64,000 nucleotides of DNA, taken from the NCBI GenBank assembly GCA_017552455.1, contig JAFZPX010000053.1:1-64000 (forward strand), read 5' to 3'. The position numbers were made by a program, and so were the translations under genes. The DNA comes from Clostridiales bacterium (GTDB lineage: Bacteria > Bacillota > Clostridia > Saccharofermentanales > Saccharofermentanaceae). Positions 1 through 64,000 of the stretch are shown one piece after another. Every line of letters starts with the position of its first letter. Position 1 is the stretch's first letter. Under the pieces are notes generated by a model. That model did not search any database. It was not told where the DNA came from and was given only the letters and a program-made list of their open reading frames with translations.

Positions 1-122
1 GCAGGATCAACGGGAGCCTTGGGAGCGCCGGAAGCAGGCTTCTTACCGCCCGTTCTGCTCCTTCTTCTCTCGCGATCTTTATCGCTTTGCTCAAACCATT
101 GTTTATTCTCGTTATCCGACAT
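1..122 (-). CDS. Hypothetical protein, N-terminal fragment cut by the window edge
   Basis: The frame starts at the ATG whose complement lies at 120-122 and runs off the left edge, giving about 40 residues. They begin MSDNENKQWFEQSDKDRERR and are highly charged, with many Arg, Lys and Glu and then a Gly/Lys/Pro-rich stretch, so this looks like a disordered cytoplasmic N-terminus. It begins 18 bases after the stop of the methionine gamma-lyase-like gene, on the same strand, and is probably the next gene of that operon. No strong ribosome-binding site is visible. I do not recognise the family. Confidence 0.55.
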   Translation of the reverse strand, partial: MSDNENKQWFEQSDKDRERRRSRTGGKKPASGAPKAPVDP

Positions 123-140
123 AATCAACCGTAAGTCAGT

Positions 141-1391
141 TTATGACAAAGCCCTCATCACTGCAAGCTTAACCTGTTCATATACAAGGCCGCCCTGCAT
201 ATATGCGATATAGGGAGGCTTTATAGGTCCGTCACATGAGAATTCCGTAGTCGCACCGGATGTGAAAGTACCGGCTGCCATGACTACCTGATCCTCGTAT
301 CCCGGCATATCCCAAGGCTCCGGTGTTACAAACGAGTCTACCGGAGAACAACTCTGGACCTTGCCGCAGAAATCAATAAGCTTCTTGGGATCGTTGAAGA
401 TGATCGTCTGTACGATATCTCCGCGTTCCTCAAGATATGAAGGCTCAGTCTTGATGCCTGCAAGTTCAAACGCAGCTGCAGCGAATACAGCACCCTTAAG
501 GCACTCAGCAACCACATGAGGAGCCATGAATATTCCCTGTGCGAGCTGTCGGTTAAATCCGAGCGAAGGACCTACCTCACTTCCGAGACCGGGAGCTGAT
601 ATATGACGGGCAACCTTCTCGACCAAATCTTCCCTTCCCGCGATGTAGCCGCCAGAAGGTGCGATACCGCCGCCCGGGTTCTTGATCATGGATCCTGCGC
701 AGATGTCAGCGCCATAGGAACAAGGCTCTGCGTCTTCCGTAAACTCACCATAGCAGTTATCCACCGCTACGATGATATCTGAACGCTTATTATGGACAGC
801 GTCACAGATCTGCTTGATGTCATCCTTAAGAAGAGAACGTCTTCCCGTGTATCCTCTGGACTTCTGGATAAAGACAACCTTGACGCTGTCTGTTATCTTG
901 GAAAGAAGCTCTTCCGTCTTGAAAGAACCGTCCTCGTTAAGCTCTACTTCATCGTAATTGATGCCGTACTGCTTCAGTGAACCGTCATATGTCTTCTCAG
1001 AAAGTCCGAGTGTGGATGCCAAAGTATCGTAAGGTCTTCCCGTGGCAGACAGGATGGTATCACCGGGGCGCGTGATGCCGTAGAGCATCGAAGATATCGC
1101 CTGTGTGCCGGAGCTTATCTGAATTCTTACATAAGCCTTCTCGGCACCCATAATATCAGCGAAGATCTCCTCGATCTTCTCTCTTCCGATATCATCGTAG
1201 CCGTAGCCTGTGGTAATACCCATATGAGGCTCCGAGAATTTGTGTCTGCGGAAAGCCTCCATGACCCTGAGCTGATTCTTCTCGCGGGTCTGCTCAATCT
1301 TTTTGAATACAGGAAGAACAGCTTCCCCCGCCTTCAAGGCGAGCGAAGCTGCTTCGTCACTTACACCATAAATGCTATAGGGATTCGACAT
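141..1391 (-). CDS. Methionine gamma-lyase family protein (aluminium resistance protein family)
   Basis: The 416-residue protein matches the fold-type I PLP enzymes of the Firmicutes 'aluminium resistance' family, related to cystathionine/methionine gamma-lyases. Visible family features are the N-terminal YGYDDIGREKIEEIFA segment, SSGTQAI (phosphate-binding turn), VDNCYGEF and the PLP-lysine region GSMIKNPGGGIAPSGGYIAGR-like at about residues 233-253. The full length is as usual for the family. The start ATG overlaps the stop of the upstream ACT-domain gene by one base (TGATG), so the two are translationally coupled. The true substrate is not established for this family; a C-S lyase role on methionine or related amino acids is inference. 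Confidence 0.88.
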   Translation of the reverse strand: MSNPYSIYGVSDEAASLALKAGEAVLPVFKKIEQTREKNQLRVMEAFRRHKFSEPHMGITTGYGYDDIGREKIEEIFADIMGAEKAYVRIQISSGTQAISSMLYGITRPGDTILSATGRPYDTLASTLGLSEKTYDGSLKQYGINYDEVELNEDGSFKTEELLSKITDSVKVVFIQKSRGYTGRRSLLKDDIKQICDAVHNKRSDIIVAVDNCYGEFTEDAEPCSYGADICAGSMIKNPGGGIAPSGGYIAGREDLVEKVARHISAPGLGSEVGPSLGFNRQLAQGIFMAPHVVAECLKGAVFAAAAFELAGIKTEPSYLEERGDIVQTIIFNDPKKLIDFCGKVQSCSPVDSFVTPEPWDMPGYEDQVVMAAGTFTSGATTEFSCDGPIKPPYIAYMQGGLVYEQVKLAVMRALS

Positions 1392-1822
1392 CAGATGCCG
1401 TAAACCTCCTTGTCATCAATGACAGGGATATTGTTCTTCTCGAATATCTCCATCGTCTTAACCCTGTCGTCTACTCTTAAGACAACAACAGCTTCAGTCG
1501 ACAGACGTCCTACGAACGCATACAGATACTCGAGCTGAATACCGTTGTCCGAGAGGAGCTTAAGCACCTTATCAAGTGTACCCGGTACATCCTTCAGTGA
1601 TACTGCGATTACATGAGAGATGCTGACCGTAAAGCCCTTGCTCATAAGTACGATCTTAGCTTCATCGGGCTGATCGACGATCATTCGGAGCATTCCGTAT
1701 GTTGTAGAATCTGTGATGTATACAGCTCTTATGTCGATCTTTGCCTCTGAAAGCGCTGCTGTTACTTCAGCAAGTCTTCCGGGCTCATTCTCAAGAAATA
1801 CGTTGATCTGCTTAACTGACAT
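1391..1822 (-). CDS. Tandem ACT-domain protein
   Basis: This 143-residue protein contains two ACT domains. The first starts at residue 4 (INVFLENEPGRLAEVTAAL) and the second at about residue 71 (IAVSLKDVPGTLDKVLKLL). Each has the typical N/D-x-P-G-x-L turn that binds an amino-acid ligand between strand and helix. No catalytic domain is attached, so it is likely a small-molecule (amino-acid) sensor. It is coupled to the downstream PLP lyase-like gene, which fits sensing of the amino acid that enzyme handles (inference). An extended -10 promoter lies about 40 bases upstream and a GGGAGG ribosome-binding site precedes the ATG. Confidence 0.88.
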   Translation of the reverse strand: MSVKQINVFLENEPGRLAEVTAALSEAKIDIRAVYITDSTTYGMLRMIVDQPDEAKIVLMSKGFTVSISHVIAVSLKDVPGTLDKVLKLLSDNGIQLEYLYAFVGRLSTEAVVVLRVDDRVKTMEIFEKNNIPVIDDKEVYGI

Positions 1823-1859
1823 AATGAGACCTCCCGATGATGAATTCGTTTACCCTTCA

Positions 1860-1868
1860 ATTATACCA
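1860..1868 (-). promoter_or_regulatory. Extended -10 promoter of the ACT/PLP-lyase operon
   Basis: On the minus strand the sequence reads TGGTATAAT, a perfect -10 hexamer with the TGn extension, 37 bases ahead of the ACT gene's ATG. No good -35 hexamer is seen at 17 bases, as is common for extended -10 promoters. Confidence 0.6.
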
Positions 1869-1873
1869 AATAA

Positions 1874-2944
1874 TCAAAGTTTCATGTCACCTTCCTTGAT
1901 CCATCCGAGCTTTCTCATAGCCTCGGAGAATACAAGGGACAGAATAGCGGGGGCAATGATGCAGACAACGGCCATTCCGATCCATGCCTTAGCATCAAGA
2001 GTACCTGCAGCGGACATATCGGAGAAGCATCCGATGGGGCCTACCATACCGCATGTACCCATACCGGCAGAAACCTTGGAGCACTCGAGCTTAAAGACTA
2101 TCGTAGCGATAGGACCTGTGATTGCAGCTGCAAGTGTCGCAGGAAGCCAGATAACAGGCTTCTTAACGATATTAGGCATCTGAAGCATCGAAGTACCGAG
2201 GCCCTGGGAAACAACTCCTCCCCACTTATTCTCGCGGAAAGAAGCAACCGCGAAGCCAACCATCTGTGCGCAGCAGCCGGCAAGAGCAGCACCGCCCGCT
2301 ATACCGGAGATACCGATAGAAGCGCAGATAGCCGCACTCGAGATAGGCGGTGTGAGGATGATACCTACTACTACAGAGATAACTATACCCATTACAAACG
2401 GATGCATTGTTGTAGCGTAATTGATGAACTCACCGAGCCAGTTCATTGCGATAGCGATGATCGGGCATGTGAGATACGCCGTTAAGTAACCTACGCCGAG
2501 AGTAACGAGCGGGGTTACGAGAATATCTACCTTAGTCTCCTTGGAGATAGCCTTACCGAACTCTACTGCAAGGCATACTGCGATAAATACACCTAAGGGA
2601 CCAGCAGCATAAGGCTGTCCGGGATAAGCATTAGCGAAATATCCTACAGCAGCTGCACACGCCATAACGAGCATGGGAGCCTTAAGTGCCGCAGCAATAC
2701 CTACGCCGATTGCAGCTCCGGCGATAGCCGAAGACATTGAGCCTGCCTTAGACAGGAAGTGGGCAAAGCGCGCGAAAAAGCTGCCGTCCACCATACCAAT
2801 GTACTTAGCGATAGTAGTAAGGATCGTTCCGACGAGAAGCGAAGCGAACAAACCCTGAGCCATACCGCCCATGGCATCAACAAAGTACGTCTTCGCACTT
2901 ATGTTGATGTCTTTCTTCTTGAGAAATTCCTTTGTTTTACCCAT
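1874..2944 (-). CDS. PTS IIC-like membrane transporter (EIIC_2 family), orphan
   Basis: The 356-residue, very hydrophobic protein with many Gly- and Ala-rich membrane helices resembles the PTS_EIIC_2 family. It starts MGKTKEFLKKKDINISAKTY, and the motif region FVDAMGGMAQGLFASLLVGTI is typical of these proteins. No EIIA or EIIB domain is fused or encoded beside it, so sugar phosphorylation through a classical phosphotransferase chain is not supported. Members of this family are often solitary, and the substrate is unknown. The gene lies 36 bases downstream of the DUF6056-like gene on the same strand. An HPr variant is encoded 18 kb away, but a link is speculative. Confidence 0.8.
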   Translation of the reverse strand: MGKTKEFLKKKDINISAKTYFVDAMGGMAQGLFASLLVGTILTTIAKYIGMVDGSFFARFAHFLSKAGSMSSAIAGAAIGVGIAAALKAPMLVMACAAAVGYFANAYPGQPYAAGPLGVFIAVCLAVEFGKAISKETKVDILVTPLVTLGVGYLTAYLTCPIIAIAMNWLGEFINYATTMHPFVMGIVISVVVGIILTPPISSAAICASIGISGIAGGAALAGCCAQMVGFAVASFRENKWGGVVSQGLGTSMLQMPNIVKKPVIWLPATLAAAITGPIATIVFKLECSKVSAGMGTCGMVGPIGCFSDMSAAGTLDAKAWIGMAVVCIIAPAILSLVFSEAMRKLGWIKEGDMKL

Positions 2945-2980
2945 CTTTCTTTACACCTTCCATATATTCAGTTCCGCTTA

Positions 2981-4474
2981 TTAACACCAATAAAGCGAGA
3001 ACGAATTCACTCCATAATAATTAGCGACCTCAAGATTCGCGAAATACTCGGGATAATCAATGTACAACGGGATGTACAGTACTGTTCCGGGAAGCACGGG
3101 TTCTGTAAGAACCACATCTGAACCATCCTCGGCAGCAGCCACCTTCTCATACAGCTCAGTCATCTGTCTTGATGCAATCTGCATTCTGTCGTTCTTAAGA
3201 TCGTCGATGATCTTCATGGACATACCGTTCTGGTAGTTGAGGATGAGCTGACCTGAGAACATGATGACGATGCCGATGATAAGGATGATTGACTTATAAG
3301 CCTGCTCCCTTGCGTTGATGTTATTACGCTTGAGAAGATCCTTCACATAGAAAGCGATCACAGCAGTAAGAACGATCAATGTGACAGAGATAACAAAGTC
3401 GAATGTGTAGATTATTCTCGTACTGGATACATAAGCGTCGATGTTATAGCTTCCGTATCCGAGGATTACCGGGAAGATCGTGATCATTGTGATGAACAAT
3501 GAGCCGATAACAGAAGCGATCAAAGTCTTGCCTGATACTACTACGTTAGATACAGAACACAGGCAGATAACAAATACTATAAGAAGTACCAGAGGCAGAA
3601 GATAAGCTGTGAGCAAGCCTCCGATATGAGTGATCAGGTTATACCAGCTTGATGTGAATGAAGGAACAAGATCCAATGCTCCGCTTGCCTCCATGGCATC
3701 ATGTCTTTTGAAGTTTCCGGGAGCAGCTGTATTAAAGAGCGCACCGGCTACAGTAAATACAAACGGAAGCCCAAGGAAAAGAACTCTCTTGATATTCTTC
3801 TTAATGTTCTTGATGCCGATAGCATAGATGATAAGGAGCACCAGGAAAGCTGCACAGCCGAAGCCTACGACCTCGAGTGAACCGCCGGCACCGATAACAC
3901 CGAAGACACCTGCAAGGATCGCATAGACAAGCTTCTGATCGAAGTAGCTCTTGATAGAGAATCCGAGGCAGAAGAGAATGGCGATGAGCGGGAATGTATA
4001 TACTGCAGCACCTGTATACCATGAGAACAGCTCACCCGTCAAAGAGATGTTAAGAACGATGAACTCTGAAAGAATGCCAGCTGCCCATGCCTTACCTGAA
4101 GAAAGCTTGAAGAACTTGGTGCAGACTGTATAGATAAGGAAGATGAGCGAAGCGATAAACAATGCTACGCAAGCCATAAGGATCAGTCTGATACCTGTAA
4201 AAGACTCTCTGACTGAAGGCTCAAGTCCCATAAGGATCTCTCCTGTATATGTTCCCTGCCATGTCTGATAGACATCTCTTGTATATGCAAGAGCAGATGC
4301 GAGAACGTTGTGGTTCTCCCTGTAGATGGAGACCGCATTGGCACATGAGAAATCATCTGCACCCGGAATGGCATATGAAGCCAATACAAAATGGGGATAT
4401 CCGATGATGAATGCCAATAAGGCATAACCCAGATTCTTAAGAACACTCTTGAGGAACGAACCCGATTTATTCAT
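2981..4474 (-). CDS. DUF6056-like polytopic membrane protein
   Basis: The 497-residue protein has about ten hydrophobic segments spread over its length and an N-terminal loop containing GADDFSCANAV and QGTYTGEILMG. This pattern occurs in the DUF6056/GtrII-like family of membrane proteins thought to act on lipid-linked sugars. The C-terminal 80 residues look extracytoplasmic, with the motif VLYIPLYIDYPEYFANLEVANYYG. The start is chosen by the ribosome-binding site AAGGTG seven bases ahead of the ATG. It is divergent from the PgaC-PgaD gene, with 195 AT-rich bases between them, so a shared surface-polysaccharide theme is possible. Catalytic activity is not established. Confidence 0.6.
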   Translation of the reverse strand: MNKSGSFLKSVLKNLGYALLAFIIGYPHFVLASYAIPGADDFSCANAVSIYRENHNVLASALAYTRDVYQTWQGTYTGEILMGLEPSVRESFTGIRLILMACVALFIASLIFLIYTVCTKFFKLSSGKAWAAGILSEFIVLNISLTGELFSWYTGAAVYTFPLIAILFCLGFSIKSYFDQKLVYAILAGVFGVIGAGGSLEVVGFGCAAFLVLLIIYAIGIKNIKKNIKRVLFLGLPFVFTVAGALFNTAAPGNFKRHDAMEASGALDLVPSFTSSWYNLITHIGGLLTAYLLPLVLLIVFVICLCSVSNVVVSGKTLIASVIGSLFITMITIFPVILGYGSYNIDAYVSSTRIIYTFDFVISVTLIVLTAVIAFYVKDLLKRNNINAREQAYKSIILIIGIVIMFSGQLILNYQNGMSMKIIDDLKNDRMQIASRQMTELYEKVAAAEDGSDVVLTEPVLPGTVLYIPLYIDYPEYFANLEVANYYGVNSFSLYWC

Positions 4475-4653
4475 ATGAGCACCTTTTCCGTCAGATTTTT
4501 ACGGCCTAAAACCGAATAAATAATATCATAAAAAAGAAGTAGTGAAATCTGAACACTCTTTTTTATTAAAAAATATGTTAAATCTTTGACGTTCTTTATT
4601 AAATAAATCAACAGAACCTTCATATCTATAAGAGTAGAATATGCAAAAGAAAC

Positions 4654-4661
4654 GAGGGGGA
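4654..4661 (+). promoter_or_regulatory. Ribosome-binding site deciding a TTG start
   Basis: GAGGGGG lies eight bases before the TTG at 4669. The nearest in-frame ATG (codon 10 of the reading frame) has no such site, so TTG is the likely start of the PgaC-PgaD gene. Confidence 0.65.
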
Positions 4662-4668
4662 TCGTATC

Positions 4669-6600
4669 TTGTTTAGCAATCTGCCCTTAAGGGCTATGGA
4701 AGTTTTTGTATATTGGTATCCCGCCATCATGGGTATGATGTGGATCTTAGGTTCGTTGGTATTCTACTTTTCCAACGAACGTAAAGGTGCGCTCCAACTT
4801 GAGAAAACTCCCTTCGTATCCATCCTCATGCCGGCTCATAACGAGAGCAAGATCCTCTATCCTGTCGTCAAGGAGATGGTAGACCTTAACTATCCCGAAT
4901 ATGAAGTAATCCTCATAAACGACGGAAGCTCAGACGACACATCCGAAGTGCTTAAAGACCTCGCTTTAAAGTACGACAGAGTCCGTGTCATAGACCTCAA
5001 GGAGAACTGCGGCAAGGCAAACGCACTCTATCTGGGTCTCATTGCCTCCAAGGGTGAGATCCTCGTAGGTGTAGACGCAGACTCCTACCTCGACAAGAAT
5101 GCTTTAAGATACCTTGTTTCGCATTTCGTAAACAAGCATAACGGAGAGCGTGTAGGAGCCGTAACAGGCAATCCCCGCGTACGTAACAGAGGTTCCCTCC
5201 TCGGAAAACTCCAGCTGTGCGAATACGCCAGCATCATAAGCCTCATCAAGCGCACGCAGCGCATCCTGGGCAAGGTAATGACAGTATCGGGCGTGTGCGT
5301 AGCTTACAGGAAGCGTGCCCTCATGGAGTGCGGCTTCTGGGACCGCGACATGATGACCGAGGACATCGCTGTTACTTGGAAACTCGAGAAGAACTTCTGG
5401 GATGTCCGCTACGAGCCGCGCGCATTGTGCTGGATGCTCGTACCCGAGACTATCAAGGGACTGTGGCGCCAGAGAAGACGTTGGTCCGAAGGCGGACTCG
5501 AAGTAATCTTCAGACACTGGGACATCTTCAGGAGCTGGAAGCGTAGAAGAATGACTCCCATCTACCTCGAGCAGCTCCTCTCCTTCTTCTGGTCAGTATG
5601 CTGGCTTATCCTGACGATCATCCTGATCACTATGGAGATACAGGGACATCACGTCATAACCGAATACATCTGGAAGAGTCAGTTCCTTTCTTTTGTCTGC
5701 CTGTTCCAATTCCTTATAGCGATGTGGCTTGAGTCCAGATACGACGAGAAGATATTCGACAACGCATGGTCAGTCATCTGGTACCCCATTCTTTACTGGT
5801 ACATCAATGTATTCATAGCTCTCGCCTCCATCTTCAAGGCTATCCTTCCCAACAAGAAGCTTGCGACCTGGAAGAGTCCTGACAGAGGCATCACACAGAC
5901 CAAGAAAGAAAAGACCGAAGGCCCTGCCGAAGAAATAGATACCGAAGCGCTCGAGGACATGATCTTCGAATCAAAGCCCCGCGAAGTTAAGATCGGTATC
6001 GACGCAGAGGACCGTGATGCACTTATGGTACTGATGCGTAAGGAGCAGGCCATCACAGGCAAGGCCCCAAGCGACGAGCCCGTCATGCCTCTTATCGACG
6101 GTAGCTACGAGAACCCGATTGTTGGTAAAGATAAGGACAAGCATATCGAGTACGATACCAAGCAGGTCTGGTGGAAAAAGCTCATTGAGGTCATTCTCAC
6201 AATCGTCGGCTGGGTCTATATGCTCGTTTACTGGATTTACATGATGTACGGTGTCTTCCGCGATGCATTGGGATATCCCGTCAAAGAACTCTTTATCTAC
6301 GACATGGCAATGCTTAAGACCACAGAGCACTACTTCTATATCATGGGTCTCGTCATCATGATCGAGCTTGCCGCACTGATACTCTGGAAAGAATACAACA
6401 GAAGAAGATTCGGCAAGAAGACACGCCGTACATTCAAACCCGATATCGAGAACGCTGAGATTGATGCATGCTTCGAGCTGCAGCCCGAACTTAGCAACCG
6501 TCTGCACAATCACAAGTACGTCGAAGTCCTTCAGAACCCCATCCCCGAAGGCATGGGCCAGGGTCGTAAAGGAAAGAAGAAAAAAAAGAAGAAATCGTAG
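4669..6600 (+). CDS. Poly-beta-1,6-N-acetylglucosamine synthase, PgaC-PgaD fusion
   Basis: Residues 1-430 are a membrane family-2 glycosyltransferase of the PgaC/IcaA type. It has an N-terminal helix, VSILMPAHNE, INDGSSDD, VDADS, MTEDIAV (catalytic TED), QRRRW (acceptor/product channel) and the PgaC-type ending WKSPDRGI. A charged linker follows to about residue 505. Residues 510-640 hold two membrane helices, then WKEYNRRRFGKK and a helical tail with LQPELSNRLHNH, matching the layout and the YN-x-x-RF signature of PgaD. In proteobacteria PgaD is a separate subunit needed for activity and for cyclic-di-GMP control. The protein ends in a Lys-rich tail. Translation starts at TTG. No deacetylase or export gene (PgaA/B, IcaB/C) is in the window. 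Confidence 0.85.
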   Translation: MFSNLPLRAMEVFVYWYPAIMGMMWILGSLVFYFSNERKGALQLEKTPFVSILMPAHNESKILYPVVKEMVDLNYPEYEVILINDGSSDDTSEVLKDLALKYDRVRVIDLKENCGKANALYLGLIASKGEILVGVDADSYLDKNALRYLVSHFVNKHNGERVGAVTGNPRVRNRGSLLGKLQLCEYASIISLIKRTQRILGKVMTVSGVCVAYRKRALMECGFWDRDMMTEDIAVTWKLEKNFWDVRYEPRALCWMLVPETIKGLWRQRRRWSEGGLEVIFRHWDIFRSWKRRRMTPIYLEQLLSFFWSVCWLILTIILITMEIQGHHVITEYIWKSQFLSFVCLFQFLIAMWLESRYDEKIFDNAWSVIWYPILYWYINVFIALASIFKAILPNKKLATWKSPDRGITQTKKEKTEGPAEEIDTEALEDMIFESKPREVKIGIDAEDRDALMVLMRKEQAITGKAPSDEPVMPLIDGSYENPIVGKDKDKHIEYDTKQVWWKKLIEVILTIVGWVYMLVYWIYMMYGVFRDALGYPVKELFIYDMAMLKTTEHYFYIMGLVIMIELAALILWKEYNRRRFGKKTRRTFKPDIENAEIDACFELQPELSNRLHNHKYVEVLQNPIPEGMGQGRKGKKKKKKKS

Positions 6601-6629
6601 TATCATAAGAAGAAAAAAGGAGTCACTTT

Positions 6630-7604
6630 ATGGGTCCCGATTTTCTTCATCTGATCGCGGGCATGACGCTCGGCATCATCATCAGTTCCATATTCTTCTT
6701 CATCCCCATGGTGTGTCTTGCACCTATGTTCTATAGCAAGATCAGGATTCTGGATGTATTCGGATTTAAGCTCGAGCGTAATTACGACGAGAAGTGGCGC
6801 TTCATAAAGTACACTCCCAAGCTTACCGTAACCTGTCTCCCCCTTTGGGATATAAAGAAGCTCGAGGGGCTGCCTCCTGAACAGTACAGGGACAAACAGA
6901 ACTCCTATATCATCGTAAGCAACCTCATCGGCGTTGTTCTCTGCATCGCAGCAGGTATTATCTGCTACATCCCGAACAATAAGATTATCCGCTATCTCGG
7001 CATCTATCTTTGCATATATGCAGTAGCAAGATTCGGTATTATGATATGGACAGTAAGCCGCGCCAAGAAAGATTCCCTGTTAAGATACACGGAGCTTGCC
7101 AAGGATAAGATACGAAGCGGCATCCCGATAGAACTTCTCGACTTAAAGTCATGTAGCGAGCTTCCCTACCCCAATGCCACCAAGGCAGAGAAGGCTTTGT
7201 ACTTCCCTATGTATTTCGCTTTTCTTGAAGCCACAAGGCAGTATGAACTGATGGAAGAAGCCGTAAATGAGATTGAGCCCTACGTTATTAACTCAGGCGT
7301 CTCATCGACTATGATGATAGACTACTACGACATGCTGTACTACTATTCGCGCCATAACATTAACCGCGACAAGGCGCAGATGTACTACAACAAGCTTCGC
7401 TCTTACATCGAGAAAGACACAGACGCCAACGGACAGCGCGTCCTCGGCTTCTATGCTCTTAACGTAATGCTTAATAAGGACCTTGCACAGCAGTATGCCG
7501 ACAAGGCCCTGGCCGCTCTAGATAAGTTCTCTATCGGATCTGAAAGAGACCTCGAGCGTACAATGATCAATGAGTTGTTCGAGGCTATCAGGAACGAGTC
7601 TTAA
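6630..7604 (+). CDS. Membrane protein with helical C-terminal domain, unknown function
   Basis: The 324-residue protein starts 29 bases after the PgaC-PgaD stop, behind AAAAGGAG, and is therefore probably co-transcribed with it. Hydrophobic segments lie at about residues 8-33, 93-113 and 118-140. The rest (about 150-324) is a soluble helical region with repeated aromatic/Ala patterns like TPR units (LEATRQYELMEEAVNEI, YYDMLYYYSRHNI). The segment FGFKLERNYDEKWRFIK followed by a Leu/Pro stretch recalls degenerate site-2-protease-like Firmicutes proteins, but no HExxH zinc motif is present. The 3' end overlaps the convergent acetyltransferase gene by 17 bases. A role in polysaccharide synthesis or export is inference from position only. 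Confidence 0.7.
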   Translation: MGPDFLHLIAGMTLGIIISSIFFFIPMVCLAPMFYSKIRILDVFGFKLERNYDEKWRFIKYTPKLTVTCLPLWDIKKLEGLPPEQYRDKQNSYIIVSNLIGVVLCIAAGIICYIPNNKIIRYLGIYLCIYAVARFGIMIWTVSRAKKDSLLRYTELAKDKIRSGIPIELLDLKSCSELPYPNATKAEKALYFPMYFAFLEATRQYELMEEAVNEIEPYVINSGVSSTMMIDYYDMLYYYSRHNINRDKAQMYYNKLRSYIEKDTDANGQRVLGFYALNVMLNKDLAQQYADKALAALDKFSIGSERDLERTMINELFEAIRNES

Positions 7605-8790
7605 GCTCTTCCCAATCTTCCTTTGTCATTAAGTTAACGTGGCCCGTGCGCGTCTCGTGCATGAGCGGTACATCCACGTCTTCTGAGGTCCACTGGAACT
7701 TAAAGCCGAGCTTCTCCTGCACACGCTTAGACTTGTTGTTGCCATCGTAATATCCGCACCACACCTTCTCAAACTCAACATCCTCGAAAGCATGTCTAAG
7801 CAGCTCTCTTCCCGCCTCGGGCATTATTCCCTGTCCCCAGTAAGGCTTGCCGAGCCAGTAGCCGAGCTCACACTCGTCGTAGTTCTGTGCGAGGTCGTTC
7901 ATATTGCCGCCGTATAACTTCAATTCGATGCAGCCTATCGCCTTGTTATCTTCCTTGAGGCAAATTGCATATGCTTCCGCACCGTTAAGTGCATTTCTGA
8001 TTATGTTCCTGCTATCCTCAACACTCTGATGAGGTGGCCAGCCTGCGATGGGACCGATATCGGGATCCTTGCAAAGCTCGTACATACTCTCGGCATCGCT
8101 TTCCTCCCACTTTCTTAGGATGAGCCTGTCAGTATAAAGCGTCGCGTGAGTGAAGGAAGCAATCTCCTTTTCGAGCAGGCGGAATACGTTCGCGAGAAGG
8201 TAGCCGTCCGCGACAGCGTGGTTAAGACGCACGCTTACAGGCATCATGAGTCTTCCGTTCTCTTCGCGGTACCTGCCCCAGTTTACTATCGGAGGAAAAT
8301 GCAGATACCCGTCAGGAAGCTCGATGTTAAGTGCATCGTAAGACAGCCACGAGATGTAGGACGCGTCGAACCAGTTCCGGTGTCCCTGCATGTCGAGTTT
8401 GTATTCGCGTGTCTTCTTGGCTTCTTCAAGATCCTTCAGCGCATTATCGTAGAAAGTCTTGTAGTCCTCATAATATGTCGTATACACGGGCGTGCAGGTC
8501 TCTGTATCCTCGTGGAAACAGTACTGAATCGGATTGATCTGATCGTAGCAGATGAGTTCCTCGTCTTCCCACAGATAACCCATCTTATAGTCGTCGCGGG
8601 AGTTAAGCACCTTCGAGAGGATGTACAGGAAGTTAATGTAGAACTTCGTGCCGTTCGCCTTGGAATGATTAACGAGGCGCGTAACATCAATCCTCGCTGT
8701 CATGGACGTCGAACACTTGCAGTCCATCGTAAAGTGATCGAAGACACCCTTGCGGTAATACTTGTCTTTATCTACAACTTTGTAATTCAT
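7588..8790 (-). CDS. Chloramphenicol acetyltransferase-like/GNAT fusion protein
   Basis: Residues 1-213 form a type-A chloramphenicol acetyltransferase-like domain. It has the N-terminal R-x-x-x-FDHF-type motif and LNHAVADGYL, which holds the catalytic His (H191) and the structural Asp of the H-x-x-x-D-G motif. Residues 217-400 form a GNAT domain of the RimJ/RimL type: TDRLILRKW, GCIELKL, ELGYWLGKPYWGQGIMPEA (acetyl-CoA loop) and NNKSKRVQEKLGF. Both domains look complete. The gene overlaps the MATE exporter gene by 4 bases (ATGA), so acetylation and export of a toxic compound may be coupled (inference). Substrates cannot be deduced; many such proteins do not confer chloramphenicol resistance. 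Confidence 0.85.
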   Translation of the reverse strand: MNYKVVDKDKYYRKGVFDHFTMDCKCSTSMTARIDVTRLVNHSKANGTKFYINFLYILSKVLNSRDDYKMGYLWEDEELICYDQINPIQYCFHEDTETCTPVYTTYYEDYKTFYDNALKDLEEAKKTREYKLDMQGHRNWFDASYISWLSYDALNIELPDGYLHFPPIVNWGRYREENGRLMMPVSVRLNHAVADGYLLANVFRLLEKEIASFTHATLYTDRLILRKWEESDAESMYELCKDPDIGPIAGWPPHQSVEDSRNIIRNALNGAEAYAICLKEDNKAIGCIELKLYGGNMNDLAQNYDECELGYWLGKPYWGQGIMPEAGRELLRHAFEDVEFEKVWCGYYDGNNKSKRVQEKLGFKFQWTSEDVDVPLMHETRTGHVNLMTKEDWEELKTRS

Positions 8791-10160
8791 ATAGCGGAAG
8801 TCCTTTCCCTCATTATAGTTTGCTCAACATGGCGGAAGATCATAAACGAGACCACCGTATTGATCACGTCGGCTATGAGCTGCGACCACACAAGACCGTT
8901 AAGTCCGAGTATGAGGTTCATAACGATCATTACCGGCAGGATCAGAACGAGATGCCTTATGACTGCGAGTACTAACGACACTTTGCCCTTGCCTACCGCA
9001 TTCATGTAATGGACGATGAAGTTGCCGATGACCATAAAAGGCATCGCGAGGGCTCTTGCCTTAAGGAACGCAACTCCGTACCCTACCGTCGCCTCGTTCT
9101 TGATAAACTCCCACATGATCGGTCTAGCGAATACGACCATCAGCGCCGTGCAGATTATTGAAGAGATAATGACTGCTCTTCTTGCCACCGTACTTATCTC
9201 CTTCATTCTCTCCACGTTGCCGGCACCGTAGTTATAAGCAACGAGCGGCACCATGCCGAGACCGATGCCGATACCGATGTACATGGGAAGACGCTCGACC
9301 TTGAGCACGATACCCATGGCAGCAAGCGGGATGTTACCGTACTCGACTATCATCTTGTTAAGAGCTATCGTCACAACGTCAAAGAGGAATATCGAAAGAG
9401 CCGCTGGCAACCCAACAGAATACAATGCCTTGATGTTTTCAGCTCCAATCTTCTCTATTCTCGTAGGAATGGACAGGACAGTCGTGTCCTTAAGCTTTAT
9501 AAACATTACTATGAAGTAGATCATGGATATAACGTTCGAGAGCATGGTAGCAATACCTGCACCTAAGACCTCCTTGCCGTGAGGGAGGATAACGAACATA
9601 AACAACGGATCGAGTGCCACGTTCAGAAGACTTCCCATGCTGACGCCGAAGCCTGCCTGTCTCGCATAACCCACATTACGTATGAGCAGTGGCATGCATA
9701 TGGAAAGGACTGTCGGAACGCCTCCGGCTACCGAAGTCATAAGTACATACTGCCTAGCGTAAACGATCGTAGCATTATCAGCCCCAAGGAATCTTAGGAT
9801 AGGGTTAATGAACAACAGGATAAGCAATGAGAAAACCAGTGTGCTTAGTGCTGCAATCGCCACACTGTAGGATGCGACCTTACGGGCCTCGACGGTCTTC
9901 TTCTCACCTTCAAGTCTTGCCATCAGCGTTCCGCCTCCGACACCGAAGACGTTAGACAGAGCTACGACAGCAAGATAGAGTGTAACAGCAAGCGTAGACG
10001 CTCCGACCATATCAGGATCGTTGGTGCGTCCGATATACCAAGTATCGGCAAGATTATACAGAAGAACGATCATCTGGCTAATGATCGTCGGCAGCGCCAT
10101 TATCGCGAGCGCCTTACCCGGACGTTCCTGTTCAAACAAGTATTTCTTATCGGTCTGCAT
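8787..10160 (-). CDS. MATE family efflux transporter
   Basis: The 457-residue protein has about twelve membrane helices and the MATE signature regions: PTIISQMIVLLYNLADTWYIG near the N-terminus and the repeated half at about residue 240 (GLPAALSIFLFDVVT). These exporters use a sodium or proton gradient to expel drugs or metabolites. No ribosome-binding site precedes the ATG; a perfect TATAAT sits six bases upstream, so the transcript may be leaderless. It is the first gene of a two-gene operon with the acetyltransferase fusion. Confidence 0.93.
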   Translation of the reverse strand: MQTDKKYLFEQERPGKALAIMALPTIISQMIVLLYNLADTWYIGRTNDPDMVGASTLAVTLYLAVVALSNVFGVGGGTLMARLEGEKKTVEARKVASYSVAIAALSTLVFSLLILLFINPILRFLGADNATIVYARQYVLMTSVAGGVPTVLSICMPLLIRNVGYARQAGFGVSMGSLLNVALDPLFMFVILPHGKEVLGAGIATMLSNVISMIYFIVMFIKLKDTTVLSIPTRIEKIGAENIKALYSVGLPAALSIFLFDVVTIALNKMIVEYGNIPLAAMGIVLKVERLPMYIGIGIGLGMVPLVAYNYGAGNVERMKEISTVARRAVIISSIICTALMVVFARPIMWEFIKNEATVGYGVAFLKARALAMPFMVIGNFIVHYMNAVGKGKVSLVLAVIRHLVLILPVMIVMNLILGLNGLVWSQLIADVINTVVSFMIFRHVEQTIMRERTSAI

Positions 10161-10166
10161 TTTATT

Positions 10167-10172
10167 ATTATA
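10167..10172 (-). promoter_or_regulatory. -10 box immediately ahead of the MATE start codon
   Basis: TATAAT on the minus strand is separated from the ATG by AATAAA only, which places the expected transcription start at or next to the start codon. The -35 region is poor (TTATTC-like). Confidence 0.5.
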
Positions 10173-10194
10173 GTCTTTATTCTTTTATGAATAA

Positions 10195-10222
10195 ACGAAA
10201 GGAGCCAGATTACTCTGACTCC
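10195..10222 (-). terminator. Terminator of the tRNA-Arg gene
   Basis: On the minus strand a nine-base-pair hairpin (GGAGTCAGA, loop GTAA, TCTGGCTCC, one G-U pair) is followed by TTTCGTTTATTC. It lies just after the tRNA 3' end. Confidence 0.7.
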
Positions 10223-10229
10223 TCATTGA

Positions 10230-10306
10230 TGGTGTTCGCGAGCGGATTCGAACCGCTGGCCTACCGCTTAGGAGGCGGTCGCTCTATCCAGCTGAGCTAC
10301 GCAAAC
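10230..10306 (-). tRNA. tRNA-Arg (anticodon CCU)
   Basis: The minus strand folds as a cloverleaf. The acceptor stem is GTTTGCG paired with CGCGAAC, the D arm contains AGCTCAGCTGGATAGAGC, the anticodon stem is ACCGC/GCGGT with loop CTCCTAA (anticodon CCT), and the T arm contains GGTTCGAATCC. The discriminator is A and CCA is encoded. It decodes the AGG arginine codon. It has its own promoter and terminator. Confidence 0.96.
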
Positions 10307-10323
10307 TTTTAAGCACGACAAGG

Positions 10324-10354
10324 ATTATATCACAAAAGACTTACCCCTTGTCTA
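10324..10354 (-). promoter_or_regulatory. Promoter of the tRNA-Arg gene
   Basis: On the minus strand TAGACA (-35) and TATAAT (-10, 10324-10329) are separated by 19 bases, and the -10 ends 17 bases before the tRNA. The -35 overlaps the last codons of the upstream protein gene. Confidence 0.6.
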
Positions 10355-11011
10355 ATCGTCAGTCTCGTAAGTCCCGAGATACTCACCGTTAGCGCCTTCA
10401 AAATGCACATTAAGCATAACGCCCTGCTCAGTCATGCGATCCGATATAGTTTCACACAAAGACTGCGCATCATCACAGCCGACGATTCGTACTGATATAT
10501 ACACATGTTGGGATGAGAAGCCGTCGTTATGAACCAGCGTATTGGGATCAAGATAAGCCTCGAACGAAGTGCATAAAGAAGTGTCCTCATAACGAAGATT
10601 ATTATAGCTGATCGCATCCACAGCTATACCAACACCTGCGAAGTCTTCTACACAAATTCCGTTATTGAAATACTCGACGACATCATCAGCATAGTAGTAA
10701 CAGGCATATGTATCATTGGCCATACTTCCGTCAGAATTGGCAAAGCCCGATGCCTGATTGCCAGCAGCATCCGTTATGTGGACCATATACTGGCTGCTTC
10801 CATTGTATTTGGTACAAGTAACCTCAGTAAACTCGGCATTAGGATAAACAGCATGAAGATTCGCGCGAACCTTCTCGACTCGAACCCTGTTCATAATAGC
10901 GGGAATAAAACCTACTAACACACATGCCGCAAGAATAAAGACATACCTGAATATCATTAATCCGCTTACAGCCTTATCAACTCTTGATTTACTCACAGCA
11001 CTATTCCCCAA
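10352..11011 (-). CDS. Membrane-anchored protein of unknown function at the end of the Rnf-like operon
   Basis: This 219-residue protein has one membrane helix (about residues 19-40), followed by an extracytoplasmic or cytoplasmic soluble domain rich in Tyr, Asp and Cys (for example SLCTSFEAYLDPN and IVGCDDAQSLCETISDRM). I do not recognise the family. It contains no ferredoxin cysteine clusters, so it is not RnfB, the subunit that would normally end an rnf operon. It overlaps the preceding RnfA/E-like gene by 19 bases, which points to co-translation. Its place in the operon suggests an accessory subunit of the same complex (inference). Confidence 0.7.
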   Translation of the reverse strand: MGNSAVSKSRVDKAVSGLMIFRYVFILAACVLVGFIPAIMNRVRVEKVRANLHAVYPNAEFTEVTCTKYNGSSQYMVHITDAAGNQASGFANSDGSMANDTYACYYYADDVVEYFNNGICVEDFAGVGIAVDAISYNNLRYEDTSLCTSFEAYLDPNTLVHNDGFSSQHVYISVRIVGCDDAQSLCETISDRMTEQGVMLNVHFEGANGEYLGTYETDD

Positions 11012-12222
11012 TAAGCCATAACAACTTCTACCGCCATAAAGATCACTGCTACCGTCATAAGCTCGACAGGCATACCTGCGACATAACGGCTTCTTCTGGA
11101 CATGATAAGGCGGCGGTTACGAGTGTACATCATGGCAGTAATAACCACGTCCGCGATCGTCGCGAGCAAAGACACCAACACGAGGTCACCTATGCTGAAT
11201 ATCAAAGTCACGCTTACAGAATAGATAACAGCAAGCTCAGTCGCGAACTGAATGCGGTGCTTCGACTGTCTTCCTCTGATAAACGCGAACGCGAACACAA
11301 GAAGTGCACACAGGATATGCTTCATAAAAGGCATTCCGAGTGCAAATCTTACATTGAGATAATCCGACAGGATGCATCCGGCACCGATAAGAACGATACT
11401 TACAAAGAAACGTCCTCTTCTTAATACAAAGCTTCTTACATGCTTATAAGTCGTCATTGGAAGAATGGCTGCATCGCTCATCTCACTTGAAGAGAACAGG
11501 TATTCCTTGCCACGGATCTTGCTGATAACCAAAGACATCAGCATAAGCACAAGAGCACTGATGATAACCCTTAAGCTCTTACCCGAGGCATGCGAGTAAT
11601 AAGCGAAAAGCTCTGATAATCCCACTCCGGCTGTCGAAGCAAACACTGCACACAGAGCCGGGATCAGCACCTCACCTGTAACGTCAGCTTTTATAAACTC
11701 GGTATACTTAACGACCTCGCCGCTAAGAAAATCGATACCGGTAAACTTCTCTTTCTTCTTCCCCGCCTTGCGGTCCTTCTCGTCTGCAGCCTCGAGCGTC
11801 AAAGCCGTAAGGCCTGCACCAAGGAAAACAAGACCTGCAAGCGGCAGCTTATCTCCAAGGAATATACTCAGCAAGGCCGCAGGTATAAGGTTTACCACGA
11901 TGGACACGGGCATCATATCCGGGCTCTCGAAAACCCTCATCACTGCACTCCACAAAAGAACATATACAGCACAGGCACCTATTACCCACAGGTATGCTAT
12001 AGCAAACGCACTCTTGTCACCCGTAAACGACGGCAGCATTAGACATACCGCGATCATCATGAATGCTGTAAAGATGGCAGCACGCGTAGACAGCTTGTCG
12101 CCCAAAGACTCCGACTTGAGATGAATTCCGTCAAAGGGGTTCTGCGGGATACGGTTATCCCTGCTCAAGTCGTTAAACGGCGATTTATTAAAAGACTTGT
12201 CTGATGTATCTATCATGCTCAT
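10993..12222 (-). CDS. Divergent RnfA/RnfE-like integral membrane protein with N-terminal extension
   Basis: The 409-residue protein has about ten hydrophobic segments. The C-terminal half (183-409) resembles RnfA/RnfE. C191 sits at the end of a helix followed by a Ser/Thr/Gly stretch, and C283 is in GAGCILSD, roughly where the two iron-sulfur cysteines of the family lie. The extreme C-terminus RYVAGMPVELMT aligns with the family ending FRGLPIALIT. Residues 1-45 are polar and 45-145 hold further helices, so the protein could be a fused or extended A/E subunit. The gene begins one base after the RnfG-like gene ends. Similarity is weak and was judged by eye; an unrelated membrane protein cannot be excluded. 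Confidence 0.45.
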   Translation of the reverse strand: MSMIDTSDKSFNKSPFNDLSRDNRIPQNPFDGIHLKSESLGDKLSTRAAIFTAFMMIAVCLMLPSFTGDKSAFAIAYLWVIGACAVYVLLWSAVMRVFESPDMMPVSIVVNLIPAALLSIFLGDKLPLAGLVFLGAGLTALTLEAADEKDRKAGKKKEKFTGIDFLSGEVVKYTEFIKADVTGEVLIPALCAVFASTAGVGLSELFAYYSHASGKSLRVIISALVLMLMSLVISKIRGKEYLFSSSEMSDAAILPMTTYKHVRSFVLRRGRFFVSIVLIGAGCILSDYLNVRFALGMPFMKHILCALLVFAFAFIRGRQSKHRIQFATELAVIYSVSVTLIFSIGDLVLVSLLATIADVVITAMMYTRNRRLIMSRRSRYVAGMPVELMTVAVIFMAVEVVMAYWGIVL

Positions 12223-12223
12223 A

Positions 12224-13534
12224 TTACGCCATCCAGTTAAGGTAATCTTTCAAGAATTTATAAGCGTTGTTGATCGCACTTATAATGTCGGTGCTGACCT
12301 GGGGCTGACCTTCAATGCCGTCAATGAATGTCGTGATCTCCGACATAGGAAGTCCGTCAATACTGTCAGCATCATAAGTAAGTTCGGAAGACCTTACACC
12401 GTCTTCATTATTACGAACGCCTCCGACCAAGTCCTCACCGCCGTCTGCAGATGCAGAATCGAAGTCGGAATAGTCCGCCATATCTCCCGTTATTCTCTGA
12501 CGCACATTCATCTGAGAGCCATCAGGTGCCATAAAAGCTCCGGGATAACCGTCAAAAGAGAATACGATATAACCGTCGTCATTAACCACACCGAGGCTCT
12601 CGAAGTCGCCTTCAAACAGACCGTCAACGATCTCCTGCAGACCTGCAAGATACATCTCTTTATCAAAGCCCGCACGGGAATTCTCTATGCACTCTACGCA
12701 CAGTTCTATGAACGTTCTGATATTTACTGTAACGCCATCTATAATATCCGTCGTACCGTCCGACTTCATCGCGAGCATATCAGGATTCTGTACATCCATA
12801 AGCGCGTGGCAAAGGATATAAGACTGTGAAGCCCAGTTCAGACCTGATACTTCATATACACCGTCGAGTGAAGACTCACGGCGGTTCTTGATATTCATGT
12901 CAGTGTTGAAAGCATCCCACTGCACCATCGTAATAATGCCGTTCTCTATACTCATCTCCACATAATCGATATAACCCGATCTGTCAGCTGACAAAGTCTG
13001 AGCATAATAGACTCCGTCATTAAGACCTTCAAGTCTGATCTGCTCATTCGCTTCCATCTCCAGATCTTGAACATGAGCTCCATAAGCCACAGGAATCTGT
13101 CTGTTGTAAGTCTGTCCGAGTATGACTGCAATCTGCTCATCAGTGATTGATGAACTGTGATCATCATTAGGAGACCTCATAAGACCTGTAAGCTGAGCCG
13201 TATTATCATCAATACCTACAAGCAAAGTCAGCGGCTGTCCTGTCGCATGATCTGTTATCTCCACTTCGATAACGAAGCCTGCTCGGCTGCCGTCAGCCTC
13301 ATGACCTTCATATACGGCATTAACTCCTTCGTATCCGTCGATCAGAGGACTGTCTATCATCTCATAGTAAGATGCGTCAAGAACAGGAGAGAAATCCTGT
13401 ATATAACTGTTCTGCACACGAGCATACTCTGAACTGTTCGTAGCGAAGAATCCGAACATAACAAGAAGAACACTTCCTATGGCAAGAAGAGCAGCTTCGA
13501 TCGTAAAATGCATGATGCTCTTACGGTTTAGCAT
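12224..13534 (-). CDS. Divergent RnfG-like FMN-binding-domain protein with degenerate flavinylation motifs
   Basis: This 436-residue protein has one N-terminal membrane helix (10-32) and a long outer region. Residues 70-120 (GFVIEVEI, LLVGIDDNTAQLTGL) resemble the RnfG core. Residues 172-285 resemble a second FMN-binding domain: DGVYYA, GYIDYVEMSIENGIITMVQW, then DIIDGVTVN. In that last segment T269 occupies the place of the flavin-carrying Thr, but the usual S-G-A-T reads D-G-V-T. At the C-terminus IDGIEGQPQVSTDIISAIN aligns with the canonical VDAISGATITSKAVVNGVN, with Thr replaced by P411. In RnfG the Thr carries covalent FMN. The gene overlaps the RnfD-like gene by 14 bases. Confidence 0.55.
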   Translation of the reverse strand: MLNRKSIMHFTIEAALLAIGSVLLVMFGFFATNSSEYARVQNSYIQDFSPVLDASYYEMIDSPLIDGYEGVNAVYEGHEADGSRAGFVIEVEITDHATGQPLTLLVGIDDNTAQLTGLMRSPNDDHSSSITDEQIAVILGQTYNRQIPVAYGAHVQDLEMEANEQIRLEGLNDGVYYAQTLSADRSGYIDYVEMSIENGIITMVQWDAFNTDMNIKNRRESSLDGVYEVSGLNWASQSYILCHALMDVQNPDMLAMKSDGTTDIIDGVTVNIRTFIELCVECIENSRAGFDKEMYLAGLQEIVDGLFEGDFESLGVVNDDGYIVFSFDGYPGAFMAPDGSQMNVRQRITGDMADYSDFDSASADGGEDLVGGVRNNEDGVRSSELTYDADSIDGLPMSEITTFIDGIEGQPQVSTDIISAINNAYKFLKDYLNWMA

Positions 13535-14483
13535 GAAGCCTCTCCTCCCAGGTCGTTCTTAAGACCTTGTCTGCATATTCGAAGATACCTGTAAGAAGTC
13601 CTGTAAAGATCACAGGAACAACTATAAGATCAACACCTGAAGTCTTAAATGACAGCAGGAACGTCAACGCTGCACATATGAATGCCTGCACGATGGCAAT
13701 AGGACCAAACTGCTTTATGGTCTCATCATCACAAAGAAGATATGCTGCCGTGAACATAACTCCAGTGGTGCCTATAAACATCTGTATGCTGCTTCCTTCA
13801 AGGTACACGTTTCCGATAAGAAGGAGTACAGAAAGCATAGATATATACGCGACGGGAATGTAGAACTTATATACCCTTTTCGCGATGAGATACACAAGAC
13901 CTACGACCATCATGAGTGCACACGCAGTGCCGAGGAAGGAAGGGTATCTTCCCATCAGGATCTCGGCAGGATAATACTCGTGAAGGTTAACATAAGACAT
14001 TCCGTCGGAGCCGAAGATGAGGCTTTCGAGCGCGAATCTGTCCTTGCCCGGGATTGCCAACGCTGCCTCATTTGCAGGGAAAACTATCCTTACGAAGAGC
14101 CTTGCTGCACAAGAAGGATGAATGAGAGCAGATCCTCTTCCTCCTGCAAGCTGCCTTATGACGACAGATCCGAACAGCGAGCCCAAAAGCGCGATATACA
14201 AAGGCGTATCGGGCGGCAGCAACAATGCGAATGCGCATCCGTAGAACAACGAGCTTAGATAACTGTCATGTCTGTTCTCTCTTAGTCTCGTACATATATC
14301 ATCAGAGATCGCGAATACACCCGCGCAGAACAATATGAGAAGCGCCGCGCGAAGCCCGTAGAAGATAACCGCTATGGACATAACAGGGATAAGCGATATA
14401 AGACGTACCATCTGCATGTACGAATCATTCATCGGAGTATGAATAAACGGGGCCATGTGCTTTAGACTCATTCTGAACCCCAC
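13521..14483 (-). CDS. Divergent RnfD-like membrane subunit
   Basis: The 320-residue polytopic protein keeps RnfD/NqrB landmarks: an N-terminal HTP-rich entry to the first helix, LLLPPDTPLY at 87-96 (canonical LPP-x-x-P), then IRQLAGGRGSALIHPSCAARLF at 109-130, matching the canonical KQ-FGGLG-NPA-AAR segment with Asn-Pro-Ala changed to His-Pro-Ser. The later helices match the RnfD layout (GTACALMMVVGLVYLIAKRV). The canonical SGAT motif that holds covalent FMN is absent; the corresponding stretch around D148-S154 reads DRFALES. It overlaps both neighbours (16 bases with the C subunit, 14 with the G subunit), so the three are co-translated. Calling it electron-transfer-active would be inference. 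Confidence 0.65.
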   Translation of the reverse strand: MGFRMSLKHMAPFIHTPMNDSYMQMVRLISLIPVMSIAVIFYGLRAALLILFCAGVFAISDDICTRLRENRHDSYLSSLFYGCAFALLLPPDTPLYIALLGSLFGSVVIRQLAGGRGSALIHPSCAARLFVRIVFPANEAALAIPGKDRFALESLIFGSDGMSYVNLHEYYPAEILMGRYPSFLGTACALMMVVGLVYLIAKRVYKFYIPVAYISMLSVLLLIGNVYLEGSSIQMFIGTTGVMFTAAYLLCDDETIKQFGPIAIVQAFICAALTFLLSFKTSGVDLIVVPVIFTGLLTGIFEYADKVLRTTWEERLHAKP

Positions 14484-15961
14484 CCCTCGAAAGGAAGCGT
14501 AAGCGAATCACGCTCTTCATGACGGCTCTCCGAAGTCTTAACAGGCTCCGCAGAAAGAAGCGAGATATCATCTACCCACTGTCTGTCACCGACAGCATTA
14601 TACGGGTATCTTCCCTTTCTTCTACTTGCCGCAGCAAAGCCTCCGATAGCACTGCTAAGATCGATATTCGAAGGACATATGTAAGAACATGCTGCACAGT
14701 CAATGCATCTTGCAGCATGGAACCTTTCTGCTTCTTTATCGTGTCCGCCCGAGATAAGCTTATAAAGCTTGTCAGGCTCGAGCCCCATGGGACAAACATC
14801 GTAACACCTACCGCATCCTGTACAAGGCGCAGTAGCATCCTGAATATGCGTTATAAGGCAGATACCTGAAGTAGTCTTAAGTATCGGCGTCGTGTCCGGC
14901 GTTTCTGTGTGTATGCCTGTAAAGCAGTTACCCCAGATTACAGTCTTCGTCGTACTCGAGATACCGTTTACGCTGTCGAAAATCTCCGACACAGGCGTTC
15001 CTATAGGAGCTATGACATTACGAAGCAATCCGTCTTCATCACTTATGCTGACTACTCTCGAGCAAAGCGGCATACTTTCAGCGATCGCACACCAGCAGGC
15101 ATATACGGTAGAGCAGTTGAACATAACTGCACGGCATCTTCCTTCAAGGCACTCGCCCTCATCAAGATTAACGTTATAGAGTGAACGCGCTACAAGTCTG
15201 TAGTAGCCCTGAGGGTATCTGGGCTTAAGGTAGATGAAGTTAAAAGCATAACCCGAATACTTATTGAACGTTCTTTCCATCGCACCGCGCAATGCCTGTA
15301 TCTCACTCTTTCTGTCCTTGGATATAAGGATGTTGATGATACGCACGCCGCATGCACCTGCAAGAGCTACCGCACCCATGATCACATGATCTGCATACTC
15401 ACAAAGAAGGAGATAATCCGAATCAGCATAAGGTTCACTCTGAAGGCAGTTGATAAGAAGTTCCTTTACCTTGAACCTTCTGGCGCGGTTAAGCTTAACG
15501 ATAGTAGGTATACCCTCACCGCCCATGCCGACAATGCCCGCGTCGCGAACAATACCCATTACAGTGGATGCACTTACGTTTACATTGTTACGGGGTCTTA
15601 CTGAAGGATGGAAAGTTCTCTTTCTGTCACCTTCGATGAAAACTGCGCGGCAAGTTGATGCATCAGGAAGGATTATCGGCTTAATATCCGTTACAACACC
15701 CGAGATTCCGCAGTGAACAGGAACGGCCATTGTACCAGGAGCCGGAGCTCCGATACACTGGCCGATAGTTACTGGTTCTCCGGGTTTTACGACCGGGACA
15801 CACTCATCTCCGTAATGCTGACGCATCGGAAGGATAAGTCGTCTGGGATATACTCTCTCGAGCATAACATCGCGGTCAAAAGACGAACGCTTTGAGAAGT
15901 CCAAAGCGTTGTCTGAATAAAAACCTTTATAGAATGAAGCGCTGTGACGGCTCGGGGACAT
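14468..15961 (-). CDS. RnfC-like iron-sulfur protein
   Basis: The 497-residue protein follows RnfC order. An N-terminal barrel-sandwich-like region is followed by the nucleotide/flavin loop GMGGEGIPTIVKL (145-157; canonical GLGGAGFPT-VKL) and INCLQSEPYAD (170-180; canonical NGAECEPYLT), then two ferredoxin motifs, CTGCGRCYDVCP (380-391) and CIDCAACSYICP (419-430). RnfC takes electrons from NADH or ferredoxin at the cytoplasmic face of the Rnf complex. The FMN/NADH loop carries substitutions (Ala to Glu, Phe to Ile, AEC to LQS), so cofactor binding may differ. It begins nine bases after the rpoD stop and heads the C-D-G-(A/E) cluster. RnfB is not encoded here. Confidence 0.8.
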   Translation of the reverse strand: MSPSRHSASFYKGFYSDNALDFSKRSSFDRDVMLERVYPRRLILPMRQHYGDECVPVVKPGEPVTIGQCIGAPAPGTMAVPVHCGISGVVTDIKPIILPDASTCRAVFIEGDRKRTFHPSVRPRNNVNVSASTVMGIVRDAGIVGMGGEGIPTIVKLNRARRFKVKELLINCLQSEPYADSDYLLLCEYADHVIMGAVALAGACGVRIINILISKDRKSEIQALRGAMERTFNKYSGYAFNFIYLKPRYPQGYYRLVARSLYNVNLDEGECLEGRCRAVMFNCSTVYACWCAIAESMPLCSRVVSISDEDGLLRNVIAPIGTPVSEIFDSVNGISSTTKTVIWGNCFTGIHTETPDTTPILKTTSGICLITHIQDATAPCTGCGRCYDVCPMGLEPDKLYKLISGGHDKEAERFHAARCIDCAACSYICPSNIDLSSAIGGFAAASRRKGRYPYNAVGDRQWVDDISLLSAEPVKTSESRHEERDSLTLPFEGWGSE

Positions 15962-15970
15962 AGACAGACC

Positions 15971-17836
15971 TTAGTCTGTATAACCCTCGAGGCGCTTAGC
16001 ATAAGAAGATCTTCCGAGCTTTCTTATAGACTTAGCCTCGATCTGTCTTATTCTCTCACGTGTAACTCCGAGACTTCTTCCGACCTCTTCTAGTGTTCTC
16101 TGCTTATCGTCATCAAGACCGAATCTCAATCTGATAACCTTAGCCTCTCGCTCTGTAAGAAGATCGAGTACCTTGATGAGGTCTTCCTTAAGAAGCTCTC
16201 TTGATACTTCGTCATCAGGTGATACATATTCATCAGAAGGAATGAAATCAACAAGATGTGAATCTTCCTCCTCACCGACAGGCTTATCGATGGATACAGG
16301 ATCCTGAGAGATTCTCTGGATATCACGGATCTTATCAACAGGCATGTTCATCTTCTCAGCAAGCTCATCGATAGTAGGCTCTCTGCCGAGGTCCTGAATG
16401 AGCTGACGCTGTACACGTGTAAGCTTGTTGATTGTCTCAACCATGTGTACAGGAATTCTGATAGTTCTTGCCTGGTCAGCGATGGCTCTTGTAATAGCCT
16501 GTCTGATCCACCATGTAGCGTATGTGGAGAACTTGAATCCCTTCGAATAGTCGAACTTATCAACTGCCTTGATAAGACCGATATTACCCTCCTGGATAAG
16601 ATCGAGCAGGCTCAAGCCTCTGTTCATGTATTTCTTGGCAATAGATACAACAAGACGCAGGTTGGACTCAACGAGTGTATCCTTAGCATCCTTATCACCG
16701 TCCTGCATCTTCTGGGCAAGCTCTCTTTCCTGCTCAGCATTAAGCAACGGGATCTTACCGATTTCCTTAAGATACATACGAACGGAGTCATCAACATTGA
16801 TTTCTTCGCTTGCAGAAACAGATGCATCATCACCTGCATCCTCATCATCTTCGTCCGTATCAGGAACGATCTTGATCTTCATCGTTGCAAGCTTAGCAAG
16901 GATAACTTCTGTCTGTTCGGGAGTTACTTCCTTCTCCATCATGAGAAGGTCGAATTCACCCTCTGTGATTGACTTATCTCTGCCCGAAGCCATGAGCTTG
17001 AGCTGAGCGATGATAGCACTGATGTCCTCTGTGATCTCAGTTGTATCAACTGCCTCAGTCTTAACGTTTTCTGTCACTGAGGTTTTCTCTTCTTTCTTAG
17101 ATTTTTTGGACTTCTTCTCCGCCTTGGGTGCGGGCTCGGAAACGGGTTCCGTCTTGGCTGCCTTCTTAGAAACTGTCTTCTCAGAAGCCTTTACCTTAGT
17201 CTTAGGTTCAGCTTTCTTTGAAGTCTCAGCCTTCTTGGAAGCAGGCTTGGTCTCAGCCTTTGCCTTAGCGGTTGTCTTAGCTGTCTTAGTTGTTGTCTTA
17301 GTTGTCTTAGCAGCAGTCTTGGATGTTGACTTTGCTGCACTCTTATTAGCAGGCTTCTTCTCAGCAGCCTTCTTGGATGTAGTCTTAGTTGTAGCAGCGG
17401 GCTTCTTTGCAGCTGCCTTAGGAGCAGCCTTAGAAGCTGTCTTAGCAGTGGGCTTCTTTGCTGTTGTCTTTGCAGCAGTCTTCTTAGCAGGAGCTGCCTT
17501 CTTTGCAGGTGCAGCCTTCTTAGCGGGAGCAGCTTTCTTGGAAGCTGTCTTCGCTGTTGTCTTTGCTGCAGTCTTCTTAGCGGGAGCAGCCTTCTTTGCA
17601 GGAGCTGCCTTTTTCGCAGGGGCAGCCTTCTTGGAAGATGTCTTTGCAGACGCCTTCGAAGCTGTCTTAGCAGCTGTCTTAGCAGCGGGCTTCTTTGCAG
17701 AAGACTTTGTGGATGTCTTGGCTGCAGTCTTGGTTGTTGTCTTCTTAGTTGTTCCGGTTGTCTTCTTGGCGGCAGTCTTCTTTGCTGCCGTTGCTGCCTT
17801 CTTAGTAGCCGTAGTCTTAACCCTCCGCTTCTGCAT
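15971..17836 (-). CDS. rpoD: Primary RNA polymerase sigma factor RpoD/SigA with long Lys/Ala-rich N-terminus
   Basis: The C-terminal 370 residues are a complete group-1 sigma-70 factor: region 1.2 ([18 protein letters not shown]), region 2 ([19 protein letters not shown], then [10 protein letters not shown] for -10 recognition), region 3 and region 4 ([17 protein letters not shown] for -35 recognition). Ahead of them lie about 250 residues of Lys, Ala, Thr and Pro, including tandem AAPAKK repeats like histone-H1 tails, which is unusual for a bacterial sigma factor. I chose the ATG at 17836, behind GGAAG. A TTG five codons earlier is also possible; both overlap the upstream gene (20 or 35 bases). 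The Rnf-like cluster follows nine bases downstream. Confidence 0.95.
17459..17632 (-). repeat. In-gene tandem repeat coding AAPAKK units in rpoD
   Basis: Two longer units, each three copies of A-A-P-A-K-K followed by T-A-A-K-T-T-A-K, are separated by five residues. The DNA shows matching direct repeats built on gcagccttctttgcagg-like 18-base units, so the region can expand or contract by slippage. Confidence 0.8.
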
Positions 17837-18575
17837 CTTCCGTGAACTCAACGTTCACTTCGCCATTCGCACCCGTAACAGTGTAGTAACCGCCGGCGCA
17901 GTAGATCTTTGCCTGCACACCGTCGTAGCTGTCACCGCTTCCGTCTGCGATCTTCTCTGCCCTAAGGGCACAATAATTCTCGAAAATGGCCTGCGCGTCT
18001 TCATCTTCTAAGCTTTCTGTCGTTACCACATTAAGATACTGGCACGTTTGTCCGAAGACTGAGAAGCCATTATAGTATTTACCTTCTTCATCCGATGTTG
18101 TATCAACCGTAGCGATACCATCGAAGACCTGTCCGATATCAGCTTCGATATCAGCTCTTAAAGCTGTTCTGTCCTTATACATAGGGAAAGAGATCGCAAG
18201 CACAACAGCTACGATAACGATGAAAGCTGCGATGATGCCGATAACCAGCTTCTTCGGAGCCTTGACGTCCTTAGCCTGTACTTCGAACTCGTTTGTCTTA
18301 GGTCCGTCGCTGTTAGCCTTACGCATCTCTTCTCTTGCGATGGACTTCTCGAGACTTTCCGTGGAATAAACCTTTGTTACGTTATGCTTTACGGCACCTG
18401 TGTTCGGTTCATACTTCTCGTTGGGGAATTCCCTGCCCTCGGGATTATTGAAGATCTCTATAGCTTCAGCCGAAGGGAAAACACAGTGACAAAATACGCA
18501 CTCACACTGCTCGTCCCTTGAGTCAAAAACTATAAGAGATCCGCAGTTCTTGCATATGCCTTGATCAGTAGCCAT
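17817..18575 (-). CDS. Zinc-ribbon, single-pass membrane protein of unknown function
   Basis: This 252-residue protein starts with a zinc-ribbon (CKNC at 8-11 and CECVFCHC at 29-36). A charged linker runs to about 105, then comes one membrane helix (about 108-131, [19 protein letters not shown]), and the rest is a C-terminal domain of about 120 residues on the far side of the membrane. I do not recognise the outer domain. AAAGGCGG precedes the ATG. The 3' end overlaps the start of rpoD. It might sense an internal signal and act on the surface, but that is speculation. Confidence 0.8.
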
Positions 18576-18700
18576 TACTATCCGCCTTTACCTGTAGTTC
18601 TCGTGCATCCCGAATGCCTTCTGACCCTCAAAAGGGCATAGTACGGCATTAAAGTGCACATTACATTTTAAAGCAGAATTTTCTAAAGTCAAGAACTTTA

Positions 18701-19771
18701 TCAGAAAATGTTCTTCTTTCTGAAAAGTGCGTAACCTCCGCCGAAGTAGATCATGATCCAAACAATGGACTTAATGTTATATACGATCTCGGCTTCTGTG
18801 TAGCTTACATAAGCTCCGTCGATATCTTCGAAGTCCATCGTAAACGCTCCGTAATTACCTGTAAACAGCGAATATGTAAGGTTGTTGAGGTATCCGAGTC
18901 TTGAGATCTTCTTGGGATACTCGAACATGCTGTCACCCATAAGAGAAAGGCCGCCTGTGAGGTTTCCTACGAACTCATCGCTGAGACTCGCATTAGTCGT
19001 AAGGAAGATAGGATGCCCGATATACCATCCGACATTAAGATAATCAGATTCCTTAACCTCCTCCTGTGCACCATAGTAGAAGCTGTCATAGCCTCCCTGC
19101 GCCGGAGTCTCTTCGATCTTCTCATTATAGATAGAAACATATTCATGGACCATCTTGCTGCTGTAAGCAAAGTTTGTCGACAGCAAGGAGAACATACCGA
19201 ATGAGAATACGAAAGCGATACAGATAACGACTGTACCTGCACGGCTCTTGATAAGAAGTGAGATTACAGCGAACAGTACTGTAGTTGCTACCAGGGACAG
19301 AAGGAGCGTGAATGCTCTTCCAAACATCTCTCCCCTGTTAAGATCAACACCGAAGCTTGTGCAAGCCATTGCAACAATACCTACAAGAACATAGATAACA
19401 CTGAGGACTACAGCCAAAGATGCCTGTACGATGATCGTTGAAGCAAAGATCTCCATTCTGGTGTGACCTGAGATAAGCTTATTTCTTATAACGCCGTCCT
19501 TATAATCTCTTCCGATAAACAAAGGAACAAACAAAGCGAGTACAAGAGGAAGTCTCTCATAGAAGTAAGAGATACAGTACCATGTAAAGAATCTGACCTG
19601 ACTTACGCTCTCGATGATCTCATCGATCTCACCGTCAGTGCCAAGCTCAACCAATAAGAACTGCATACCTGCAGCCGCAAGGATAGGAACTAATGCAGCA
19701 AATGCCACGAGAAGCCATACGACCTTGCTCTTAAATAATCTGTAGTATTCAAACCTTAATAACTCAATCAT
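18701..19771 (-). CDS. ABC-2 type transporter permease
   Basis: The 356-residue protein has an N-terminal helix after MIELLRFEYYRLFKSKVVW, a large loop and five more helices, including VLALFVPLFIGRDYKDGVIRNKLISGHTR, whose GxDxxxGxxRNK-like segment is typical of ABC-2 permeases of the YxlG/NatB type. It pairs with the ATPase gene, whose stop it overlaps by 4 bases. The likely role is export of a peptide or drug, or lantibiotic-type self-protection; the substrate is unknown. An AT-rich inverted repeat covers the stop codon and may aid transcript ending. Confidence 0.88.
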   Translation of the reverse strand: MIELLRFEYYRLFKSKVVWLLVAFAALVPILAAAGMQFLLVELGTDGEIDEIIESVSQVRFFTWYCISYFYERLPLVLALFVPLFIGRDYKDGVIRNKLISGHTRMEIFASTIIVQASLAVVLSVIYVLVGIVAMACTSFGVDLNRGEMFGRAFTLLLSLVATTVLFAVISLLIKSRAGTVVICIAFVFSFGMFSLLSTNFAYSSKMVHEYVSIYNEKIEETPAQGGYDSFYYGAQEEVKESDYLNVGWYIGHPIFLTTNASLSDEFVGNLTGGLSLMGDSMFEYPKKISRLGYLNNLTYSLFTGNYGAFTMDFEDIDGAYVSYTEAEIVYNIKSIVWIMIYFGGGYALFRKKNIF

Positions 19772-20664
19772 ACCTTCTTACCTCCGACGATTCCGACATA
19801 GAATTCCTCGAGGTCTGTCTCGACAGTTCTAAGGTCTGTTATCTTAATACCCTCATCCTTTGCAAGGATAACAACTTCTGTGATGTCAACTTCACCGTGG
19901 ATAGTAACCTTATTAGGTGTAGATACGGTCTCTGCCTTATAACCCTTTGTATTAAGAGCTGCCGCATACTCAGTGGGCTTATCAACGGATATGATCATGA
20001 GTTTCTCGCCTGCGTGCTCGATATCATACTCAGAACACTCCTTTACGATCCTTCCGCCGTCGATAAAAGCATATCTTGTAGCAAGCTTGGAAAGCTCAGA
20101 AAGAATGTGGCTTGAGATGATGATCGTGATACCCTTCTCGCGGTTAAGACGCAGGAGCAGGTCACGTACGCCGATGATACCCTGAGGGTCGAGACCGTTA
20201 ATGGGCTCATCAAGAACGAGTACTTCCGGGTCTCCTACCATTGCCATGGCGATGCCGAGTCTCTGACGCATACCGAGTGAGAACTTGCCGGCAGGCTTAT
20301 TTCCCGTGTTGTCGAGACCTACGAGCTTTAATATCTCATGTATGGAATCGTCAAACTTAAGACCTAAGTTAAGATACTGGAACTTTATATTCTCTTCAGC
20401 GGACTTGTTGGCATATATGGAAGGAAGCTCAACAAGTGCACCGACAGAACCGAGTCTTTCTCTGTCAAAGAAGAACTCCATCTTTCCGCTCGTCGGATGC
20501 TGAAGACCTGTCATGATACGCATGATGGTCGTCTTTCCTGCGCCGTTCTTACCTACTAGGCCGTAGATATCACCCTTATTAATCGTGAGATCAACATCGT
20601 GAAGAACGGGCTTCTTGCCGTAATTCTTACAAAGCCCGGAGGCCTTTAAGATCATCTCTCCCAT
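19768..20664 (-). CDS. ABC transporter ATP-binding protein (BcrA-like)
   Basis: The 298-residue ATPase has Walker A GKNGAGKTT (residues 38-46), the signature FSLGMRQRLG, Walker B EVLVLDEPINGLDP and a switch His in IIISSHILSEL. The C-terminal 80 residues match the regulatory tail common in bacitracin-type (BcrA/NatA) exporters. It energises the adjacent permease (overlap ATGA). The upstream gene encoding HPr ends with its own terminator, so this pair is an independent operon. Confidence 0.93.
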   Translation of the reverse strand: MGEMILKASGLCKNYGKKPVLHDVDLTINKGDIYGLVGKNGAGKTTIMRIMTGLQHPTSGKMEFFFDRERLGSVGALVELPSIYANKSAEENIKFQYLNLGLKFDDSIHEILKLVGLDNTGNKPAGKFSLGMRQRLGIAMAMVGDPEVLVLDEPINGLDPQGIIGVRDLLLRLNREKGITIIISSHILSELSKLATRYAFIDGGRIVKECSEYDIEHAGEKLMIISVDKPTEYAAALNTKGYKAETVSTPNKVTIHGEVDITEVVILAKDEGIKITDLRTVETDLEEFYVGIVGGKKV

Positions 20665-20708
20665 ATCCTGTCTCCTATTAAAACTTTTTGACGATTAAGT
20701 ATAACATA

Positions 20709-20732
20709 AAGGACCGTAGTAATACGGTCCTT
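20709..20732 (-). terminator. Terminator of the HPr gene
   Basis: A perfect ten-base-pair hairpin (AAGGACCGTA, loop TTAC, TACGGTCCTT) is followed on the minus strand by TATGTTATACTT. It lies about 36 bases past the HPr stop codon. Confidence 0.7.
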
Positions 20733-20767
20733 AAACTTCAGAATATGGGTAATTTTGTAAGAATAGA

Positions 20768-21028
20768 TTACATGTTCTCCACCATAAATTCTTCTATGGC
20801 TTTATAAGCAGCATCCTCCTGTTCGCCCTCAACAGTAACGGTTACCATATCACCACACTGTGCACCGAGCCCAATGAGTGCCATAAGCTTTGTCGCGAGT
20901 GCACTGTTCTCGCCCTTCGATACAGTGATGGAAGTACCGCCGAATTCCCTTGCCTTCTTCCCGAGCATTACCGCAGGATCTGCATGGATTCCGGACGGAT
21001 CCTTGATGATATAGTCAAACTGCTTCAT
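20768..21028 (-). CDS. HPr-family phosphocarrier protein with HADPA active-site variant
   Basis: The 86-residue protein has the HPr fold order. The ATG at 21028 is chosen because GGAGG precedes it; a TTG five codons earlier lacks a site. The active-site segment reads SGIHADPAVML. The phosphorylatable His is present, but the next-but-one Arg of the canonical HARPA is Asp. The regulatory Ser-46 segment reads ALATKLMALIGLG, with Lys at the Ser position by my alignment, as in some clostridial HPr-like proteins. Loss of both residues suggests altered phosphotransfer and no HPr-kinase control. No EI gene lies in the window. Confidence 0.9.
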   Translation of the reverse strand: MKQFDYIIKDPSGIHADPAVMLGKKAREFGGTSITVSKGENSALATKLMALIGLGAQCGDMVTVTVEGEQEDAAYKAIEEFMVENM

Positions 21029-21057
21029 TGCATATTCCTCCAAGTTGTATCGATCCC

Positions 21058-21091
21058 CGCAGAAACAAGATCAATAATGATCTTGTCTGCG
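21058..21091 (-). other. Stem-loop in the leader of the HPr gene
   Basis: CGCAG and ACAAGATCA pair with TGATCTTGT and CTGCG around a four-base loop, with a two-base bulge. The structure is 30 bases upstream of the HPr ATG and has no T-run, so it looks like an mRNA leader structure rather than a terminator. Function unknown. Confidence 0.45.
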
Positions 21092-21135
21092 AAAGGATCT
21101 TCCCCCAACATGGTCAAGACCAGCAATCCCCCACA

Positions 21136-21170
21136 AATAAAAATAGAGCAGGTCTTGAACCTGCCCTATT
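21136..21170 (-). terminator. Terminator of the PadR/DUF1700 operon
   Basis: On the minus strand AATAGGGCAGGT and ACCTGCTCTATT form a twelve-base-pair stem (one G-U pair), followed by TTTATTTG. It lies 58 bases after the stop of the last operon gene. Confidence 0.75.
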
Positions 21171-21227
21171 TTAAAATAAATACGTTAAACGCTTCTTTTA
21201 CATATCGTAAACAATCGGTTAAATCTG

Positions 21228-21497
21228 TCAGTAGTCTACGTCGATGTCGGGAATCTCTATATCAAGATTGTCCAGGTCTTCGCCGATAGAATTCATCTCG
21301 CTTCCGATACTGTCGAACTCATTGGCCATGCTCTCGATCGTCTCACCGATAGAATCAAAGCCTGCCTCGAGCTTGCTTAAGTCAGTAGCCATACCGACAT
21401 TGGTTATGAATACGATAACTGTTGCGATCGCCAAAAGCACGGAGATGACCAGTGAAGCAATTCCAACGATAATAAGTTTGATCTCTGATTTCTTCAT
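21228..21497 (-). CDS. Small single-pass membrane protein with acidic coiled-coil tail
   Basis: The 89-residue protein has one membrane helix (about residues 6-33, LIIVGIASLVISVLLAIATVIVF), followed by an acidic heptad-like segment (LSKLEAGFDSIGETIESMANEF...) that ends in Asp/Ile pairs. No known family is recognised. It is the last gene of the PadR-DUF1700 operon, 15 bases after the DUF1700 gene, with GGGAGGG ahead of its ATG. It may be an effector or partner of the DUF1700 membrane protein. Confidence 0.75.
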   Translation of the reverse strand: MKKSEIKLIIVGIASLVISVLLAIATVIVFITNVGMATDLSKLEAGFDSIGETIESMANEFDSIGSEMNSIGEDLDNLDIEIPDIDVDY

Positions 21498-21512
21498 TTC
21501 TGTGTCCCTCCC

Positions 21513-22076
21513 TTAGATTCCGTTCTTCCAAACTTTCTTCATAGCATCGATGTACCACTTTGTAGCTACAACGAAGTACTTGATGGAGAAGAATGTAACT
21601 GCATATCCGAATACTGAGAAGAACAGCAGTGTCAGTCCGAGCAACAATCCTGATGCAAGGAACGGACCATAGAACCAGCATGTGCAAAGCAATCCGAGTG
21701 CACCGGCTGCTGCGAACAGTTCAATCAATGTGATCACGAGTATTATGCCGAAGAGTGTGACCCATGTAGGTATTGCTACGAACAATGTGATGAGGATCAC
21801 GAATGCTACAGTCTGTGAAGTAGGCTCTTCTGCCTTAGGTGCATTAGCCTTCTGCTCTTTCTTCTTAAGGATAGTAGGAAGTGTCATTCCTTCCTTATAT
21901 TCAGCTGCGAGTTCGGAAGGATCACCCAACTGCGCTGCGGCTTCCTCTTCAGTCTTGCCTGCGATCTTACTCTCCTCGAAGTGATTGTCGATATCGCTCA
22001 GTATGTCTTTGACATCGCTATAAGACATCGAGCCGAGCTCCTTGGCGAGCTTGTCAAGATATTCCTTCTTTGTCAT
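21513..22076 (-). CDS. DUF1700 (HAAS) family membrane protein
   Basis: This 187-residue protein starts MTKKEYLDKLAKELGSMSYSDVKDIL, the helical HAAS/DUF1700 signalling domain (about residues 1-60, with EEEAAAQLGDPSELA). Several membrane helices follow (about 90-180). This family is typically encoded with a PadR regulator, as here: the PadR gene overlaps its start by 4 bases. The pair is thought to regulate membrane or envelope functions, but the target is not known. Confidence 0.9.
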   Translation of the reverse strand: MTKKEYLDKLAKELGSMSYSDVKDILSDIDNHFEESKIAGKTEEEAAAQLGDPSELAAEYKEGMTLPTILKKKEQKANAPKAEEPTSQTVAFVILITLFVAIPTWVTLFGIILVITLIELFAAAGALGLLCTCWFYGPFLASGLLLGLTLLFFSVFGYAVTFFSIKYFVVATKWYIDAMKKVWKNGI

Positions 22077-22390
22077 TTGTCCTCATCCTCCAATATTCCT
22101 TTTACCGCTTTGGTAAACTCATCCCATTCCTGTTTGTCCTCAGTCAGTTTCTTCTGCCCGAGATCCGTCAAGTGATAATACTTGCGCGGAGGTCCGTTCT
22201 GTGACTCCTTGAGATACGTGCTTACGTAACCGTCAGCCGCGAGTTTTCGTAAAATCGGATATACCGTTCCGTCTGACATCTGGATTTTCCCGGAAAGAGT
22301 GTCAGCTACGTCATAGCCGTAGCTGTCACCTTTCGCCAAGATAGTAAGCACACACAAATCAAGTACACCTTTTTTGAACTGATTGTTCAT
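22073..22390 (-). CDS. PadR family transcriptional regulator
   Basis: The 105-residue protein is a PadR-type winged helix: KGVLDLCVLTILAKGDSYGYDVADTL, DGTVYPILRKLAADGYVSTYL, then GPPRKYYHLTDLGQKKL. It lacks the long C-terminal helix of large PadR proteins, so it belongs to the short subfamily. It is the first gene of an operon with DUF1700 and a small membrane protein. GGGGGA precedes the ATG. It probably represses its own operon. Confidence 0.93.
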   Translation of the reverse strand: MNNQFKKGVLDLCVLTILAKGDSYGYDVADTLSGKIQMSDGTVYPILRKLAADGYVSTYLKESQNGPPRKYYHLTDLGQKKLTEDKQEWDEFTKAVKGILEDEDK

Positions 22391-22510
22391 ATCTATCCCC
22401 CTGTTCTTGATATTTGTGTGGGTCTTCCCTACGGTTTTGAATATAACATAGTATTATTCATTGTGCAATACCGAACTTAAAACAACACCAAGAAGGCATG
22501 ATCATCCTTC

Positions 22511-23635
22511 TTAAGAATCCTTCAACTCCATGGAGATATTAAGAATAATTCCGAACGAGATGTAATTAACGAGCATGGCGGTACCGCCGTAACTTACGAA
22601 AGGAAGCGGGATACCTGTGATAGGAAGAAGTCCTACAGCCATACCCATATTCTCTATATAGTGGAAAGCAAACGAAGCCGTAAGACCTACGATCATATAC
22701 GAATAAGCAGGACGCGATGCCCTTGATGCGACAAACAGACAGCGGCAAAGGAAGAAGAACGCAAGCAGTATTATCGCTGTCGTTCCGATAAAGCCCAAGT
22801 GCTCCGAAGTCGCGGAGAAGATAAAGTCACTCTCTTTAACAGGAACCGTTACAAGGATACCTGTATGATTACCCGACAGACCGCCTGACGCGATAGCCGC
22901 CTTGGACTGGACGAGATTCCACTCGGACTCAGGGCTCGTTCCCTCGAATACGAGTGAGAGAATTCTCTTCTTCTGGAAGTCCTTAAGATAGAAGTTCCAC
23001 GCCAGAGGCAGACCGATAACGATGATACCTGAAGCAGACAGAAGGAAGTATCTGTACTTCATTCCCCATACAAAGACGATACATGCGAATGAGAACATAA
23101 TAACCATCGCCGTACCTGTATCAGGCTGATTAAGGATAAGGAGCATCGGCGGACCATAAGTAAGTGCCAGAAGTCCCATTCCCTTCAGCATTGATACTTT
23201 CTTCTCATGTATCCTCTCGAATATATCTGCCGCAGCCATCGCGAGACCTATCTTCATAAGCTCTGACGGCTGTACATTACCGATGACAGGAAGATTAAGC
23301 CAGGAGTCAGCGCCCCATTTCCACGTCAGGTCATAACCGTCTATAGGAACGAGTATCAACAGGAAAAGCGCGCCTCCGTATATCGCCCAACCGAAGGCTC
23401 GAAGAATCTGCGTATCCATGACGCACAGGAAAGCTGCGATCGCCATTCCGATGACAGCGGCTGCAGCCTGTCTGTACAGATTGTTCGGATATGCTTCATA
23501 ACCGTCTTTAAGAACCTGGTTAAGAACGTAGATACCTATGACCGTGATAAGAAAGATCGGCACTATGAGGTAGTAGTCGACCTTACGGAAATACTGCGTA
23601 TTGCGAAGTTTTTCTATACCTGATTTTCCGGGCAT
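22511..23635 (-). CDS. rodA: Rod-shape determining protein RodA (SEDS glycosyltransferase)
   Basis: The 374-residue polytopic protein carries SEDS features: DYYLIVPIFLITVIG at the start, QPSELMKIGLAMAAADIF, LNQPDTGTAMVIMFSF and the C-terminal GLLPITGIPLPFVSYGGTAMLVNY. SEDS proteins polymerise lipid II into peptidoglycan; length and motifs fit RodA of the elongation machinery better than FtsW or SpoVE, though this is not certain. It follows lgt by 15 bases. An imperfect hairpin, AAGAAGG/CCTTCTT at 22490-22512, overlaps the stop and is followed by a T-rich stretch; it could be a weak terminator. Confidence 0.92.
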   Translation of the reverse strand: MPGKSGIEKLRNTQYFRKVDYYLIVPIFLITVIGIYVLNQVLKDGYEAYPNNLYRQAAAAVIGMAIAAFLCVMDTQILRAFGWAIYGGALFLLILVPIDGYDLTWKWGADSWLNLPVIGNVQPSELMKIGLAMAAADIFERIHEKKVSMLKGMGLLALTYGPPMLLILNQPDTGTAMVIMFSFACIVFVWGMKYRYFLLSASGIIVIGLPLAWNFYLKDFQKKRILSLVFEGTSPESEWNLVQSKAAIASGGLSGNHTGILVTVPVKESDFIFSATSEHLGFIGTTAIILLAFFFLCRCLFVASRASRPAYSYMIVGLTASFAFHYIENMGMAVGLLPITGIPLPFVSYGGTAMLVNYISFGIILNISMELKDS

Positions 23636-23650
23636 CGTTTGCCTCTTAGC

Positions 23651-24535
23651 TTACTTCTTAGCTGCTGCCTCAGGCTTGCGGGAGAATGCATTCTCCGGAA
23701 GTGCGATCCTGTCCCAATCCTTAAGATGTGAGACAAGGATTATCGTAAGTCCTGCAAAGACAAGGATCAGTGACAGGAGCTGTGATGTTCTGATATTAGT
23801 AGATCCGATGTAAAGAGAATCAGTGCGAAGTCCCTCGATGAAGAATCTGCAGATTCCATAGAGGATCATGTATACGCTTGTTGTCTCGAATCTGTGTGTG
23901 CTGTTAGGACGTACTGCAAGGAGCAATACGAAGAAGATAGCCGTCGTGCATAAAGACTCGTAAAGGAATGTCGGATGCACGGGCATCGAAGGATCGAGGT
24001 CAGGACAATACTGAGCAAGATAGCTCGAGATTCTCTGGGATGTCATACCCCAGGGCAGAGTTGTCGTTGTACCGAATGCTTCCTGATTGAAGAAGTTACC
24101 CCAACGGCCGATAGCCTGTCCGAGAGGGATATAGATGATGCAGTAATCAAGAACCGTAGAGATAGGCAGCTTACGGATCCTGCACATAATATATGTTCCG
24201 AGAACGGCACCGAGGATGCCGCCGTAGACAGCAAGTCCGCCGGATCTTGTATCGAATATTCTTCTTATATCCTGAGAGTAGTAAGACCACTCACAAGCAA
24301 CATAGTAAAGTCTCGCACCGATTATGGCAGACGGAAGCGCTACGAGCAGAACGTCGTAGACAAGGTCTTCGGAGAACTTGTTGGCCTTAGCCTGCTTAAC
24401 TGCCAAAAGACCGCACAGGATCATCGCAGCAGCGATAAGAATGCCATACCAGTAAACCTCAAAAGTACCTATCCTAAATGCTACAGGATCCACCTGCACC
24501 GTAATGCCTATAAAAGGAAAACGAACTTCACACAT
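23651..24535 (-). CDS. lgt: Prolipoprotein diacylglyceryl transferase
   Basis: The 294-residue membrane enzyme has the Lgt signature GRWGNFFNQEAFG at about residues 144-156, preceded by IPLGQAI, and YGILIAAAMILCG at the N-terminus. It transfers a diacylglyceryl group from phosphatidylglycerol to the lipobox Cys of prolipoproteins. Its clients probably include the lipoproteins encoded at 35792, 36652, 46836 and 47796. It begins two bases after the end of ribF, so it is likely part of the nusA-infB operon tail. Confidence 0.96.
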   Translation of the reverse strand: MCEVRFPFIGITVQVDPVAFRIGTFEVYWYGILIAAAMILCGLLAVKQAKANKFSEDLVYDVLLVALPSAIIGARLYYVACEWSYYSQDIRRIFDTRSGGLAVYGGILGAVLGTYIMCRIRKLPISTVLDYCIIYIPLGQAIGRWGNFFNQEAFGTTTTLPWGMTSQRISSYLAQYCPDLDPSMPVHPTFLYESLCTTAIFFVLLLAVRPNSTHRFETTSVYMILYGICRFFIEGLRTDSLYIGSTNIRTSQLLSLILVFAGLTIILVSHLKDWDRIALPENAFSRKPEAAAKK

Positions 24536-24537
24536 AT

Positions 24538-25500
24538 TTATACCTCGTTATACGGGGAGATTTTACCATTTTTTGTAAGCCATGTCTTTGCAGTTTGCTT
24601 ATCTTGTTCAACCTGCGCCGCCAGTTCATCCGTCGAAGAGAATCTGCACTCAGGTCTTACGAAGCTTAAAAGCTCCACCTTGATCCTTGCGCCGTAGATA
24701 TCCTCATCAAAATCAAAGATAATAGTCTCGGCTGTCTCCGCATCTTCAGAATCATTGACCGTGGGCCTTAATCCGACATTCGTGACGCCGTAAAGTTTCT
24801 TCGAACCTAAGTGCACGCACGACACATAAACGCCTCGGCGCACCTTAAACTTATCCTCAGGAATAAGAAGGTTTGCTGTAGGAAATCCGAGCTGCCTTCC
24901 AAGCTGTCTTCCATGAACAACCATGCCTGAATAAGAGAAGCACTTTCCTCCGCAAAGCTTGGCATAAAGTTCAACGTCACCTTCCCCTGCAGCCTCGCGA
25001 AGCCACGTGGAAGAGAGGCGCCTGCTCTCACTGCCGTAGAGCTTGTCCTCGAAGATAGAGACCTCTATTCCCTTCTCGAGGCCAAACTTCTTAAGAAGTT
25101 CAGCATCTCCGGAAGCCATCTTGCCGAACCTGTAGTCGGTACCCGCAAGTATCGCTCTTGCAGAGAGCTTCATGAGAATAATCTCGTTAAGAAAGTCTTC
25201 TGCAGGCATGTCCTTTACCTGTGCGAAATCAAGCACAAGCAATTCTTCCACACCGAGCGCTGACAGCAGCTCACGTTTTTCTTCGAGTGTAGTAAGAACA
25301 CCGTTGTCTGTCTTGTTGAAGTTTATAAACGTCATCACTGTAGAAGTGAGACCTTCAAGAGCCGCAGTCTTTACTGTCTGCCTGATTATCTGCTGGTGGC
25401 CCATATGGATTCCGTCGAAGAAACCCAAAGCCACAGCCCTTCCCTTATGAAGGTAAGGCAGTGTATCAAGATAGCAGATGGTCGTTATCGTATTAATCAA
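24538..25500 (-). CDS. ribF: Bifunctional riboflavin kinase/FAD synthetase
   Basis: The 320-residue protein has the N-terminal FAD synthetase nucleotidyltransferase domain (ALGFFDGIHMGHQQII, residues 26-41; the HMGH motif) and, at about 185-305, the riboflavin kinase domain (GRQLGFPTANLL and GVYVSCVHLG). It makes FMN and FAD from riboflavin. It overlaps truB by 8 bases. The truB-ribF pair is standard in Firmicutes. Confidence 0.96.
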   Translation of the reverse strand: MINTITTICYLDTLPYLHKGRAVALGFFDGIHMGHQQIIRQTVKTAALEGLTSTVMTFINFNKTDNGVLTTLEEKRELLSALGVEELLVLDFAQVKDMPAEDFLNEIILMKLSARAILAGTDYRFGKMASGDAELLKKFGLEKGIEVSIFEDKLYGSESRRLSSTWLREAAGEGDVELYAKLCGGKCFSYSGMVVHGRQLGRQLGFPTANLLIPEDKFKVRRGVYVSCVHLGSKKLYGVTNVGLRPTVNDSEDAETAETIIFDFDEDIYGARIKVELLSFVRPECRFSSTDELAAQVEQDKQTAKTWLTKNGKISPYNEV

Positions 25501-26398
25501 CTGCGAGCATCCTTTCTATACGCATAATATCGTTATCCCTGTACATTACGGCAGTAAGCTCTCCATCGTGGAAAGCTGCTACACGCATTCCATCTTCAAG
25601 TGAAGCGAAGACTTCAGAAGATATCTTCTTTCCAAGCTTTACTTCTTTATACTGCGAGGAAGAAAGCTCAATCCTGTGCATGCTGTCCATCGCCTTTTCG
25701 CGCGGTACGATGAAGCTGTAGTCATTAGCCTCCGCCATAGCAGAAAGCTGATCTTCCGTATACGCATCCTTAACGTCAAACGGGCCTGCCTTGGTGCGTC
25801 TTAATGTAAGTGCATGTGCATGGTAGCCCGTGATCTTACCCGCGTCGTCGCAGATGGACCTTATGTATGTTCCCTTCGAGCACGCGATGCTTAGGTCGGT
25901 ATAGATCTTGCCGTCTTCGTAGCGCATGTCGTTGATATCAAGAGAATATATCTTCACGGGGTGTGAAGGCATCTGAACCTCAACTCCCTTACGGGCGAGG
26001 TCGTATGCTTTCTGTCCGTCTATCTTCTTAGCGGAGAACACAGGAGGAACCTGCTCTGTTATATGCGACAGTTTCTCGAAAGCTTTACGGATATTCTCGA
26101 ACTCCTCCTCGGAGCCCGTGAGAGCCTTCGTCTCGACCACTTCACCTTCAGGGTCCATCGTCGTCGTGCTCACACCGAATACACAAGTGCAGTCGTATGC
26201 TTTATCGTAGTCGTCCGTGTAGCGCATGACCTTAAGGGCCTTGCCCGTAAAGATAGGAAGCAGACCCGTCGCGAAAGGATCCAGAGTACCGCTGTGACCT
26301 ACCTTGCGTATGCCCGCAAGCTTCTTAATGAAGTTATCCGAAGCCATCGATGTGATGCCCTTCTTCTTGTCGAGAAGGATGATGCCGTCAGGGATCAT
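25493..26398 (-). CDS. truB: tRNA pseudouridine(55) synthase TruB
   Basis: The 301-residue protein has the TruB catalytic motif KVGHSGTLDPFATGLLPI (catalytic Asp at about residue 41) and the motif GTYIRSICDDAG in the second half. It converts U55 in the T loop of tRNAs. It overlaps its neighbours on both sides (ATGA with nrnA, 8 bases with ribF), as expected in the translation operon. Confidence 0.96.
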   Translation of the reverse strand: MIPDGIILLDKKKGITSMASDNFIKKLAGIRKVGHSGTLDPFATGLLPIFTGKALKVMRYTDDYDKAYDCTCVFGVSTTTMDPEGEVVETKALTGSEEEFENIRKAFEKLSHITEQVPPVFSAKKIDGQKAYDLARKGVEVQMPSHPVKIYSLDINDMRYEDGKIYTDLSIACSKGTYIRSICDDAGKITGYHAHALTLRRTKAGPFDVKDAYTEDQLSAMAEANDYSFIVPREKAMDSMHRIELSSSQYKEVKLGKKISSEVFASLEDGMRVAAFHDGELTAVMYRDNDIMRIERMLAVD

Positions 26399-27450
26399 AG
26401 AAACTTAGAAGCCTCTCTTACGATCTCATCTGCAAGGTCATTGATATCCTTGCCTGTAACGTTAAAGCCTGCAGCGCGCTTATGTCCGCCGCCGCCGTAT
26501 TTCTCGGCAAACTCTGAGCAGTCGAAGTCAGTCTTAGATCTTAAGTTCGCTCTGATCGTATTATCGCCTACTTCTCTTAACACGCATGAGAACTCAACTC
26601 CGCCGACATCGCGAAGCTTCTCAACTACACCTGCGAGCGCATCGTGACGTGCGTTGTACTGCTTAAACATATCAGCAGTAACTGCTGCTATCGCAAGTTT
26701 GCCGTCACAGCAGAATCTTGCCTGAGAGCATGCGGCATTAGATATGGCGAATTCCTCAGGTGTCTTAAGATCGAACAGGTTGTAGCACACTTCCGTTATA
26801 TCGCCGCCAAGTTCCATGAGTGCACCTGCAGCTTCAAGTGTCTCAGGCTTTGTATTCGAATAAGTAAATCTTCCGGTATCTGTAACGATTCCGGCCATGA
26901 TGCACTTAGCGGTTCTTACGTCAACGATCTCATTGACAGACTTACCCATAAGCTCGCTTATCTTAAGCACTGTATACCAGACCATCTCGCATGCAGATGA
27001 AGAACCAGGATCGATCCACTTCATCTCAGATGACAGATGTGATACTTCATGGTGATCGATGTCGAGGGCTTCATCGTAGATCTCGAAGATCTTACAGTTC
27101 TCTTCACCCATACGGTGACCTTCAGAACAGTCAACAGAGAAAGCAAGATCATAATGCTTTCCGTTAACCATCAGATCACCTTCGGCAAAACCCTCGGGCG
27201 GATAGAACAACAGATCCTCAACCTTAAGGAAATCCATATTATCGGGAAGTTCCTCAGGCATGCAGACCCATGCATTAACTCCAAGCATTCTAAGTACGGA
27301 CGTCACTGCACAGGATGATCCTATGCAGTCACCGTCAACGCTCCTGTGCGGGAACACAAGAGCAGCTCCGTCTGTCTTCTTAAGATCTTCAGCTTTCTCC
27401 AGAATGAGCTTCGCCATTCTGGAAGCACCTTCGCAATAACGCTCTTTCAT
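26395..27450 (-). CDS. nrnA: DHH family phosphoesterase (NrnA-type)
   Basis: With the ATG at 27450 (AAGGA seven bases upstream, five bases after the rbfA stop) the protein has 351 residues. A longer open frame reaches into rbfA and is rejected. DHH motifs are visible: PHRSVDGDCIGSS (a variant of the DHxDxD motif), FSVDCSEG, YDEALDIDHHEVS and the C-terminal DHHA1 part ending in GGGGHKRAAGF. NrnA proteins degrade short RNA (nanoRNA) and pAp. The position rbfA-nrnA-truB is typical of Firmicutes. Confidence 0.93.
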   Translation of the reverse strand: MKERYCEGASRMAKLILEKAEDLKKTDGAALVFPHRSVDGDCIGSSCAVTSVLRMLGVNAWVCMPEELPDNMDFLKVEDLLFYPPEGFAEGDLMVNGKHYDLAFSVDCSEGHRMGEENCKIFEIYDEALDIDHHEVSHLSSEMKWIDPGSSSACEMVWYTVLKISELMGKSVNEIVDVRTAKCIMAGIVTDTGRFTYSNTKPETLEAAGALMELGGDITEVCYNLFDLKTPEEFAISNAACSQARFCCDGKLAIAAVTADMFKQYNARHDALAGVVEKLRDVGGVEFSCVLREVGDNTIRANLRSKTDFDCSEFAEKYGGGGHKRAAGFNVTGKDINDLADEIVREASKFL

Positions 27451-27454
27451 GAAG

Positions 27455-27868
27455 TTATCCTTCTTCGTTTGTCTCGCTCTCGTCTTCTTCAGGAAGACCG
27501 AGTTCTTCCCTTCTTGCCTTGTCTTCAGCCTTGACCTTATCGATGATCGCATCCATTCTGGCTGCTTCATCAAGAGTATTGTCTATCTTGAAGTGAAGCT
27601 CGGGAGCAAGTCTTAAGTTGATCCTCTTGCACATCTGGAAACGAATGAAACCCGTGGCGCCTTCAATGGCGTCAAGGGCTTCCTTCTTATCCTGATCATT
27701 ACCAAATACGGAGATAAATACGGTCGCATGAGACAGGTCACGGGTCATCTTGACCTGCGTGACCGAAGTCAGCAGGGGGACCCTGGGGTCCTTCAGCTCA
27801 TTGCTGATGATATCCTGCATGACCTTTCTCATCTCATCGCCGACTATCTCGGCGCGATTCCTACGCAT
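27455..27868 (-). CDS. rbfA: Ribosome-binding factor A
   Basis: The 137-residue protein has the RbfA KH-like fold: R[25 protein letters not shown], then [21 protein letters not shown] and [17 protein letters not shown]. It helps 30S subunit maturation. It overlaps the 3' end of infB by 8 bases. Confidence 0.96.
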
Positions 27869-30704
27869 CTCTTTCTACCTCTTGGCTTGTGAATGCTTCG
27901 ATAACGTCACCAACCTTGATGTCGTTGTAGTTTGCTACAGACAGACCGCACTCGAATCCGGAGTTAACCTCCTTAACGGAATCCTTGAGTCTCTGCAGTG
28001 AAGCAAGCTCACCTGTATGGATAACGATGTCGTTTCTAAGGATACGTACACCGCAGTTTCTGATGATCTTACCATCTGTTACATAACATCCGCCGATCGT
28101 ACCTACGCCAGACACCTTGAACAACTCACGGATCTCAGCGTGACCGAGTACAACTTCCTCGAATGTAGGAGCAAGCATACCCTTCATAGCCTTCTCGATA
28201 TCCTCAGTAGCCTTATAGATGACGTCGTAGAGTCTGATATCTACGCCGGCTTCCTTAGCCTTCTCTGTGATGATCGCATTAGGACGAACGTTAAAGCCGA
28301 TGATGATAGCGTTGGATACGTCAGCGAGAACGATATCGGACTCGTTGATGGCACCAACTGCACCGTGTACAACCTTAACACGTACTTCTTCGTTACTGAG
28401 CTTCTCGAAGGACTGTGTAACAGCCTCAACGGAACCCTGGATGTCAGCTTTAACAATGAGGTTGAGATCCTTAACGTTACCCTCAGCCATCTGAGCTGCG
28501 AGATTCTCAAGAGACATTCTGGAGCTCTTTCTGATCTTCTCCTCACGCTGCTTGATCTTTCTCTTCTCAACGAGCTGTCTTGCCATCTTCTCGTCCTTAA
28601 CTGCATAGAGGACCTCACCTGCAGAAGGAACTTCAGGAAGACCCAAGATCTCACAAGGAATGGAAGGGCCGGCCTTCTTAAGAACTTCACCCTTATCGTC
28701 GTACATAGCTCTGATGTTACCGATCATAGCGCCGCAGACAACGGAGTCACCCTGCTTCAGAGTACCTCTCTGAACGAGTACTGTAGCTACAGGACCTCTG
28801 GACTTATCGAGCTGTGCCTCGATAACTGTACCCTTAGCCTGTCTCTTAGGATCTGCCTTGAGCTCGAGTACGTCTGCTACGAGAAGAACATTCTCGAGGA
28901 GGTCATCAATACCCTCACCCTTCTTAGCGGATACGGGAACCATGATCGTGGAACCGCCCCACTCCTCAGGGATGAGCTCGTACTGTGTCAATTCCTGCTT
29001 AACCTTATCAGGGTTAGCACCGGGCTTATCAATCTTGTTGATAGCAACTACGATCTCTGTACCTGCTGCCTTAGCGTGGTTGATAGCCTCGATTGTCTGA
29101 GGCATGACACCGTCATCAGCAGCAACAACAAGGATCGCGATATCCGTTACCTGAGCACCACGTGCTCTCATCGTTGTGAACGCTTCGTGACCAGGCGTAT
29201 CAAGGAATGTGATCTGTCTGCCCTTAACTCTTACAGTGTAAGCACCTATCTTCTGTGTGATACCACCGGCCTCGCCTGAAGCAACGGAAGATGCTCTGAT
29301 CTTATCGAGCAATGAAGTCTTACCGTGGTCAACGTGACCCATAACAACGACAACAGGAGGTCTTGTCTCCATGTTCTCTGTTACGAGTGTATCGTCATCA
29401 TCAAAGAGGATATCCTCCTCTGTCTTCTCCTCAAGGAGTGTCGCATTGATGCCGAAGCCGTCAGCGAGCAGGCAAGCAGTATCGAAGTCGAGCTCCTGGT
29501 TGATAGTAGCCATAACGCCGAGCTTGACCATGAGCTCCTTGATAACATCAGAAGACTTCTTGCCGATACCCTCAGCGAAGTCCTTTACAGTGATGAAAGG
29601 AGGAATCTGGATATCAGTGATGGCCTGAATCTCAGCTGCAGACTCCTCGTAGGAGTTCTTCTTCTTTTTCTTTCTGCCGTATGAATAATCATCATACTCG
29701 TCGTCACCTGTGGACATACGGCCGTTGAACTGACCGCCTCTGTTCTTCAGGCGTCTGTCGTTATTGCCGCCCTGTCTGTCGCGGTCTCTGTCGTCATGCT
29801 TCTTATCGAAAGCTGACTTCTCTGCATAAGAAGATCTGCTCTTCTTGATCTCTTCCATGGGTGCATCAGACTTCGGCTTGGAAGGTCTTCTTGCAGCAGG
29901 ATGTGCATTGCCGCCTTCCTCATCCTTATCCTTAGCGAAACCTCCTGCAGGTCTTCCGGGACCGCCTGCTCTGTTAAAGCCGCCGCCCTGACCCTGAGGC
30001 CTCGGTCCTCTGCCGGGACCGCCTGCTCTGTTGTAGCCGCCGCCCTGATATCCGCCGTTCCTGTTTCCGTATCTCTTCTCAGGAATGATGGTGGATGTTC
30101 TTACAGTCTCAGGCATAGCAACAACTGCAGATGAGATCTTTGTTCTGTCGATTGAAGGAGCTGCCTCTGCCTTGGGTTCAGCCTTAGGTTCCTCCTTAGG
30201 CTCTTCCTTCTTCGGCTCAGCCTTAGGCTCTTCAGCCTTAACTTCAGGCTCAGCAGGCTTCTGCTCAGCTGCTTCTTCTGTCTTCTTGGAAGACTTCTTT
30301 GTTGTCTTCTTCTCCTCTGCAGGCTCAGCAGCAGGAGCTTCAGCTGCAGGTTCTTCAGCAGCCTTCTTTGCTCTTGTTGTCTTCTTAGGCTTCTCTTCAG
30401 CAGGAGTCTCCTCAGCATCAGCCTTCTTAGCCTTTGTTGTCTTCTTGGGAGCCTCCTCTTCTGTTGCCTTAGCAGCAGTCTTGGAAGCAGCTGCCTTAGT
30501 CGTCTTCTTGGGAGCCTCAGCAGCAGGCTCTTCAACCTTGACTGCTTCAGCAGCCTTGGGAGCCTCTTTCTCTATGGTTTTCGCTGCTTCAGCCTCAGGA
30601 TCCGCCTTCTTCTTATGAACGCGTCTTACCTTGAGCTCTTTGGTACCCGAGACACCTTTGCTCGCCACCTGCAGCTTCTTATCCTTCTCGGAATTCTCAC
30701 TCAT
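27861..30704 (-). CDS. infB: Translation initiation factor IF-2
   Basis: The 947-residue protein is long because of a disordered N-terminal 360 residues: first Ala/Lys/Glu-rich, then Gly/Arg-rich RGG-like segments ([17 protein letters not shown]). The IF-2 N domain follows, then the GTPase domain with [17 protein letters not shown] (around residue 455), DTPGHEAF and NKIDKP, and the C-terminal domains to ETIEAF-like [10 protein letters not shown]. It brings initiator tRNA to the 30S subunit. It is part of the rimP-nusA operon. Confidence 0.98.
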
Positions 30705-30722
30705 TAATGAATCTCCTCCTAA

Positions 30723-31046
30723 TTAATCTTCCTTGGAAAGCATCGCGGAGAGTTTACCCGCGAACCCCTCGTCCGTTATCGCTACTACAGCTCTGTCAGG
30801 TTTGCCTATGGCTCTCCCCAACTGTTCCTTCGTAGCGAAACTGTATGCATCCGGCATGTCGATATTGTTCTTGCTTCCTATATCAAGCAGCTGCGAGAGC
30901 GTATTTCTTGATATGTCAGTCGACAGGATGAGCAGCTTGACGTTACCCTTGCGGATAGCGGCCTCCACCTGGTCAAAACCAGACGTGACCTTACCGGCCT
31001 TAGCTGCCAGTCCCAGAAATCTTAAGATGTTCAGTTCGTCTGACAA
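30723..31046 (-). CDS. ylxQ: L7Ae-family ribosomal/RNA-binding protein YlxQ
   Basis: The 107-residue protein has the L7Ae/L30e fold pattern: LRFLGLAAKAGKVTSGFDQVEAAI and VKLLILSTDISRNT. It presumably binds kink-turn RNA. It overlaps ylxR by 16 bases and lies 18 bases ahead of infB, the standard position. Confidence 0.93.
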   Translation of the reverse strand: MSDELNILRFLGLAAKAGKVTSGFDQVEAAIRKGNVKLLILSTDISRNTLSQLLDIGSKNNIDMPDAYSFATKEQLGRAIGKPDRAVVAITDEGFAGKLSAMLSKED

Positions 31047-31318
31047 AGCTTCAATATCTCCTCGGAGAGCTTAGTAAGCTCCTCCTCACTCATCTGAGCG
31101 TTCAGGCCTCTCGATATGCGATGTGCCTTAAGCTCAGTCTTGATACACTTCTCATCTTTGCAAAGATACGCGCCTCTTCCCGGGAGCTTCCCTGTCGGGT
31201 CTACCGTTAAAGTGCCGTCATCCTTCAAAGTCACGCGGACAAGATCCTTCTTGTCGCGTCTCGTTCTGCAGGATACACACATCCTTTGGGGCTGCTTCTT
31301 AGGTGCGGGGTTCGTCAT
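31031..31318 (-). CDS. ylxR: YlxR (DUF448) RNA-binding protein
   Basis: The 95-residue protein shows the YlxR signature CVSCRTRRDKKDLVRV near the N-terminus and the basic loop GRGAYLCKDEKCI. Family members are nucleoid- or RNA-associated regulators encoded after nusA. It overlaps nusA by 4 bases. Confidence 0.94.
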   Translation of the reverse strand: MTNPAPKKQPQRMCVSCRTRRDKKDLVRVTLKDDGTLTVDPTGKLPGRGAYLCKDEKCIKTELKAHRISRGLNAQMSEEELTKLSEEILKLCQTN

Positions 31319-32496
31319 GCTTCTGACTGCTCTCCCTCGCCCTGTGCTGCCTCGTCTTCCTGCTCAGCTACCATGAACTTATCAATAACAGATCTTGTAG
31401 CCTCGGATGCATCCTCGGACTCTCTCTTGATGTCAATCTTATAACCTGTAAGGTGAGCAGCAAGTCTTACGTTCTGACCGGATCTGCCGATAGCGAGATT
31501 GAACTGCTGATCAGGAACGATAACCTTAGCGTAACGCTCAACGTGACCGTCTTCCTTAGTTGTGATCTCTGTATCGACTCTTACTGCCTTAGCAGGCTGG
31601 AGTGCTTCACTTATGAACAGAGCAGGATCCTCGTTCCAATCGATGATATCGATCTTCTCGCCGCCCAACTCATTCATGATAGTCTGAACACGCTGACCTC
31701 TGGGACCTACGCAGGAACCCTTAGCATCGATGTTCTCGTCTCTTGAATAAACAGCAACCTTGGATCTGGATCCGGGCTCTCTTGTGATGCCCTTAATGAT
31801 AACTTCACCGGACTTGATCTCAGGAATCTCAAGTTCGAAGAGCTTCTCAACGAGCTCAGGAACTGTTCTTGAGATTGTGATAGAAGGACGGTCATTGTGC
31901 TCTTCTACTCGGAGTACGAGGAACTTCATTGTTCTGTTTGTATCGTAGTTCTCGCCTCTCATCTGGTGATTTCTGGGAAGGACTGCCTCAGCGTGTCCAA
32001 TGTCAACGTATACGCTTCTTGCATCCTTACGTACGATAGTACCTGTTGTAAGCTCGCCGATCTTGCCGGAGAACTCCTCGGAGATTCTCTTGTGCTCAGC
32101 AGATCTTACCTTCTGTGAGATAGCACTCTTGGCAGCTGTAGCAGCAAGTCTTCCGAGATCCTTAACATCGAGACCGTACTCAAGCGAGTCACCGAGCTCT
32201 ACATCAGGATCTGCAGCCTGTGCTTCTTCGAGAGAAACTTCGTTAGTGGGATCTTCAACCTCATCAACGACTTCCTTGAGCTGGTATACGTAGATCTCAC
32301 CTGTCTCGCGGTCGATCTCAGCTTCAACAGTCTCGATGATACCGCCACTAAACTCACGTCTGTAAGCTGTAACGATACCGTCTTCTACAGCCTTGATAAG
32401 CTCTTCCTCGTCAATGCCCCTTTCCTTCGCGAGCATCTTGATCGCGTCAAGAACGCTATCCTGAGGCTCCTCGTTAGTTTCCTTCTTCTTTGCCAT
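31315..32496 (-). CDS. nusA: Transcription termination/antitermination protein NusA
   Basis: With the ATG at 32496, behind a perfect GGAGGT, the protein has 393 residues. A TTG five codons earlier lies within that site and is rejected. It contains the N-terminal polymerase-binding domain, an S1 domain (GTIVRKDARSVYVDIGHAEAVLP) and two KH domains (DAKGSCVGPRGQRVQTIMNEL and LAIGRSGQNVRLAAHLTG). The acidic C-terminus is short, as in Firmicutes, and lacks the E. coli-type AR repeats. Confidence 0.97.
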   Translation of the reverse strand: MAKKKETNEEPQDSVLDAIKMLAKERGIDEEELIKAVEDGIVTAYRREFSGGIIETVEAEIDRETGEIYVYQLKEVVDEVEDPTNEVSLEEAQAADPDVELGDSLEYGLDVKDLGRLAATAAKSAISQKVRSAEHKRISEEFSGKIGELTTGTIVRKDARSVYVDIGHAEAVLPRNHQMRGENYDTNRTMKFLVLRVEEHNDRPSITISRTVPELVEKLFELEIPEIKSGEVIIKGITREPGSRSKVAVYSRDENIDAKGSCVGPRGQRVQTIMNELGGEKIDIIDWNEDPALFISEALQPAKAVRVDTEITTKEDGHVERYAKVIVPDQQFNLAIGRSGQNVRLAAHLTGYKIDIKRESEDASEATRSVIDKFMVAEQEDEAAQGEGEQSEA

Positions 32497-32514
32497 TATA
32501 ATTACCTCCAAAAA

Positions 32515-32982
32515 TTAAAAATCAATGTGTCTTATAGCCTTGCTTATATCCGTTAACGTAAGCTCGGCCTGTGTGCCGTCGTCCTTCTCGAAAAGGACTT
32601 TATCGTCATGAGCAGAAACTATCGTGCCCGTGAACTTCTTAGATCCCGTCTCGTCTGCCTTAAAGAGGCTTACATCAATCTTCTCGCCTTCGTACCTTAC
32701 GTAATCCGAGATGTCGTCGAGAGGTCTTGTTAATCCCGGCGAGCTTACCTCGAAGTAATCCGCATCGCACTTGAGCTTCTCGTCAAATATCGGATCGATG
32801 ACTTTGCTGAATGCTTCGCAGTCGTCGATCGATATACCGCCCTTGCGATCGATGAAGAGCCTTAGGAACATATCCTGCCCTTCCTTCTTGTACTCGGCGT
32901 CTACGAGATCAAAACCCATCTTCTCCGCTTCGGGCTTAGCGATGTCGTAAGCTTCCTGCGCGGTCTTTGATCTTTTTGCCAT
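32515..32982 (-). CDS. rimP: Ribosome maturation factor RimP
   Basis: With the ATG at 32982 (AAGGAGG upstream) the protein has 155 residues; an ATG five codons earlier overlaps the ribosome-binding site and is not chosen. RimP features are ISIDDCEAFSKVIDPIFDE, YFEVSSPGLTRPL and the C-terminal Sm-like barrel. It is the first gene of the rimP-nusA-ylxR-ylxQ-infB-rbfA-nrnA-truB-ribF operon. Two hairpin terminators lie just upstream. Confidence 0.96.
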   Translation of the reverse strand: MAKRSKTAQEAYDIAKPEAEKMGFDLVDAEYKKEGQDMFLRLFIDRKGGISIDDCEAFSKVIDPIFDEKLKCDADYFEVSSPGLTRPLDDISDYVRYEGEKIDVSLFKADETGSKKFTGTIVSAHDDKVLFEKDDGTQAELTLTDISKAIRHIDF

Positions 32983-33005
32983 CCGATCCTCCTTCATAAG
33001 TTTTT

Positions 33006-33037
33006 GTAAAAGAAAAACGAGCTTTCACAAGCTCGTT
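33006..33037 (-). terminator. Hairpin with T-run in the rimP leader region
   Basis: A nine-base-pair stem (AACGAGCTT, loop GTGA, AAGCTCGTT) is followed on the minus strand by TTTCTTTTAC. It is only 24 bases ahead of the rimP ATG, so it is either a backup terminator or a leader attenuator of the nusA operon. Confidence 0.7.
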
Positions 33038-33070
33038 CACACAAAAAGATATCTGAACGCAAATATATTA

Positions 33071-33101
33071 ACATAAGAAAACGGGCTCTTTCAAGCCCGT
33101 T
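33071..33101 (-). terminator. Terminator of the P-loop protein gene
   Basis: An eight-base-pair stem (AACGGGCT, loop TGAAAG, AGCCCGTT) is followed on the minus strand by TTCTTATGTT. It is 27 bases after the stop of the gene at 33128 and precedes a second, similar hairpin. Confidence 0.7.
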
Positions 33102-33127
33102 CCTTATTATTTAATTATAAAAGACTC

Positions 33128-33535
33128 TTAGACGTAAGCCTTAACCGCTTCGGGAAGGTCATCTACCTTGCCGCTGAGGATGATCGTAACCGTAACCGGT
33201 GTATCCTTGAGGAAAGCATCAAGCTTTGTGATAAAGCTCTCGAGAGCAGCCATATCACTCTCATTTGCTACCTTGAAGATACTGTCGATATAGATGTGAG
33301 TAAGATCATAATCCTTAGAGCAGATACCGCCGATAAAAGCTAAGAGCTGGTCAAAACCCTCAACAGGGTATTCTTTCATATTAACGAGTCTTACGTTGGG
33401 CTTAAGAAGCTGATCGAGTCTGCTGCCTCTCTCAATGCAGACAATGTTGTTATCCTGTCTTGCAACTGTGTTGATATCATCAACAAGCTTAGCTGTCTTT
33501 CCTGAACCCTTTTCACCCGCAATAATCTTGATCAT
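33128..33535 (-). CDS. Small P-loop NTPase-like protein, unknown function
   Basis: The ATG at 33535 is chosen because AAGGAG lies ahead of it; the upstream ATG is inside the leader. The 135-residue protein has Walker A GEKGSGKTAKL at residues 7-17 and a Walker-B-like LTHIYIDSI at about 80-88. Length and layout match small ATPase-like proteins seen alone in many clostridia, with no known partner. It is a single-gene unit ended by a hairpin terminator. Confidence 0.8.
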   Translation of the reverse strand: MIKIIAGEKGSGKTAKLVDDINTVARQDNNIVCIERGSRLDQLLKPNVRLVNMKEYPVEGFDQLLAFIGGICSKDYDLTHIYIDSIFKVANESDMAALESFITKLDAFLKDTPVTVTIILSGKVDDLPEAVKAYV

Positions 33536-33661
33536 ATTGGCATCTCCTTGCAATGTTACTATTGTCCGTTGCCGGATAAATATATTTTAGAATAATTGCA
33601 CTTTTTTTTGAATAGATAAAAGTTAATAATGTGCTAATAATTCAAAAATGCCACATCTGAT

Positions 33662-33688
33662 AAGGACTCCCCTGATCGGGGAGTCCTT
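33662..33688 (-). terminator. Inverted repeat, probable terminator of the ArsR gene
   Basis: A perfect eleven-base-pair inverted repeat (AAGGACTCCCC / GGGGAGTCCTT, five-base loop) lies ten bases past the ArsR stop. The T-run after it is weak; a T5 appears some 17 bases later. Confidence 0.5.
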
Positions 33689-33698
33689 GTTCAACTGA

Positions 33699-34070
33699 CT
33701 ATTTCTTCTTTTTCTTGTCTTTCTTCTTCTTTTTGTCCTTCTTCTTCTCACGGCGGACAGGCTCTTCAGTCTTAACCGCAGGAGCAGATGTGTCAGAACA
33801 CAAAGCATCAAGAACTTTCTTAAGTTCGTTGACAGCAGGCTTATTGATACTGTACTGCATGAACCTTCCGGTCTTCTTCGCAGTGACGAGTTCATTCTCG
33901 ACAAGCACGCTCATGTGATGGGACAAAGTCGGCTGAGTGATATCAAAATGCTCAAGGATATCACTTGCACAGCATGTTCCTGCCGCGCTTATTATCATCA
34001 GGATATCCAGACGCATAGGTTCAGAAAGAACCGTCAGCCTTGTGGCGAGATTATCTATCTTGCCAGCCAT
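33699..34070 (-). CDS. ArsR-family regulator with poly-Lys C-terminal tail
   Basis: The ATG at 34070 overlaps the stop of the DUF4004 gene (TAATG), which decides the start over a longer frame. The 123-residue protein is an ArsR-type winged helix: SEPMRLDILMIISAAGTCCASDILEHF, then TQPTLSHHMSVLVENELVTAKKTGRFMQYS. The CC pair sits where metal-sensing ArsR proteins carry their cysteines, but the canonical CVCDL is not kept. The last 20 residues are almost all Lys and Asp. It is coupled to a MerR-like DUF4004 protein. Confidence 0.88.
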   Translation of the reverse strand: MAGKIDNLATRLTVLSEPMRLDILMIISAAGTCCASDILEHFDITQPTLSHHMSVLVENELVTAKKTGRFMQYSINKPAVNELKKVLDALCSDTSAPAVKTEEPVRREKKKDKKKKKDKKKKK

Positions 34071-34696
34071 TATGCGATCAACCTGTTCTTCAAAGCGGAC
34101 TCGAACTCTACGAGGTTGGCACAAGCAATGATCTCTGTGCTGTCCTCGAGGAGGATGTCCTCATCTCCCTTAACAAGAACTGTCATAGGAACGCCCATCT
34201 TACGAAGGAGGATTAGCTGATAATCCTTGGAAGCCTCACGGGACAGATACTTGCAAAGAAGTCTTAATACCTGCTTAGCGTCTTCAAGATAGAAGCCTGA
34301 AAGCTTCATCAGGTGATCTACAACGTACATAGAGAATACATCGTTGAAGTCGAGCTTATCCTTCATGGGGAAGATGCTTGTGAAAGCAGTTACTGCAAGC
34401 TTGCTTACGATATTAAGGTCTGTAAAGTCCTTCAAAGGAATCTTGAAGCTCTTAACATTAGCAGAGAAAAGTTCCTGCATCTGCTCTACAGTCAGCTCGC
34501 TCTTGAGTTCCTTAATGCGCTCGATTCTTGTAATGACCTTCTCGCGCGGCAGATATGTCGCCTGACCGATATCCGTAGCCTTGTGGATAAACCAACTCTC
34601 AGGGATCAATCCCAATCTCTTCCATCTGTAGAGTGTTCCGTAAGAAATATGAGTGACCCTCAGAAGATCTTTCTTCGAGATAAGTACTTCTTCCAT
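34070..34696 (-). CDS. DUF4004 (YhbD-like) MerR-type helix-turn-helix protein
   Basis: The 208-residue protein starts MEEVLISKKDLLRVTHISYG, with TLYRWKRLGLIPESWFIHK; this matches the YhbD/DUF4004 family, which has a MerR-like DNA-binding head. The C-terminal 130 residues are helical and unassigned. In Bacillus the relative is encoded with bactofilins, but none is seen here; instead an ArsR regulator follows with a TAATG overlap. GAGGAAG precedes the ATG. A GTAACAATGTTAC palindrome lies in its promoter. Confidence 0.85.
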   Translation of the reverse strand: MEEVLISKKDLLRVTHISYGTLYRWKRLGLIPESWFIHKATDIGQATYLPREKVITRIERIKELKSELTVEQMQELFSANVKSFKIPLKDFTDLNIVSKLAVTAFTSIFPMKDKLDFNDVFSMYVVDHLMKLSGFYLEDAKQVLRLLCKYLSREASKDYQLILLRKMGVPMTVLVKGDEDILLEDSTEIIACANLVEFESALKNRLIA

Positions 34697-34730
34697 AGCG
34701 ACACTTCCTCACTTTCATCTTGATAAGACT

Positions 34731-34751
34731 ATTCTAGGGTAACAATGTTAC
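34731..34751 (-). promoter_or_regulatory. Putative promoter/operator of the DUF4004-ArsR operon
   Basis: TAGAAT (-10 type, complement at 34731-34736) is followed upstream by the palindrome GTAACA-A-TGTTAC at 34739-34751. That places the palindrome between -10 and -35, the usual binding site of MerR-type regulators. Autoregulation is inference. Confidence 0.4.
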
Positions 34752-34783
34752 AAAGAAGTGGCATCGCGGTGTTTTAACAGATA

Positions 34784-34815
34784 CAAAAAAGGACCGCAGG
34801 CAGTCCCGCGGTCCT
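34784..34815 (-). terminator. Terminator of the gene at 34839
   Basis: On the minus strand AGGACCGC and GCGGTCCT pair around a ten-base loop, followed directly by TTTTTTGT. Confidence 0.8.
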
Positions 34816-34838
34816 CAAATAATCAATTGTAAGCCGTA

Positions 34839-35432
34839 TCAGTATCCGAACGCGCTGGCCAGATCTGAGAAGAACTGCTCGAACGGCCAGATGTAGTCTG
34901 CGATACTCTGACCCATAACCAGAGTGATCACAAGCGCGAATACCAGCATAACGATAAAGAATATGAGATACCAAGCAAGAAGAGCTCTTGCGAAGTTCTT
35001 AAAGTTCTTATTACGAGGGATCAGTGCGAAGAGTATTGTAAAGACGACACCGATTACAGGAAGTGCACACAGAAGACCGCACCAGAAGAATACTCCTGTA
35101 GTAACCGGTCTGTAGTCCTTGGGACACTGCTCGATCTTAGCCTGGAACTCGGCAGCCTGCTTAGCCTTCTTATCTATCTTGGCCTGCTTCTTAGCCTGTT
35201 CCTTCTCAGCCTTCTTGATCGCCTTCTGCTCTGCTGCGATCCTGTCCTGTGCTGACTTATCAACAACTGCGGGAGCAGCTGCTGCAGCCTTCACTTCTTC
35301 TGGGACCTCTACCTTAACTTCTGACTTAGGCTCCGCAGGTACGACCAAAGGAGATGACTCCTTGATCTGATCAGGTGTGGGAGCATTCTTTATCTCATCA
35401 ACAAGCGCCTTGCCGTTCTCTTTATCCGCCAT
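34839..35432 (-). CDS. Membrane protein with charged N-terminal region, unknown function
   Basis: Of 197 residues, the first 100 are disordered and charged, with a Lys/Ala/Gln coiled-coil-like stretch (AIKKAEKEQAKKQAKIDKK). Two membrane helices follow (about 112-134 and 146-170), then a short tail that ends in a third weakly hydrophobic stretch. AGGAGG precedes the ATG. It has its own terminator. No family is recognised; the two-helix end resembles small PspC-like or DUF4190-like membrane proteins only in size. Confidence 0.75.
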   Translation of the reverse strand: MADKENGKALVDEIKNAPTPDQIKESSPLVVPAEPKSEVKVEVPEEVKAAAAAPAVVDKSAQDRIAAEQKAIKKAEKEQAKKQAKIDKKAKQAAEFQAKIEQCPKDYRPVTTGVFFWCGLLCALPVIGVVFTILFALIPRNKNFKNFARALLAWYLIFFIVMLVFALVITLVMGQSIADYIWPFEQFFSDLASAFGY

Positions 35433-35489
35433 AAACGCATCCTCCTAAATTTTCCTTGATTATATCACTAAGTAAACCGGTCGGCACGT

Positions 35490-35693
35490 TTATCCTGGAT
35501 GAACAGTCTTATTCGGATAGTCACGCTTACCGTCACGTCCGTTCAAGTTCTTCTCATTAGGAAGCATGTCTCCGAACTGACCGGGAGTAACCTGTTCAAT
35601 TTGAGTCAACCTATCCAGAAGACCGCCGGTAACCTGCTCGAGATCATCAGGTGCGAGTTCTTTTGCTTTGTTAAGTACATCTTTATCAGCCAT
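35490..35693 (-). CDS. Peptide with double-glycine leader, RiPP/bacteriocin-precursor-like
   Basis: The 67-residue peptide starts MADKDVLNKAKELAPDDLEQ, and its leader ends V-T-G-G at residues 21-24. This is the E-L-x-x-V-x-G-G pattern recognised by peptidase-containing ABC exporters (C39) in bacteriocin and RiPP systems. The core, about 43 residues, is polar and has no Cys and few Ser/Thr. No exporter, modifying enzyme or immunity gene is next to it, so it is an orphan precursor. AGGAGG and an extended -10 promoter precede it. Signal or toxin roles are both possible. Confidence 0.7.
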   Translation of the reverse strand: MADKDVLNKAKELAPDDLEQVTGGLLDRLTQIEQVTPGQFGDMLPNEKNLNGRDGKRDYPNKTVHPG

Positions 35694-35723
35694 AATTCTG
35701 TACCTCCTTAATTGCTATATTCG

Positions 35724-35732
35724 ATTATAGCA
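35724..35732 (-). promoter_or_regulatory. Extended -10 promoter of the double-glycine peptide gene
   Basis: TGCTATAAT on the minus strand lies 30 bases ahead of the ATG and directly after the terminator of the preceding gene. No clear -35 hexamer. Confidence 0.55.
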
Positions 35733-35766
35733 AAAGAAACAGCCGTGGATTTCTCCACGGCCGTTT
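35733..35766 (-). terminator. Terminator of the OB-fold-like lipoprotein gene
   Basis: On the minus strand ACGGCCGTGGA, loop GAAA and TCCACGGCTGT form a stem with one G-U pair, followed by TTCTTTTG. Confidence 0.75.
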
Positions 35767-35791
35767 GTTCACTTAAGTTTTACACCTGTTA

Positions 35792-36556
35792 TCAGTTAAC
35801 TGTTACGCCTGTGATGTGCGGATTAGCACCCTGATACCAGTAGAGGAAACCGGATACGTCGATAGTGTCACCAACGTTCAAAGCCTCAACTGCCTGATAA
35901 ACATCAGTGTCAGCACCTGTGAGATAAGACTCAACTGTGAAAGTCATTGTTGTCTCGCCGTTGGAAACTGTGAAGTAGAGGTCATCGCCCTGAGAACCGG
36001 AACCGTCCCAGCTGTAGAGGAATGCTTCACCGTTATCACCGGAAGCCTCAACTGTGAGACCTGTCATAGTAAAGTTTCTGTTCTGATTAGCGATAAGAGC
36101 ATCATCGTTACCAAAATCAGCTGTAAGATCTACAGGCTCCATGGGATTCTCCTGAACGAGATCCGTGAACTCGAATGTAGCATCTGTAATCTCGATCTCA
36201 CCTTCCCACTCACTCTTATAACCTGTTACGAGGATTGTAGCGCCCTCTGCAACTCCTTCAGAATCCTCTTCGGAGCAAGCCATGTTATAGATGAAATAAG
36301 CACCATCACCGTCAAAAGCCTGAGCGTAAACAGTAATCTGGTCTTCCCACCAGGACTGTGTAGCCATAACTGTACAAAGAACTGTTACCTCTGTGTCGAG
36401 AGCAGCTGCATCATACTCAGCATAAGACATGTACTCGTAATCAACAGCAGCCTGTGTCTCTTCCGTCTCAGCAGCTGTGTCAGCAGCACAAGCGAATACT
36501 GAAAGAGCCATAGCAGCAACAACAGCGAGGGACAAAACCTTCTTCATTGCCTTCAT
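35792..36556 (-). CDS. Secreted lipoprotein with OB-fold-like domains
   Basis: The ATG at 36556 is chosen because GAAGGG precedes it and a signal peptide follows. The 254-residue protein has a signal sequence ending VFAC (lipobox with Cys at about residue 22), then an acidic linker. Two beta-rich segments follow (about 45-120 and 140-250), with the pattern EVTVLCTVMATQSWW...AYFIYN...GATILVTGYKS, typical of bacterial OB-fold lipoproteins. The ligand is unknown. A terminator lies just downstream. Confidence 0.75.
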   Translation of the reverse strand: MKAMKKVLSLAVVAAMALSVFACAADTAAETEETQAAVDYEYMSYAEYDAAALDTEVTVLCTVMATQSWWEDQITVYAQAFDGDGAYFIYNMACSEEDSEGVAEGATILVTGYKSEWEGEIEITDATFEFTDLVQENPMEPVDLTADFGNDDALIANQNRNFTMTGLTVEASGDNGEAFLYSWDGSGSQGDDLYFTVSNGETTMTFTVESYLTGADTDVYQAVEALNVGDTIDVSGFLYWYQGANPHITGVTVN

Positions 36557-36651
36557 ATAAATACCCTTCTTTCTTACGGACATTTGGTATAGTTATACGT
36601 CCGCCAACATCAATGTAATTATAGTCTAATTTTCAGCGTATTAAAGAGCTG

Positions 36652-38238
36652 TCAATTCTTTTTGCGCTTTTTTACCAAATCGCATCCAAAATAAGCTCCT
36701 ATTCCTATCCAAACTACACCAAGTGTAATCAGCAGGATCTTGGACTCCTTAGGCAGTGCACCAAGTTCCGCCCTGCTGTCCTTAGAAGCCGACAACTGGT
36801 CCAGACGGTAAAGTGCCGTCACCTCTTCATACAGGTTCTCGATATACGCATCATCGATAGTCTCACGCCTTCGGACAGATTTGACCGTATTGTTGATAAG
36901 CTGCGCCGCCGCATTACGAAGCGACGTGGAGCCGTTAAATACGGGCGTAACAAATGTATTGTTGATGTTCTCCAGGAACATATTCGTTACGTCTATCTTT
37001 ATGCTGTACTCATTAGGATCGTTAAGGTAGTCCTGATAAGCCTGCGACTCCTGCGCCATCGTGGTTACCGGAACATAACCTTCCGTACCCGCATACGCGA
37101 TCTGCACATCATTTGTAAGCAGATACTGCGCGAAAAGCCATGAAGCCAGCACCTCCTGCGGGTCTTCTTTATTAAAGACGCACACTGAAGGCCCCTGAGA
37201 GATCATCTGAGGGTTCTCGGTATCAAACTGCGGAACAGGTCTTACCACCATCTCGAAGTCAACGACATTGCTCTCGTGTATATCAGACAGCGGAGCATCA
37301 GGACCCATCCATGTAGAACCGGCAGTAGAGTCAACACCAAAGATACACTGACCTGCATTAAGGAAGTTACCGGGGTAACCGGATACGGTAAACGTAGAAA
37401 ATGCACCCTGCCCAACTTCATCTGCGATAGTATGCAGAATCGATGTGGTCGTGTCATTGAAGATACCGATATTACCGTATTCATCGGAGTATCCGGCATC
37501 GAGCTGACGGAGCATCGTGATCATCATGTTATCTGAAGACTTATAGATGAAAGGTATCATTACCTCCTGACCGTTAACCACATAAGTTCCGTCAGGGTTC
37601 TTCGCAGTAGCGGCATTACTTACTTCCCAGATAAAGTCCCATGTAACGATATCGGGGATCTCATAACCCAGAGCCTCTACATAAGTCTTGTTGATATACA
37701 AAGCCTCAGTAGATCTCATATACGGCATGCAGTAATGAACACCGTTGATAACGCACTCATCGAGGAACTCGGGAACTATCTGATCGACAGTCGGAGAATC
37801 GAACACCAGCTCGGATCCGCCTAATCCGTATCGCTCATCAGTAAACAGATTATCGAGTGGAACGACTGTATTATCACCCGATATATAAGTCGCTATATGG
37901 TCGGGATAAGTGATACAGACATTAGGCGTCGTATCAGTCGCGATGTTCGTGATTACGTCGTTATAGATCTTGTTGTAATCGGTATACAGACGGATATTTA
38001 CATGGATATTGGGATAGAGGTGTTCAAAATCTGCTATCGCCTGATTATAGATATTCGTCTGATTGATGTTTGTATCATTCTTTGCCCAGAAAGTGATATT
38101 GAATTCCCTTGAAGTATCAAAGTATTCAGGAACGATGAACTCGTTACGCTTTACATTGCCATGACAGCCTGTAAGGCCCACTGAAGACAGTGCGAAGGCA
38201 GAAGCAAGAATGAGTGATAAGGCTTTACGCATTTTCAT
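36652..38238 (-). CDS. Sugar ABC transporter substrate-binding lipoprotein with C-terminal membrane helix
   Basis: The 528-residue protein has a signal peptide and lipobox LTGC (Cys about residue 25), then a family-1 extracellular solute-binding fold: NITFWAKNDTNI, IPEFLDECVINGVHYCMPYMRST, GQCIFGVDSTAGSTW. Unusually, it ends in a second membrane helix (about 500-524) followed by KKRKKN, so it would be tethered at both ends. It is the fourth gene of an operon ATPase-permease-permease-SBP and starts in an ATGA overlap with the second permease. The substrate is probably an oligosaccharide (inference). Confidence 0.92.
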   Translation of the reverse strand: MKMRKALSLILASAFALSSVGLTGCHGNVKRNEFIVPEYFDTSREFNITFWAKNDTNINQTNIYNQAIADFEHLYPNIHVNIRLYTDYNKIYNDVITNIATDTTPNVCITYPDHIATYISGDNTVVPLDNLFTDERYGLGGSELVFDSPTVDQIVPEFLDECVINGVHYCMPYMRSTEALYINKTYVEALGYEIPDIVTWDFIWEVSNAATAKNPDGTYVVNGQEVMIPFIYKSSDNMMITMLRQLDAGYSDEYGNIGIFNDTTTSILHTIADEVGQGAFSTFTVSGYPGNFLNAGQCIFGVDSTAGSTWMGPDAPLSDIHESNVVDFEMVVRPVPQFDTENPQMISQGPSVCVFNKEDPQEVLASWLFAQYLLTNDVQIAYAGTEGYVPVTTMAQESQAYQDYLNDPNEYSIKIDVTNMFLENINNTFVTPVFNGSTSLRNAAAQLINNTVKSVRRRETIDDAYIENLYEEVTALYRLDQLSASKDSRAELGALPKESKILLITLGVVWIGIGAYFGCDLVKKRKKN

Positions 38239-39059
38239 CCCTTTATACCCTCCCTTGAGACTCCTGCCATGATCTTCTTTCTGAAGATGAGGAAGAGTAT
38301 TATGAGCGGTACTGATACAGCAACAACAGCCGCCATCATCGCAGGAATGTTGTCACGTCCGAAGCCGTTCTCACGAATCTCCTGTATACCGTTACTTACC
38401 AGGAAGTAATTCGGATCATCAGTGATGAGTCTGGGCCAAACGTATGAGTTCCAGCACTCGATGACCTTGAGGATGATAACCGTGATAATAGTAGGCTTAC
38501 ATATGGGCACCATTACCTTGAACAGATACTTAAGATCGGAAGTTCCGTCGACCTTGGCCGCATAGTACAGCTCATCCGGAACCTGCTCAAAGTTCTGCTT
38601 AAGAAGATATATGTAGAATACCGACGTTACTGACGGCAGTATAAGTCCCATGAAGGTGTTACGCATGTCGAGGTTAGTGATCGTAACGAAGTTCGTGATG
38701 ATAACGAGCTCGTTAGGGATCATCATAAGTGCGAGGAAGCCTACGAAGAGAAGCTCACGTCCCCTGAAGTCGATACGTGCAAACGCATACGCCGCGAAGA
38801 TAATTACAAGCACCATGAGTGCAGTGGTAGCGAGCGTGAATATGAGTGTATTCGCGAAATATTTCGCAAGGGGTACTGCTGTAAACGCAGACTGGTAGTT
38901 CTCGAATGTAGGTGAAGTCGTGAAGAACTTCGGTATCCTCTCTCCTGCGTAGGAAGCGTAGCTCTTGATACTCGAGAGCACCATCCAATAGAACGGGAAA
39001 AGGACGACAACGGCCCATACCGCGAGGAGGAAGTAGATTATGGCTTTCTTTGCTTTCAT
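38235..39059 (-). CDS. Carbohydrate ABC transporter permease (MalG-like)
   Basis: The 274-residue frame begins with MKAKKAIIYFLLAVWAVVVL at 39059. The longer open frame ahead of it runs through the preceding permease gene out of register and is rejected. The EAA-like loop DELYYAAKVDGTSDLKYLFKVMVPICKP marks the ATPase contact, and six helices are visible. The pair with the gene at 39071 forms the membrane channel of a CUT1-type sugar importer. Confidence 0.93.
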   Translation of the reverse strand: MKAKKAIIYFLLAVWAVVVLFPFYWMVLSSIKSYASYAGERIPKFFTTSPTFENYQSAFTAVPLAKYFANTLIFTLATTALMVLVIIFAAYAFARIDFRGRELLFVGFLALMMIPNELVIITNFVTITNLDMRNTFMGLILPSVTSVFYIYLLKQNFEQVPDELYYAAKVDGTSDLKYLFKVMVPICKPTIITVIILKVIECWNSYVWPRLITDDPNYFLVSNGIQEIRENGFGRDNIPAMMAAVVAVSVPLIILFLIFRKKIMAGVSREGIKG

Positions 39060-39070
39060 GCTACACCCCC

Positions 39071-39994
39071 TTAAGTATTGTCCGTAGCCTTGCGGCTTAC
39101 GATCAGGTTGATGACTGTTATCGTGAGTACTATCGCGAAAAGTATGATAGCCGCGGACGAAGCATAAGAAGGATATCCTCCGCCGTCGCCGTAGAGCATG
39201 TCGTATACATAACCTACGATAGTATTCATTCCGGCTGCATTGAGGTCGACTCCGAAGATAGCAACAGCATCGGAATAAGCCTTGAACGCACCGATGAATC
39301 CTGTGATTACAAGATAAACGATCATGGGAGAGATCATCGGAAGTGTGATCCTCCAGAACATTCTCCATGAGGACGTGCCATCGATCCTTGCGGACTGATA
39401 GTAGACTTCAGGAACCGACGCCAGTGACGAAGTCAGGATCAGTATCTTGAACGGCATAACTATCCAGATGACATAGACGGAGAGCACGAGCATCTTTGCC
39501 CAGTAAGGGCCGTCGATAAAGTCGACAGGACTGATGCCGAACTTACCGATGATGAGATTTACGAGTCCGTCTGTATAAGGCGTCTTCTGAAACAGGATCA
39601 TGAATACGAGACCTACCGCAAGTGTATTCGTGACGTACGGCAGGAAGAATATTGTCTGGAACATATTTTTCAAAGTCTTTATCGAGTTCAGTCCGAGTGC
39701 TATCAGAAGCGACAGTATGGTAGATGCCGGAACTGTGATTATTACCAAGATGAACGTATTCTTGACCGCCTTAAGGAAATACGGATCTCTTAAGACGTAC
39801 TGGTAATTATAGAAACCCACACCGAACGAAGACTGCGATGCGGAATTGTATCCTTCTTCGAATGAATAGATAAAAACGTCAATCAGCGGATAGACCATGA
39901 ATGCGACCAGGAAGAGCAATGCAGGCAGAAGGTACACCCAGCCCCTTACATTGGTCGCGACACTGTTGACGCCACTCAGTGTCTTCTTGCTCAT
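39071..39994 (-). CDS. Carbohydrate ABC transporter permease (MalF-like)
   Basis: The 307-residue protein starts with MSKKTLSGVNSVATNVRGWV and has six membrane helices, with the EAA loop VPEVYYQSARIDGTSSWRMFWRITLPMISP. Its start overlaps the ATPase gene by 4 bases (ATGA). It works with the second permease, the ATPase and the binding protein of the same operon. Confidence 0.93.
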   Translation of the reverse strand: MSKKTLSGVNSVATNVRGWVYLLPALLFLVAFMVYPLIDVFIYSFEEGYNSASQSSFGVGFYNYQYVLRDPYFLKAVKNTFILVIITVPASTILSLLIALGLNSIKTLKNMFQTIFFLPYVTNTLAVGLVFMILFQKTPYTDGLVNLIIGKFGISPVDFIDGPYWAKMLVLSVYVIWIVMPFKILILTSSLASVPEVYYQSARIDGTSSWRMFWRITLPMISPMIVYLVITGFIGAFKAYSDAVAIFGVDLNAAGMNTIVGYVYDMLYGDGGGYPSYASSAAIILFAIVLTITVINLIVSRKATDNT

Positions 39995-41094
39995 GTGAAT
40001 CTGATCCTCTCTTCTGTCTCTTTATCGAAGATAAATGTCTTATGCGGCTTGACGTTGAACTTAACCGTCGTTGCATCACGATCAACTTCATTCTCCGCGC
40101 TGATGATCGCACGAATGACTTCACTGGCAGCGTGATTCTTACATACGACACTTATGTCTCTTCCCATTACATCCACTCCGGTAAGATCACATGTAAGCTT
40201 ACCGTTCTTATCTACTTCAAAGCCTTCAGGCCTTATGCCGATCCATACAGGCTTGTCATCGACGCCCTTAACATCAAGGATCTTCTCGCTCTTCTTATCG
40301 TTGCCGACGAAGAGTCCGCCGTTCTTAACGTATCCTTCGAATACATTGATCTTCGGAGTTCCAAGGAAGCATGCGACGAACAGATTGATCGGATCATCGT
40401 AGACCTCCTGAGGCTTGCCTATCTGATTAAGAACGCCGTCTTTCATTACAATGATCATGTCGGAGATACTCATAGCCTCTTCCTGATCGTGAGTAACGAA
40501 GATAGTGGTGATTCCCGTCTCTCTTTGAATTCTTCTTATCTCTTCTCTTGTTTGAAGTCTCAGTCTCGCATCAAGGTTCGACAGAGGCTCATCCATGAGA
40601 AGTACGTTAGGCATCTTAACGAGAGCTCTCGCGATGGCTACTCTTTGCTGCTGACCACCTGACATCTGTCCGGGCTTTCTGTCCATGAGATTCTCGATTT
40701 GAACGAGCTTAGCAGCTTCGAGGGCTCTTTTGTCCATCTCTTCCTTGCTAAGCCTTGCTTCACCTTTAACATTCTCAAGCGGGAACTTGATTATCTGTCT
40801 TACTGTAAGATGCGGATAAAGAGCGTAATTCTGGAAAACAAGACCGACTCCCCTCTTCTCCGGAGGAACATTCGTGACATCATTCTCGCCGAAGTAAAGC
40901 TTACCTGAAGTCGGGCTCTCGAGTCCGCAGATCATGTAAAGCAGCGTACTCTTGCCGCAGCCGGACGGGCCGAGGAGACAGACGAGCTTACCGTCAGGTA
41001 TATCCAGGGTAAAGTCATCTACCGCTGTTACACCCGAGCTCTTCTTGTCTCTTGCGGGGAAAACCTTCGTGAGATTCTCGATCTTTACATTCAT
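39991..41094 (-). CDS. Sugar ABC transporter ATPase (MsmK/UgpC-like)
   Basis: The 367-residue ATPase has Walker A GPSGCGKSTLLYMICGLE (residues 38-46 for GPSGCGKST), the signature MSGGQQQRVAIARAL, Walker B VLLMDEPLSNLDARLR and the switch TIFVTHDQEEAMSIS. The C-terminal TOBE-type region is present (about 280-367). It belongs to the MalK/UgpC family that energises CUT1 sugar importers. The RES gene ends 19 bases upstream on the same strand, so read-through from the metal-transporter/RES unit is likely. Confidence 0.95.
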   Translation of the reverse strand: MNVKIENLTKVFPARDKKSSGVTAVDDFTLDIPDGKLVCLLGPSGCGKSTLLYMICGLESPTSGKLYFGENDVTNVPPEKRGVGLVFQNYALYPHLTVRQIIKFPLENVKGEARLSKEEMDKRALEAAKLVQIENLMDRKPGQMSGGQQQRVAIARALVKMPNVLLMDEPLSNLDARLRLQTREEIRRIQRETGITTIFVTHDQEEAMSISDMIIVMKDGVLNQIGKPQEVYDDPINLFVACFLGTPKINVFEGYVKNGGLFVGNDKKSEKILDVKGVDDKPVWIGIRPEGFEVDKNGKLTCDLTGVDVMGRDISVVCKNHAASEVIRAIISAENEVDRDATTVKFNVKPHKTFIFDKETEERIRFT

Positions 41095-41113
41095 GCCTTT
41101 AATCCTCCGTATC

Positions 41114-42256
41114 TTAGGGTTCCAGGAAATATTCGATCTTTATCTTAAACTCTCTAACATCCGTAAGCTGCGCGATTTCCGTGTACTTCGGAAGAACATT
41201 ATAGTCTCCGCTCTCAGGCGTGATCTCGGGGCCATAGAAAAACACTACATCAAAGCCGTTGCCTACAGCACTGTCATACTTGATACCGTCGAAGCCGTAC
41301 CCTCTAACGTATTCAGCAACAAGCTGCGTCGCGACATACTCGATAGTCTTCTCCGTCTCATTCGGCTTACCTACCTCGATAGCGAACCTTCTAAGGAAGT
41401 CCTGATACACCGCCATCTCGGGGTTGTACTTGGGAGAGAAGATATCTACAGCCTTCTCGTAGATATTAGCCTTGGTCCAGTCAATGACCGTGAGTTCTTT
41501 TATAGTCTTAAAGCGTCCTATAAGCACGCGCTCATTCGCACGAAGTCTTCCCTCTTTAAGTGCCGTCGCCTCATCCTCGGCAACATAGAAATACGATATG
41601 CCTTCAGGATTCATTCGGCCCGACTGTGAGTTAGTCTTATCTGCAGGTCCGATCGACGCCTCATCGAGGTCGTAGTCCCTGCCTCTTTTAAACTTCGAAT
41701 CTATAACACGTGCGCGGTAAAGCTCCGTACCGGGCTCGATCTCCTCCTTAAGATTCTTAAGACAAGTCTCATAGAGCTTACGAAGCATGTCCGTACGCCT
41801 GTTCGCTTTGCCCTCGCCTCTGGGCGTCAGATCAAAGAAGCGGTTATAGTACTTGCAGTCGTGCTCGAAGTTACGCCAGATTCTGTACTGCTCTTCATCA
41901 TCACCTTCGGACTCGAGCTTAAGCCTGTACGTCTTCTTATCCACATCCCCTATATTCTCGAAAAGCTTCTTCGTAAGATCGTGCTCCCTGTGGTTCTCCC
42001 ACTCAAAGAGGATAACGCGGTCATTTAATATATCGAACAAAGACAGATGGTTCTCGCCTTCCTCCTTGGTATCGTCGTAGGCGCGGTCTATACCCATCTT
42101 AATGAAAATGCCTAGCTTATCTGTATCTATCTTAGTACCGCTGTTGCTCTTACAGTAAGGACAGGTCTCATCCGAGGCAAATCCGAACTCACGGATAAAA
42201 GCATGGAATCTGTCACGCTTAGGGTTAAAACAATTGCTGCAACAGAAATCTTCCAT
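41114..42256 (-). CDS. RES-domain protein with N-terminal zinc-ribbon (HEPN/RES family)
   Basis: Residues 1-40 form a zinc-ribbon (CCSNC and CPYC). A helical region follows to about residue 170, then a RES domain at 175-350: GTELYRARVIDS, GRMNPEGISYFYVAEDEATALKE and AVYQDFLRRFAIEVG. RES domains of the MbcT/ParT type cleave or modify NAD in toxin-antitoxin systems. The Arg, Tyr and Glu positions expected for the catalytic pocket (LYRAR, YFYVA, TALKE) are visible. No Xre-type antitoxin is adjacent; the gene follows the MntP-ZIP fusion by one base and precedes a sugar ABC ATPase gene. Whether it is toxic or enzymatically active is unknown. Confidence 0.8.
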   Translation of the reverse strand: MEDFCCSNCFNPKRDRFHAFIREFGFASDETCPYCKSNSGTKIDTDKLGIFIKMGIDRAYDDTKEEGENHLSLFDILNDRVILFEWENHREHDLTKKLFENIGDVDKKTYRLKLESEGDDEEQYRIWRNFEHDCKYYNRFFDLTPRGEGKANRRTDMLRKLYETCLKNLKEEIEPGTELYRARVIDSKFKRGRDYDLDEASIGPADKTNSQSGRMNPEGISYFYVAEDEATALKEGRLRANERVLIGRFKTIKELTVIDWTKANIYEKAVDIFSPKYNPEMAVYQDFLRRFAIEVGKPNETEKTIEYVATQLVAEYVRGYGFDGIKYDSAVGNGFDVVFFYGPEITPESGDYNVLPKYTEIAQLTDVREFKIKIEYFLEP

Positions 42257-42257
42257 A

Positions 42258-43619
42258 TCAGCCTCCGGTAGTAAATGTAAGCACCATCATGATGCAGAAG
42301 AATGCGAGAAATGACAATGTTCCCTTATCCGAATGCTTCTCGGTCTTCATTGAAGGGATATTCTCTTCTATAACAAGGAATGTTATCGCGCCACCAGTCA
42401 ACGCCATAACAAAAGGAAGTATCGAGGGGAACTTCATTCCGATTATTATCACTGCTATACCAAGGATAGGTTCGATAACACCTGAAAGTACACCCATAAG
42501 GAAAGATGTGCTCTTTACCTCACCGCTCTCGTGCAAAGGGGATGAAACAAACGCACCCTCAGGGACATTTTGCAGTGCGATACCGATAGTAAGCGCAGCT
42601 GCTGCAGGAAGCGTCACAAATGTTGAAGCATCGAGGTAGCCTGCGAACATAACACCAACCGCCATACCTTCCGGTACATGATGGATCATCTCGGAAAGCA
42701 TTATTTTATGTGAACTCTTAAGCTTGCTAGAAGGACCTTCCTCAGCCTCCATATAGATATGCTTATGAGGAACCAGCTTATCGAGACCATACTGGAATAT
42801 GATACCTAGTGAGAATCCCAAAGCGGCCGTCAGTATCCTGCCGTTATGAATCGAAGGATAAAGCAGTGTCCATACTGCACATGCGAGCATAATGCCGCCT
42901 GCCATGCCTGTAAATATAAGCTTTATGTCATCGCCGAGTTTCCTGTCAATGACAAAAACGAGTGCAGAACCAAGTATTGTTCCTACGAACGGTATAAGCA
43001 AACCGAACAAAACATCCGTATTACTCATGAAGCCCAGGATTCCGTAATGTTCAAGAATAACCTTCAATCCGATGAATACAAGAATGAAACCGCCTGCGGC
43101 TTCAGCACCGGACTGATACCTTGTACCGAATGCATTTCCTATATGCACACCTGCACAGGCAAATACGAATGTGATGCAGGCGATGGTAATACAAGCAAAT
43201 ATGGTGTTAAGAAGTTCCGTTGTATTCCAGACTTCAACAGGGACAGCCACCAAAGTAACGCCGACTGCAAGAGCATCTATGGATGTCGCTACAGCAAGTG
43301 TCAGCATGGTCCTGAAATTAAATCCGGGCTTTGTCTCCTCTTCTTCGGAAGAGAAAGCTTCCCTGATCATATTCACGCCCAGGAATCCGAGCAAAACTAA
43401 AGCTACCCACGGCGCTACCTTATCGATAAAGAACGAGAAATAAGAACTCAGAAGATATCCTGCCATCGGCATGATGAAATGGAAACAACCGAACCATGCA
43501 CCGCATGTTAAAACCTGCTTAGTGGTTGCCTTCTTTGTCTCTATACCTTTGCAGATCGATACTGCAAAAACGTCCATGGACATGCCTATCGCGAGGAGTA
43601 TAAGTTCAACTAATCCCAT
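42258..43619 (-). CDS. MntP-ZIP fusion metal transporter
   Basis: Residues 1-195 form a complete MntP-type (DUF204) manganese exporter-like domain: LLAIGMSMDVFAVSICKG and ATSIDALAVGVTL, with the two conserved Asp residues. Residues 205-453 are a ZIP family transporter domain with MLSEMIHHVPEGMAVGV and ALQNVPEGAFVSSPL (metal sites HHVPEG and QNVPEG) and IEPILG. MntP proteins export Mn2+, whereas ZIP proteins usually import or equilibrate Zn2+/Mn2+, so the joining is striking. The start ATG is 8 bases from a perfect -10 box. The RES gene follows after one base. Direction and metal of transport are not deducible. Confidence 0.88.
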   Translation of the reverse strand: MGLVELILLAIGMSMDVFAVSICKGIETKKATTKQVLTCGAWFGCFHFIMPMAGYLLSSYFSFFIDKVAPWVALVLLGFLGVNMIREAFSSEEEETKPGFNFRTMLTLAVATSIDALAVGVTLVAVPVEVWNTTELLNTIFACITIACITFVFACAGVHIGNAFGTRYQSGAEAAGGFILVFIGLKVILEHYGILGFMSNTDVLFGLLIPFVGTILGSALVFVIDRKLGDDIKLIFTGMAGGIMLACAVWTLLYPSIHNGRILTAALGFSLGIIFQYGLDKLVPHKHIYMEAEEGPSSKLKSSHKIMLSEMIHHVPEGMAVGVMFAGYLDASTFVTLPAAAALTIGIALQNVPEGAFVSSPLHESGEVKSTSFLMGVLSGVIEPILGIAVIIIGMKFPSILPFVMALTGGAITFLVIEENIPSMKTEKHSDKGTLSFLAFFCIMMVLTFTTGG

Positions 43620-43627
43620 AGTTAGTA

Positions 43628-43668
43628 ATTATACTCCTAAGCGCCTTAAATGTCGCCTTCAAGGCGAC
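43628..43668 (-). promoter_or_regulatory. Promoter with overlapping palindromic operator ahead of the MntP-ZIP gene
   Basis: On the minus strand GCGACA (-35, complement 43651-43656), a 17-base spacer and TATAAT (-10, 43628-43633) lead to an ATG 8 bases later. A perfect palindrome GTCGCCTT-G-AAGGCGAC (43652-43668) overlaps the -35 box, a typical repressor site. The divergent VWA gene starts 57 bases further, so the site could serve both genes. Confidence 0.55.
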
Positions 43669-43725
43669 CACTCCTCCCTTCATTCACGATAAGCTTAAGC
43701 CAACAAACAAAGGGAGGATACGACC

Positions 43726-44364
43726 ATGAAAATGAATCTTACAGAACTGGTATTCATACTCGACAAGAGCGGAAGCATGCACGGACTCGAAGAAGACACG
43801 ATCGGCGGCTTCAACTCCATGATCGAGAAGCAGAAGAACGTGGACGGACAGTGCCTTGTGTCGTGTGTGCTTTTCGATAACAAAAGCGAGGTCATTTTCG
43901 ACAGAGAAAACATTAGCGGCATCCCTGAGATGACACGCAAGGACTACGTTCCCGGAGGCTGTACGGCACTTATAGACGCTTTGGGAGGCGCGATCAAGCA
44001 CATCGGCAACATCCACAAGTACATCCGCGAGGAAGATGTGCCGGAGCACACGATCTTTGTCATCATCACGGACGGCATGGAGAACGCGAGCCACAAGTAC
44101 ACTTCCGGCAAGGTTAAGAAAATGGTGAAGAAAAAAGAGAAGGAATCAGGCTGGGAGTTCCTGTATCTTGCGGCCAACATCGATGCAGTCAGCACAGGAG
44201 CTGTAATGGGTTTCAGAGAGGACAGATCCGTAAACTATAAGGCTTCAGCCAAGGGCACGGAGCACCTTTACGAAGCAGTCGGCTGCGCACTCAATTCCAT
44301 GAGAAGCAATATGGCGGTAGATAAGTGCTGCTTCGAACAGCTCGAAGAGGATGCCCGTTCTTAA
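43726..44364 (+). CDS. von Willebrand factor type A (VWA) domain protein
   Basis: The 212-residue protein is a single VWA domain. The metal-ion-dependent adhesion motif is LDKSGSMHG (D-x-S-x-S, residues 12-16), with the Thr at [11 protein letters not shown] and [11 protein letters not shown]. It has no signal peptide, so it is cytoplasmic. GGGAGG precedes the ATG. It is convergent with the macro-domain gene, with a 4-base overlap, a pairing I believe is common in Firmicutes. TerY-like VWA proteins work in stress or chaperone systems; a specific role is unknown. Confidence 0.88.
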
Positions 44365-45368
44365 GCGGGATAGTACTCGCCGATAAGTGTCTGATCCATG
44401 GCGAAGAGAACCTCATTTATCTGATTGATGTCATAAATCTCATTCGTAATGAAGTACTCGACGACCAGGTCGCCTGTATCAGAATCAGAAAGGGCATAAC
44501 CCGCCTTCATCAGAAGCTCATCCGTCTCATCGAGGGTGAGCTTCAATGCTATGGCAAAGCCTAAGACCGTCACCTTACGAGGATGATAAGATGCATTGCT
44601 TCTTATCTTGGAGAAAAGCTTCCTGTCGACGTTAGCCTTCTTATAAGCTTCAACGTCCGTCATCCCCTTCTCATCTATAAGGCGAAGGAGCATCTGGGTG
44701 AAGCTCTCATCTTTATGGGTCTTAACGTAGTCTTCTACAGAGGCGTCAGCAGATGCATCAGTGCACTCATACATAGTGGCACCGGCACACTTGTTGGCAA
44801 CAGCACCGAAGATATTGCCCCGAAGAGGCGCCTTGAAGATCATCCTGTCCTTAACGAATCTATTGACGTCATCGAACAGCTCGTGGCTTATCTGATAGTC
44901 GCGCTTGCTGAAGATGACGATATAGACAGTCATGTCGTTTTCTTCGTTATCAAGGAAAGTCGATATGGTTGTAACGGCAACCTCGAGAGCCTCGTCGAAA
45001 GGATAACCGTAGACGCCTGCAGAGATCATGGGGAAAGCCACTGTCTCGCAGTTGTTCTCAGAGGCAAGCTTAAGACTGTTCTTATAGCAGGACTCGAGAA
45101 GCTCCCTCTCCCCTCTCATACCTCCGCGGTAGATGGGGCCCACAGTATGGATGACATACTTGGCATCGAGGTTATAGCCTGAGGTTATCTTGGCTTCACC
45201 CGTATCACATCCGTGAAGCTTTCTGCACTCTTCAAGGAGCTTCGGGCCAGCTGCGCGATGGATCGCACCGTCAACGCCGCCCCCGCCGAGAAGCGAGTTG
45301 TTGGCTGCATTAACGATGGCATCGCACTTGAGCCTGGTTATGTCTCCCTGAATGATAAGAAGCGGCAT
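44361..45368 (-). CDS. Macro-domain ADP-ribose hydrolase-like protein with C-terminal helical domain
   Basis: Residues 1-175 are a macro domain of the YmdB type: [29 protein letters not shown] (Asp and Asn-rich ligand loop) and [15 protein letters not shown] (second loop). Such enzymes remove acetyl or phosphate groups from ADP-ribose derivatives. Residues 215-335 are a helical domain with a helix-turn-helix-like stretch ([29 protein letters not shown]), a tail found on several Firmicutes macro and VWA-linked proteins. The start is 3 bases after the CAP gene stop, and the 3' end overlaps the VWA gene. Confidence 0.9.
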
Positions 45369-45371
45369 AGT

Positions 45372-46721
45372 TTAAGGATTGATACCTGCGTATGCGCAGA
45401 TGCCTGCAAACTCTGCAGAGCCGGAGAATCCGTAGAAGACTTCTGTTCTGGAAGCTCCGTCAGCCATTCTTGTGAGCCAGTAGTTGTAGCCTGCGGGCTC
45501 AGGGTCTCTGTCAAGGAATGTCCTGTAGAGTCTTCTTACATACTCTTCGTTAGACATGTTTGTATTCGTAAACTCAGCACTGAAGAAGAAACCATATGCA
45601 GCCTGTGTGCCTGTGATCTCTCTTGATGCGAGTCTGTTTGTCCAGTAATCAAGACCTGTCTGGTCAGGAGCACGGTTAAGAGCTACGGAGTAAAGTCTTG
45701 AAGCGAAGTTTCTGACAAGTGAACCATCACCGACTCTTACCGTACTTGCATAAGTTACACCGTTAACCTTACAGCAGACATTCGCCATACCGGGCATGAT
45801 TCCTGTCGCATTACCGACATTATCCACCGTTACCATATTAGGAGTTCCGGACCACCATGTCGTAGGAAGGAGTCTTACGCCGCTGTATGAATATCTCTTG
45901 TTATATCCGAGAACGCTGATGCTGCATGTAGCTGCAACCTTTGTTGTTGAACCTACAAGGCAGTTGCCTGAAGGAACAGTAACTGCGATGCTTGAGACAT
46001 TGACCATACGTACTTCAGCAAGCTGGGAATTATACTGGGATACATTGATCTTGGACTCATCAACACCTGACTGGTTAGAGAACTCACAAGCCTGTGTATT
46101 GTTGAAACCTGCAACACCGCAGCATGTGTAAGAAGGATTGATCATCTGTGAATAATGACCTGCGGAACTTGCGAAGCCCTGATTCCAGGAAGTCTTCTCT
46201 GAATACCAAAGAGCGATACCGCCCGGGATATTGCCGCCCCAAGCAAGGATCTCGCCGAATGATGCAACATCATAGCTTGAATTCCAGCAATCCTCACCTG
46301 TCAACTTAAGATGGAAGTTCGTATAAGTTGCTTCAGCTGCACGAAGCATTGCCATCTCCTCAAGACCTCTGGACCAGCGAAGCGGTACATAGTCAGCCAT
46401 CGTCAATCCTCTTGCAGGGTTTCTCGGATCGCGGTAACCATTCTGGCAAGCCTCAAGTCTGTAGCTGTTGATCTGGTTAAGGATAGCTTCCTTCGATGTA
46501 GTATCGAATGTACCCATCAGCTGAAGGAATACATTACCGGATCTCGGAGCATTAACATTACATCTGTGAGCTCCGCCCGCGATAGCATCAGCGATGATCG
46601 CGGCCGAGTCAACTGTATCATCAGCCATTACAATCGACGGAGCAAATGCCGCCGTCGGAATTATCGCAGCGATAAGTGCTGTGGCAATAAATTTCTTAAG
46701 TCTTATTATCATGGTCTTCAT
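45372..46721 (-). CDS. Secreted CAP-domain protein with Ig-like and DUF4214 domains
   Basis: A signal peptide (about residues 1-33) is followed by a CAP/SCP-like domain at about 75-215: LNQINSYRLEAC, WSRGLEEMAMLRAAEATYTN, GGIALWYSEKTSW and AGHYSQMINPSY. A bacterial Ig-like strand region follows at 240-345 (SGNCLVGSTTKVAATCSI, PTTWWSGTPNMVTVDNVGNATGIMPG). Two DUF4214-type repeats end the protein (FASRLYSVALNRAPDQTGLDYW and VRRLYRTFLDRDPEPAGYNYW). It is exported, probably cell-wall- or surface-associated; function unknown. It is translated upstream of the macro gene with 3 bases between, an odd link. Confidence 0.85.
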   Translation of the reverse strand: MKTMIIRLKKFIATALIAAIIPTAAFAPSIVMADDTVDSAAIIADAIAGGAHRCNVNAPRSGNVFLQLMGTFDTTSKEAILNQINSYRLEACQNGYRDPRNPARGLTMADYVPLRWSRGLEEMAMLRAAEATYTNFHLKLTGEDCWNSSYDVASFGEILAWGGNIPGGIALWYSEKTSWNQGFASSAGHYSQMINPSYTCCGVAGFNNTQACEFSNQSGVDESKINVSQYNSQLAEVRMVNVSSIAVTVPSGNCLVGSTTKVAATCSISVLGYNKRYSYSGVRLLPTTWWSGTPNMVTVDNVGNATGIMPGMANVCCKVNGVTYASTVRVGDGSLVRNFASRLYSVALNRAPDQTGLDYWTNRLASREITGTQAAYGFFFSAEFTNTNMSNEEYVRRLYRTFLDRDPEPAGYNYWLTRMADGASRTEVFYGFSGSAEFAGICAYAGINP

Positions 46722-46779
46722 ATTAATCCCCTTAAAAGCAAGCTTACCCGATAATTATAACATTTAATGGCATTTTGGC

Positions 46780-46810
46780 ATAAAAAACAGGCGGGGGTCT
46801 CCCGCCTGTT
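46780..46810 (-). terminator. Terminator of the acidic lipoprotein gene at 46836
   Basis: A ten-base-pair stem (AACAGGCGGG / CCCGCCTGTT, five-base loop) is followed on the minus strand by TTTTATGCC, part of a T6 run that starts within the stem end. Confidence 0.85.
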
Positions 46811-46835
46811 CTAATGATCAATTACAATCCGCTGA

Positions 46836-47729
46836 TCAGTAATCGTAGGACTGAGCCATAGCAGCAAATCCGGAGAGCATTTGACCGATAGTATCGTCAA
46901 TGTAATCGCAGATAGCCTGAGCGATTGTTGTGTTGGAATCGAGCTTGGAAGGTGTGTCAATCTTAAGATAACCGCAGAACTCGTCGAGGTACTCAACTGT
47001 GTTGTTAACTGCAGCACCGAATACGATAACCATATCCTCACCGTTGATATATGTAGCAACAGCGATGTCGCCTGTCATACCGTCGAGGTACTCCTCAACA
47101 TCTGCATCAAGAAGTGCAAGGTAAGCAGCTGTATCAGAATCTACGAAGGAAGCGATAAGGTCTTCAGCAGCGATATTGAATCTGAGGTAGCCCTCGTTCT
47201 TGCCGACATAGTACTCATCAGAGCTGAGATCTTCTACATTAACACCCATCTCATCAAGAGTGTCTGAAAGACCATTCATGATATCCTCTACCTTATCAGC
47301 ATCTGTGAGTGTGATGTGCATACCGACAACAGCATCAACATCAAGATCAGAGATATCTTCAGGATCATTGATATCATCGATATTCTCGTCCATCTTAGCG
47401 AACACTACGATCTCCTCGACATCATCAATCTCGAGAATTGCATCAGCGTCAGGTACATCAACACCGTACATTCCTACTGAAGAACTGAGTGCAGATGTGA
47501 AATCATCCTCATGCTCCTCGAGATAATCGTGATCCATGATCATATAAACGCCATCCTCAAGAGCGTCAGTGTCTGTGTCATCATCCTCAGGATCAACTTC
47601 CTCAGCGCCCATGCTCTCGCATGCAGAGATGAAATCTTCCTCGGAGATCTTCTTAACCTTTGCACAGCCTGCTACAGAACCGATAACGGATACAGCGAGC
47701 AGAACTGCCATAATCTTCTTTGCTTTCAT
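46836..47729 (-). CDS. Acidic lipoprotein, paralogue of the next upstream gene
   Basis: The 297-residue protein has a signal peptide with lipobox VAGC (Cys about residue 22), then a very acidic mature part (long Asp/Glu runs such as PEDDDTDTDALEDG). Its layout (SEEDF..ACESM, GVYMIMDHDYLEE, GMHITLTD-ADKVEDIMNGL, MTGDIAVATYINGEDMVIVFGA) is shared with the upstream gene, so the two arose by duplication. Function unknown. GGAGGA precedes the ATG, and a strong terminator follows the stop. Confidence 0.82.
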   Translation of the reverse strand: MKAKKIMAVLLAVSVIGSVAGCAKVKKISEEDFISACESMGAEEVDPEDDDTDTDALEDGVYMIMDHDYLEEHEDDFTSALSSSVGMYGVDVPDADAILEIDDVEEIVVFAKMDENIDDINDPEDISDLDVDAVVGMHITLTDADKVEDIMNGLSDTLDEMGVNVEDLSSDEYYVGKNEGYLRFNIAAEDLIASFVDSDTAAYLALLDADVEEYLDGMTGDIAVATYINGEDMVIVFGAAVNNTVEYLDEFCGYLKIDTPSKLDSNTTIAQAICDYIDDTIGQMLSGFAAMAQSYDY

Positions 47730-47795
47730 TAGTCTATCCTCCTGCTAATAAATCTTCCTAAATATACTTGACAATTTTACAAAAGTAAAGCGAGA

Positions 47796-48713
47796 TCAGA
47801 AACCGTAGTACTCGTAGTCAGCTGCTGCGTCACGGGCTCTGTCGATATAACCGGAAAAAAGACTGGTATAGTCATCAAGAGTCTCGATTATTCCCTCTAC
47901 AACAACATCACTGTTGGGCATACTTGAAGGATCGTCAACGCCGACGGAATCACAGAAGTCTGAAAGATAAGATGATTCGCAGTTAACAGAAGCACCTGCT
48001 ACGATAAGGATATTACCATCAGCTACATATACAGCCAAGCTTGCTCCGCCTGTAAGACTCTGTAAAGCATCCATAAACTCCTGAGCCTCCTCATCATCGG
48101 GAGCAGAATCAATAAGAGCATCGTAAAAATCGGACTCCATAAATGCATTAATCAGATCTACAGCGTCTACATGAATCTTAAGGAAAAGAGAATCCTTGTT
48201 GACCTTGTACTCGGAAGAGCTTAAGTCATCGACATGAACATTGATCTTACGGAGCATATCGTCAATGCCGTCAGCTATATCGTAGAGAACATCCTGATCA
48301 TACTCATCAAGAGTGATCTGAACACCTGCAATGACCTGGAACTCTACACCCTCAAGATCCTCAGGATCCTCCATACCCTCAACATCGTCGAAGCCTTCCC
48401 ATCTTCCGAACATAACAGCCCCGTCTATATTGTCAAAATCAACACCAAAGTCCGCGCCTGATATTCTCAGGTAAGGTCCGACCTCAGCAACCTTATCCTC
48501 GATGTAATCTCTGTCCATGACAAAAAAGAAGCCGTCATCGAGCATATCCTCATTGAAGGACTCCGTAATGTCATCATCGATTTCATCGAAGTCCATGTCT
48601 TCACAAGCTCCGGTAACATCTTCTTCAGTTACGGACTTGACCTTTGAGCACCCTGCAACACCTACCATAAAGGAAAGCGCGAGTGCTGCTGCAACCAATT
48701 TCTTCATTTTCAT
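47796..48713 (-). CDS. Acidic lipoprotein, paralogue of the gene at 46836
   Basis: I chose the ATG at 48713, behind GGGAGG, giving a 305-residue protein with signal peptide and lipobox VAGC; the longer frame starts inside the ribosome-binding region. The body is acidic and shares the segment order of its downstream paralogue: TEEDVTGACEDMD, DDGFFFVMDRDYIED, VIAGVQITLDEYDQD and GGASLAVYVADGNILIVAGASVN. The two genes lie on the same strand, 67 bases apart, so they may be co-transcribed with cysK or separately. Function unknown. Confidence 0.82.
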   Translation of the reverse strand: MKMKKLVAAALALSFMVGVAGCSKVKSVTEEDVTGACEDMDFDEIDDDITESFNEDMLDDGFFFVMDRDYIEDKVAEVGPYLRISGADFGVDFDNIDGAVMFGRWEGFDDVEGMEDPEDLEGVEFQVIAGVQITLDEYDQDVLYDIADGIDDMLRKINVHVDDLSSSEYKVNKDSLFLKIHVDAVDLINAFMESDFYDALIDSAPDDEEAQEFMDALQSLTGGASLAVYVADGNILIVAGASVNCESSYLSDFCDSVGVDDPSSMPNSDVVVEGIIETLDDYTSLFSGYIDRARDAAADYEYYGF

Positions 48714-48742
48714 TTTTATATCCTCCCTCTCAATTGGATAAC

Positions 48743-49669
48743 TCATTCAAACAGCGGAGTTGAAAAATATCTTTCCGCCGTATCAGGAAGAACCGTAACG
48801 ACCGTCTTCCCTGCACCTAATTTCTTCGCAAGCTTAATGGCACCCGCGACATTCGTACCGGAAGAGATACCGCACAGTATTCCCTCCTTCGAAGCGAGCT
48901 CCTTACTCATAGTCAAAGCTTCCTCATCCGTGATGATAGCTATATCGTTATAAATAGAAGTATCAAGTATGGGCGGGATAAGTCCGTCGCCGATACCCAT
49001 CTGAATATGCGTTCCTATGGAGCCGCCGGACAGGATCGCAGCATGCTCAGGCTCAGCGGCCCAAATAACAACATCGGGGTTGGCTTCTCTTAAAGCCTTG
49101 CCGATACCCGTGATCGTTCCGCCCGTGCCGATGCCCGAGACAAATCCGTCAACAGGCTTACCTAATGCATCCAGGATCTCGCGAGCAGTCTTCGTGTACT
49201 GTGCCTCTACGTTCGCAGGGTTCTCAAACTGCTGCGGGATAAACACATTAGGATCTTCTTCCTTCATCTTATAAGCGATATCGATACACTCCTTGATAGC
49301 AAGACCGATATCACCGTCATCGTGTGTGAGAATAACCTCCGCACCATAATGCTCAACGAGCTTTCTTCTCTCGATGCTGACAGAATCCGGCATGATGATC
49401 ACTGTACGGTAACCTCTAACGGCACCTATAAGAGCAAGTCCTATACCCTGGTTGCCGGAAGTGGGCTCCACGATGACACTGTCGGGTGTAAGGATACCTT
49501 CCTTCTCCGCCTTTTCGATCATGTTCAACGCAGTGCGAGTCTTAACGGAACCTCCAACATTAAGGCCCTCGAACTTTACAAGAACCTCGGCACTTCCTTC
49601 AGGAACGAGCCTGTTAAGCCTTATAAGAGGCGTATTTCCTACTGCTTCAAGAATGTTATTGCAAACCAT
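48743..49669 (-). CDS. cysK: Cysteine synthase A (O-acetylserine sulfhydrylase family)
   Basis: The 308-residue PLP enzyme has the CysK layout: NNILEAVGNTPLIRLNRL, the PLP lysine in GGSVKTRTALNMI (canonical GGSVKDRIA), EPTSGNQGIGLALIGAV (canonical TSGNTG; Gln instead of Thr in the acetylserine loop) and SGIGTGGTITGIG (phosphate loop). It makes cysteine from O-acetylserine and sulfide. The changes in the two loops occur in a clostridial subgroup, so activity may be altered. The start overlaps the stop of the GH3 gene (TAATG). No cysE is nearby. Confidence 0.92.
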   Translation of the reverse strand: MVCNNILEAVGNTPLIRLNRLVPEGSAEVLVKFEGLNVGGSVKTRTALNMIEKAEKEGILTPDSVIVEPTSGNQGIGLALIGAVRGYRTVIIMPDSVSIERRKLVEHYGAEVILTHDDGDIGLAIKECIDIAYKMKEEDPNVFIPQQFENPANVEAQYTKTAREILDALGKPVDGFVSGIGTGGTITGIGKALREANPDVVIWAAEPEHAAILSGGSIGTHIQMGIGDGLIPPILDTSIYNDIAIITDEEALTMSKELASKEGILCGISSGTNVAGAIKLAKKLGAGKTVVTVLPDTAERYFSTPLFE

Positions 49670-51879
49670 TACAACGTTACCGTTACCTTCAATAAGTCTT
49701 CGTCCTTAGAACTGTGTCCTGCAAAGATCTCGAACTGTCCGGGCTCGATCACGCGTGTCTCATCGGGGAGCACAACACTGAAAGCCTCGTCCTCAAGCTT
49801 GATCTTCACTGTCTTGGACTCACCCGCATCGAGCTCCACCCTCTCGAACCCTGCAAGGTTCTTCACTGCAGTCATAACGGAACTTACAACATCGTTCACG
49901 TATACCTGCACCGTCTCGACGCCTCTTCTCTTACCGTTATTTGTAACCGTGACAGACACAGTCTTAGTGCGCTTGTTAAACTTCAGGTCTGAGTACTCAT
50001 ACCATGTATACGACAGTCCCTCTCCGAAAGCGAAAAGCGGCTCCTCCGTGCAGTCTACATAGCGTCCCTCATGCCAGCCCGGAAGCTGGTTGTAGTAAAC
50101 AGGAACCTGACCTGTAACCACAGGGAAAGAGATAGGAAGTCTTCCCTGGGGATTGATCTTGCCGAAGATCGCCTCTGCCACAGCCTGGCCGCCGAACATG
50201 CCGCCGTTGAAAGCACAGATGACAGCATCTGACTTCTCAACGATATCTGTAAGCACCAAAGGCTTGGATGCAACTACGACGGTGATCATCGGAATGTGCA
50301 GTGTGGAAAGCACGCGAACAAGAGCTTCCTGCATACCTGAAGGGCGAAGCTCAGCGCGGTCATTATACTCACCGGCCTGATTATAATTATCACCTATCGC
50401 GAGAACGATAAGATCACATTCTCTTGCCAAGGAAGCTGCCTCATTGATGAAAGGCATCTCCTTATATGTATCGGTCTTGCGGCTGTTATCGATATAGCAC
50501 TGCTCCATGAATGCGGGAATACTCTCAAAGTTACCCTTATAGTATTCTCTTCTGTTTACGCTGCAGCCATAAGAATAGCGGATCTCGATACCCTTGTGAT
50601 CAGCGATGTCACGCATACCCTCAAGGATCGTAACGTAAGGTCTCTGAGGCTCCTTCTCGATACCCGGTACCGGATGTGTAAAGTAAGTCCAGTCTCCGTA
50701 CTGCGCGCGGATGTCGTCAGCATTAGGACCGATGACTGCGATCCTTCTGATCTTCTTACCTTTACGCACAGGGAGTACACCGTTATTCTTAAGGAGAACT
50801 ACACTCTCACGTGCGGCTTCAACGGCGGCATTAAGATGAGACCGGCATCCGATACTTCCGGGGATACCCTTCTTCAAAGGCTTCTCCCACAGGTTCAGAC
50901 GAAGCTTGATAGTAAGTATGTGCTTAACGGCTTCATCAAGATAAGACTCGTCGAGCTTGCCCTTCTTGACCTGATCGATTACAGCCTTGTAGAACTCGAG
51001 TGTTGCCATGATCATGTCGTTGCCTGACTTAGCAGCAACACGTGAAGCTTCCTTGTGATCAGCGCATACCTTCTGACGGTTGATAAGCGCATTAACCGTA
51101 TCCCAGTCAGTAACAACGAATCCGTCGAATCCGAGCTCTTCACGAAGAAGTCCGCGAAGTGCCTTCTCATTAGCTGTAAGAGGAACACCGTCCAAAGAAC
51201 CGTATGCAGTCATAAATGTAGCAACACCTGCATCAACAGCCTTCTTAAACGGAGGCAGGAACTCGTCCCTTACCTTCCTCATTGTTATCTCTGTATCGTA
51301 TGAATCACGTCCGCCTGTGGCTTCACCGTAAGCGATAAAGTGCTTGGCACAGGCAAGAACAGCAGTATCGTCACTTAAGTCCTCACCCTGATAGCCCTTG
51401 ATCATCGCTGCACCGAGCTCACCTGAAAGGAACTTATCCTCACCGAAAGTCTCATTCGTTCTTCCCCACCTAGGGTCTCTTGCAAGACAGAGTATCGGAG
51501 AGAATGTCCACTGGATTCCTTCTGTAGCGACTTCTGTAGCGGTGATCTTAGCGATCTTTCTTACGAGGTCCTTGTTCCAGCTGCAAGCCATCGCGAGCTG
51601 TGAAGGAAAGATAGTAGCATCTTTATTAAGGCAGTGACCGTGAACAGCATCGATACCGAAGATAGTCGGGATCTTAAGTCTCGACTCTTCAGCGCAGATG
51701 CGTGCGAGTTCTTCCATATCTTCGCCAAGAACATTAAGAAAAGATCCTACGCCAAGGCGCGCCCACTTGCGGGCCTCATCCATACCAACGACCGAGACAG
51801 GGACCTGCAGCATCTGCGCAGCTTTCTCCTCTACAGTCATCCGGCTGATAAGATCATCTATGAAATTCTTCTTAGGCAT
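49669..51879 (-). CDS. Glycoside hydrolase family 3 beta-glucosidase
   Basis: The 736-residue protein has the GH3 N-terminal barrel (FGIDAVHGHCLNKDATIFP, then FVVTDWDTVNAL, whose Asp is the likely catalytic nucleophile), the second alpha/beta domain (ESVVLLKNNGVLPV, VIGPNADDIRAQYGDW, VLAIGDNYNQAGE) and a C-terminal fibronectin-like domain (GLSYTWYEYSDL, GVETVQVYVNDVVSSV). It has no signal peptide, so it is cytoplasmic and hydrolyses imported beta-linked oligosaccharides such as cellobiose, or xylosides. It is followed directly by cysK with TAATG coupling. Confidence 0.95.
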   Translation of the reverse strand: MPKKNFIDDLISRMTVEEKAAQMLQVPVSVVGMDEARKWARLGVGSFLNVLGEDMEELARICAEESRLKIPTIFGIDAVHGHCLNKDATIFPSQLAMACSWNKDLVRKIAKITATEVATEGIQWTFSPILCLARDPRWGRTNETFGEDKFLSGELGAAMIKGYQGEDLSDDTAVLACAKHFIAYGEATGGRDSYDTEITMRKVRDEFLPPFKKAVDAGVATFMTAYGSLDGVPLTANEKALRGLLREELGFDGFVVTDWDTVNALINRQKVCADHKEASRVAAKSGNDMIMATLEFYKAVIDQVKKGKLDESYLDEAVKHILTIKLRLNLWEKPLKKGIPGSIGCRSHLNAAVEAARESVVLLKNNGVLPVRKGKKIRRIAVIGPNADDIRAQYGDWTYFTHPVPGIEKEPQRPYVTILEGMRDIADHKGIEIRYSYGCSVNRREYYKGNFESIPAFMEQCYIDNSRKTDTYKEMPFINEAASLARECDLIVLAIGDNYNQAGEYNDRAELRPSGMQEALVRVLSTLHIPMITVVVASKPLVLTDIVEKSDAVICAFNGGMFGGQAVAEAIFGKINPQGRLPISFPVVTGQVPVYYNQLPGWHEGRYVDCTEEPLFAFGEGLSYTWYEYSDLKFNKRTKTVSVTVTNNGKRRGVETVQVYVNDVVSSVMTAVKNLAGFERVELDAGESKTVKIKLEDEAFSVVLPDETRVIEPGQFEIFAGHSSKDEDLLKVTVTL

Positions 51880-51926
51880 TAGGAACCATCCCTTATTATT
51901 TTAAAAATAGCTTTTCCTATTCTACA

Positions 51927-53402
51927 CTAAGTTCCGTCTCTGTGCATCGAGAATTTATCCATGGGATAGTTCTTCAGATTATCAAGAACGCCTCTTCCGT
52001 CAGCCTTCTCGAGAAGCGACTCTCTGGCCTTCGTAATCTCAGCTTCGGTCTTATGCTTGGACGGACCTCCGACGCAGCCGCCGGGACAGATCATGCCCTC
52101 TATAAAATCAGCCTCTATCCTGCCTGCTTTAAGAAGGAGCAAAGCCTTACGACATTCATCGCCGCCGGCGCAGCGCTCGAGTGTGATTGAATCCGTATCG
52201 ATACCGCGCTCGCGCATTACCTCCATGACAGCATTCGCGACGCCGCCGCTCGTGGCAAATCTCTTGCCCCATACAGAAGCCTCCTGATACTCGTCACCGA
52301 CAGGCTGGATCTCCATGTCACGCGAGCGGATGAGGGCGCGAAGCTCACCGTATGTAACGGCGTAGTCTGCAGTGCCCGGTATAGTCTTGTCATTCGCCTC
52401 CGATTTCTTCGCGATGCAAGGTCCGATGAAGACCGTCACGCAGCCGGGGTGCGTAAGCTTCAAGTAACGGCTGATGGCTACCATCGGTGATACCGTCTGC
52501 GACATATTCTCCTTATACTGGTCGGGGAAATGCTTCTTAAGCATGTACTTGAAAGCAGGGCAGCATGACGTCGTCATCTTGCGTCCTTCCTGCAGAGCCT
52601 CCGCCCACTCGAGAGCTTCGTAAGCGGCTGTCATATCTCCTCCGAGACCGACCTCGACCATATCAGCGAAGCCCATGTCCATCAAAGTCTTGCGGATGGA
52701 TGCCATCGTGATATCAGGACCGAACTGTCCCTCTGTCGCAGGAGCCGCCATGGCGATTACTTCTTTTCCCGCGAGTATGTCCTGAATGATATTTACAAGA
52801 TACGTCTTGGAGCCGATGGCACCGAACGGACAGCTGTGGATGCAGTGACCGCAGTGGATGCACTTTGTCTCGTCTATCTGGCACAGACCGAACTCATCGT
52901 AAGTGATGGCACCTACAGGGCACACTCTCTTACAGGGACGGATCTGGTGGATTATCGCCTCATAGGGGCAGGCATTCGCGCACTTACCGCACTCTTTACA
53001 CTTATGAGGATCGATGTGCATGCGAAGCTCACCCTTGGAGATAGCATCGAACTTACATGAATTAAGACAGGCCTTGCCCAAGCAGAACCTGCAGTTATCC
53101 GTAACAACGAAAGACTGCAAAGGACATGAGTCGCACGCAGGGTTAATGACCTGCACTACATTGTGATGCTGCTTATCAGGCTCAGCCGTAGGACACAGAC
53201 CCTTGGCAAGACGGATCCTCTGGCGGTTGATCTCACGCTCCTTATAAACGCAGCAACGGTACTCGGGCTTAGGTCCGGGACTGATCTTATAGACAAGCTT
53301 CTCTTCATTCTCCGGAGTAAGCTCATTCTTCCATGCAAGGCGGCATACCTCTTCAACGATATGGTGCTTAAGCTTTACGATGCCTTCGTCATTCTTAACC
53401 AT
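51927..53402 (-). CDS. [FeFe]-hydrogenase-like protein (monomeric, group B-type)
   Basis: The 491-residue protein carries ferredoxin-type cysteine groups at about 104-116, 135-145 (CKECGKCANACP), 157-161 and 181-192 (CIHCGHCIHSCP). They are followed by the H-cluster domain: L1 TSCCPAF (278-284), L2 GPCIAKKSE (327-335) and L3 MICPGGCVGG (437-446). The L2 and L3 forms differ from the canonical MPCxxKxxE and ACxxGCxxGGGQ, as in group B enzymes, so it is likely a hydrogenase or an H2-sensing or alternative-electron protein. No HydE/F/G maturases are in the window. It lies upstream of nothing related; the next gene is a phosphoesterase. Confidence 0.85.
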   Translation of the reverse strand: MVKNDEGIVKLKHHIVEEVCRLAWKNELTPENEEKLVYKISPGPKPEYRCCVYKEREINRQRIRLAKGLCPTAEPDKQHHNVVQVINPACDSCPLQSFVVTDNCRFCLGKACLNSCKFDAISKGELRMHIDPHKCKECGKCANACPYEAIIHQIRPCKRVCPVGAITYDEFGLCQIDETKCIHCGHCIHSCPFGAIGSKTYLVNIIQDILAGKEVIAMAAPATEGQFGPDITMASIRKTLMDMGFADMVEVGLGGDMTAAYEALEWAEALQEGRKMTTSCCPAFKYMLKKHFPDQYKENMSQTVSPMVAISRYLKLTHPGCVTVFIGPCIAKKSEANDKTIPGTADYAVTYGELRALIRSRDMEIQPVGDEYQEASVWGKRFATSGGVANAVMEVMRERGIDTDSITLERCAGGDECRKALLLLKAGRIEADFIEGMICPGGCVGGPSKHKTEAEITKARESLLEKADGRGVLDNLKNYPMDKFSMHRDGT

Positions 53403-53404
53403 AC

Positions 53405-53923
53405 TTATGTAAACTCCTTTAATTCCGCGCTGCCGTCTTCAATAACGATGTACGAGGGCTTACTTCCCTCCTTAGGGATAGACGGTGAACCCGGATTCAT
53501 GAATCTTATACCATTCTCGATATAGTCCTTTGTCACATGGGTGTGACCTGAGATGAATACCGTACCTTCACTTATGAGTGCAGGCAGATTCTCACTGTTG
53601 TATGTATGTCCGTGTGTAAAGAAGAATGTCGTCTGTCCGCTTACGATATAGATGTAGTCCGCCATACACGGAAACTTCAACACCATCTGGTCGACCTCTG
53701 CTTCGCAGTTGCCTCTTACGGCAAGGATCTTATCTGCAAGCGGGTTAAGTATCTCGATAACCTTCTTAGGCTCATAATGTGCGGGAAGATCATTACGCGG
53801 TCCGTGATAAAGGATGTCGCCGAGAAGGACGAGTCTGTCTGCCCCCTCGGACTTAAAGACATCAACTGAGCGCTGTGCCCAGCAGCTGTCACCGTGAATG
53901 TCGGAAACGACCAAAAACTTCAT
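53405..53923 (-). CDS. YfcE/MJ0936 family phosphodiesterase
   Basis: The 172-residue protein is a calcineurin-like metallophosphatase of the small YfcE type. The metal ligands are MKFLVVSDIHGD (residues 1-12), LLGDILYHGPRN, VRGNCEAEVD and TFFFTHGHTYN with FISGHTHVTK. Family members hydrolyse phosphodiesters such as bis-pNPP in vitro; the natural substrate is not known. The hydrogenase gene starts two bases after its stop, and the two may share a transcript. Confidence 0.94.
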   Translation of the reverse strand: MKFLVVSDIHGDSCWAQRSVDVFKSEGADRLVLLGDILYHGPRNDLPAHYEPKKVIEILNPLADKILAVRGNCEAEVDQMVLKFPCMADYIYIVSGQTTFFFTHGHTYNSENLPALISEGTVFISGHTHVTKDYIENGIRFMNPGSPSIPKEGSKPSYIVIEDGSAELKEFT

Positions 53924-53973
53924 AAGCTTTGAACTCCAATGCTTTTATCACTTGATTATACTATAATCGTTCT

Positions 53974-54351
53974 ATGACTGATGTATGGAAAAAAACAATC
54001 CGCGATGTAGTATTTCTGATACTCGGAGGCTTCGCCTACTATCTTTTCTACAGATTTACGGGACTTGGTATCCCCTGTGCCTTCCACGAGATCACAGGTC
54101 TGCCCTGCCCCTCATGCGGCATCTCCCACATGTTCATTCACCTGTTCTCGCTCGACTTCAAGAGTGCTTTCTACGATAACCAATTCCTGTTCTTCACATG
54201 GCCTTTGATAGCAATAGAGATCATCTACCTGTTCTACAGAACACTCGAATCCAAGAAGGATCTTCCCCGCTGGAACTTCTTTGCCATCATCATCTTCGGC
54301 ACCCTCCTCGGCATCTTCGGCGTCCTGAGAATTATCTGCCATTGGTATTGA
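53974..54351 (+). CDS. DUF2752 membrane protein
   Basis: The 125-residue protein has three membrane helices and the DUF2752 signature GIPCAFHEITGLPCPSCGISHM, with the paired cysteines in the loop after the first helix. Function unknown. A perfect TATAAT ends six bases ahead of the ATG and no ribosome-binding site is visible, so the mRNA may be leaderless. The next gene encodes a DUF4190 protein, a frequent neighbour. Confidence 0.92.
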   Translation: MTDVWKKTIRDVVFLILGGFAYYLFYRFTGLGIPCAFHEITGLPCPSCGISHMFIHLFSLDFKSAFYDNQFLFFTWPLIAIEIIYLFYRTLESKKDLPRWNFFAIIIFGTLLGIFGVLRIICHWY

Positions 54352-54450
54352 GAAAATTTAAGACTTGTTAAAGCACTCAACCATTTATGGTAAATCTCAC
54401 GTAAATATGATATATTCAATTTATTAATGCCATGGAAGGAGAGTTATATC

Positions 54451-54765
54451 ATGGAAAACAATGAAGCACCTCAGTACTATCAGCAGCCTGAAGCTACTTG
54501 GAACAACGATGCACCTTCTGGTAACGCTGGAGACGGCAATGCTACAGCATCACTCGTAACAGGTATCCTCGGTATCGTATGCTGCGGACCTTGTGCAATT
54601 GCAGCTATCATCCTTTCTCTTAACGCTAAGAAAAAGGGCACAACAAAGTCCGGTATGGCTACAGCAGGTCTCATACTTGGTATCATCGGATGCGTTATCT
54701 GGGCTATCGGTATCGTAATGAATATCGTTAATCCTGTAGATTACAGCCAGTACCTCGATTTCTGA
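54451..54765 (+). CDS. DUF4190 small membrane protein
   Basis: I chose the ATG at 54451, behind AAGGAGAG; an in-frame ATG eight codons earlier lies ahead of that site. The 104-residue protein starts with a polar Gln/Pro/Asn-rich tail (NEAPQYYQQPEATWNND) and has two membrane helices with the DUF4190 pattern ASLVTGILGIVCCGPCAIAA and KSGMATAGLILGIIGCVIWA. Function unknown. A strong palindromic terminator follows. Confidence 0.92.
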   Translation: MENNEAPQYYQQPEATWNNDAPSGNAGDGNATASLVTGILGIVCCGPCAIAAIILSLNAKKKGTTKSGMATAGLILGIIGCVIWAIGIVMNIVNPVDYSQYLDF

Positions 54766-54792
54766 TCTGACTAACAGTTATCGAACAATGAG

Positions 54793-54825
54793 AAAGGGAA
54801 CTCGATCGAGTTCCCTTTTTCTTAT
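54793..54825 (+). terminator. Terminator after the DUF4190 gene
   Basis: A perfect 26-base palindrome (AAAGGGAACTCGA/TCGAGTTCCCTTT) is followed by TTCTTATG, with a T5 run at its end. It acts on the plus strand; being palindromic it may also work in reverse. Confidence 0.85.
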
Positions 54826-54863
54826 GTAAAATGCCTATATGTTAAAGAAATAAAACCAAAACC

Positions 54864-54920
54864 TTAGGAGGTAAACATTGTGCGAGAACCAAGTCCCGCA
54901 TCTAGTTGTTCATCGTACAC
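54864..54920 (-). CDS. Possible 18-residue peptide gene with strong ribosome-binding site
   Basis: On the minus strand GTG begins at 54920, with AAAGGGG eight bases upstream (54929-54935), and the frame reads MYDEQLDAGLGSRTMFTS to a TAA at 54864. The last codons ACC TCC TAA give an anti-Shine-Dalgarno sequence (ACCTCC). A TAATAT/TATAAA box lies about 30 bases before the ribosome-binding site. It is a separate little unit in the 300-base gap between the DUF4190 and DUF815 genes. No homologue is recognised; it could be random, a leader peptide or part of a small RNA. Confidence 0.35.
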   Translation of the reverse strand: MYDEQLDAGLGSRTMFTS

Positions 54921-55065
54921 TGGCCTCACCCCTTTCTGTGAAACTGTTTTCTTATGGTTTTATATTACACCCAACTGAAAATGTTGTGTGTTAAACAAAA
55001 GTGAATAAAATGAGTTAAAACTGTGGCAACGATAATTTCGCTTTCATATGAAAACGATTAATCAC

Positions 55066-56262
55066 TTAAAGTGAATCTACAAACTGCCTTGCAATTCTTG
55101 CAGATCTGCCGCCGCCCCTTATGGCATACTGCTCCGCGGCGATAGCAAGCTTCTCCTCATCCATTGTTATACCGCGAAGCTTCATAAGGCCCTTAACGAT
55201 CTCAAGATATGTATCTTTATTCGGCTTATCAAACAGGATCCTGATACCGAATCTTTCAGACAGACTCATCTGTTCAGCGATCGTATCAGATGTATGTATC
55301 TCATTCTCACGAGCGGAGAACGTCTCCTTGATCATATGGCGCCTGTTGCTCGTCGCATATATCGCGATATTCTTACGCGCACCGGAAGCTGCACCTTCGA
55401 TAACAGACTTCAAAGAACCGATCCTGTCATCATCAGCATCGAACGAGACATCATCGATAAAGATAATGAACTTCAAAGGCACTTCCGTAAGCATCTGAAT
55501 AACCTCTGACAGTCCGTGCAGTTCAGACTTCGGAACTTCCACAAGTCGGATACCCTGATCTATGAACAATCGTGCAGCCGACTTAACCGTTGAAGACTTA
55601 CCCGTACCGGCGTCGCCATAGAGAAGGACATCTTCGAACGGCTTCCCTTCAGAGAATCTCTTCGTATTCTCGATAACGCGACCGCGCTGCTTCTCGTAGC
55701 AGAACAGATCATCAACACTGATGGGGTCAGGTGACGTTACAGGCAAAAGCTCGCCACCCTTGATCCTGAAGAAGTGATACTTGGCATACACGCCGTAACC
55801 CACAGTCTCTATCTGATCCATCATGGTCATGTAGCGCTTCTTAAAGTCGATATGCGAGGAGCGAAAGTCAGGAAGGTAACCGTCATAGACCATCGCATCC
55901 TTAAAGTCAAAAGAAGTATAGTTACCGATCCTGGTAAGAAGGTCGAGCTCCCTCTCAGCCGTAAGCTTAAGAAGCGTGCTCGCTTTAGTGGTCTCCTCTG
56001 GTTTGATCACAGAATCGATCCTGTGACGAAGATACGGATTCATATCCTCCGACAGTGCATCCCAGATAGCAGCCGACAGATCCACATCAGGGCGCATCTC
56101 ATACAGAATAGAAACGAAATGTCCGTAGCTGTCGATCATCTCCTCCATAGAGTACCCGGGCCCCATCTTAAGAAGGAACTCACAAAGACTCTTCAGAGGC
56201 TCCTTCTCACGCATATTTCGAAAAAGCGCCAAAGAGCATATCTCTCTTAAAACATCTGACAT
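55066..56262 (-). CDS. DUF815 family AAA+ ATPase
   Basis: The 398-residue protein has a helical N-terminal half and an ATPase C-terminal half with Walker A GDAGTGKSSTVKSA (about 216-229), Walker B IIFIDDVSFD (about 267-276) and the sensor ATSNRRHMI. These features match the DUF815/YjiN-like P-loop family found across Firmicutes and proteobacteria. It probably remodels or loads an unknown partner. The start ATG overlaps the YunG-like gene stop (one base), so the two are coupled. Confidence 0.9.
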   Translation of the reverse strand: MSDVLREICSLALFRNMREKEPLKSLCEFLLKMGPGYSMEEMIDSYGHFVSILYEMRPDVDLSAAIWDALSEDMNPYLRHRIDSVIKPEETTKASTLLKLTAERELDLLTRIGNYTSFDFKDAMVYDGYLPDFRSSHIDFKKRYMTMMDQIETVGYGVYAKYHFFRIKGGELLPVTSPDPISVDDLFCYEKQRGRVIENTKRFSEGKPFEDVLLYGDAGTGKSSTVKSAARLFIDQGIRLVEVPKSELHGLSEVIQMLTEVPLKFIIFIDDVSFDADDDRIGSLKSVIEGAASGARKNIAIYATSNRRHMIKETFSARENEIHTSDTIAEQMSLSERFGIRILFDKPNKDTYLEIVKGLMKLRGITMDEEKLAIAAEQYAIRGGGRSARIARQFVDSL

Positions 56263-56735
56263 TAAAGTTCCTCCTCAGCGCTCAAGGCTTCTTCCACTTT
56301 ACTCTTAAGGTACTCGTAGCGAAGCCTTTTCTCTTCTTTCGCGAAATGCACTTCCCTGCTCTGCACAGGGTTGCTCTCGTACTTAAGGCTCGCCGTCTCT
56401 TCCCCGAACTGCTCCGAAGTTAAGTCGAACACGTGCCCGCCCACAACATTATAGCAGTGGTAGTTTCCTCCGGGGCGCAAAATACCGTACACTTCGCCTC
56501 CGTATATATCCTGCACGAGAAAAGCCGTGATGGAGCACTGACCCAAAGTCTTGTTGTCCTCACTCCACTCATCCTGCATCCTGGGCGCGCAAGTCTTCCT
56601 GCACCATATACCGGAAAGCAGATCGTAGAACTCGCGCGCCGTCCCAACCTTCGCATACTTAGGCTCGACCGGCCTCACGTCCGCCTCCTGCCATCCGTAG
56701 AAGTTGTATGTTCTCTTTTCAGATAAATTACTCAT
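56262..56735 (-). CDS. YunG-family protein
   Basis: The 157-residue protein has the YunG pattern LLSGIWCRKTCAPRMQDEWSEDNKTLGQCSITAFLVQDIYGGEVYG, NYHCYNVVGGHVFDLTSEQFG and HFAKEEKRLRYEYLK. The Cys/His (QCSITAF and YHCYN) and Asp (FDLTSEQF) triad is reminiscent of a cysteine-protease or transglutaminase fold (inference). Function unknown. The ATG has no ribosome-binding site, and a -10 box is 10 bases ahead, so the mRNA may be nearly leaderless. Confidence 0.88.
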   Translation of the reverse strand: MSNLSEKRTYNFYGWQEADVRPVEPKYAKVGTAREFYDLLSGIWCRKTCAPRMQDEWSEDNKTLGQCSITAFLVQDIYGGEVYGILRPGGNYHCYNVVGGHVFDLTSEQFGEETASLKYESNPVQSREVHFAKEEKRLRYEYLKSKVEEALSAEEEL

Positions 56736-56738
56736 AAG

Positions 56739-56773
56739 TATAATAAGTATGGCATTTTACTTACGTATGTCAA
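56739..56773. promoter_or_regulatory. Overlapping divergent promoters of yunG-like and CPBP genes
   Basis: Minus strand: TTGACA (complement 56768-56773), 16-base spacer, extended -10 TGCCATACT (hexamer complement 56746-56751). Plus strand: TTTTCA at 56716-56721, 17-base spacer, TATAAT at 56739-56744. The two promoters interleave, so the genes may be mutually exclusive in use. Confidence 0.55.
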
Positions 56774-56790
56774 CAAGCCGGAGGGATAGA

Positions 56791-58011
56791 ATGGAAAAGA
56801 GAAACAACAAGATCCTGCCGTGGGTTACGTTCGCGGCGACGGTGATATATGCGATCGCATATGTACTGATGATGATAGGCTTGGAGATCGAGATCGACAC
56901 TGTTCCGCTTCGCATCGTAGTATTCACAACGCTCGGATTATCAATCGTAACTATAGTGCTCGCACTCGTTACCGCTAAGATAAACAAAGTGCATGACCCG
57001 ATGACCGCTCGCGTTGATTCTTTGAGCAGCCGTTATACAACATTCGCAGTCATTCTCTCGATACTTCCTATCTTCATTCAGCTGATACTCTTCTCATTCG
57101 TTCCCGCATTCGCTGATCTCGCAGAAGACGATCCCGCGAGGGCGACATTTCTTATGACTGTCATCACGATATACGTAACGGGCTTCCCTATCCTGCTTTT
57201 GTCGCTTAGAAAAGTGCCCGCGATGAAGATCGAGAAGCGCAACATGAAGTTCTCCTTCTTCATTCTTTGCATAGCAGTAATGGCGGGCCTGTGCCTCGCA
57301 GGCATCTGCATCGGACTTCCCATCGAGCTTTTGCTGACATCACCTTTCGAGGATGCGGCTGAAGCTGCGGAAGATGTCGACAAGCTTGCAGAGATCTTGA
57401 TGCAATCCTCTTTCTTTGACCGCGTACTCGTAACAGGTGTACTTGCACCCATCTTCGAGGAGCTCATCTTCAGAAAGCTTCTTGTAAGCCGCACCATAAG
57501 ATACGGCGAGACTTTCAGCATACTGCTGTCGGGCTTCATGTTCGGCCTTTTCCACGGCAACTTCCAGCAGTTCTTTTTCGCGATGTTTGTAGGTATGCTG
57601 TTCGCCTTCGTCTTCATAAGAACGGGCAAGGTGATCTACCCTATCCTCATGCACATGACGGTAAATCTGTCAACGTCTATCGTAACGACATCGCTCTACA
57701 TAAAGCTTATGCCGTACCTCGAGGATGCCGATAACATGCTCGACCTTCCCGCAGACATGCGTTTGTGGTTCCTCGTTCTCATGTTCTGGTTGCTGCTCCT
57801 GTTCTCGATCGCACTCACGGGCTTCGTACTGCTGTTCGTGTTCAACAAGAGATTCAAGCCATATAAAAGTCCCAATGAGCCTTCAATGATCAGGATCATC
57901 GGGAACAGCATTCAGTCACCTTTGTTCTGGAGCTTTATCGTTATCTGCATCGCAGACTTCGCTTCGGCCTACCTGCCTAACATCGCGAAATACTTTATGA
58001 ACAACCTTTAA
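56791..58011 (+). CDS. CPBP family intramembrane metalloprotease
   Basis: The ATG at 56791 is chosen because GGAGGG is seven bases ahead. The 406-residue protein has about eight helices and the CPBP/CAAX-type active site: EELIFRKLLVSR (E-E-x-x-x-R), FGLFHGNFQQ (His) and LMHMTVNLS (His/Asn). Such proteases act in bacteriocin immunity or in protein maturation. It is divergent from yunG-like and convergent with the HD-GYP gene (4-base overlap). Confidence 0.93.
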   Translation: MEKRNNKILPWVTFAATVIYAIAYVLMMIGLEIEIDTVPLRIVVFTTLGLSIVTIVLALVTAKINKVHDPMTARVDSLSSRYTTFAVILSILPIFIQLILFSFVPAFADLAEDDPARATFLMTVITIYVTGFPILLLSLRKVPAMKIEKRNMKFSFFILCIAVMAGLCLAGICIGLPIELLLTSPFEDAAEAAEDVDKLAEILMQSSFFDRVLVTGVLAPIFEELIFRKLLVSRTIRYGETFSILLSGFMFGLFHGNFQQFFFAMFVGMLFAFVFIRTGKVIYPILMHMTVNLSTSIVTTSLYIKLMPYLEDADNMLDLPADMRLWFLVLMFWLLLLFSIALTGFVLLFVFNKRFKPYKSPNEPSMIRIIGNSIQSPLFWSFIVICIADFASAYLPNIAKYFMNNL

Positions 58012-59207
58012 TTAGGGCCGTACTCCTCGCGAACCTTATTCGTGAAGCCGTCATTCATCATCTCGATGATGATCGGAACGAGCTGAGGATCGAACTGCGA
58101 ACCGGAGTTCTTCTTGAACTCTGCGATGATGCTGTCGTAGTCCAAAGCCTTCTGGTACATTCTATCCAAGGACATGACGTCGAAGGCATCCGCTACAGTA
58201 GCAATACGTGCGAAAAGCGGTATCTTCTCTCCCTTAAGGCCCTCGGGGTAACCTGTGCCGTCGTATCTCTCATGGTGGTAATGAGCACAGTCTGAGATAT
58301 TCGGGATGGAAGTAAAGTGCTTAAGCATCTCGGCGCCCTTCAAAGGATGCGTCTTGATTATCTCGTACTCGTCCTGATTAAGGGAGCCGTCGTTTCTTAA
58401 GATGTTATCAGGGATACCAATCTTGCCTACATCGTGCAGGAGCGTGCCGTAATACAGATTCTGAAGGTCTTCCTCCTCGAGACCGAGTCTTCGTCCGATT
58501 TCCTTGGCATACATAGCAACTCGTACGGAGTGGTTACGTGTATATCTGTCCTTCGCATCGATGAAGTATGTAAACGTCGTGATGGACTGGTTAAGGATCT
58601 CGAGGTCGTGATCTCTTTGCTTCTGAAGCTTCTCGATCTTGTTGTGAGACATAATGTGTGAACCGAGATAAATGAACCACAGAAGATACATAATGAAGAT
58701 CACATATGTAAGAGGCATGCTCTTGGGATCAAGAGGCATTCTTCCCTCGATACGGTAATCTGCAACTGTAAGGACTCCGCCGTGTGAATACAGGACAGCA
58801 CCGAAGTGGCTCTCATCATCGACCTTAACAAGACTCATCTCCTGATCAGGAGTAAAGTACAGGCAGTTGCCGTCAACGGTATAATCACCGTTCCAGGATG
58901 AGTCTATCTCGAACGGACCGTCAAACTCGATCCATACAGACCAGTCAGTAAGCTTACTGGATTCATAATTATTAACGACGAAGGTGTACTCAGCTCCGCA
59001 AGGAAGTCCGGGATATCTGTAGACATCTTCCCAGATCTTGCCTTCGGGGTTAAATACAGTCATTACAACTTCCTCAGAATCAGCATCGAAGATTCTGACC
59101 TTCTGGGAACTCTTACCGATATACATAAAGTAAGCAAACGTCATCGCGATAAGGAGGACGAGCGTGAGCAGAAGTATACGGTTAATGTTGTAATCTTTAT
59201 TCTTCAT
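58008..59207 (-). CDS. HD-GYP domain protein with cellulose-binding-like outer domain
   Basis: The 399-residue protein has a membrane helix (11-29), an outer domain (31-163), a second helix (164-186) and an HD-GYP domain (200-380). The latter has HDVGKIGIP (258-266) and HHERYDGTGYPEGL (311-324), the signature of cyclic-di-GMP phosphodiesterases. The outer domain pattern VNNYESSKLTDWSVWIEFDG-x-x-x-IDSSWNGDYTVDG resembles a carbohydrate-binding module of family 2, so it may sense a polysaccharide. With the PgaC-PgaD fusion 50 kb away it suggests cyclic-di-GMP control of exopolysaccharide. Convergent with the CPBP gene. Confidence 0.88.
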   Translation of the reverse strand: MKNKDYNINRILLLTLVLLIAMTFAYFMYIGKSSQKVRIFDADSEEVVMTVFNPEGKIWEDVYRYPGLPCGAEYTFVVNNYESSKLTDWSVWIEFDGPFEIDSSWNGDYTVDGNCLYFTPDQEMSLVKVDDESHFGAVLYSHGGVLTVADYRIEGRMPLDPKSMPLTYVIFIMYLLWFIYLGSHIMSHNKIEKLQKQRDHDLEILNQSITTFTYFIDAKDRYTRNHSVRVAMYAKEIGRRLGLEEEDLQNLYYGTLLHDVGKIGIPDNILRNDGSLNQDEYEIIKTHPLKGAEMLKHFTSIPNISDCAHYHHERYDGTGYPEGLKGEKIPLFARIATVADAFDVMSLDRMYQKALDYDSIIAEFKKNSGSQFDPQLVPIIIEMMNDGFTNKVREEYGPN

Positions 59208-59220
59208 CGTTCGATAAATC

Positions 59221-60882
59221 TCAATAATTTATTATAGCACCTTTATCAGCCGATGAGACCATCTTCGAGTAACGCTTGAGGTAACCTGTAAGCTCAGGCT
59301 TCTCAAGAAGCTTCATCGTCTTCTTTCTCTCCTCGAGCTCCTCATCGGAGATCTTAAGCTCGATCTTATACTCAGGGATGTTGATCGAGATGATGTCGCC
59401 GTCCTTGATATATGCGATCGGTCCGCCGGAGATTGCCTCAGGGCTGATGTGTCCGATAGAAGCACCTCTCGTAGCACCGGAGAATCTTCCGTCTGTGATA
59501 AGTGCAACATCCTTGTCGAGGCCTGCACCTGCGATAGCAGATGTCGGTGAGAGCATCTCTCTCATACCGGGGCCGCCTGCAGGGCCTTCATATCTGATAA
59601 CGATAACGTCGCCCTTCTGAACCTTACCTGAGAAGATAAACTCGATGGCATCCTCTTCACTGTCGAAGCATCTTGCCGGTCCCTCATGAACGAGCATCTC
59701 GGGATCAACGGCTGATCTTTTAACAACGCAGCCGTCAGGTGCGAGATTACCCTTGAGGATGGCAAGACCGCCCTCCTTCATGAACGGATTATCCAGAGGT
59801 CTGATAACTTCAGGGTCCATAACCTGGCTGTACTGAAGATTCTCGCGCATAGTCTTACCTGTAACTGTCATTACATTACCGTAGATAAGACCTTCGTCGA
59901 GAAGCACCTTAAGAACTGCATAGATACCGCCTGCCTCATTAAGGTCTTCCATGTATGTCGGGCCAGCAGGAGCGAGGTGGCAGATATTAGGAGTTCTTGC
60001 GGAGATCTCGTTGATGTGGTCGAGATCGATCTTTATTCCGCATTCATTGGCGATAGCGGGAATGTGAAGCATGGAATTGGTCGAGCAACCTATAGCCATG
60101 TCAGCGGCAATGGCATTCTCGAACGCCTCAGATGTCAAGATGTCTCTGGGACGGATGTTGTTCTTAACGCATTCCATAACCTGCATACCTGCATGCTTAG
60201 CGAGGATAAGTCTGTCAGAGTAAGGTGCAGGAATCGTACCGTTGCCGGGAAGACCCATACCGAGAACCTCTGTAAGGCAGTTCATGGAGTTTGCAGTATA
60301 CATACCTGAGCAAGAACCGCAGGAAGGACAAACCTTATTAACGAATTCTTCGAGCTTCTCTGAATCCATCTTGCCTGCTGCATATGCACCTGTTGCCTCG
60401 AACATAGCAGAGAGTGATCTCTTCTTGCCGTCAACCTTACCTGCGAGCATAGGGCCGCCGCTTACAAAGACAGTAGGAAGGTTAAGTCTTGCGGCAGCCA
60501 TAAGAAGGCCGGGAACATTCTTATCACAGTTAGGAACCATAACAAGTCCGTCAAATCCGTGAGCCATTACCATGGACTCAGTGGAGTCAGCGATAAGATC
60601 TCGTGTAACGAGTGAATACTTCATTCCGATATGGCCCATGGCGATACCGTCACAGACAGCGATAGCCGGGAATACGATAGGTGTTCCGCCTGCCATTCTT
60701 ACGCCTGCCTTAACAGCCTCTACGATCTTATCGATGTTCATGTGACCGGGAACGATCTCGTTATAAGAACTTACGATACCGATAAGAGGTCTTTCCATCT
60801 CTTCCTTTGTAAGGCCCAGAGCATGATAAAGCGATCTGTGGGGAGCATTTGCAAAACCGTCAACCAAAGTGTCTTTGATCAT
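59221..60882 (-). CDS. ilvD: Dihydroxy-acid dehydratase
   Basis: The ATG at 60882 (AAAGGA upstream) gives 553 residues; a longer frame starts in the leader. The IlvD/Edd fold is clear: [36 protein letters not shown] (Fe-S Cys), [18 protein letters not shown] (second Fe-S Cys group) and [16 protein letters not shown]. It dehydrates dihydroxy acids to keto acids in valine and isoleucine synthesis. It follows ilvC; a hairpin lies between the two genes. Confidence 0.97.
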
Positions 60883-60908
60883 AAGAATTATCCTTTCTTC
60901 TTTAAGAG

Positions 60909-60942
60909 CAAAGGGCCGCACTTAAGATAGGTGCAGCCCTTC
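60909..60942 (-). terminator. Hairpin between ilvC and ilvD
   Basis: On the minus strand AAGGGCTGCAC and GTGCGGCCCTT pair (one G-U) around a nine-base loop, then TGCTCTTAAAG. The T content is low, so it may tune relative expression of ilvC and ilvD rather than stop transcription fully. Confidence 0.5.
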
Positions 60943-60967
60943 AACATATCTATAAGCCCGAACTTAA

Positions 60968-62026
<1,059 letters not shown>

Positions 62027-62035
62027 TTAATCGGA

Positions 62036-62539
62036 TCATTCAGACAAGATGCTGTCAGGGCCGCGCTCTAAGGCCACAATGCCTGTACGGCACATCTCGA
62101 TGATCCCAAAAGGCTTCATATTGTCGATAAATGCATCGATCTTGTTGGAATCGCCAGTAACTTCGAAGCACATTGCCTGTGACGAATAGTCGACAGTCTT
62201 TGCCTTGAATACGTTAACTGCATCCATGATCTGTGCGCGATTATCAAGATCGTTCTTAACCTTGATAAGAAGAAGCTCTCTCTTGATTGCTTCCTCGTTC
62301 GACAGTACTTCAACCTTCTTGACATTATATAACTTGGTTAACTGGCTAACAAGTTGCATACGGTCTGTTCTGTCCCCTGACAGAGAGATTGTTATTCTCG
62401 AATACTCAGGCGACTCTGTCTCACCCACAGTGAGAGTGTCGATATTGAATCCGCGGCGTGTGAACATGCTTGTGACACGGGTGAGAACACCGTATTTATT
62501 CTCGACATAAACAGCGATAACAAAATTATTCTTACTCAT
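62036..62539 (-). CDS. ilvH: Acetolactate synthase small (regulatory) subunit
   Basis: The ATG at 62539 (GGAGG upstream) gives 167 residues. It has the ACT domain VIAVYVENKYGVLTRVTSMFTRRGFNIDTLTVG and a C-terminal half with MCFEVTGDSNKIDAFIDNMKPFGIIEMCRTG. The Leu/Val-binding pocket of the ACT domain mediates end-product inhibition of IlvB. It overlaps ilvB by 8 bases, so the two are co-translated. Confidence 0.97.
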   Translation of the reverse strand: MSKNNFVIAVYVENKYGVLTRVTSMFTRRGFNIDTLTVGETESPEYSRITISLSGDRTDRMQLVSQLTKLYNVKKVEVLSNEEAIKRELLLIKVKNDLDNRAQIMDAVNVFKAKTVDYSSQAMCFEVTGDSNKIDAFIDNMKPFGIIEMCRTGIVALERGPDSILSE

Positions 62540-64000
62540 GTCTGTTCTCCTCCTCTGTCGCAAGTATCAGTCTGTCGAATGATCCGCCCGGCTTCATCAT
62601 AGGCATAACCAGATCATCCTTGTCGATCGTAAGATCGATGAGAACGGGACCTTCTGCCTTGGAAGCTTCCTCGAATGCATCCTTGAACTCATCTAAGTTC
62701 TCTGCCTTATAGCCCTTGGCGCCGAAGCTCTCGGCAAGCTTAACGAAGTCAGTCTTCCTGTCGAGTGTCGTCTCAGAATATGCCTTGTTATAGAACAATG
62801 TCTGCCACTGTCTAACCATTCCGAGAACTCCGTTATTGAAAAGAACAATAGTAACCGGAACATTATATGTAACTGCAGTGGCAAGCTCATTCAGGTTCAT
62901 ACCGAAGCTTCCGTCACCTGTGAACAATACAGTTCTCTTCTTGCTTCCGTAAGCTGCACCGATAGCAGCACCCATACCGAAGCCCATGGTACCGAGACCG
63001 CCCGAAGAGATCCATGTTCTCTTCTTTTTGAAGTCATAGTACTGAGCAACCCACATCTGGTGCTGTCCAACGTCTGTTACAACGTCCGTATCCTCATCGT
63101 TGATAGCTGCAGCTGCTCTAACCGCATCTCTGGGCAGGAAGTTCTTATACTCCTGTGACGCCTCCTGCTCCATCAGCTTATCAACCTTAGTCATCCAGTT
63201 AGGATTACGCTTATAGTCAACAGCATCGATGAGCTTTCTTAAGAAGTCACTGATATCACAAGCACATCCGAGCTCGAGGTCAACGTTCTTACCAAGCTCA
63301 GCAAAGTCCGCATCAATCTGGATCTTACGTGCACCCTTGGAGAACTTCTCCGTATCACCAGTAGCACGGTCTGAGAATCTAACACCGATGCCGATGATGA
63401 GGTCCGCCTTAGCCATAGCCTTACTTGATGCGTAATGGCCGTGCATACCCTGCATGCCGAGGAATCTTGTAAGCTGTGAAGGAAGCTCAGAAAGGCCCAT
63501 CATGGAGCAGCCGATAACTGCATCGATCTTGTCAGCAAGCTCAGAGATAAGTGCACCAGCCCCTGCTCTTACAGCACCGCCGCCGAAATAGATATAAGGT
63601 CTGTTAGACTCAGCGATAAGAGTTGCAGCATCGTGAACAAGCTTATCGTCAGCAGGCTTAAGAGGCGTCTTCTCTACAGGAGCCTTATATGCGAATTCGC
63701 AAACAGCACCCTGAACATCCTTAGGGATATCAACAAGGACAGGACCCGGGCGGCCTGACTTAGCGATTCTAATCGCCTCTCTAATAGTATCTGCAAGATC
63801 TTCTACATCATGTACCAGGAAGTTGTGCTTCGTGATAGGAAGCGTGATACCTGTGATATCGATCTCCTGGAAACTGTCTCTTCCGATAAGGGAATTGGAT
63901 ACGTTACCCGTTATGGCAAGAAGAGGTACGGAATCAAGATACGCAGTAGCGATACCCGTGACGAGATTCGTAGCACCCGGGCCTGATGTCGCAAGGACGA
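62532..64000 (-). CDS. ilvB: Acetolactate synthase large subunit, 5' part beyond the window
   Basis: The frame is open from the right edge of the window to the stop at 62532 (about 489 residues); no start codon is present before residue MMGLSELP at 63503 because the true start lies outside. The visible part has VLATSGPGATNL (TPP fold), SGRPGPVLVDIPKD, FGGGAVRAGAGALI, SSGGLGTMGFGMGAAIGAAYG and TGDGSFGMNLNELATAV (GDG-x-x-x-N TPP motif). It condenses pyruvate or 2-oxobutyrate to acetolactates. FAD-binding residues are in the visible half as in IlvB homologues. Confidence 0.97.
   Translation of the reverse strand, partial: VLATSGPGATNLVTGIATAYLDSVPLLAITGNVSNSLIGRDSFQEIDITGITLPITKHNFLVHDVEDLADTIREAIRIAKSGRPGPVLVDIPKDVQGAVCEFAYKAPVEKTPLKPADDKLVHDAATLIAESNRPYIYFGGGAVRAGAGALISELADKIDAVIGCSMMGLSELPSQLTRFLGMQGMHGHYASSKAMAKADLIIGIGVRFSDRATGDTEKFSKGARKIQIDADFAELGKNVDLELGCACDISDFLRKLIDAVDYKRNPNWMTKVDKLMEQEASQEYKNFLPRDAVRAAAAINDEDTDVVTDVGQHQMWVAQYYDFKKKRTWISSGGLGTMGFGMGAAIGAAYGSKKRTVLFTGDGSFGMNLNELATAVTYNVPVTIVLFNNGVLGMVRQWQTLFYNKAYSETTLDRKTDFVKLAESFGAKGYKAENLDEFKDAFEEASKAEGPVLIDLTIDKDDLVMPMMKPGGSFDRLILATEEENRHE

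Follow-up and report, generated by a model that had tools for sequence, protein, structure and literature searches.

A PgaC-PgaD fusion in a putative poly-N-acetylglucosamine synthase of rumen and gut Clostridia

One gene encodes both parts of the synthase

In a 64,000-nucleotide stretch of DNA from a Clostridiales bacterium (hereafter the window), we identified a single uninterrupted open reading frame that encodes a PgaC-type glycosyltransferase and a PgaD-type subunit in one chain, joined by an acidic linker (Table 1). The initial annotation had read this gene as PgaC and PgaD fused into one poly-N-acetylglucosamine (PNAG) synthase, and the fusion itself is borne out by curated protein models and by conservation of the arrangement over two genera. 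The C-terminal part does resemble PgaD, and a separate PgaD beside a fused homologue was looked for and found in none of the genomes searched.

Table 1. Features of the fused gene, by position in the window
Feature	Position	Strand	Basis
pgaC-pgaD fusion gene, 643 aa	4669..6600	+	one ORF of 643 codons, TTG start at 4669, stop at 6598-6600; TIGR03937, TIGR03940, and PF13994 each above cut-off
Ribosome-binding site GAGGGGG	4654..4660	+	sequence read directly; TTG start 8 bases downstream
PgaC/IcaA synthase part, residues 12-407, SPDRG at end	4702..5889	+	TIGR03937; D136-x-D138, TED 230-232, QRRRW 268-272
Acidic linker, residues 408-495, low predicted confidence	5890..6153	+	pLDDT mostly 42-66; dN/dS 0.18-0.31 where computable
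PgaD part, residues 496-621	6154..6531	+	TIGR03940, PF13994
PgaD helix 1, residues 501-534	6169..6270	+	AlphaFold2 model
PgaD helix 2, residues 546-582	6304..6414	+	AlphaFold2 model
Membrane-proximal motif WKEYNRRRFGKKTRR, residues 573-587	6385..6429	+	aligned with E. coli PgaD W71, Y74, N75, R78, F79

The synthase part matches the PgaC_IcaA equivalog model TIGR03937 at 486.6-488.7 bits, against a cut-off of 422.3, and spans model positions 3-407 of 407, which places it in the PgaC/IcaA family at full length, as had been annotated. The residues of processive GT2 enzymes are present (D136/D138 and the further motifs of Table 1), and the W-x-SPDRG end is found as WKSPDRG at residues 401-407. Equivalog models for cellulose, NodC, and other GT2 enzymes score far under their own cut-offs on this part of the protein. 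Identity to E. coli PgaC is 41% over 407 columns; an N-terminal stretch of about 24 residues in the E. coli protein is without a counterpart in the fusion, and SPDRG lies at residues 403-407, compared with 433-437 in E. coli. R198 and V203, which correspond to E. coli R222 and V227, are conserved in the alignment. In a fold search, the synthase part of the AlphaFold2 model matches cellulose and hyaluronan synthases (BcsA match, Z 21-25). Taken on its sequence, this part is probably a PNAG-type synthase that would make PNAG from UDP-GlcNAc. Staphylococcal IcaA falls under the same curated model, but according to the accessible part of an exopolysaccharide operon survey its second component is IcaD, which is not homologous to PgaD, and the staphylococcal system is independent of c-di-GMP (PMC7112194); the tail of the fusion is PgaD.

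The C-terminal part belongs to PgaD on two curated models, the equivalog TIGR03940 (52.9 bits versus a cut-off of 31.45) and PF13994 (40 bits versus 27, residues 493-620), and on its two predicted membrane helices and WxxYNxxRF tail. It had been placed at residues 505-643; the profile searches uphold the assignment and move its start to about residue 495. The linker, the two helices, and the YN-x-x-RF tail (motif at 573-581) follow one another in the order originally described. PgaD is otherwise defined as a separate small subunit, and here it shares its ORF with PgaC.

The extended motif, W573-x-x-Y576-N577-x-x-R580-F581-G582...R586-R587, is common to fused and split PgaD. Among fused proteins, W, Y, N, G, R586, and R587 are each present in 21/21 alignment rows, and among split PgaD proteins W and R587 are present in 40/40 and Y and N in 38/40. 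Steiner et al. (2013) reportedly described changes that confer c-di-GMP independence, which lie in PgaD at N75/K76 and in PgaC close to R222/V227. Two further positions distinguish the fused proteins: E566 in helix 2 (window 6364-6366) is nearly fixed in them (20/21) and D532 near the end of helix 1 (window 6262-6264) occurs in 18/21, while split PgaD is mostly hydrophobic at both.

Structure, selection, and the linker

AlphaFold2 modeled the whole chain with a mean pLDDT of 86.7 and a pTM of 0.86, with residues 591-630 reaching a pLDDT of 93-97. Folded alone, the PgaD part gave a weak model (pTM 0.44), its tail at a pLDDT of about 63-87; because alignment depth differs between the two runs, the comparison goes only as far as suggesting that the PgaD tail may be ordered by docking on the synthase. 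Strong purifying selection acts on both halves (dN/dS 0.02-0.04 in the PgaC part, about 0.09 in the PgaD part), and the linker between them is fast-evolving (Table 1); all of these values are approximate because dS is high.

The linker carries 22 D/E versus 13 K/R in about 87 residues and varies from 33 to 114 residues across the fused loci. Being long, fast-evolving, and predicted to be disordered, it could conceivably be cleaved or allow translation to re-initiate, yielding an ordinary PgaC and PgaD from a fusion that would serve only for co-expression. We consider this very improbable. The linker differs so widely among species in length and sequence that it fits poorly with a conserved processing site, and none of its four in-frame ATG codons is a good candidate for an internal start of free PgaD, one having a GAGG about 14 bases upstream and the others none.

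Distribution and origin of the fusion

The carriers are Saccharofermentans-like rumen and gut Clostridia. Within the genus of the window, the synthase has a patchy occurrence (20 of 85 species, each represented by a genome, and 11 of 46 near-complete genomes), which marks it as an accessory trait; it is fused in 19 of the 20 and split in one (G013). Across the order, 29 of 188 genomes searched contain PgaD, with one match apiece, and 27 of these matches fall within open reading frames 501-680 codons long, the two genomes with short separate frames being G013 and G541. A second genus of the same family also carries the fusion. A scan of genome contigs, the fused loci of which overlap in part with the genomes of the genus and order counts, found 49 split loci and, in addition to the window, 24 fused ones, among them those of the isolates AB4001 and KHP2. 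An assembly or frameshift artefact was ruled out, since the fusion is present in many independent assemblies and is shared by nearly all synthase-bearing congeners and by the second genus. The window's own genome (69% complete) has one PgaD and one PgaC match above cut-off, both inside the fusion ORF. No second PgaD was found there or in the genomes of the order, and the near-complete congeners agree.

Outside this group, a sample of 398 Bacillota and 398 Pseudomonadota genomes was scanned, and no fusion was found among its PgaD carriers. PgaD is separate in all 7 matching Bacillota genomes (5 above cut-off), in frames of at most 163 codons, and in all 26 matching Pseudomonadota genomes. The longest outside frame, of 457 codons (L157), was rejected as a fusion because it is not the frame that encodes PgaC.

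In the PgaC tree, the fused proteins lie in neighboring groups beside split pairs from Lachnospiraceae. The best tree requires a minimum of two changes, and a single origin of the fusion is not rejected (single fused clade, p-AU 0.171). Nearest in the tree are split pairs from Lachnospiraceae and Clostridium; these have pgaD directly after pgaC and no pgaA/pgaB operon but, unlike the fusion, encode PgaD in its own ORF. One fused locus of uncertain affiliation, with a linker of 114 residues (L057), may represent a separate fusion event. The pair in G013 (L011, 10490-12291), the sole split pair seen in the genus, sits among Lachnospiraceae in the PgaC tree and so looks like a lateral replacement rather than a reversion; it offers a natural control for the fusion.

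Genomic context and the likely product

Both halves of the fusion are homologous to E. coli PgaC and PgaD (HmsR and HmsS in Yersinia), in identical order, and the positions of the PgaD WxxYNxxRF motif and of PgaC R222/V227 are conserved. The E. coli proteins, however, are encoded by two genes within the pgaABCD operon, whereas the fusion is one chain with no adjoining pgaA or pgaB. Neither a Pfam scan of the window nor the neighbors at the fused loci revealed pgaA, pgaB, or ica genes around the fusion gene. The fused loci thus lack the adjoining pgaA porin and pgaB deacetylase of a pgaABCD operon, and the window has no deacetylase neighbor in the place of icaB in icaADBC. No neighbor is conserved across the fused loci. 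Among the split loci, a deacetylase-type neighbor cluster is found at 14.

The polysaccharide deacetylase family PF01522 has no match in the window's own genome (69% complete) and is absent from 4 of 11 fused congeners (G012, G002, G463, and G467), while other fused genomes possess it. Since some carriers are without this family, the polymer may not be a classical, partly deacetylated PNAG, and deacetylation may take place in trans or not at all. The missing deacetylase in these carriers and the missing PNAG operon partners at the locus would also fit a different beta-linked GlcNAc-containing polymer, with PgaD as the activator of its synthase. We regard this as improbable, as the PgaC_IcaA cut-off is passed over the whole model and other GT2 equivalogs fall far below theirs.

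In the window, on the strand opposite to the fusion, at 2981-4474 (-), lies a gene for a 497-aa multi-helix membrane protein without a Pfam or NCBIfam match, which adjoins the synthase in close relatives too (L038, L040). Directly downstream, at 6630-7604 (+), is a gene for a 324-aa protein of no known family; its relatives adjoin the fusion in L046 and L049, but upstream. The gene at 7588-8790 (-) encodes a 400-aa protein that combines a chloramphenicol-acetyltransferase-like PF00302 domain with a GNAT PF13302 domain, and a 400-aa homologue occurs in G030 (L019, 6129-7331).

Carrier genomes are rich in GGDEF domains, with 29 matches above cut-off in the window's own genome (69% complete) and 13 to 42 in the 11 fused congeners (27-42 in 10 of them). 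Near the fused loci, 9 GGDEF genes were counted in 280 kb versus 3.9 expected, an excess that is not significant when related loci are merged into single cases (roughly 6 independent ones, P about 0.2). An Rfam scan of the window and 13 fused loci for a c-di-GMP riboswitch at the gene gave tRNAs alone. At L050 (G467:C14), a same-strand GGDEF gene (4412-5521, +) ends 69 bases before the open frame of the fusion and is possibly a dedicated cyclase in that species.

Proposed control by c-di-GMP

Binding of c-di-GMP to PgaC and PgaD of E. coli stabilizes the contact between them and activates the transferase, and free PgaD undergoes degradation (PMC8461298; PMC12564702). In the fused protein, the N-terminal GT2 part would polymerize UDP-GlcNAc on the cytosolic side, and the polymer chain would pass through the transmembrane helices of the synthase. 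Held by a presumably cytosolic acidic linker, the PgaD part with its two helices would be the activating subunit and would dock on the synthase through its WxxYNxxRFG...RR tail. Most likely, c-di-GMP still activates the enzyme by tightening a PgaC-PgaD contact that is now intramolecular, and the second layer of control in E. coli, the release and proteolysis of free PgaD at low c-di-GMP, would be removed. With this turnover layer gone, the fused enzyme should outlast a fall in c-di-GMP levels and be available for use again. We find it moderately probable that a single-chain PNAG-type synthase has in this way retained c-di-GMP allostery and lost the turnover layer.

The subunit ratio would be fixed at 1:1, as PgaC and PgaD form a single chain, and control by c-di-GMP is probably altered. 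Retention of the PgaD motif suggests that this control is modified rather than abolished. The fusion is likely to bind c-di-GMP, with the caveat that conserved residues are no proof of binding because the c-di-GMP site of PgaCD has no structural definition in the cited sources.

The main rival to retained allostery is that the tether itself mimics the c-di-GMP-stabilized complex, leaving the enzyme active without c-di-GMP and controlled by transcription alone. Tethering would hold PgaD at a high local concentration, no GGDEF partner is fixed at the locus, and in E. coli c-di-GMP works through contact stabilization (PMC12564702). On the other hand, the fused proteins show no relaxation at the WxxYN..RFG..RR motif or at PgaC positions 198 and 203, and many GGDEF domains are encoded in carrier genomes. 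We therefore judge a permanently active enzyme unlikely, though less so than the alternatives raised above.

Retained allostery could also take a stricter form, in which c-di-GMP acts purely by reversible intramolecular allostery with no subunit turnover and PgaD is a built-in responsive domain, much as PilZ is in cellulose synthase. We put this forward tentatively, as a possibility that falls a little short of an even chance. In BcsA, too, a GT2 synthase carries a regulatory part at its C terminus within a single chain, and the synthase folds match; BcsA has a PilZ domain, however, while a Pfam scan of the fusion gave PgaD and no PilZ. Since the added part is PgaD, the likeness is one of analogy and not of membership.

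Implications

We found no natural PgaC-PgaD fusion in the openly accessible literature, though domain-architecture databases may already list the pair, and the accessible part of the exopolysaccharide operon survey makes no mention of one (PMC7112194). The same part of that survey describes GT-PgaB fusions, in which a deacetylase is joined to a GT domain (PMC7112194), so that domain fusion occurs within PNAG-like machinery there too, but with other partners. The fusion also places a PNAG-type synthase in GGDEF-rich rumen and gut Clostridia, for which our literature search gave no earlier report.

A PDB search with the E. coli proteins returned no chain named PgaC or PgaD, which makes a natural single chain a useful structural target, and its fixed 1:1 composition may ease purification for cryo-EM. 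According to a review, it is unresolved whether c-di-GMP switches PgaCD on by holding the subunits together or by altering the shape of the enzyme (PMC8461298). The fusion separates these models: if c-di-GMP is still needed, allostery would be the core of the mechanism, and if it is not, assembly would be. A conserved natural variant of this kind could thus help to show how the c-di-GMP signal works.
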